From a virus, in the IMG/VR virus record IMGVR_UViG_3300046167_000427, positions 1 through 26,987 of that record: DNA of 26,987 bases; one strand, given 5' to 3'. Shown here piece after piece: positions 1 through 26,987 of the stretch. Position 1 is the first letter of the stretch, and every line of letters starts with the position of its first letter. Position numbers and translations under genes: made by a program. Under the pieces are notes generated by a model. That model searched no databases and was not told the DNA's origin. It saw nothing but the letters and a program-made list of their open reading frames with translations.

Positions 1-187
1 AGCTGACGCAGTAGACGAGATGGAAGAAGAAGGTGTAGATGTTAAGACAGCCATTGTTATCTTCAGTGATGACAAGGTAATGCAAGTTGTAAGCAACGAT
101 GGTTACCCAGATTCAACACACATGCTACTCCAGATGGGTGCACAGTCAATCATGTTAGAAACCTTAGGTTTAGGAGGAGAAGAATAG
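1..187 (+). CDS. C-terminal part of an unknown small phage protein
   Basis: An open frame runs in from the window edge (codons from base 2) and ends with TAG at 185-187, giving about 61 C-terminal residues. They are acidic at the start (DEMEEEGVDVKTAIVIFSDD) and end in LGLGGEE. I do not recognise a family. The alternation of predicted strand (TAIVIFSD, VMQVVSND) and helix (DSTHMLLQMGAQSIMLETLG) suggests a small folded alpha/beta protein. Its stop codon directly abuts the ATG of the ribonucleotide reductase, and its last codons (TTAGGAGGAGAAGAA) supply that gene's ribosome binding site. The two genes are therefore very likely co-transcribed and translationally coupled. Being a real gene is well supported; its function is unknown. 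Confidence 0.7.
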   Translation, partial: ADAVDEMEEEGVDVKTAIVIFSDDKVMQVVSNDGYPDSTHMLLQMGAQSIMLETLGLGGEE

Positions 188-2053
188 ATGGACGCATATC
201 AACAGTACATACACAAGTCACGGTACGCACGTTACATACCAGAGCTTAAGCGTCGTGAGACTTGGGAAGAAACCGTAGGTCGATACGTAGACTACTGGGG
301 CGACAAGCTACCCGAGAAGGACGCTAAGGAAGCTCGGAAGGCTATTGAGAACCTAGAGGTAATGCCTTCTATGAGGGCCTTAATGACCGCTGGGGAGGCT
401 TTAGATCGCGACAACGTTGCAGGGTTCAACTGTAGTTACATGCCTATAGATCACCCTAAGGCCTTCGATGAACTCATGTATGTTCTCATGTGTGGCACAG
501 GAGCAGGATTCAGTGTTGAACGCCAGTATATTCACAAGTTACCAGAAGTGGCAGAGGACTTCCATGGAACCGACAGTATCATACACGTTTCAGACTCAAA
601 AATTGGCTGGGCCAAGGCGTACAGGGAACTCATCGCTATGCTCTATAGTGGTCAAGTTCCAAAGTGGGACGTATCTGGAGTACGACCTTCGGGTGCACCC
701 CTCAAGACATTCGGAGGTAGAGCTTCTGGGCCAGAGCCTCTTGAGGATTTGTTCAGGTTCACCGTTGAGGTCTTTCGCGCCTCTGCTGGACGTAGGCTCA
801 GTTCTGTCGAATGCCACGATTTATGCTGTAAGATTGCACAGATCGTCGTCGTGGGAGGGGTCCGAAGAAGTGCCCTTATCGGTCTCAGTAACCTTACAGA
901 CGACAGAATCCGACGAGCCAAGTCAGGACAGTGGTGGGTAGATAATCCCCAGCGTGGCCTAGCTAACAACTCAGCATGTTATACAGAGAAGCCTGACTTT
1001 GAGGCCTTCCTTAATGAGTGGACAAGTTTATATGAGTCAAGGTCAGGTGAACGAGGTATGTTCTCTAGAGTCGCAAGTCAAAAGCAAGCTGCAAAGAACG
1101 AGCGACGAGATGCTACCTATGATTTTGGAACTAATCCGTGTTCAGAAATCATCCTCAGACCCTATCAATTCTGCAATTTATCAGAAGTTGTTGTCAGGCC
1201 AGCCGATACACTATCAGACCTCAAACGAAAGGTACGTGTTGCGACTATCCTTGGGACTCTTCAGGCTACCCTAACTAACTTTAGGTACCTACGTAAGATA
1301 TGGGAGACTAACACAAAAGAGGAAGCCCTCTTAGGTGTATCTTTAACTGGTATTATGGACCATCCAGTGTTGTCAGGGAGGGAAGACAGTGACAAACTTA
1401 AGAAGTGGCTTAAGGCACTACGCGAAGAAGCTGTGGCTACTAACAAAGCTCATGCTGACAGACTTGGCATTAATGCTTCTACTGCTATTACTGCTGTTAA
1501 GCCCTCTGGTACTGTTAGTCAGCTTGTGGACTCTGCTTCAGGTATTCACCCGCGATTCTCACGACACTACATAAGGCGTGTCCGAGGATCCTCAGATGAC
1601 CCCCTGTGTGCTATCCTAGAGGCCGCAGGAGTCCCTGTGGAGGACGATATGATGTCACCCAATACGAAGGTATTTAGTTTCCCTATGGAGGCTCCTGAGT
1701 GCGCTGTGTTGGCCTCAGAGATGGGTGCCATGGAGCAGCTAGAGTTGTGGGAGATATATCAGGACTACTGGTGTGAGCATAAGCCTTCGATGACTTGCTA
1801 CTACCGTGACTCTGAGTTCCTTGAGGTAGGACAGTGGTTGTACAATAAGTTTGATAAGATCAGTGGCATCTCGTTCTTACCTTACTCAGATCATAACTAC
1901 CAACAGGCCCCTTACGAGGCCATTGATTCCAAGGAGTACCAAAGGTTGTCCAAAGGTTTCCCTAAGGACTTTAGTTGGGACATAGAGGAGGCTAGTGATA
2001 TGACTGAAGGTAGTCAAACGTTAGCCTGCGTTGGGAACAACTGCGAAATCTAG
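188..2053 (+). CDS. nrdJ: Adenosylcobalamin-dependent (class II, monomeric-type) ribonucleotide reductase
   Basis: Reduces ribonucleotides to deoxyribonucleotides with a B12-derived thiyl radical, supplying dNTPs for phage DNA replication in the host cytoplasm. All expected cysteines are visible. C82 (FNCSYMP) and C329 (FCNLSE) form the active-site redox pair. C318 with E320 (NPCSEI) is the radical cysteine and its glutamate. C614 and C619 (ACVGNNC) are the C-terminal shuttle pair. The 11-residue C318-C329 and 5-residue C614-C619 spacings equal those of the Lactobacillus leichmannii enzyme (C408/C419, C731/C736). Other family motifs are VVGGVRRSALIG (221-232), LLGVSLTGIMD (381-391) and AVKPSGT (436-442). 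At 621 aa it is about 120 residues shorter than the 739-aa L. leichmannii enzyme, as is usual in phages. The ATG directly follows the upstream stop and has a strong GGAGGAG ribosome site. It needs no NrdB subunit, and it needs host cobalamin. Confidence 0.96.
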   Translation: MDAYQQYIHKSRYARYIPELKRRETWEETVGRYVDYWGDKLPEKDAKEARKAIENLEVMPSMRALMTAGEALDRDNVAGFNCSYMPIDHPKAFDELMYVLMCGTGAGFSVERQYIHKLPEVAEDFHGTDSIIHVSDSKIGWAKAYRELIAMLYSGQVPKWDVSGVRPSGAPLKTFGGRASGPEPLEDLFRFTVEVFRASAGRRLSSVECHDLCCKIAQIVVVGGVRRSALIGLSNLTDDRIRRAKSGQWWVDNPQRGLANNSACYTEKPDFEAFLNEWTSLYESRSGERGMFSRVASQKQAAKNERRDATYDFGTNPCSEIILRPYQFCNLSEVVVRPADTLSDLKRKVRVATILGTLQATLTNFRYLRKIWETNTKEEALLGVSLTGIMDHPVLSGREDSDKLKKWLKALREEAVATNKAHADRLGINASTAITAVKPSGTVSQLVDSASGIHPRFSRHYIRRVRGSSDDPLCAILEAAGVPVEDDMMSPNTKVFSFPMEAPECAVLASEMGAMEQLELWEIYQDYWCEHKPSMTCYYRDSEFLEVGQWLYNKFDKISGISFLPYSDHNYQQAPYEAIDSKEYQRLSKGFPKDFSWDIEEASDMTEGSQTLACVGNNCEI

Positions 2054-2061
2054 AGTAAACC

Positions 2062-2089
2062 AAGGGGGCCTTAGGGTCCCCTTTCTTCT
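2062..2089 (+). terminator. Intrinsic terminator of the rightward (nrdJ) transcript, at the convergence point
   Basis: A 9-bp stem AAGGGGGCC / GGTCCCCTT with one G-T pair and loop TTAG is followed on the + strand by TCTTCTT. It lies 8 nt after the nrdJ stop and overlaps the stop codon of the convergent gene (2071-2073). Read leftwards it has no good U-tract, so it should act mainly on the + transcript. Its sequence is almost the same as the terminator downstream of the capsid gene. Confidence 0.8.
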
Positions 2090-3792
2090 TCATTAGCTGC
2101 CCCTAGTCCTAAGGCACCGTAGAGCATTCCTGCTTGACCTTGACGCACCCTGTTAGCATCAGCAGCCGTGGGAGTAGGGGTGTAGTTAACAGAGGCCTCC
2201 GCTAGTTGCTTGTTCATCCCTGAGACATTCTTATTGGTGCTCTGTACACCATAGTCTCTCATAGATTCCGTAAACTCTTGCCTAAGGCCACTATTGTCTG
2301 CATTGACTGAGGGCGAACTATCGAAGATGTTGTAAACATAAGGCGTGGGCACTGAAACGGTTCTACGGTGACCTCCGGGTATCATACCAAACAAGTCGTT
2401 CTCATCGTTAATCATCGTAATCACGTTACCTTGCTTATCTATGACTATCTGATCGTTGACTCCCCCTAAGGCCTTAGCTCTACTGTGGTGGCTATCACCA
2501 AAGTATATTCTACCTTTCTCGTCTGTGGTGAAATCCTTCTTAACCTCAGATAGTCTCTTCTTCATGTCTAAGAACTTCTTACGTTGCTGTGCAGAGACAC
2601 CACTGACTCCTGTGGCTGCTTTCTTCTCAGAAGCTATAGCAGCCCTGTAAGCCTTTATGACCTCCTTATTAGGACCTAAGGCTTTACCCTTGAAGTTTAC
2701 GTTAGGGTTAGCTGCCTTAATATCCGCAGCTTCTTTCTTAAAGGCGTCTGCTGCTATATCAGAGGCTTCTATGTCCCTCTGTAGACTGAAGTAGCTATCA
2801 ATCATGCTGTTAGCTTGTGTCCTAGTCTGCTTAGGTCCTACCCCTAGCTTCTTAGCTGCATCTTTCCCTAGGTGTCTGTTTACCTGTCTCTCACCCCAGT
2901 TAGCGGGCCTCTGATTCCCTGTCTTCTTGTCAGTCTTAGTTAGTGCCTTTTGCTCTATACGAGCCAGTGCTGCAAAGTCTTCAAACTCAGCGGCGTTCCT
3001 AAAAGGTGCATCACCGTAAACTGCCTTACGAGCCTCCATGGCCCTATAGAGGTTGTTAGTAACGTCTGCACCAAAGCCTTTCATAAACTCAGGGCTTAGG
3101 TCACTAAACATCTGGTTGTTTCTACCCATAACCAAAGGTGCTGCCTCTCCAGACTTAACCCCTTGAGCCTTCAGGATACGAGTTGTCAGAGTATCTAAAA
3201 GCTCATCGTCTACATCCACGCCGTATGCCTTAATGTTAGGGTTAACATCCAAGATGCGCCCTATAGTAGGTGCGTCTAAGTCTCCTACGACATTATACTG
3301 AGCATCAGCAAAGTCTGCTATAGGACCTCTCAGGGTGTCCCCACGAGCCTCCAAGAGCATCGCTTGTTGATCTGCTTGACCCTCTATCCAACTCGTAGAT
3401 TTATCCCTATCAATATCCGCTATCTTACCATCCAAGGCTTTACCTGCTTTAGTTCTATTAATGGCAGCCATAGACATATCAGGGTTGTCTTTACGTAACC
3501 TAGTAACTAAGGCATCCTTCTGCTGCTGTAACTTAGCCTTCTTAGAGGCCAACTTACCATCGGCGTCCAAGGCGGTCTCTGAGACCCTCTGTAGAGCCTT
3601 AGGGTTCGTTTGAAGCTCTGCCATAGCCTTAGGGGAGGTATAAGCGTACAAGGTGTCTAAGAGGGCCTGAGGGCCTGTCTGAAGGACTGAGGTTCCTTGG
3701 CCTAGGGAGCCACCTCCGTAGAACCCACCCCCTTGTTTATTAGGTGCCGCTAGGGATACGTCCTTAGAGAACTCCTTGACACCCTTTCTTAG
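2071..3792 (-). CDS. Large internal virion/ejection-type protein, downstream part after an apparent frame break
   Basis: The frame is open from just after a TAG at 3793-3795 down to TAA at 2071-2073. It contains no ATG or GTG before residues already deep in the protein; the first usable start is a TTG at 3649-3651 (526 aa) with no clear ribosome site. It therefore most likely continues the 129-residue frame ending at 3764. Removing one base from the A3G3 run (3782-3787) would fuse both into about 693 aa. The product is hydrophilic and Ala/Lys/Asp-rich, with long predicted helices and no transmembrane segment. It is the last gene of the late block, where podoviruses keep ejection proteins. Near residues 386-394 (counted from the TTG) is SHHSRAKALGG, which faintly recalls His-rich HNH or toxin nuclease motifs. 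Function is inferred from position and composition only. Confidence 0.7.
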   Translation of the reverse strand, partial: LRKGVKEFSKDVSLAAPNKQGGGFYGGGSLGQGTSVLQTGPQALLDTLYAYTSPKAMAELQTNPKALQRVSETALDADGKLASKKAKLQQQKDALVTRLRKDNPDMSMAAINRTKAGKALDGKIADIDRDKSTSWIEGQADQQAMLLEARGDTLRGPIADFADAQYNVVGDLDAPTIGRILDVNPNIKAYGVDVDDELLDTLTTRILKAQGVKSGEAAPLVMGRNNQMFSDLSPEFMKGFGADVTNNLYRAMEARKAVYGDAPFRNAAEFEDFAALARIEQKALTKTDKKTGNQRPANWGERQVNRHLGKDAAKKLGVGPKQTRTQANSMIDSYFSLQRDIEASDIAADAFKKEAADIKAANPNVNFKGKALGPNKEVIKAYRAAIASEKKAATGVSGVSAQQRKKFLDMKKRLSEVKKDFTTDEKGRIYFGDSHHSRAKALGGVNDQIVIDKQGNVITMINDENDLFGMIPGGHRRTVSVPTPYVYNIFDSSPSVNADNSGLRQEFTESMRDYGVQSTNKNVSGMNKQLAEASVNYTPTPTAADANRVRQGQAGMLYGALGLGAANEEERGP

Positions 3793-4153
3793 CTATAGAT
3801 CCCACCCCGGCAACCCCTGTTAGCTCTAAGGCATCTGACAGGCTGGCGGCAATCCTAGGGTTCTCTTCTGCGGCCTTAACTAAAGATTGAACAGTGTCCG
3901 TCTTAGCAGCAGCCTCCATGCCCCTAGTGGCTATGTCTTTTAACGCTTTGTCTACCTGAGGTGGCGATAGCCAGTCTGCTGCTTCCATAACTAAAGTTGC
4001 TATAGGGTCTGTGACAGTGCCTATGTAGGTTGCTGCCTGAGAACCCATGACCTCTGGTTTAGATATGTCACCCCTTAGGTAGGCTTCTTCACGTTCAGCT
4101 AGACGATCCCAACGATCATCAAAGTCTTGTCCCATCTTAGTAAATAGACTCAT
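3764..4153 (-). CDS. N-terminal part of the large internal virion/ejection-type protein (frame-broken)
   Basis: Encodes 129 residues beginning MSLFTKMGQDFDDRWDRLAE. Its ATG shares one base with the TAA of the upstream gene (TAATG), so translation is probably coupled. The protein looks well composed up to GVAGVGSIAKKG and then ends abruptly in CQGVL. In the frame one base over, the reading continues naturally as GVKEFSKDVSLAAPNKQGGG into the next open frame. I read this as the true N-terminus of the 2071-3792 protein. The break may be a real 1-nt insertion, a sequencing error in AAAGGG, or (less likely, needing +1 or -2) programmed frameshifting. If genuine and unrecoded, a 129-aa helical protein is made separately. 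Confidence 0.75.
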   Translation of the reverse strand: MSLFTKMGQDFDDRWDRLAEREEAYLRGDISKPEVMGSQAATYIGTVTDPIATLVMEAADWLSPPQVDKALKDIATRGMEAAAKTDTVQSLVKAAEENPRIAASLSDALELTGVAGVGSIAKKGCQGVL

Positions 4154-5823
4154 TAGTAATCCTCTTCCTGCATTATCTGTCTAGCAGCTTCCTCAAGAGA
4201 AGCATACACTGTTGCTTGGTTAGCTAGTAGTGCTCTCTTCTTCACTGGATCTTGTATCCTAGAAAGACCTTTACTTATCTCGTCTTTAATGTCTCTTAAC
4301 ACATAGGCCACTTTAGCTCTCCCTCTAGCAGGCGAAGGCCTCTTTAGGTAATCCTTCATAAGCTTATAGGGTGCCATGACAGGTGTCATACCTAAGAGGT
4401 AAGCTCCGTTGATTAACTTAGAGGTGAAGTTCTCCCCTGCCATACTATCTAACCCTAGCTCTGCTACGTAGCGACCAATGTTAGTCTTAGCTTCTTTAGC
4501 AGCCTTGCCTCCCATTGTGTCGTAAACCGAGAGCAGCCTAGACATCTTACCGAATATCTCAGTGGACTCTGGTAGTGATTGAGATATTGATTTATTAGTA
4601 GCGTTCCTGAGCACCCTGCTGGCTATTACAGAGGGATTAATTAAAGACGAACCAGCGTCTACACCTTGACGAGCAAACTCAGCATCAAAGGCTCTACGGG
4701 CTGCTATGACACCTTCCACAGAGTTTCCTTGCTCATCTAGTTTAGCCATCATCTTAGCGTAAGCTTTCTCAAGCTTCTTAGACATAGCAGGGTCATTGAA
4801 CACATCAGGCATCTGCTCTTTTAGATTACGTATCTCTTGGTTTATGTTCTGACGCCATACATCCATATCAACAGGACGCCTAACCTTCCTAGAGGCTGCG
4901 ATAAGTTTATCATCTAAATCATCTAGACCCTTTATTAAAGTGTTGAAGTTATCCTGTAAAGTTTGGCTACCCTTGACACCAATTTCCTTTAGGGAATCTA
5001 CGACCTCTAGTTGCTCCCCTGTAGCTAACTGCCTTTGTGACCCCAGAGGGCCTTGGGGTCCTGAGGTGTTCGCAGCTTGATCTACAGTCTTCTTGTCTCC
5101 TTTGTAGGCAATGTTCCAAACATCAGCATCCCCGCCTGCCAGAGGTTTAACCTCGTTTCTCAGGCCCACCTTAGTTAACACAAGAGGCGTCTGATCCAAG
5201 GTAGCTTCGGATACAATGTTCTTAGGGACACCACCAAAGATGTCTAAGCCTGCTTCTATGTTAGCAGCAACTCCGGGGTTGTTCTCTTTAAATTTATCCC
5301 AATATTCTACACCTTTGGATGCAGCTTGAAGTGCAGCCTTGCCCTCATCTGTGTTCAACATTTCCATAAAGAACTCAGACACACCTTCCCGAGAAGACTC
5401 AGGAACTAGGCCCCAAGCTTTCTCAGCGCCTACCCCAATAGTGCTACCTATAACGTCTAACCCTAAGGATACAGGAGTTGACGCTATTTGAACAACGGTA
5501 CTTCCTATGGGTTGCGACTGCTGCCCCGACTGCTGTAACTCAGGTAAACTTATACCCTGAGTATTCTGAGGATCTAAGGTTCTAGAGATTGTACCCTCCA
5601 TACGATCAACGGCCCTACCGTAAGGCTGCGACAGTATACGCTCTAAGGCAGAAGGAGGCTCAGGTTCAGATACATTGCTTACAGTACTCTGAGCAACACT
5701 TAGGTTCTCTCGGGCTTTAGAGGCTTCTTCCTCTACAGACATTTCAACCTTAGGCACTTGCTTTGCTTGAGGTAGGCTCTGCTCTGCCTTCATCGCCTCT
5801 TCAATAATAGCTTGTGAAGTCAT
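4153..5823 (-). CDS. Putative internal virion (ejection) protein, 556 aa
   Basis: No family recognised. The N-terminal ~65 residues are polar and low in complexity (Glu, Ser, Ala, Gln). The middle (about 255-350) is helical and charged (DSLKEIGVKGSQTLQDN onward; EQMPDVFNDPAMSKKLEKAY). The C-terminal third is basic (YLKRPSPARGRAKVAY) and ends in an acidic helix (EEAARQIMQEEDY). A moderately hydrophobic stretch (LINGAYLLGMTPVMAPY, about residue 468) is the only possible membrane-active segment. It lies between two other large Ala/Lys/Gln-rich proteins at the end of the late operon, the usual place for proteins packaged in the head and injected with the DNA. The ATG has a weak purine-rich site (AAGAGG). 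Role inferred from position. Confidence 0.8.
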   Translation of the reverse strand: MTSQAIIEEAMKAEQSLPQAKQVPKVEMSVEEEASKARENLSVAQSTVSNVSEPEPPSALERILSQPYGRAVDRMEGTISRTLDPQNTQGISLPELQQSGQQSQPIGSTVVQIASTPVSLGLDVIGSTIGVGAEKAWGLVPESSREGVSEFFMEMLNTDEGKAALQAASKGVEYWDKFKENNPGVAANIEAGLDIFGGVPKNIVSEATLDQTPLVLTKVGLRNEVKPLAGGDADVWNIAYKGDKKTVDQAANTSGPQGPLGSQRQLATGEQLEVVDSLKEIGVKGSQTLQDNFNTLIKGLDDLDDKLIAASRKVRRPVDMDVWRQNINQEIRNLKEQMPDVFNDPAMSKKLEKAYAKMMAKLDEQGNSVEGVIAARRAFDAEFARQGVDAGSSLINPSVIASRVLRNATNKSISQSLPESTEIFGKMSRLLSVYDTMGGKAAKEAKTNIGRYVAELGLDSMAGENFTSKLINGAYLLGMTPVMAPYKLMKDYLKRPSPARGRAKVAYVLRDIKDEISKGLSRIQDPVKKRALLANQATVYASLEEAARQIMQEEDY

Positions 5824-5832
5824 ATAAGCCTC

Positions 5833-7098
5833 TTAGTAATTTAGTGGGTCAAACTTACCAGTTTCTCTGTTGTAAACGTATTTATTATCAGTTCCTCTAG
5901 GGAAGTAAAACAAGTTTCCGTTATCTCCCTTTGCGTAACCTGCTGATATGTAGTTAGGTTGCTCCCAGTCGATAACATCAACGTAGTCTTCGCCTGATGC
6001 CATTCTCTGAAGTGCGATTAAGTTCTTCTCAATGGCCTCTAAGTTCTTTAGTTGATCTTCCTGACTAAACTCTGGACTAAGGGCCGCTAAGTTTGACTGT
6101 AGAGCACCAAATTCAATCTGGGTAATCTGACCTAGGCCTGTACCCTTAGAGCCGTACTTCTCTGAGGCCTCTTTTAGCTCCTGTATTTCTCTAAAGGCTT
6201 CCTGACCTGATAATGTTCTATACTCGTTATCTGCTAGACTCTGAGCGTCTGTTCCTCCGATGTACTTAAGACCTTGACCTAACACACCAGAGCTTAAAGT
6301 TCCAACCTTACCTTTAGCTGACTGAACAGTAGTTAATAAGTTGTTAGCCTTATTGATTACCTTAAAGTTTACCTGACCTTCTTGTTCAGTCATATCCTTA
6401 AGTGGAACTCTGCCTGTCTCTTTACCGTCAGTGAAGGTTATAATGAAGTCATCAGTTTTAACTGTCTCAATCTTAGGTGCCTTAGGCTCTGTAGGCTTAA
6501 AGGGTGCACTCGTTATCACTTTACCTGTTTCTGTGTCCACTAATTGACTACCGGGAGACATAAGCTGAGTCTTGCGCTCCTTAGGCTTAGAGGCTTCCTT
6601 TAAGAAGTTCCTAAGTTGCTCGCTAGTAGCACCCCTGAGGCCTGATAAAGTGGCCTCAAGTTGATTAGGATCTTTAATCATCCTCTTGGCTAAACTAGCG
6701 GCGTTCTGCTCAAGCTTGTACCTCTCAAGCTCTGCGCCCTGTGCGTCCACCTTCTTACCCACAGCTTCCGCACGTACATCTGCTCTGGCTCTACTCTTGT
6801 CAGCAATTTCACCTCTTCTAGTAGAGCGCCCTGCGGCCTTCTCTGAAGCACGTGAGAATACATCAGCTAGTTCCTTGTTACCTTGGGCTGCGTACTTCAT
6901 CGCTTGATTATCCAACAAAGGGGCATTATCCCTGTTAGTTTGTAGGAACTCCTTAACTTTAGCTTGTTGCTGTTCCTTTGCTTTCTTCTTAGCAGCTAAG
7001 GCAGGAGCCTGACCAAGAGAAGTGCCTAGGTTAAACATACCTTGGCTGTAGCCCGGTTGTGTCAAAGAGTTAATAAAACCCTGTCCAAATTTAGCCAT
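5833..7098 (-). CDS. Putative internal virion (ejection) protein, 421 aa
   Basis: Starts MAKFGQGFINSLTQPGYSQG after a good AAGGAG ribosome site. Residues 35-130 are a highly charged, Lys/Gln/Ala-rich coiled-coil-like stretch (AKKKAKEQQQAKVKEF, RARADVRAEAVGKKVDAQG). The middle (about 175-235) is beta-like (TQLMSPGSQLVDTETGKVIT, FIITFTDGKETGRVPL). The C-terminal third carries LGQITQIEFGALQSNLAALS, a pattern I know from internal virion/ejection-type proteins of other phages, here followed by a regular helix (DQLKNLEAIEKNLIAL). The C-terminus ends with small polar beta segments (NLFYFPRGTDNKYVYN). It has neither signal peptide nor membrane helix. It sits 9 bp upstream of the 556-aa gene and 12 bp downstream of the 128-residue frame, consistent with one operon. 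The ejection role is inferred. Confidence 0.85.
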   Translation of the reverse strand: MAKFGQGFINSLTQPGYSQGMFNLGTSLGQAPALAAKKKAKEQQQAKVKEFLQTNRDNAPLLDNQAMKYAAQGNKELADVFSRASEKAAGRSTRRGEIADKSRARADVRAEAVGKKVDAQGAELERYKLEQNAASLAKRMIKDPNQLEATLSGLRGATSEQLRNFLKEASKPKERKTQLMSPGSQLVDTETGKVITSAPFKPTEPKAPKIETVKTDDFIITFTDGKETGRVPLKDMTEQEGQVNFKVINKANNLLTTVQSAKGKVGTLSSGVLGQGLKYIGGTDAQSLADNEYRTLSGQEAFREIQELKEASEKYGSKGTGLGQITQIEFGALQSNLAALSPEFSQEDQLKNLEAIEKNLIALQRMASGEDYVDVIDWEQPNYISAGYAKGDNGNLFYFPRGTDNKYVYNRETGKFDPLNY

Positions 7099-7110
7099 TA
7101 CTTAATCTCC

Positions 7111-7497
7111 TTATGAACCGAACAAGCCGTTAGCACCAAACAACTGGTCATAGATGTCAGTACCCGCGCCCACCATGTCGCCTAAGCCACCATAGTTTTC
7201 TGTAGGTGTAGACAAACCACCTAGAAGACCAGTGCCTAATTGACCCATCAGGTTAGCTTGTCCAAGACCTGAGCCAAGTAACGCCTCAAGACCACCCATA
7301 GACGCTTCACCAAACAGACCTGCACCGTAAAGCTGACCCTTCTGCTGCAGCTGTGGGTAGAGGTCAGATCCTTGCATAGCTGCCAATAGCTGTGACTGCG
7401 GAAGATATGAACCACCCAAGGCTCCTAGCCCTAACTGCTGCTGTCCACCTAACGCTGCTAAGTCTTGTGCAGACAACTGAGAACCTAGTCCAGCCAT
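7111..7497 (-). CDS. C-terminal part of a Gly/Gln/Leu-rich virion protein (frame-broken)
   Basis: An ATG at 7495-7497 lies inside the end of the upstream gene (13-nt overlap, ATGGCTGGACTAG), and the frame gives 128 residues rich in Gly, Leu, Gln and Ala (LGLGALGGSYLPQSQLL; GLGDMVGAGTDIYDQLFG). The same frame is also open upstream of that ATG and reads AGGLQAQQAGLGAQ, in the same composition. This suggests the segment is really the C-terminus of the protein encoded by 7485-8666, displaced by two apparent 1-nt insertions between about 7530 and 7600. If the frame is truly separate, the overlapping start would be used by termination-reinitiation, as there is no convincing Shine-Dalgarno. The function would be that of the upstream protein. 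Confidence 0.65.
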   Translation of the reverse strand: MAGLGSQLSAQDLAALGGQQQLGLGALGGSYLPQSQLLAAMQGSDLYPQLQQKGQLYGAGLFGEASMGGLEALLGSGLGQANLMGQLGTGLLGGLSTPTENYGGLGDMVGAGTDIYDQLFGANGLFGS

Positions 7498-8666
7498 TTG
7501 AGCACCAAGGCCAGCCTGTTGAGCCTGTAGGCCACCTGCAGAGCTGCGCTAAGGAACCAGCCTGAGAAGCTGACGTAGGCTGCGCGTCCAAGACCTTCAG
7601 ACTGCAACTGAGACTGTACTTGGTTTGCACTCAAGCCTAGCTGTGACAACTGTGAGGCCCTAGCCTGCGCTTGATTCTGTAGGTTACTAGACAACCCTGC
7701 TTGTTGTCCAAACATGCCACCAAAGGTCTGAGCTTCACCTAGGGATTGCTGACGTTCTGCCTGAGCTTGCTGAATAGCCGCCAAAGATGCACTGTTTTGC
7801 GCTTCCCCTTGAGCCTTAGCCATCGCAAGTTGCTCAGGAGTACCGCCATACATATTAGTAGAGACACCTGAACGCCCTTGGTTAAACAGACGCTCCTCTA
7901 GAGCCATACGCTGTCTTTCTTCTTCAGGACGCTGCGTAGCCCGTATGCGGTTGTATACATCAGATTCACGCCCTGCTGTAGAGCCTAAGACGTTACCTGC
8001 AGCTTGGCCTGCCAACTGTCCGTATTGGCTCCTAAGGGCCTCTACGTCTGACGGAGCCTGCGTCGCTAATCCTTGAGAGCCTAAGCCTAACGCTTGCTGC
8101 CCAAGTTGCCCTATAGCAGCGTTGGGTTGCTGTCCGAGTTGTCCACTAACTTGGTTGGCAAACTGCCCCCTAAGTTGATTTAAGTCTGCTGGCTGTGTCT
8201 GAGAAGACTGCATAAACTGACCACCGAGGCCGTACGCTTGCTCTGCTGCTGCTCTACCTCCAGCTTGCCCATACGGTGTAGCGCCTAAAGTTGACTGCGC
8301 TTGTCCCATCAGCATGTTCTGTATGGCTTGTTCTTGTGGTGAGCCAGTTAACGTAGATTGCCCGGTCGCTGGGTCGTAACCAAACTGACCACCTGTTGCA
8401 GACGTTACACCGTAAGGTTGAAACTGTGTCTGATCCAGCCCAGCCTGACCTATCCCAAGCGCCCCTTGCTGCGCTGCTTCACCGATAGAGCCTAGCCTGT
8501 TATACGCACTTGTAAGAGCAGCAGTACCACCTATCCCTTGGGCAAGACCACCGAGCAAACCAAGGTTGCCTAAGAAGTCTTGAAGACCTCCTCCTGACCC
8601 ATCGCCTCCTGTAAGAGTTGTTGAGTAATCAATTGCATTCATAACGTCTTCATAAGAAGTAGGCAT
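7485..8666 (-). CDS. Gly/Gln-rich virion protein, probable internal/tail-associated protein (3' end frame-broken)
   Basis: Starts MPTSYEDVMNAIDYSTTLTG; the ATG shares one base with the TAA of the 77-aa gene. Residues 20-230 are unusually rich in Gly, Gln, Ala, Leu and Ser, with imperfect repeats of GQLGQQ/LGLGSQG type. The core (about 255-310) carries RMALEERLFNQGRSGVSTN and YGGTPEQLAMAKAQGEAQN, a block I recognise from structural proteins of marine phages. The final ~38 residues (from YVSFSGWFLS onward) are hydrophobic with Trp and Arg, unlike the rest. The +1 frame there reads LDAQPTSASQAGSLAQL and the next frame AGGLQAQQAGLGAQMAGL, matching the Gly/Gln style. Two 1-nt corrections would give a protein of about 517 aa spanning 7111-8666. 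Probably packaged or tail-associated, like its neighbours. Confidence 0.75.
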   Translation of the reverse strand: MPTSYEDVMNAIDYSTTLTGGDGSGGGLQDFLGNLGLLGGLAQGIGGTAALTSAYNRLGSIGEAAQQGALGIGQAGLDQTQFQPYGVTSATGGQFGYDPATGQSTLTGSPQEQAIQNMLMGQAQSTLGATPYGQAGGRAAAEQAYGLGGQFMQSSQTQPADLNQLRGQFANQVSGQLGQQPNAAIGQLGQQALGLGSQGLATQAPSDVEALRSQYGQLAGQAAGNVLGSTAGRESDVYNRIRATQRPEEERQRMALEERLFNQGRSGVSTNMYGGTPEQLAMAKAQGEAQNSASLAAIQQAQAERQQSLGEAQTFGGMFGQQAGLSSNLQNQAQARASQLSQLGLSANQVQSQLQSEGLGRAAYVSFSGWFLSAALQVAYRLNRLALVLKWLD

Positions 8667-8899
8667 TAGTAAGTACCTCCGTCAATTGTCCCTGAATCCA
8701 ACGTACCTACAAAGTTTAGGTCAGAGATTGTTACAACACCCGTGAACGTAGGGCTATCTGTGTTAGCCTTAGACGCCACTGCTGTTGCGATGTTATTAAA
8801 CTCTACGCTAAAGTCAGTGCCTTTGATAATCTTAGCGGGATCACCTGAAGGCAAAGCATCCTTAGAAGCAAAGTCTGTTGTCGGTGTATAGTTGCTCAT
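8666..8899 (-). CDS. Small tail-type structural protein, 77 aa
   Basis: Encodes MSNYTPTTDFASKDALPSGD and continues with TVEF/NNIATAV-like helix and SPTFTGVVTISDLNFVG. The 'TDF..KDALPSGDPAKIIKG' opening followed by 'SPTFTG' is common at the start of tail-fibre or fibre-attachment proteins of marine phages. Here it stands alone, ending after a Gly/Thr-rich tail (GTLDSGTIDGGTY). It could be a short fibre subunit, a fibre base or a decoration protein. It overlaps the upstream nozzle gene by ATGA and the downstream gene by TAATG, so translation is coupled on both sides. Length and motif make the coding call firm; the tail role is inference. Confidence 0.85.
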   Translation of the reverse strand: MSNYTPTTDFASKDALPSGDPAKIIKGTDFSVEFNNIATAVASKANTDSPTFTGVVTISDLNFVGTLDSGTIDGGTY

Positions 8900-10413
8900 A
8901 ATGTTTTACCTATCAGTGCTAGTACGTTAATTTCTTGTAGTGACAAAGCGAACCCATTGATGTCTGCTTCAAGTCCAATTGTTATCACACTACCATCTCC
9001 TGTGGCGTTAACGGCTCTCCGAGAAACCAAAGTACCGCCAGTGAACTCACCTATGTTGAACTCAGAAATGTTATAGAAGGCTGGGTCTTGATTACCTACA
9101 GTATATGCTTGGGATCTAAACGTGGTGCTGAAGTCATAAGCCCAGTAAAGAAACACCGTAGCTGAGTTAGCACCTACAATGGTGGGCCTAAGCTTCTTAA
9201 GGATCTTTAGCTTTGAAGGATCACCAAAGGTTAGCCCCGGACTGTAGTACCTAAAGCGATAAGGACTACCGTTGTCTGAGTATCCTGAGTAGATGCTAAG
9301 ACCGTTAGTGTTACCCACAAGAAGCTCTCCGTTAGCAAGAGTCTCAAAGGAGAAGAAATAACTAGAGGGCCAACGAGTAACCCTATATGATCCATTCTCT
9401 GTCCTACCCTTAAGATCAAAGCAGTACGTAAGGTTATTAGAGGGGAACGACACGAGGTAAAATGTATTCTCTGGTGAGTATATGGTAGCTACTGGCCCCT
9501 GTCGGTTAACAAGAGTCTCAATGAACTCAGTCTTGATGTTACCACTGAGGTCACTAATAGGCATAGACTTCTCTTGGATGGTTCTACCGAAGCTCCTAAG
9601 GCCTGTGTCATCTAAGAAGAGTATGTCAGTACCGATGTGCTGAATAGAGTTTCTATCAATGCAGCCTACGCCGGGAACTGTGTCAGCAATCGCCATAGTA
9701 GCTGGGGAGTCTGCACCTTCGTACACAATGATGCTGCGTCTACCGAAGATAATTAGGAGGCTGTTGTGTGCTGCAATACCTACGACACTATCGGCACCAT
9801 CAGGCCATGCCTCAGAAATATTTATAGAGCCTGAGGAGCCACTAGAGAAATCAGTACCGTTGAGTAAGTCAGACCAATAGATAATCTGTGCACCTTCGTT
9901 ACTATCAACTACCCAGAGTCTACCGTATGCCGCAGCAGCTTCGTTACAATACAAAGTTGTAAGCGTCGTATGTCCTTCGTAGTCACCAAAGGTCTGAAGG
10001 CCGCCTGTGTCGGTATAGATAAGTGGCTCTTGTCCTCTCTGGAAGAAGTAAGCAGCGTTGTTAAAGTTTACGGTGCGCCAGTCGTTCTCAGCAATTACGT
10101 AACCTGCGGGTGTTTCATCAACAAAGGCATGGACTCCTGAGAGTATCTTATCGTTACCCATGCTGAACACGACAGTATTACCAGCTTCAGAGGAGAACTC
10201 GTGAATAGTGTGTACGTAGTCAGTACCTAACTCTGTCTTATAGTTAGTAAGCGTATCAAGACCTTTGCGTGAAGCAATGCGTCCTCGCTTGTCAATGACA
10301 GCATTATCTGCAACATCAGCAAACGAGGGGTCCTGAGCTAACGGGGAATCCTCAGTGTTGATCCCCTTGAACGCAGGAGCAACTAGGTTTATACTTTGTA
10401 AGGGCTGGGCCAT
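8896..10413 (-). CDS. Putative tail hub/nozzle protein (P22 gp10-like stabilisation protein)
   Basis: A 505-aa, beta-rich protein starting MAQPLQSINLVAPAFKGINT after an AGGAG site. Its N-terminal theme (GINTEDSPLAQDPSFADVAD, then RKGLDTL) and the repeated WVVDS/IYWSD/LLIIFGRRSIIVYEG beta segments are typical of the P22 gp10 / podovirus nozzle family, which folds as a beta-propeller-like hub below the adaptor and seals packaged DNA. Size is close to P22 gp10 (472 aa). It lies directly downstream of the adaptor-like gene, as gp10 follows gp4 in function in P22-type tails. No catalytic motif was seen. It ends in TTATGA, sharing ATGA with the next gene. Assignment rests on fold-type features and order rather than on diagnostic residues. 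Confidence 0.7.
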   Translation of the reverse strand: MAQPLQSINLVAPAFKGINTEDSPLAQDPSFADVADNAVIDKRGRIASRKGLDTLTNYKTELGTDYVHTIHEFSSEAGNTVVFSMGNDKILSGVHAFVDETPAGYVIAENDWRTVNFNNAAYFFQRGQEPLIYTDTGGLQTFGDYEGHTTLTTLYCNEAAAAYGRLWVVDSNEGAQIIYWSDLLNGTDFSSGSSGSINISEAWPDGADSVVGIAAHNSLLIIFGRRSIIVYEGADSPATMAIADTVPGVGCIDRNSIQHIGTDILFLDDTGLRSFGRTIQEKSMPISDLSGNIKTEFIETLVNRQGPVATIYSPENTFYLVSFPSNNLTYCFDLKGRTENGSYRVTRWPSSYFFSFETLANGELLVGNTNGLSIYSGYSDNGSPYRFRYYSPGLTFGDPSKLKILKKLRPTIVGANSATVFLYWAYDFSTTFRSQAYTVGNQDPAFYNISEFNIGEFTGGTLVSRRAVNATGDGSVITIGLEADINGFALSLQEINVLALIGKTL

Positions 10414-10423
10414 ACACTAGCTC

Positions 10424-11071
10424 CTAAGGGGTATACCAGTCTGTTGCATAAGGGTGCTTCTGTGCGTCCAGAGCAATAGCGTCAGAAAGATACTGATTAG
10501 CAATAGCAAAGTACTCGGCTGTTGATGTGCCTCCTGTCTCGCCTCGCTCACGGGCTGATAAGGCTACCGCGAGGTGAATCACAGGCGTGTTAGGAATCAT
10601 TAGCTTATCTGTGTCAGCCACTAACTCATCGTTACGTAAGACACAATTGAACCTAACAACGTAAGCACCGTCAGGCTTAGGGTACACGTCTATCTGAGTA
10701 TCGCCGTTAGAATCAAGGCCCCTATAGGTGTACAACTGAGGTGACCCCTTAACTGGATCTTGGTTGTAATACTGATTATCAAACCAGTCAGTAGTACGAT
10801 AGTCCATGAAGAAGTCGGAGGTGTCATTGATGACATTAAGAGCCTTCACAGTATCCTTAGTATCTTCTAAGGGGTAAGTGAATACATCCTCAGAGGTTGT
10901 GAACACCACCGTAGTACGTAAGGCTGACCAGTCCCAAGAGGTTTCTACAATCTTCTTAGCATCATTAACAAAGTCACCTATCATTTTACTGTAGGTAGTA
11001 GAATCAACGCTAGGTACCTCTTCTTCTCGTATCCTTCTCAGGACGTTATTCACTACTTCTAAATATGTCAT
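10424..11071 (-). CDS. Putative head-to-tail adaptor (P22 gp4 / gp11-like)
   Basis: A 215-aa protein starting MTYLEVVNNVLRRIREEEVP. The N-terminal helix, then FVNDAKKIVETSWDWSALR, is a recurring pattern of podovirus adaptor proteins (helical bundle with 'A...ve...W.al'), followed by beta strands (QIDVYPKPDGAYVVRFNCVL) and a C-terminal helical hairpin (NTPVIHLAVALSARERGET; AEYFAIANQYLSDAIALDAQ). Adaptors bind the portal ring after packaging and receive the tail nozzle. Its position immediately before the nozzle-like gene supports this. The start overlaps the end of the collagen-like gene by ATGA. Family membership is moderately certain. Confidence 0.7.
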   Translation of the reverse strand: MTYLEVVNNVLRRIREEEVPSVDSTTYSKMIGDFVNDAKKIVETSWDWSALRTTVVFTTSEDVFTYPLEDTKDTVKALNVINDTSDFFMDYRTTDWFDNQYYNQDPVKGSPQLYTYRGLDSNGDTQIDVYPKPDGAYVVRFNCVLRNDELVADTDKLMIPNTPVIHLAVALSARERGETGGTSTAEYFAIANQYLSDAIALDAQKHPYATDWYTP

Positions 11072-13512
11072 GTAAGCATACCTTTGTTAATGATTTTGTT
11101 CAGCTCGGCTAGGAAGTCCACATCGGGGGATTGTATTATTTCTTGGATAGTAGGAGCTGAGTAATCAATACCTGTCATAAACCCTTTAAAATCTTTAGGG
11201 GCAGAGGCTCCTTGAAGTCCTCGCAATCCTTGTTCACCCTGATCACCCTGTTCACCTTGCTCACCTTGCTCACCTTGCTCACCTTGCTCACCCTGATCAC
11301 CGTCGGCACCATCGGCACCATCGGTACCATCGAGACCATCGGTACCATCGAGACCATCGGCACCATCGAGACCGTCGAGACCGTCGGCACCATCGAGACC
11401 ATCGGTACCATCGAGACCATCGGTACCATCGAGACCATCGGTACCATCTAAGCCATCGGTACCATCTAAGCCATCGGTACCATCTAAGCCATCGGTACCA
11501 TCTAAGCCATCGGTACCATCTAAGCCGTCGATACCATCTAAGCCGTCGGTACCATCTAAGCCATCGGTACCATCTAAGCCGTCGATACCATCTAAGCCAT
11601 CGGTACCATCTAAGCCATCGGTACCATCTAAGCCGTCGATACCATCTAAGCCGTCGGTACCATCGGTACCGTCGGCACCTGTAGCACCTGTAGCACCTGT
11701 AGCACCTGTAGCACCTGTAGCACCTGTAGCACCTGTAGCACCGTCGGCACCGTCGGCACCGTCGAGACCGTCGAGACCGTCGAGACCGTCGGTACCATCA
11801 ATGCCTGTTATAATGTCTTCTACAATATCATCCGTGCCGTCGTCTGAGGTTGTGTCTGTGAGGATGTCAATATCATCGTCAACGTCACCTTCGTATACTG
11901 TGGCGTTATTACCTCCTAAGTATTCGTCACCTACAGTGCTGCCTACCTCTAAATCACCAACGTCAGGTATGTACCATTGATCGTTTGTTCCAGATTGCGT
12001 GTCCGTAAAAACCCCGTTACCTTCGTAAACATATCTGTCGTCATTACCAGAGGTATCTACAGAGTCATCAACTGAGCTGTCTACAGAGTCATCTACAGAG
12101 TTATCTACAGAGTTATCAACTGAGTTATCAACTGAGTTATCAACTGAGTTATCAACTGAGTTATCAACTGAGTTATCAACTGAGTTATCAACTGAGTTAT
12201 CAACTGAGCTGTCTACGGAGTCATCTACGGAGTCAGCAGCAGCAGCGGCGGCTTCTTCTGTTTCTTCTGTAACTGTGTAAGCTGGAATCTGTATTTGTAA
12301 ATCGCCAAGTACATCAGTAACGTCTACGTCTTGCCATGCAATGTCACTGTAATCAGTATCGAACTCTCCGTCAGCTACGTCGTTTATAGAATCTATTACA
12401 GACTTAACAATGTCACTTGCGCTAACAGATGTTATCTCAGTAGCATCACCAAACAGGCCGCCTGCCGCGCCTTCAAGAACGTCTTGGATTACAGTGTCTA
12501 AATCTACATCACCAGTAGTGGCTGCTTGGCTTGTAAGACTAAGAGTTGCACTTGCTAGAGCACTTGCCGAAGCTGCTGAAAGTCCTGTAGTAGCTACTAA
12601 TTTAGCAGCAAGCGCAGGAGCAGCGGCCATTAACGCAGCCGCACCAGCCGCTAAAACGTAATCACCAAAGTCTGTCCTGTTCATCTTGTAGGTACGAGCA
12701 AAACCCGTACCTGTCCAACGGAATCTATCGCCCTTCTCGTTAGTAAACTCTTGATTAGGGATTCCGTACTTGTTCATCAACGCTTGGTTTTCTGCGCTGT
12801 TCATCCAAGAAGCATAAGCGCCCTGTCTAGCGTTAGCGTCAGACTGCTGCGTATCATCTACTGGCTGTTGTTGTCCCGGAGAACCAAACAAGTCGTCTTC
12901 TTCTTGCTGCTGTTGTGCCGCTGTAGTTTGGTTTATACCTTCCTGAGAGAACCAGTCTTGAGCCTCGATCATGTCAGAGGACTCTTCAATGTAATCCATG
13001 TACCTGTTAAAAGATCCAAAGACATTCTGAAGATTAGAACTGCTGTTGTACGCCTCTTGCAAGTCTGATTCTGTTACCTGAGTAGGTGACCAAGCAAGGG
13101 CTTGTGTATCTTCACCTGTAGCGCCAAAGAGACTCACGGCGTTATCGCCAGTCTCTTGATGAAGGATCATTGTGTACGTGCCTTCGTCTACCTCATTAGA
13201 AGATTGTTGATCTGAAAGCCAACCTTCGTACTGGGTGTTTGTCAACATACCTTCTTTAGTATCAGGCGACCCTGAAGCCTGCCACTTATTATACCAATAC
13301 TCATCTTGTTCGTTAAAGTTTCCGCTTTCTACTCTATTAATAATTGCGTTTTTATCTTGAAGCCAGCGATATTCTGTGTCTGTGAGCATTCCATCTTTGG
13401 TTTCTGGCTCTCCAGAAGCTACCCACTTATCGTACCAAGCTAAAGTAGCATCGTTAGCTGTGCCTTGAGCTACCTGATTAAGCATAAAGTTTTTGTTATC
13501 TACCCACGCCAT
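11068..13512 (-). CDS. Collagen-like repeat virion protein, 814 aa
   Basis: A mosaic protein. (1) Residues 5-99 are two copies of a ~47-aa unit with WYDKW.ASGEP.TKDGMLT and WYNKW.ASGSP.TKEGMLT cores. (2) A polar Gln/Ser-rich segment runs to about 275. (3) Residues 279-327 are a very Ala-rich, hydrophobic helix region (VLAAGAAALMAAAPALAAKL), possibly membrane-active. (4) At about 426-487 is an acidic VDNS/VDDS tandem array. (5) At about 568-767 are near-perfect Gly-X-Y collagen-like repeats (GLDGTD, GAT, GEQ units). (6) A short C-terminal domain ends DFLAELNKIINKGMLT. Collagen-like parts of phage proteins form trimeric stalks, so a fibre or tail appendage is plausible. The hydrophobic part and the place next to the adaptor would also fit a tail-tip or ejected protein. 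There is no strong Shine-Dalgarno. Coding is certain; role is uncertain. Confidence 0.85.
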   Translation of the reverse strand: MAWVDNKNFMLNQVAQGTANDATLAWYDKWVASGEPETKDGMLTDTEYRWLQDKNAIINRVESGNFNEQDEYWYNKWQASGSPDTKEGMLTNTQYEGWLSDQQSSNEVDEGTYTMILHQETGDNAVSLFGATGEDTQALAWSPTQVTESDLQEAYNSSSNLQNVFGSFNRYMDYIEESSDMIEAQDWFSQEGINQTTAAQQQQEEDDLFGSPGQQQPVDDTQQSDANARQGAYASWMNSAENQALMNKYGIPNQEFTNEKGDRFRWTGTGFARTYKMNRTDFGDYVLAAGAAALMAAAPALAAKLVATTGLSAASASALASATLSLTSQAATTGDVDLDTVIQDVLEGAAGGLFGDATEITSVSASDIVKSVIDSINDVADGEFDTDYSDIAWQDVDVTDVLGDLQIQIPAYTVTEETEEAAAAAADSVDDSVDSSVDNSVDNSVDNSVDNSVDNSVDNSVDNSVDNSVDNSVDDSVDSSVDDSVDTSGNDDRYVYEGNGVFTDTQSGTNDQWYIPDVGDLEVGSTVGDEYLGGNNATVYEGDVDDDIDILTDTTSDDGTDDIVEDIITGIDGTDGLDGLDGLDGADGADGATGATGATGATGATGATGATGADGTDGTDGLDGIDGLDGTDGLDGTDGLDGIDGLDGTDGLDGTDGLDGIDGLDGTDGLDGTDGLDGTDGLDGTDGLDGTDGLDGTDGLDGTDGLDGADGLDGLDGADGLDGTDGLDGTDGADGADGDQGEQGEQGEQGEQGEQGDQGEQGLRGLQGASAPKDFKGFMTGIDYSAPTIQEIIQSPDVDFLAELNKIINKGMLT
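11209..11807 (-). repeat. Collagen-type tandem DNA repeat (18-bp GLDGTD units plus 9-bp GAT/GEQ units)
   Basis: The DNA coding for Gly-X-Y repeats is itself tandemly repeated. There are 18-bp units of the type CCATCGGTACCATCTAAG (Gly-Leu-Asp-Gly-Thr-Asp on the - strand), a run of 9-bp GCACCTGTA units (Gly-Ala-Thr) around 11677-11740, and a 9-bp TCACCTTGC/TCACCCTGA run (Gly-Glu-Gln) around 11237-11302. The 18-bp units fall in two blocks that differ in the leucine codon: CTC (plus GAG) up to about 11450 and TTA (plus TAA) from there to about 11655. This points to local expansion and homogenisation. Confidence 0.9.
12053..12235 (-). repeat. 12-bp tandem repeat coding for VDNS/VDDS
   Basis: At 12113-12208 the 12-mer TTATCAACTGAG repeats perfectly about eight times, flanked by degenerate copies (TCATCTACAGAG, CTGTCTACGGAG). 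On the - strand it codes Val-Asp-Asn-Ser, an acidic, probably extended linker in the 814-aa protein. It is an in-frame minisatellite and keeps the frame with any copy-number change. Confidence 0.9.
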
Positions 13513-13566
13513 TGCTTATCCCTCGCCACAACTATAGATACATTGTATACCTCAATGCCCAAGACT

Positions 13567-13890
13567 CTAACAGCCACTACCGCCAAAGGTGAACCCATCA
13601 CAGGTTGCTTCTTCTGTCTCCTCTACAATCTCTTCTACTACACAGGATCCGCTGCTGCCACCAAAGGTAAAACCATCGTCTGGGCATACCTCAGTAATCT
13701 CTACCAAAGGTGTCAAAGGTCTAATGTCGAAGCCACCCTCGTTGAACCGTGTGAACGTCCATACAGTCCCATCATCCACGTACACCTTGGAGCCTACGGG
13801 CAACGCTATGACCCTACCGTCATCTAAGTAAATCTCAGCAGCCATAGTAGAGAAGGTGACTAAGGTGAGTAGTAGAACAAATACATTCAT
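13567..13890 (-). CDS. Exported cysteine-containing small protein with duplicated DGFTFGGS motif
   Basis: A 107-aa protein with a clear Sec-type signal peptide (MNVFVLLLTLVTFSTMAA, likely cut before E19). The mature part has a beta-rich segment (IYLDDGRVIALPVGSKVYVD) and a C-terminal half with two copies of DGFTFGGS (72-79 and 98-105), each flanked by cysteines (C69, C83, C97, C107). These would be able to form disulfides in the periplasm. The two copies are separated by an acidic stretch (VVEEIVEETEEATC). The ribosome site AAGGA precedes the ATG, which overlaps the stop of the lipoprotein gene by ATGA. Its location in the tail-gene cluster but its export to the envelope suggest a role in lysis, DNA entry or superinfection exclusion. 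None of these can be chosen from sequence. Confidence 0.85.
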   Translation of the reverse strand: MNVFVLLLTLVTFSTMAAEIYLDDGRVIALPVGSKVYVDDGTVWTFTRFNEGGFDIRPLTPLVEITEVCPDDGFTFGGSSGSCVVEEIVEETEEATCDGFTFGGSGC

Positions 13891-14027
13891 TTCTTGATTT
13901 CCTTTGTGTGAGTTTCAGTTTCAACTTCAGTGTGAGCACAGAAGCCCAAGCACACCGTAGATTTCTCTCGTAGTGTGCCTGAGCATCCACAGAGTAACAC
14001 GAGTGCTAGGGCTACTAAGGTCTTCAT
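13887..14027 (-). CDS. 46-aa predicted lipoprotein (spanin-like size, function unknown)
   Basis: A short gene encoding MKTLVALALVLLCGCSGTLR and ending HTKEIKK. It has a lipoprotein signal with lipobox L-C-G-C (C15 would be lipidated) and a mature peptide of only ~32 residues with two more cysteines (VCLGFC) and an acidic/His tail (HTEVETETHT). Evidence for translation: a strong GGAGGT five bases before the ATG, a TAATG overlap with the upstream gene's stop, and an ATGA overlap with the downstream exported protein. Size and lipidation recall outer-membrane spanins (Rz1). However, it is not proline-rich and is not nested in an inner-membrane Rz gene, so a spanin call would be a guess. With its neighbour it forms a two-gene envelope cassette. 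Confidence 0.75.
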   Translation of the reverse strand: MKTLVALALVLLCGCSGTLREKSTVCLGFCAHTEVETETHTKEIKK

Positions 14028-14410
14028 TAGACCTCCATAGTAGCTGCTTCAGGAGCAGCCCAAGGCAACCCAGTACCCTTAGTGGGTTTAGCCTTCTCAG
14101 CAACCTGAGCGTTCACAGCGGCTTCTATGGTGTCCTTCTCAGACTTAGGGACATTGCCTTCCTCATCCACATCCATAGTTACTACACCCATGTCCGTCAA
14201 AAGCCACTCTAAAGCTGCTTCCTCAGTGATGTTGTCCCAACCAGTGAAGGTCTTTGTATCACCCTGAGTGACTTCACGAGTGCCTATGTAGCGACCCATG
14301 TTGCCTTCAGCGTCCTCACCAGAACAAACCCAATGTGTACGAGTAGGCACCTTAACGCCTCCCTTAATGTCGTAGTCAATGGCTACAATGCTCCATGTAA
14401 TCGTTGTCAT
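14027..14410 (-). CDS. Conserved small phage protein downstream of tail fibre, 127 aa
   Basis: Starts MTTITWSIVAIDYDIKGGVK after AAAGGAG. The N-terminal ~75 residues look like a compact beta domain (ITWSIVAIDYD, VPTRTHWVCSGEDAEG, RYIGTREVTQGDTKTF) followed by WDNITEEAALEWLLTDMG. I know similar 'TWSI..ld' proteins near tail genes of marine phages, all of unknown function. The C-terminal ~50 residues are a flexible Ala/Pro/Lys tail (EKAKPTKGTGLPWAAPEAAT). It begins 3 bp after the tail-fibre stop and overlaps the lipoprotein start (TAATG). Because it follows the fibre gene, a fibre-assembly or tail-associated role is possible but unproven. Confidence 0.8.
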   Translation of the reverse strand: MTTITWSIVAIDYDIKGGVKVPTRTHWVCSGEDAEGNMGRYIGTREVTQGDTKTFTGWDNITEEAALEWLLTDMGVVTMDVDEEGNVPKSEKDTIEAAVNAQVAEKAKPTKGTGLPWAAPEAATMEV

Positions 14411-14413
14411 TCT

Positions 14414-16840
14414 TTATGCTCCTTTGAGTGCCGCTACTTCGGCCTGTAGTGTTTCAATCATTGCTTGCTGCTCCTGCATGGCCTTGATAAGACGAGTCTC
14501 GACAGTACCTAAACCAGATACCGTCTTGAAGCCATCCTCACCTTCAGACACTAGATCAGACCAAGCTGTAGCTTCCAGCTCTTGAGCAATGAAGCCCTCG
14601 CCAGAACCTCTAACCTCATCCTTCCAGTCCCAGCGTGCAGGACGTAGAGACATAACGTTAGCCAGCTCTGATTCGTGGTCAACGATGTTGTCCTTGAGGC
14701 GTTCGTCTGAGGCAGCAACAAAGGCAGGAGTACCACTCTGAGTAGCGTTGACCCCACCCGCATCCAAGAAGCCGATATTGAAGCTTAATATCTTTCCGTT
14801 GCTTCCTCGGTTGAAGTGCGCACATGGTTGTGTGCCACTATAGCTGGTATATGTAACTCCTGACGATCTAGCTTCAAAACCTGTACTAGAAATCCCCACG
14901 GCAGTAGTCTTACCAACCAGCAAGTCGTCATTAGGAAGCGTTACGCCACCGCCATTGAACGTCCACGAGTCAGTACCGTTATACTCCATGTACTTACCAG
15001 AGCCAGAGTACAGCATGATGTGGTTAGTGGTTGATCTATTGATAGCAACGCCACCCGAGTTAATGATGATGCCGTTAGCACCTTGGTTGGCTGCACCTGC
15101 TCCGTTACCGATAGCAATAGAGTTAGAACCTTGGGATGTCTTACCTGCGTCAACGCCCATAGCGACGGCAAAGTTACCTTGACTGGTCAGCCCTGATTGT
15201 GGGCCAACCGCAGTAGCACTGCTGCCTTGACTGGTCTCGCCTGCGTTCTTACCTATAGCAACAGCATTAACACTTTGACCGCTGTTACCGGCTGAGTTAC
15301 CTATAGCCACGCTACTGGCACCTTGATTAGCACCTCCAGATTCCCGACCAACAGCAACAGCGAAGGAACCTTGGGTGTTATAGCCCGCGTACATGCCAAC
15401 GCTTACAGACTGATTTCCCTGAGATAGGCTGGCGGCGAGGCGGCCCACGGCGACAGAATCAGTACCTTGACTTGTCGTGCCTGCGTCACGGCCTACAGCA
15501 ACAGCGTAGCTACCCTGAGTTGTCCTGCCTGCTCGGTTACCTACAGCAACACTGTCATTACCCTGAGATGAGCTACCTGCTAAGTTACCTACGGCAACAG
15601 CGCTAGCACCCTGAGTACTACCACCCGCATTAGGGCCAGCAGCAAACGCAGCAGCACCAGCACCCGGTTGAGCAGCCCCGAAACCACCTGATACCGTTGT
15701 GGTTCCTGCGGCGTCGATAGTCAGCCTGTCGTTCTGCCCATTGGTTCGGAATATAATATCTGAAGCAGTGTCAGTCTGAAGTGTAGCTACCGTATTCTTG
15801 GCTTGGATGTTGAAGTCAACACCGCCGCCATTCTGAAGCCTGAGTATTTGATTAGCACTGGCGCCGTACAGATGTAACCCCTCGCCTCCAGTTAGTGTAG
15901 GAGCATCCGTACCAATACCCACGTTTCCTGTGGAGTCGATACGCATGGCTTCAGAGGCACCAACCTGAAAGTACATATCAGAGGCTGCATCAGTATTATC
16001 AATGTATGATCTAAGCCCAACCTTGCCACCCCCTGAGCTTACTTCTAGCCTTCGGTTATTAGAAGCACCGCCGGTAGACCGGAAGGCTGCGATCACAGAG
16101 TCCTCAGTCGTTACGTCTAGTGATCTTTCAGGGCCGCTAGTGCCTATGCCCACGTTTCCTGTGGCGTTGATACGCATACGCTCGGCGGTGTCTGTCTTGA
16201 ACACAACACTCCGCGAACCCTTGGACGTACCTGTCTGGACGATAGTATCATCGCTATTCATCGACAATACAGACCTAGTAAGATCTTCGGAGTCGCGTAG
16301 TCTAAACTCCGAAGATGCTGCCACTACCCCGTTGACGTCAAGCGCGACTTGTGGAGTTCTACCAATGCCTACCTTTCCTGTGGAGTCGATACGCATCCTG
16401 TCATTGGCAGTTGACGAGACACCACCTGTACGAAAGACTAAATCACTGGTTGAACCTAAGCGAGTCTCTGTACCTGAGATAATTTGCATCCTTGCGGATT
16501 CAACGCCGTTGCCATCTGTAATCGCAAAGTTTCCACCAACCGTTAGAGCCTGTGTTGGCGAGGACTCTCCAACGCCAACCCTGCCACCAGAGGTGATGTT
16601 GATAGCCGTGGACGTAGCGTTGTCGTCGATGCCGGGGGAAGTAAAGCTGTCTGTAGCAACCAAATCAGTAAAGGTGCCGGGAGAACCACCACCGGTGTCA
16701 CCTACTTTGAAGACGTTGCCTGAAGAATCTTTTGAATATAAAGTTTGATTTGTTAAGTCTACCGCAAGTTCACCCTGAACTAAGTCGCCTGCTGCGGGAG
16801 CACCTGATCCATTCTTTGTGATAATCGTTGTAGCTGACAT
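14414..16840 (-). CDS. Tail fibre/host-recognition protein with YadA-head-like repeats and S74 self-cleaving chaperone
   Basis: An 808-aa fibre. Residues 1-50 (ATTIITKNGSGAPAAGDLVQ, then GELAVDLTNQTLYSKD) match the N-terminal motif of many phage fibres that anchors them to the virion. Residues ~80-310 hold several copies of an RMRIDSTGNVGIG-type beta repeat. Residues 413-588 are eleven 16-residue units of the form AVAVGNxAGxxSQGxx, the pattern of YadA/Hia adhesin heads, which form trimeric beta-rolls. The C-terminal ~98 residues are an intramolecular chaperone of the peptidase S74 family. Ser711 and Lys716 (SDERLK) have the dyad spacing of endosialidase chaperones, followed by GEGFIAQELE and a C-terminal coiled coil (IKAMQEQQAMIETLQAEVAA). 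The chaperone should trim itself just before Ser711 after trimerisation. It starts after an AGGAG site just past the capsid terminator. Confidence 0.92.
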   Translation of the reverse strand: MSATTIITKNGSGAPAAGDLVQGELAVDLTNQTLYSKDSSGNVFKVGDTGGGSPGTFTDLVATDSFTSPGIDDNATSTAINITSGGRVGVGESSPTQALTVGGNFAITDGNGVESARMQIISGTETRLGSTSDLVFRTGGVSSTANDRMRIDSTGKVGIGRTPQVALDVNGVVAASSEFRLRDSEDLTRSVLSMNSDDTIVQTGTSKGSRSVVFKTDTAERMRINATGNVGIGTSGPERSLDVTTEDSVIAAFRSTGGASNNRRLEVSSGGGKVGLRSYIDNTDAASDMYFQVGASEAMRIDSTGNVGIGTDAPTLTGGEGLHLYGASANQILRLQNGGGVDFNIQAKNTVATLQTDTASDIIFRTNGQNDRLTIDAAGTTTVSGGFGAAQPGAGAAAFAAGPNAGGSTQGASAVAVGNLAGSSSQGNDSVAVGNRAGRTTQGSYAVAVGRDAGTTSQGTDSVAVGRLAASLSQGNQSVSVGMYAGYNTQGSFAVAVGRESGGANQGASSVAIGNSAGNSGQSVNAVAIGKNAGETSQGSSATAVGPQSGLTSQGNFAVAMGVDAGKTSQGSNSIAIGNGAGAANQGANGIIINSGGVAINRSTTNHIMLYSGSGKYMEYNGTDSWTFNGGGVTLPNDDLLVGKTTAVGISSTGFEARSSGVTYTSYSGTQPCAHFNRGSNGKILSFNIGFLDAGGVNATQSGTPAFVAASDERLKDNIVDHESELANVMSLRPARWDWKDEVRGSGEGFIAQELEATAWSDLVSEGEDGFKTVSGLGTVETRLIKAMQEQQAMIETLQAEVAALKGA
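15077..15604 (-). repeat. Eleven 48-bp degenerate repeats coding for YadA-head-like units
   Basis: Eleven consecutive 16-codon units within the tail-fibre gene, e.g. DSVAVGNRAGRTTQGS and YAVAVGRDAGTTSQGT. The Ala/Ser-Val-Ala-Val-Gly and Ser/Thr-Gln-Gly positions are constant, while the positions between them vary. Codons differ between units, so this is an old protein-level repeat rather than a recent DNA expansion. Confidence 0.9.
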
Positions 16841-16864
16841 TTAAGGACTCCTGAGAAACAGGGG

Positions 16865-16892
16865 GAGAAGAAAGGGGACCCGAAGGCCCCCT
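16865..16892 (-). terminator. Intrinsic terminator after the major capsid gene
   Basis: On the - strand the stem AGGGGGCC / GGTCCCCT closes a TTCG tetraloop and is followed by TTTCTTCTC. It starts 8 nt past the capsid stop and 25 nt before the tail-fibre start site region, so it should reduce read-through from capsid to fibre. Its sequence matches the nrdJ terminator at all but one stem-loop position. Confidence 0.85.
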
Positions 16893-16900
16893 GAGTAGTC

Positions 16901-17854
16901 TTACGCGTCTGAGACAGCCAAGATCAGGCCAGCTTCAGGGCGGTAAGTTTCAATGCCGTACAAGGTATCAGCAGTGTACAGGGTGCTTAAATATTCCTGC
17001 TTGTACTGAGTCTGCGAACGTACACTCATTTGCTCTGCGTGAACAATGGCGTCTTTGTGGAAGAATACACATCCACGTACACCAGTAGTCAGCGTAGGAG
17101 CGTTAGATGATACGTAAATGTCAACACCGTAGAGGTTACCGATGAGGCCAGATTCAACACCACGGCCACCTACGAAGTCACTAGATACGTAACGGTCGAT
17201 TCCCATGATGTCCTTACGGGCAGCAGGAGGGATCACAAGACAACGGTTATCCATAGGCACATTAGCATCATCTAAGATTTTAATGGCTGTACGGAAGCCT
17301 TCGTCGTTGAACGCACCGGGAGTACCAGTACCGAACAGTGCTAGACCAGCAGCATCTACGAACTCATAGCTGTTAGAGTTAGTCCAGTCAGAAGCAGACG
17401 ATGGAGCAACTACTCGGGTTCCATCTCCGAAACCTGTAGCACAGTTCATTAGGTCAGTGTCAACTTGGACAGCTAGTTGGTAACCAGCGTCTTCAGTGTA
17501 GAACTGACGTAGGCTCGTGAGGGCCTGAACTTCTACAATATCTTCGATGAATCGTGAGTACTCAAAGTGACGATCAACTGCGATTGTCAACTCACCTTCT
17601 ACGTTTGCTTGGATGTTAACAGCCGTGTCAGCAACCTTAGCGGAAGCAGCACCACGGATGGGCTTAGGTACATGGATTAAGTCACCCTTCTTACCTGTCA
17701 TTGACATCTTCTTTACGAGAGGTGACATCTTCAGGTTCTTCTGGTATGCTGCGATTACTTCGTCGCTCCAGATTTCAGGGATAAATGTTGCTGCGGCTGT
17801 CTTATTGACAATGGAGCCACCGCCTACTGTACCGGGATAAGTTTGAGTCGCCAT
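16901..17854 (-). CDS. Major capsid protein (HK97-fold)
   Basis: A 317-aa protein starting MATQTYPGTVGGGSIVNKTA. It has the layout of the T7/P22-like capsid proteins common in marine podoviruses: FIPEIWSDEVIAAYQKNLKM early, VPKPIRGAASAKVADTAVNI in the E-loop/P-domain region, the spine helix (SRFIEDIVEVQALTSLRQFY, then TEDAGYQLAVQVD), and an A-domain close to the end (GNLYGVDIYVSSN; FFHKDAIVHAEQ; TLYGIETYRPEAGLIL). A strong AAAGGAG ribosome site precedes the ATG. It follows the scaffold gene by 22 bp and is followed by a terminator, so it is the last gene of the transcript starting at the 19207-19235 promoter. This fits the need for very high expression. There is no N-terminal protease or pro-domain sequence. 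Confidence 0.93.
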   Translation of the reverse strand: MATQTYPGTVGGGSIVNKTAAATFIPEIWSDEVIAAYQKNLKMSPLVKKMSMTGKKGDLIHVPKPIRGAASAKVADTAVNIQANVEGELTIAVDRHFEYSRFIEDIVEVQALTSLRQFYTEDAGYQLAVQVDTDLMNCATGFGDGTRVVAPSSASDWTNSNSYEFVDAAGLALFGTGTPGAFNDEGFRTAIKILDDANVPMDNRCLVIPPAARKDIMGIDRYVSSDFVGGRGVESGLIGNLYGVDIYVSSNAPTLTTGVRGCVFFHKDAIVHAEQMSVRSQTQYKQEYLSTLYTADTLYGIETYRPEAGLILAVSDA

Positions 17855-17876
17855 GATAAATCTCCTTTAGATTAGG

Positions 17877-18677
17877 CTACTTGACCCTCCCGTCTGCATA
17901 AGCTTGAAAGATTTCCTCTGACAAAGCTGCGTAACGGTCGGGATCAGTCTTCATAAGTTTAATAATATCAGCACGACGATATACTTTCTTACGTGAACCT
18001 TGGCCTGTTCCTCGGGCGTTGCCTGTACTCGCAGACTTAACCTGTTGCTTACGTGCTTGCTTCTCAACTGCTACTGTCTGTTGTGCTACAGAAGCTCTCT
18101 CTTTCCAGAGGGAGAACAGTTCATCAGCGGCGTCGTAATCATACTGTTGGTCTGCTTGTACAAACAATTGAGTCCTAATCTTAGAGCCTTTAATCCACTC
18201 AGCAAACTTAGCATCTTGGACAATGGTATTCATGTCTGGATGCTTACTTTGAAGTTGTGCCAAAGCTGTTTGTTTCTTGTAGTTCTGAGTGACTTCGTTA
18301 GCTTCTCTGATTTTAGGGTGGTTATCAATTGCCCTACTAACTGCGGCCTGTGGATCAACAAAGAAGTCAGTATCGTCTTCTTCTTGCTGTTGTACAGGTG
18401 CTTGTTGCTGTGCGAGTTGTGTCTGGATGTGATCGTCAACAACTTTACGTAACTCACCAACTTCAGAGCTTTGTTTACCTAGGAGCTTCTCAGCCTCTTG
18501 GTGCATCTGAACAACCTCTTGCAAGGACTTGTTCTGATACTTCTCTGGTACACTAGGTTCCTCTTGAGCTACCTCCTCCTCTGGAGACTCTACAGTATCC
18601 TCTGTGTCTAGTGTGTCTACTGTTTCATTGTTAACTTCTTCTTCCGAACGCTCGTCTACGAGTTGTGCTCGTGCCAT
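17877..18677 (-). CDS. Capsid assembly scaffolding protein
   Basis: A 266-aa, highly charged, almost entirely helical protein. It has an acidic N-terminal half (EEEVNNETVDTLDTEDTVES), heptad-like helices (SLQEVVQMHQEAEKLLGKQS), a Gln-rich hinge (QLAQQQAPVQQQEEDD), and a basic C-terminus (GQGSRKKVYRRADIIKLMKT). A polar coiled-coil body with a basic C-terminal helix-turn-helix is typical of P22/T7-type scaffolds, whose C-terminus binds the coat protein. It lies directly upstream of the major capsid gene, as expected. It would be packed inside the procapsid and released before DNA packaging. Family call rests on composition and context. Confidence 0.87.
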   Translation of the reverse strand: MARAQLVDERSEEEVNNETVDTLDTEDTVESPEEEVAQEEPSVPEKYQNKSLQEVVQMHQEAEKLLGKQSSEVGELRKVVDDHIQTQLAQQQAPVQQQEEDDTDFFVDPQAAVSRAIDNHPKIREANEVTQNYKKQTALAQLQSKHPDMNTIVQDAKFAEWIKGSKIRTQLFVQADQQYDYDAADELFSLWKERASVAQQTVAVEKQARKQQVKSASTGNARGTGQGSRKKVYRRADIIKLMKTDPDRYAALSEEIFQAYADGRVK

Positions 18678-18712
18678 ATTATTTCACCTTCTCCGCCTAA
18701 CGGTTGTGGAGT

Positions 18713-18922
18713 TTATTTACGCTCTGCTTGCTCATGTTCTCGTACCCACTTCATGTGTCTACCGGGGAAATCCCCAGAGGCACCGTCGAGTACGCATGGT
18801 GTTGCAGAAGCGACCCTTGTAGCGTTAGCACCACAACCGCACCTACTGGTTGTAACACCGTCCTCTACAAATTCTTCAAAGTAGTGACCATTGGTACACT
18901 TAAAGTCGTATACCTTAATCAC
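18713..18922 (-). CDS. Small zinc-ribbon protein (FmdB-like), 69 aa
   Basis: Starts at a GTG (18920-18922) and reads VIKVYDFKCTNGHYFEEFVE with the initiator as Met. C9 and H13 (CTNGH) and C28 and C30 (CGCG) form a compact metal-binding knuckle pair like the FmdB-type zinc ribbon. The remainder is a short tail (FPGRHMKWVREHEQAERK). Such proteins are frequent between terminase and capsid genes in marine phages; their function is unknown and could be regulatory or structural. The start lies within the last codons of the upstream gene, so it is probably translated by coupling. The unusual start codon and weak Shine-Dalgarno suggest low-level expression. Confidence 0.85.
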   Translation of the reverse strand: MIKVYDFKCTNGHYFEEFVEDGVTTSRCGCGANATRVASATPCVLDGASGDFPGRHMKWVREHEQAERK

Positions 18923-19169
18923 TACTAAGGTCTTCTTTCGATTCTTTGGCTTCCTCGTAAGCTTGCTCTACCGAGGATTCTAAGTTTATTAGGTGGGCTA
19001 TGACATTTAATTGTCCCTTCCTAAAATACATATCGTTAGTATCTTTGGTTGCCTCCACAGAGTTAATCACGTTACCATTTGATCCAAACTCTTCCGTGAG
19101 TTGCTTCCAACCCTCGGTGTTAAAGAGGTCAAAGTATACATTGAAGTATCTCTCTAGTTCAGGTTTCAT
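18915..19169 (-). CDS. Conserved small acidic phage protein, 84 aa
   Basis: First gene behind the promoter at 19207-19235 (predicted leader about 30 nt), with an AAGGA site before the ATG. Starts MKPELERYFNVYFDLFNTEG and continues WKQLTEEFGSNGNVINSVEA, ending in an acidic helix (SSVEQAYEEAKESKEDLSSD). Apart from a short loop (ATKDTNDMYFRKGQ) it is predicted helical, with no membrane segment or metal site. I recognise it as a recurrent small protein of marine podovirus head-gene clusters but know no function. It overlaps the zinc-ribbon gene by 8 bp. Confidence 0.85.
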   Translation of the reverse strand: MKPELERYFNVYFDLFNTEGWKQLTEEFGSNGNVINSVEATKDTNDMYFRKGQLNVIAHLINLESSVEQAYEEAKESKEDLSSD

Positions 19170-19206
19170 ATCATCCTTGCTTCTTTGTGTGTTTATCTTA
19201 CGTTAT

Positions 19207-19250
19207 ATTATAACATATTCTGAGGTAAATGTCAAGTGTTTTCTTTGGTA
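19207..19250 (-). promoter_or_regulatory. Perfect sigma-70-type promoter for the capsid transcript
   Basis: On the - strand TTGACA (19230-19235) and TATAAT (19207-19212) are separated by exactly 17 bp. The -35 box lies inside the stop of the preceding 62-aa gene. Transcription should begin near 19200 and include the 84-aa protein, zinc ribbon, scaffold and capsid genes. The upstream TACCAAAGAAA and much of the spacer (TTTACCTCAGAATATG) are shared with the promoter at 26342-26370. Confidence 0.9.
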
Positions 19251-19420
19251 TTATTTACCTTTCTTACCTTTGGAGCACCTTTTGGCCTGCTTTGCTCATT
19301 TACCTTCTCCTCTAGTTCAGCTAACTTAGTCTCTAAATCTGACAAACGAGTAAATTGCCCCTTGAATGCCTCATTGACTTGATTAATGAGATTCTTTAGG
19401 TCTGCTGCTGTCATTAACAT
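19232..19420 (-). CDS. Small coiled-coil protein, 62 aa
   Basis: Starts MLMTAADLKNLINQVNEAFK after AAGGAG eight bases upstream of the first ATG. A single amphipathic helix with heptads (LSDLETKLAELEEKVNEQS) is followed by a basic tail (RPKGAPKVRKVNNTKENT). Such small coiled-coil proteins are common in marine phage head clusters. Possible roles include a minor scaffold or a DNA-associated virion peptide; none is proven. The stop TGA lies within the -35 box of the capsid promoter, so coding and regulatory sequence overlap here. Confidence 0.85.
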   Translation of the reverse strand: MLMTAADLKNLINQVNEAFKGQFTRLSDLETKLAELEEKVNEQSRPKGAPKVRKVNNTKENT

Positions 19421-19436
19421 CTTCGGTTCTCCTTGG

Positions 19437-22148
19437 TTAAGTTAGGGGCCACGTTACTGCTCCTGTATTATCTAGTACTCGTTTGCGGGTAAATCCATTG
19501 GCATCCTCAGTGATCTCGGCCTTCTTCTGCGCTGGCGTCCAGCCAAGCATCAGAGTCTCGTCATCGTCCGATACAATACCTTGAGTGGTTGTGCCATTCT
19601 GAGAGCGTATTGGTGGGATCGTGCCGGGGTCGCCGTTCTGAGCAACCACCGTAATAGGCACATCAGCTACGATATAGCCGGGGTTTAACGTGCCTACCAA
19701 CTCAACCACTGATGGATCAGAGGCACCAAGTGCTGTCTCGTTAGCTACCAAGCCAGCACAAGGGATGTATTGATCCTCCGGTGTTGCCGGGGCTATACCC
19801 TGCCCTGTGGTGCCTCTGCCTAGCGGTACTGTGTAGGCCAACTCAGCAACGCCTGTCGCTGTGTTCCACTGGTAAACCTTAGCGGTTCCCTCGTAGGGAC
19901 TACCAATAGCGACACCTGAGTTACCTCCGTCACCGTTGTCAGCAATAGTGAAAGGCTGAGCTACAACCTGAGACATAGCGCTTACAGGAATCATAGGTGA
20001 TGCCTCAAGACCCGCTGAGTCAGCACCAGAGTAGGCTGATACTAGACCTGCTACCCTTAGGCGTGTACAGCCCCTTGGCTCGTAGTCTTGGTCGGCTGCG
20101 CCTGTGCTACCACCAGCGTCGAAGTCTACGGGAGAGCCGGGGTTTACCGTTGGGAAGTCTCCAGTCACACCATCGCGCACGTAATACTTAGACTCCGTAC
20201 CAGCAAATGGTGCACTCACGAATCCAGAACGCGGCCATGTCATACCGTCATTAGTCAGCGGCATAACGAGACGTGCGTCGTAGAATCGTTGACCAGCATC
20301 CCCCGGATCGCCAACTTCTAAGGGTGGGTTAGTTCCCATGTAGGCTTGAACACACGCCATGACAGGGCTTGTAGCTTCGATTAGAAACTCGCCGTTAGCG
20401 TCACTGTAAAAGTAGCAAGCCTCAAAGGGGGCTAAGTCTCTAGGAGCTTGTCCTCCAACTGCGTTGCCATTTCTAGTGAATGTCACCGTAGAGGGAAGCG
20501 AACCATTAACAATCGTGACCTGTCCTGTGTTGCTAGCCTCGCCGGGGAAGTTTTGTGAACTACGGAAGCAGTAAACAAACGTACTTGTGAACGCCAAGCC
20601 TAGACTTAGCAGCGGCATAGGACTTTCAAAACTTCCGTTTAGCTGCTCACTCATGCCATAGAAGCCTTGAGTAGACGTTATGATTGCGCCGGTACTCAGA
20701 CCCGTAAAGCAGATAGGTTCACCTGCGCCCATGAACTCACGGTACAGCACGGTAGCACTGTTGTAGTCAGCACCACTGGCGTAGACCTCGACCACGTTAC
20801 CAGCACCTAAGCTACAGCCTTGGACTTTACCTGTGTTCGTAGGGCCAACGGCTAGTACCGTCTTAGCGGGTTGACCGTCTGCTGCCAGTAATCCTTGCTC
20901 TACCGCTAGACCTGCACCCTTAGCAAAGGACAGTGCGTTCTCATCAGAGCCTCCGCCTCCAGTGCCGCCTTCAGATGAAGTCCTAAAGATAAGGAAGGAA
21001 CACAGCTGTTGGCCTTCAAACTCATCAGGGCCGTTGTCATAGGCTGAGACAGGGATTGTGTAGTACGTTCCGTTGTCTATTACTTCCCCTGTCAGGTCAT
21101 AGTTAGCGTAGGCTGATTCGTCAGAGCCTTGCTGTAGATATATCTTGTCCCCTGTCCTTAACTCACCAAGTAAGTTAGCGACTTCTCTGTTAGGAAACGC
21201 AACATAAGACACGTTAAGCGCAGTGACTAAGGCGTTGTCTACGTTGTTAGTAGAGAAGTAATTAGGCTCAGGTGCGCTACCTAGAGGGTTCCTAAACATC
21301 CACTGGAGAGATAAGCTTGCTGAAGTATCTACAGGAGTAGGAACATATATCTTATTGTCAGTGCCTAGCGTTGCGTAGTTGTCAGCGTCAGTAGACACCG
21401 CTGTCGGCCCCGGTAGTCCTTGGTCTCCCGTGTCACCTTTGTCACCTTGTATGCCTTGCGGCCCCTCAGGACCCTCTGGACCTTCAAGCAGTTCAATGTT
21501 GTCAATAGCATCATCGACATTCTTCTTAGTGGCTACATGGTCATCCTCAGTGTAATCCCCAACATAGTCCACAGCACTGGGGCGTAGTGTAAATAAGTTG
21601 ACCCCATCAGTACCTAGTGACTGGTCTTTTGTCCAATACAGACTTTGAATCCCTGTATCACCAGCCTTCTTGATGTAACGAGGATCAAGTGATTCAATGA
21701 TTGAATCTATGTTTTCCTCAATGTCAATACTACCACCACCTGAGCCACCTGAGTTACCTCCGCCCCCTTGGCTTATGAAGATGTTACTCTTCTCACCACC
21801 AGAGTCCAAAGGCATCTCTACAGACAACTCAGAACCATCAGAGAGGGTAAATACTAAGTCACCATCAGCAGCAAACTCAGCATCTACAATAGATACTCCG
21901 TCTTCACCGTCGCTCCCATCGACACCCGAGGAACCATCGGAACCATTGGCTCCCTGAGGCCCCTGAGGACCCTGTGAGCCTTGTTCACCCTTAGGGCCTT
22001 GTGTACCCTCCCCTTTGATCCCTTGAGGCCCCTGTGGCCCCTGAGGGCCTCTCTCGCCGTCCTTGTATACTTTGGCTGTACGAGAGTCTACCTTGTTTAA
22101 GCGCTTCTTAAATTTCTCTAGAAGCATTAAGAGGGCTAAATCATCCAT
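19437..22148 (-). CDS. Large virion protein with two collagen-like segments (probable head or fibre appendage)
   Basis: A 903-aa protein between portal and capsid genes; the ATG follows the portal stop directly (TAAATG). Layout: a short helix (MDDLALLMLLEKFKKRLNKV); a collagen-like run at 31-84 (GERGPQGPQGPQGIKGEG onward); a beta segment (VSIVDAEFAADGDLVFTLSD); a Gly/Ser-rich linker (SQGGGGNSGGSGGGS, 126-140); a linker with DPRYIKKAGD; a second Gly-X-Y run at 223-248 (EGPEGPEGPQGIQGDKGDTG); and then about 640 residues of beta-rich sequence with no known motif, ending near GWTPAQKKAEITEDANGFTR. The C-terminal part looks like a large trimeric beta structure on a collagen stalk, as in phage head fibres or decoration appendages. 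Position in the head block argues for head attachment. No receptor is inferable. Confidence 0.85.
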   Translation of the reverse strand: MDDLALLMLLEKFKKRLNKVDSRTAKVYKDGERGPQGPQGPQGIKGEGTQGPKGEQGSQGPQGPQGANGSDGSSGVDGSDGEDGVSIVDAEFAADGDLVFTLSDGSELSVEMPLDSGGEKSNIFISQGGGGNSGGSGGGSIDIEENIDSIIESLDPRYIKKAGDTGIQSLYWTKDQSLGTDGVNLFTLRPSAVDYVGDYTEDDHVATKKNVDDAIDNIELLEGPEGPEGPQGIQGDKGDTGDQGLPGPTAVSTDADNYATLGTDNKIYVPTPVDTSASLSLQWMFRNPLGSAPEPNYFSTNNVDNALVTALNVSYVAFPNREVANLLGELRTGDKIYLQQGSDESAYANYDLTGEVIDNGTYYTIPVSAYDNGPDEFEGQQLCSFLIFRTSSEGGTGGGGSDENALSFAKGAGLAVEQGLLAADGQPAKTVLAVGPTNTGKVQGCSLGAGNVVEVYASGADYNSATVLYREFMGAGEPICFTGLSTGAIITSTQGFYGMSEQLNGSFESPMPLLSLGLAFTSTFVYCFRSSQNFPGEASNTGQVTIVNGSLPSTVTFTRNGNAVGGQAPRDLAPFEACYFYSDANGEFLIEATSPVMACVQAYMGTNPPLEVGDPGDAGQRFYDARLVMPLTNDGMTWPRSGFVSAPFAGTESKYYVRDGVTGDFPTVNPGSPVDFDAGGSTGAADQDYEPRGCTRLRVAGLVSAYSGADSAGLEASPMIPVSAMSQVVAQPFTIADNGDGGNSGVAIGSPYEGTAKVYQWNTATGVAELAYTVPLGRGTTGQGIAPATPEDQYIPCAGLVANETALGASDPSVVELVGTLNPGYIVADVPITVVAQNGDPGTIPPIRSQNGTTTQGIVSDDDETLMLGWTPAQKKAEITEDANGFTRKRVLDNTGAVTWPLT

Positions 22149-24242
22149 TTACACGCCCCCCTGAGAAGGGCCTACATTAGGACCCCTAGGCCCCGAAGGT
22201 CCCCTAGGGCCACTAGGAGTGTCAGGGGTGGCTCCTTCGTCCCTCATCAGAGACTTAAGGAGGTCTACTTCAGCCTTCTCTTTAACCCCTGCTTCTTTGG
22301 ACTCAGAAGCTTTCTTCTTATCCTTAAGCTCAGTCTCCTTTAGGACAACCTCAGCAACCTTGAGCCTACGTTCAAACTCTTTGTCGTCTTGGTCACCCGC
22401 TTGGATGTTTCTAGTGATAGCCTCAATCTTCTTAATCTCAACCTCTTGAGGCTCAAGCTGTGCTTCGACAGAGTACTTCTGTGCTCTCGCTTGTGACTCC
22501 TGAGCCTGTGCAGCCAACGCTGCTGTCTGAGACTGCTGGAACTCAAGCTGCGCCTGTTGTGCTTGCTGTGCTGCCTGTTGAGCCTGTGGGTTAGGCTGCT
22601 GCGCTTGCTGCATAGAGGCTATGAGTTCTTCCCTGTTACTTAGGTTCATGTTATCTACGATGCTCTGGAGCAACACAGGGTACACAGGGCTATCCTGCTG
22701 CATAGTCTGTAAGAGTTGTACAAGCTGTGTAACCTCATACTCCCTAGCTATGATACCTAAGGTTGAGGTAGCATTAAACTTATAGTCCTTCACAGGGTAG
22801 TTCTCAGGGTCAAACTGCATGTACCTATGTGCAGCCTTAGTGACAAAGGGGATCAAGAAGGACTGTTGGAAGTTAATTAAGGTGCGCTTATGACGTTTAA
22901 TAATAGCGCCAAGAGACATAGAGATACCAGCGGCAGTAGCTTCACCATTAACAGCACCAGAGAGTCCTGCTGAGTCAACTGCTCCAGTAGCTTGTTGTAC
23001 CATCTGTTGCAGGGAGGCTGCTTGGGCGAACGTGATCTGACCCACTTGACCAAAGTTGAACGGCTGTAAGACTTCACGAGGATCTCCATTGGTTAATATA
23101 GTCTTGCCGGGGCGTACCTCAGGCTTGGCCCCTCGTGGGAACTTAGTGGCATCAATGGCTAACATAGGATGTATCGTGAGAGCCAAGGCGTCTATCCTAG
23201 CCCGTAGCTCAGTATCCAAAGCCTTCTGGCTATTGTAGCCCTTCTCACACACACCACGACCCCAGAACATAGAGGGTACTACGTCCCACGGGAATGCTAC
23301 TACAGGCCTATCCTGCATCATGTAGGGGTTAGCCTCAGCCTTCAGGAGGACACCGCCGTTAGCTATGACTACCACAGCCTCTACGTAACTACTGTCGTCA
23401 TCAGAGGAGCTTAGGTTTTCTACCTCCTCATCCTCATCATCCATGGCCTCATCTAAGAGGTGCTTAGGGACTAAGCCGTAGTACTTCGTTAGGCGCACCT
23501 TGTCATCACTGTATACAGAGATTTGATGGTCAGGCTCTAAGTCACTATCTGTGGACGCTGTACCTACATAGGTGTCCCTGTAGACCCCTTGCTCCTGTAG
23601 TTGCTCCACTAGATGTGGACTTACGAACTCATCAATGGCTACACCCATAGCATCCTCAATGGATGTGGCTACAGGGTCAATAAGGAAGTTCTGAGGCATC
23701 ACAGGCTTTAACTTAACGACTACCCTATCTGTAATGTTGACACCTACAGCCTGTAGTTGACCATCCATCATAGGCTGAGTAGCCGGGGCCATCTCTTTGA
23801 TTTCCTCTAAGACTATCTCACCCACCCCGGTTCCAAAGACTGCTGCGTTGATTAAGCACTCAGCGACAGCCTTACGTACCTTAGTGTTCTCAAAGTCTTC
23901 AGTTAACTTGTTCCTTAGGTAGAGTATGTCCTGAGAATCCTTGTCTCCATAGTTATCTTGGATGTCAAAGAACTTACCACGACCAAAGGTGGCTTCCTCC
24001 ATCTCAGCAACATTAGACTCCACGGCTTGCTGGAGAGCCGGAGATATGATGCGTGATCGCTCTGATTGCTTCTGCTGATCCTCTGCTGCCCAGATACCAC
24101 GCCAGAGTCTATAGTACTCATCAAACTTCTCAGCGTAGTTACTCTCGTAGTTATCTCGCCAGTCCTCTGCTTTAGTCATCACCCAGTCTTCTAGGGACTC
24201 ATCTATCATCAGAGGATCAGGGCTATATAGGGTGTCTTTCAT
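22149..24242 (-). CDS. Portal protein (P22-like)
   Basis: A 697-aa protein that should form the dodecameric DNA channel at the capsid vertex; P22 gp1 has 725 aa. The N-terminal region (KAEDWRDNYESNYAEKFDEY, then YRLWRGIWAAED, and RSRIISPALQQAVESNVAEM) is typical of P22-type portals. The middle has RPVVAFPWDVVPSMFWGRGV and a conserved block around GVCEKGYNSQKALDTELRAR. Residues ~550-660 are a long Gln/Ala/Glu coiled coil, the likely barrel helix inside the head (QAQQAAQQAQQAQLEFQQSQ). The extreme C-terminus is a short collagen-like tail (GPRGPSGPRGPNVGPSQGG), which is unusual. It begins 2 bp after the terL stop. Coding and function are well supported. Confidence 0.93.
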   Translation of the reverse strand: MKDTLYSPDPLMIDESLEDWVMTKAEDWRDNYESNYAEKFDEYYRLWRGIWAAEDQQKQSERSRIISPALQQAVESNVAEMEEATFGRGKFFDIQDNYGDKDSQDILYLRNKLTEDFENTKVRKAVAECLINAAVFGTGVGEIVLEEIKEMAPATQPMMDGQLQAVGVNITDRVVVKLKPVMPQNFLIDPVATSIEDAMGVAIDEFVSPHLVEQLQEQGVYRDTYVGTASTDSDLEPDHQISVYSDDKVRLTKYYGLVPKHLLDEAMDDEDEEVENLSSSDDDSSYVEAVVVIANGGVLLKAEANPYMMQDRPVVAFPWDVVPSMFWGRGVCEKGYNSQKALDTELRARIDALALTIHPMLAIDATKFPRGAKPEVRPGKTILTNGDPREVLQPFNFGQVGQITFAQAASLQQMVQQATGAVDSAGLSGAVNGEATAAGISMSLGAIIKRHKRTLINFQQSFLIPFVTKAAHRYMQFDPENYPVKDYKFNATSTLGIIAREYEVTQLVQLLQTMQQDSPVYPVLLQSIVDNMNLSNREELIASMQQAQQPNPQAQQAAQQAQQAQLEFQQSQTAALAAQAQESQARAQKYSVEAQLEPQEVEIKKIEAITRNIQAGDQDDKEFERRLKVAEVVLKETELKDKKKASESKEAGVKEKAEVDLLKSLMRDEGATPDTPSGPRGPSGPRGPNVGPSQGGV

Positions 24243-24244
24243 AA

Positions 24245-25501
24245 TTAGTATCCCGCTACAATATCTAAGATTTCAAGCTCATCTTCTATGAACTCATGGA
24301 TCCCATAAGGGATGGTCGCTAATTGATCTATGTAAGCCAAAGAGTCCACTAAGTCATCATGTGTTAGTGGATCAGGGAACTGGAAGAGTTGATCTAGGAA
24401 TCTAGCGTTCCACTCCCCCTTGTTCAAGCTTATTACACCGTTCTCAAAGCGCCCTTGCAACGCCCACATAATACGGTCTGTTTTCTTCTTATTACCGTGG
24501 GTTAACTCTTCTACCCTAAAGTACTTCCCGTGCTTCCTCTGAAGATCCATCAAAGGTGACATTACCGCTTGCTTTGCTATACCCCTCTCGATACCTACCG
24601 AGATAGGTTGGTAATCCCGGACTGCTTGGAATATCTTCATCGCTGTTTCATCTAAGGTCCAACGTCCGTAGATTACATTCTCTATGAGCCAGTCTCCGTT
24701 GTCACCAACCTTGACTACAGAGATTGCTGTCTCATCTAACTTAGAACTCTTCGTCCTCTTCTTACCTACTTCCTCAAAGCCTGCGAGGTCAATGGCTATG
24801 TAGTAGTCCCCTGCTTCCGGGGCCTCACCGTAGTGTACCCAGTCCTCCTTAAACATCTCTGAGCCAACAGCCTCAAAGGACGCCATGAACTCCTGACGAA
24901 AGGCGTAAGAAGACATTGACTTCTTGGCGACATTAATTTCATCAGGGTCGAGTAGTGGGTTATCGTAGCTTGTGAAGTGCCAACCTGAGTATGTCTCATC
25001 GTCACCTATCTCCGCATACTTATAGAGTTCATAGAAGTGATTACGACCCATAGGTGTCCCTATGAACATCGCGTGTCCCTTCTGGTCTGCCAACGCTGGA
25101 CGTAAGACCTGCTCCCATACGTCAGGCTTCATATCTGCGTACTCATCCATCACCAGAAACTTCAAGGAGACACCACGCATAGTCTCTGGCCTATCTGCTC
25201 CCTTAAGGGTAATCGTGGCTCCATTGACTAACTTAAGCTGTAAGTTGTTAATGTGGGAACCTGTGATGACATCGTGACCTAACTCTAGGAGCGTTTGCCA
25301 CATGATGTCCCTAGCTTGTCCCTGCGTAGGGGCTACATAGAATACATGACCCCTGTCTGACTGGAGGGCATTAATGATGAGCATCCATGCAGCTAACCTA
25401 GACTTCCCTGTTCTTCGGCCAGCAGCGACAACCTTAAAGCGCGTAGGATCCTCAAATACCTTGGTTTGCCACGGGAGTAACTCTACGTTAAGATCAGTCA
25501 C
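24245..25501 (-). CDS. terL: Terminase large subunit (DNA-packaging ATPase/nuclease)
   Basis: A 418-aa motor that cuts concatemeric DNA and pumps it through the portal. Visible motifs: Walker A AGRRTGKS (27-34); Walker B FLVMDE (115-120, with D119 and catalytic E120); a coupling motif FIGTP (146-150). In the RNase H-like nuclease domain there are D238 (AIDLAG), E305 (GIERG) and D382/D383 (HDDLVD). It starts with GTG (25499-25501), 3 bp after the terS stop. Its length is at the short end for a two-domain TerL (about 420-600 aa) but both catalytic sites are complete. The similarity to marine podovirus TerL proteins is clear by eye. The packaging strategy (cos or pac) is not deducible here. Confidence 0.95.
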   Translation of the reverse strand: MTDLNVELLPWQTKVFEDPTRFKVVAAGRRTGKSRLAAWMLIINALQSDRGHVFYVAPTQGQARDIMWQTLLELGHDVITGSHINNLQLKLVNGATITLKGADRPETMRGVSLKFLVMDEYADMKPDVWEQVLRPALADQKGHAMFIGTPMGRNHFYELYKYAEIGDDETYSGWHFTSYDNPLLDPDEINVAKKSMSSYAFRQEFMASFEAVGSEMFKEDWVHYGEAPEAGDYYIAIDLAGFEEVGKKRTKSSKLDETAISVVKVGDNGDWLIENVIYGRWTLDETAMKIFQAVRDYQPISVGIERGIAKQAVMSPLMDLQRKHGKYFRVEELTHGNKKKTDRIMWALQGRFENGVISLNKGEWNARFLDQLFQFPDPLTHDDLVDSLAYIDQLATIPYGIHEFIEDELEILDIVAGY

Positions 25502-25504
25502 TAC

Positions 25505-25921
25505 TTAAGACTCCCCCTCGGTTGTCCATTGGCCTTCCAAGGCTTCTGAGGAGCCTGAAGAGACCTCTGTAGACCCTACTCCTGTGATGTTTATCTGTAT
25601 GGCACTCCTACCTGCATCTTTGATTACATCCTTCTCAAAGGCCGCTGTGGGGGCTATACGATCCATTATCAGCTTCCACGCAGCACCTTGGTTCTTATGG
25701 TCATCATCTAAGGCTGCATTGAAGATAGCCTCTAATACCTTACCTGACTTAGGACTAGCCAACATACGAGCTTTGTATTCATTGATTACCGAGGCATCAC
25801 CCTTAGGTCTACCTACCTTACCTCTATTACCTACCTTCTTAAGCTCCGTGGCTGCTTTCGTTGGCCTTCCTCGTTTCTTCGGCGTACTTGGCGAGTCTTC
25901 TGAGGGTGTCTTCGTTGTCAT
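25505..25921 (-). CDS. terS: Terminase small subunit
   Basis: A 138-aa protein of 'GRP'-type small terminases: a basic, AT-hook-like N-terminus with two GRP motifs (KKRGRPTKAA, KVGRPKGD), then VINEYKARMLASPKSGKVLE and DHKNQGAAWKLIMDRIAPTA, the conserved helical core of marine-phage TerS. The C-terminus is Gly/Ser/Glu-rich. It recognises the packaging start site and loads TerL. The ATG (25919-25921) has TTAGGA as its ribosome site. The first ~27 codons overlap, in another frame, the C-terminal end of an endonuclease VII-like reading frame. Upstream lies a long leader back to the promoter at 26342-26370. Confidence 0.92.
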   Translation of the reverse strand: MTTKTPSEDSPSTPKKRGRPTKAATELKKVGNRGKVGRPKGDASVINEYKARMLASPKSGKVLEAIFNAALDDDHKNQGAAWKLIMDRIAPTAAFEKDVIKDAGRSAIQINITGVGSTEVSSGSSEALEGQWTTEGES

Positions 25922-26012
25922 TACAGTTTCCTAAGGCTAAGTTACAGGGCTTACAGAGTAGTCCTCTGGGCTTGTCGAGCTGATCTAGGCAGCGTACTGG
26001 TTGCTTGAGTCT
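25839..26012 (-). pseudogene. Start-less C-terminal fragment of an endonuclease VII-like (His-Me/HNH) gene
   Basis: From the stop TGA at 26013-26015 to TAA at 25839-25841 an open frame of 57 codons on the - strand contains no ATG, GTG, TTG or CTG. It reads CLDQLDKPRGLLCKPCNLAL, then GNCNDNEDTLRRLAKYAEE. The RGLLCKPCNLALG...DN...L...A.Y signature is the C-terminal zinc-binding half of recombination endonuclease VII-type proteins (known from T4 gp49 and many phages), which resolve branched DNA before packaging. The catalytic 'DH.H..G' stretch normally just upstream is replaced by CLDQLDK, and nothing of the N-terminal part was found in any frame up to 26340. It overlaps the terS start. I interpret it as a truncated gene; the C-terminal codons inside terS may be kept for terS alone. 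Confidence 0.7.
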
Positions 26013-26013
26013 T

Positions 26014-26075
26014 CATAATATGTCTTATATATTGATCTATAAGATAGTTATTTGTTCATAATATAAGACATTATG
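26014..26075. repeat. AT-rich inverted repeat at the truncation point of the endonuclease VII fragment
   Basis: Left arm CATAATATGTCTTATAT (26014-26030) pairs with right arm ATATAAGACATTATG (26061-26075) with one extra base, around a 30-nt centre. Inside there is a second, smaller palindrome (TCTTATA ... TATAAGA at 26023-26044). The region is far richer in A+T than its surroundings. It contains the stop codon that ends the endonuclease fragment upstream. It could be a regulatory RNA or DNA structure in the terS leader, or a scar of a recombination event. Confidence 0.65.
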
Positions 26076-26341
26076 GTCTAAAAGCACTATAACGTCCAGA
26101 GCCGCCACTCGTTCCCCTCGTTAACTTATGTTGTCATTTGAGTCCCCTATATCCCTAAGACCCCTTGGATTCCCTAGTTCCTAAAGGGGTTACTCTCTAG
26201 AGGGGATCTAAATGAACCTATTTAGTTACCTCCTAAGGGGGCCTTTGGTGTATACCTTAAATTATTCATTAAAGTATTCAACTAAGGGGTAACTTAGGTG
26301 GCGCGAAGGCCCTCTAAAGTGTTGCTTAGAATATACTATAT

Positions 26342-26385
26342 ATTATACCATATTTCAGAGTAAATGTCAAGGTATTTCTTTGGTA
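26342..26385 (-). promoter_or_regulatory. Perfect sigma-70-type promoter for the packaging/portal transcript
   Basis: On the - strand TTGACA (26365-26370) and TATAAT (26342-26347) are 17 bp apart. Upstream TACCAAAGAAA (26375-26385) and spacer TTTACTCTGAAATATGG closely match the capsid promoter at 19207-19250. Transcription would start near 26335, giving terS an unusually long leader of about 410 nt. Confidence 0.88.
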
Positions 26386-26753
26386 ATAATCACATACCTA
26401 TGGATTCTTAGGCCACTTTAGGGTTCTTAGGTGCCTTAGGTAGTTCCCTTTTAGAACTTAAGGTGCCTCCTTAGGGTTCCTTTTAGAACTTTTGGTTACT
26501 TAAGGTGCACTTTTGGTAAACTCTAGGCACACCAAGGGGTTACATTAGGTAACACTACACCTAGTTTTCTTAAGTTTTACCTTATTTTGACCTATTTTGC
26601 ACCAAGGTTTCCTAAAGTTCCCTATTTTGTGCCTAGGTAGGTACAACTAAAGACAACCAAAGGCAACCCCGGCCCCCCCGTCCCCAAATAGCCTAGGCTT
26701 CTCGGGTCTCCCTAGGATACCATAGGCAGACCCGAGGTGTCAAGCGTTAACAT
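26386..26753. other. Non-coding intergenic stretch with short repeats, a hairpin and a C-run
   Basis: I see no coding region or RNA gene here. Contents: two copies of TTTTAGAACTT with similar flanks about 33 bp apart (near 26448 and 26481); many CTTAGG/CCTTAGG words; a C-run CCCCGGCCCCCCCGTCCCC (26667-26685), whose - strand could form a G-quadruplex; and a hairpin with 9-bp arms CTCGGGTCT (26701-26709) and AGACCCGAG (26728-26736), extended inside by CCTA/TAGG. A weak -strand promoter-like pair (TTGACA and TATCCT, 18 bp apart) overlaps this hairpin. This is probably part of the control region between divergent transcripts. Confidence 0.5.
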
Positions 26754-26987
26754 TGGTACTATTCACGTTGACAAGGCAGCCCTACTTGTGTTAAGCCAAT
26801 GGATCCAAGGGGTAACACAAGGGGCAACCTAAGTCAACCAAAGGTTATGGTACTATTCACGTTGACATGGGTTGCTATTCGTGTTAGCAAATGTAACCTT
26901 GGGGTTACACGAGGGGCAACCAAGGTGCAACTAAAAGTTGTGGTAATATTTACGTTGACAAAAGGTGACAAGTGAGGGCCAGAGTAG
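26754..26987. repeat. Tandem ~93-bp repeat array with conserved 20-nt core
   Basis: The core TGGTACTATTCACGTTGACA occurs at 26754-26773 and 26848-26867 exactly, and as TGGTAATATTTACGTTGACA at 26941-26960, spaced 94 and 93 bp. The sequence between cores is also repeated in part (GGGGTTACACGAGGGGCAAC versus GGGGTAACACAAGGGGCAAC). A degenerate half-copy (CTATTCGTGTTAGCA; CTACTTGTGTTAAGC) follows the first two cores 22-23 bp on, about two helical turns. The array runs to the window edge. Candidates are early promoters for a phage or host RNA polymerase, a repressor or initiator binding array, or a replication origin. Confidence 0.8.

Follow-up and report, generated by a model that had tools for sequence, protein, structure and literature searches.

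A probable bacterial hipBA operator stands in place of the 5′ part of an endonuclease VII gene in a viral genome and recurs in other phages

We analyzed a complete viral record of 26,987 nt in the fragment class (hereafter, the window), whose minus strand carries, in order, a long non-coding region (26987-26104), an open frame without a start codon (26012-25839), terS (25921-25505) and terL (25501-24245). The features of this region are as follows, where L005 is the nearest viral relative with this arrangement and L099 is a bacterial hipBA locus.

26342-26370, minus strand: native consensus promoter TTGACA-N17-TATAAT, agreeing at 12/12 consensus positions, upstream of the foreign patch
25968-26103, minus strand: foreign patch, 136 nt with both microhomologies, holding a hipBA promoter/operator and hipB codons 1-16
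26098-26103, minus strand: left junction microhomology GGCTCT, 6 nt, common to L005 3478-3483 and the L099 hipBA upstream region
26021-26070, minus strand: operator-like inverted repeat TGTCTTAT-N34-ATAAGACA, 50 nt, complete
25951-26016, minus strand: truncated hipB frame MKTQATSTLPRSARQAQRTTL and stop, 21 codons, entering the endonuclease sequence out of frame
25968-25976, minus strand: right junction microhomology GACAAGCCC, 9 nt, read as endonuclease in L005 (3811-3819) and as hipB CGGCAAGCCC in L099
25839-25976, minus strand: authentic remnant of the endonuclease VII gene (its 3′ part), matching PF02945 and PHROG and collinear with L005 3811-3948
25505-25921, minus strand: terS, intact, 138 aa, overlapping the endonuclease VII remnant out of frame
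24245-25501, minus strand: terL, PF03237, E = 9e-18

The frame at 25839-26012 (minus strand) is open for 57 codons and contains no ATG, GTG or TTG start. A profile search of its 57-residue translation, as proposed in a preliminary description of this DNA, gave a match to Pfam PF02945 (Endonuclease_7) above the gathering cut-off of 23.6 (31.9 bits, E = 1.3e-7), aligning frame residues 16-45 with positions 52-81 of the 82-position profile, and the frame also matched PHROG endonuclease VII families (E = 2.6e-9 and 8.7e-9). The start-less endonuclease VII remnant overlapping terS is therefore real. It contains the C-terminal zinc-binding part of the enzyme, while the start codon and the N-terminal, catalytic part are absent, profile positions 1-51 being unmatched and the 5′ part of the gene replaced. 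It had been described as a C-terminal half without the catalytic His; the His segment is indeed absent, but the first 12 residues of the frame (RLKQPVRCLDQL) are hipB DNA in an out-of-frame reading, and genuine endonuclease VII sequence begins only at around residue 13 (DKPRGLLCKPCN...). The catalytic His is thus missing because foreign sequence lies in its place, and not through mutation of the endonuclease. Upstream, the frame is closed by a TGA at 26015-26013, within a foreign ATGA.

Intact endonuclease VII genes overlapping terS were present in two close relatives. In L005, whose terL is 98% identical to that of the window, the gene encodes 143 aa (3517-3948) and overlaps terS as in the window, and in L082 it encodes 139 aa (2722-3141); their PF02945 scores were 55.9 and 58.9 bits, respectively. 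A gene of this family is the source of the remnant, and the window copy differs from it by having lost its start and N-terminal 98 codons. No endonuclease VII frame was found before terS in L003 and L004, whose terL genes are very close, and no PF02945 match was found in the 34-35 kb relatives L087, L090 and L091. The gene resembles a dispensable passenger, and since the 34-35 kb relatives have no PF02945 gene, a second resolvase, suggested earlier as a replacement, is not needed as an explanation. A self-splicing intron was rejected because no Rfam match was obtained up to an E-value of 1 and the 5′ exon is absent, and recoding was rejected because the N-terminal half is absent rather than displaced. 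The preliminary description was therefore right in suspecting a recent truncation, which the intact copies support, but its alternative of splicing or recoding fails, as the missing 5′ part does not lie upstream and has been replaced by foreign DNA, and the cause, a probable captured hipBA operator, had been overlooked. Taken alone, the remnant is an everyday case of gene loss; what caused it is unusual.

Between 26987 and 26098, the window aligns collinearly with L005 2637-3483 at 88% identity, and collinearity resumes from 25976 in the 3′ part of the endonuclease gene. Between the collinear parts, 327 nt of phage DNA are gone in comparison with L005, among them the first 98 codons, with the start, of the endonuclease VII gene, and 121 nt of other DNA stand in their place, bounded by the two microhomologies; the junctions of the window itself rest on a single contig. 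The inverted repeat possibly consists of two 18-bp sites, 26070-26053 and 26038-26021. The first 16 residues of the truncated hipB frame are identical to those of L099 HipB (MKTQATSTLPRSARQA in both).

The patch is of bacterial origin. Over its full length, it is ∼93% identical to the upstream region and hipB codons 1-16 of L099, a hipBA operon on a chromosome of marine Gammaproteobacteria. The first lead was a HipB-like regulator gene on a Halioglobus plasmid, whose upstream region resembled the patch, and when genomes were scanned for the inverted repeat with an ATG after it, the same layout appeared in metagenome-assembled genomes labelled Gammaproteobacteria, Woeseiaceae and Proteobacteria, L099 being the best. 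The inverted repeat precedes hipB in eight bacterial loci. In L099 and L100, the gene downstream of the regulator gene overlaps it and encodes a product with HipA_C and Couple_hipA matches, the same regulator-hipA order was read from the sequence of L106, and a chain bearing the name HipB is the sole solved sequence relative of the regulator. The L099 match, together with the downstream HipA_C/Couple_hipA gene, identifies the patch as the promoter/operator of a hipBA operon together with the beginning of hipB. The repeat was absent upstream of bacterial hipB genes at 54-56% identity, which assigns the operator to this particular hipBA subgroup, and the operator sequence presumably differs from that of the E. 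coli hipBA operator. Neither the phage-type inner sequence nor an exact donor was found in bacterial genome contigs or in 369 genomes of the class of L099, and annotated phage records gave only short weak matches to the patch. The patch thus corresponds to the promoter/operator and hipB start of a type II hipBA operon as known from E. coli HipBA (PMC8262856), from which it differs as a control site without its module: hipB is cut after ∼16 codons, and hipA is absent, including from the list of open reading frames in the window. Separately, on the Halioglobus pacificus plasmid pRR3-57 (L098 5057-5383), the hipB-like gene carries the operator, has no hipA directly downstream and adjoins an integrase-like gene, being an orphan regulator.

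The same operator was found in ∼16 other phage contigs spanning about ten other metagenomes, at five insertion sites besides that of the window. Scans for the exact core recovered L005, L083/L088, L086/L094, L087, L089-L093 and L095-L097, and diverged copies were found in L125, L133/L138 (one contig), L136 and L142. The insertion sites are as follows.

Site A: within a small early gene; the empty form is present in L125, L138 and L089
Site B: the window
Site C: L092, intergenic
Site D: L089, intergenic
Site E/F: L125, L136 and L133/L138, upstream of terS
Site G: L142, at an early gene's 3′ end; L125 and L133 have the empty form

The insertion at site A is bounded by the shared words GGCTCTG and GTACGCTGCC, and the uninterrupted form reads TGGGCTGAGGCTCTGTCGTACGCTGCC. 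As L089, L125 and L138 have the small early gene intact and the operator at another place, related phages carry the operator at differing places. In donor coordinates, the copies extend over 1-136 (window), 1-115 (A), 26-103 (C), 31-85 (D), 24-88 (E) and 35-83 (G), where the ends for the window, A, C and D are exact matches and those of the diverged copies are score-trimmed and approximate. The part retained in all copies is donor 35-83, nearly exactly the inverted repeat at 34-83. As no other phage copy found extends as far into hipB as that of the window, the window copy was not derived from any of them. For sites C to G, phage-to-phage transfer could have taken the place of separate captures. 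Among eight records with site A, the 109-nt element showed no difference in 28 pairwise comparisons (109/109), in flanks that differ at up to 16 positions in the 75 nt on the left and up to 21 positions on the right where collinear (up to 20-28%), which indicates a recent spread of this element. The diverged site E/F copies keep all 16 half-site bases with changes only inside, weak evidence of conservation given that the scan finding them required these bases, and in the L142 copy the half-sites are altered. Among the 34 terL relatives searched, many of whose records are fragments, 33 lacked any site at up to two mismatches and the one match, on the contig of L084, did not have the inner sequence in common. 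We judge it very probable from these sequence comparisons that phages captured a host hipBA operator.

Several other candidates were rejected. Half-site matches in L110-L124, L126-L132, L134, L135 and L137 were attributed to chance, having apparently only the two 8-mers in common among the matches listed, as were L139-L141, which match the inner pattern only. A transposable element or MITE does not account for the patch, because the ends vary between sites and the junctions are microhomologies with no target duplication at A or B. A phage-internal segment in inverted orientation, considered because the patch resembles L005 1-90 reversed, was dismissed since the patch reaches hipB codons beyond the phage copies, and likeness to a dif site failed on spacing.

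Some operator-bearing loci had further peculiarities. A viral contig of 150,920 nt with diverged flanks likewise carries the small early gene together with the operator (L095 9475-9585), reflecting either movement of this gene between very different phages or a composite contig. On the 42,143-nt contig IMGVR_UViG_3300046167_000523, an operator region of ∼1 kb is duplicated with 95% identity (L133 1182-1232 and L138 11028-11078). In two site-A copies (L093 1851 and L097 4314), the DNA after the element is shortened and the small gene further eroded, apparently by an event between two AACCAGTAC repeats. Minisatellite-like, non-coding repeats were observed near the operator upstream of terS in L125 (1500-1610), L136 (3374-3592) and L133 (1300-1450).

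For the window, microhomology-mediated illegitimate recombination probably put the 121 nt of hipBA promoter/operator and hipB start in place of the 327 nt of phage DNA, an event in which the dispensable endonuclease VII was lost and terS spared. Selection could then have favored the operator, phages of hosts with this hipBA operon gaining it repeatedly. With HipA, HipB forms the inactive complex HipB2HipA2, which occupies operators in the hipBA promoter; when HipB is lost, the released HipA phosphorylates a tRNA synthetase (PMC8262856). We infer that HipB would bind the phage-borne operator and be titrated by it to the benefit of the phage: as the phage genome multiplies, the extra operators would bind HipB and HipB-HipA complexes, whereby either HipA kinase would be held inactive in DNA-bound complexes or the operon would be derepressed to supply fresh HipB, and in both cases the infected cell would not be arrested by HipA. 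That the captured operators serve these marine phages in this way as a DNA-decoy counter-defence, titrating HipB/HipBA to restrain the HipA kinase and thereby marking hipBA as an anti-phage system, seems to us plausible at slightly below an even chance. The decoy function is a testable proposal with roughly even odds, and the whole account, a remnant made by microhomology together with repeated capture of the operator as a HipB/HipBA decoy, appears to us evenly poised between right and wrong.

The patchy presence of the operator is consistent with a tool needed against some hosts only, and with chance capture too. Under the latter, the hipBA promoter region would have been gained by chance and spread by recombination, perhaps helped by a recombination-prone inverted repeat, the endonuclease would simply have decayed and the operator would be inactive. 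We regard such a neutral course as rather unlikely, although the junctions are plain microhomologies, the endonuclease gene is optional, the half-sites are altered in L142 and the site-A element is young and identical, as recent spread alone could yield. It is harder to reconcile with the same 50-nt site at six sites with differing end-points, whose common part is the inverted repeat, and with the half-site bases kept at site E/F (bases required by the scan); in addition, no other captured bacterial sequence came up incidentally.

The captured DNA might instead act as a host promoter, possibly HipB-controlled, that drives nearby genes, namely terS in the window and early genes elsewhere. The window patch is directed to terS, as are the copies in L125, L133 and L136, and has a weak sigma-70-like match at 26098-26070; however, the copies in L092 and L142 are oriented against the neighboring genes, the window retains the perfect consensus promoter at 26370-26342, which is also conserved in L005, and the core common to all copies omits most of the upstream promoter-like match, so that a promoter role is improbable. 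Highly improbable is that the arrangement in the window alone is an assembly or amplification chimera. Its exact junctions were in no other viral contig scanned, where its own record and near copies were possibly outside the scans, but the usual assembler words are far longer than these overlaps (6 and 9 nt), and contigs of about ten other metagenomes also show operator capture.

A close counterpart, at the RNA level, is phage PhiTE with its pseudo-ToxI, along with PhiTE-F, which escaped ToxIN after recombining with the toxI locus of its host (PMC3475682). There, as with the patch, a phage gained part of a host toxin-antitoxin locus via recombination; however, pseudo-ToxI is an RNA antitoxin that neutralizes the toxin, with evasion shown by test, whereas the patch is a DNA operator with no intact antitoxin and a putative role. 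An antitoxin mimic of Vibrio phages acting against DarTG (PMC11481870) is likewise a counter to a toxin-antitoxin defence, which in our case is putative, and is a protein rather than a DNA site. Known phage answers to toxin-antitoxin systems are antitoxin-like RNAs or proteins, and we found no description of phage-borne hipBA operators or of operator decoys against toxin-antitoxin systems in the open-licence literature. A stolen operator would be a DNA counter-measure of ∼50 bp, invisible to gene-based annotation, and would indicate hipBA as a natural phage barrier. The approach opens a way to seek operators of other toxin-antitoxin systems in phage genomes.

Among the neighboring genes, terS takes its name from the preliminary description and from its position; Pfam and PHROG searches gave no family match, and its counterparts in relatives (61-87% identity) are located before terL. 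The gap between terS and terL, only 3 nt in the window (25501-25505), is a cargo hot spot among relatives, holding a peptidase-like gene, a glutaredoxin-like gene or a 452-aa protein, in the following regions.

L003 1304-2292: terS-terL cargo region
L004 1413-2116: terS-terL cargo region
L082 3557-5697: terS-terL cargo region

Upstream of terS, non-coding DNA of the window at 26741-26960 contains three 33-nt direct repeats of the GGTACTATTCACGTTGACA type with a spacing of 93-94 nt, possibly promoters or iterons. Elsewhere in the window, a frame of 814 aa at 11068-13512 contains long collagen-like DGTDGLDGTDGLDG repeats.
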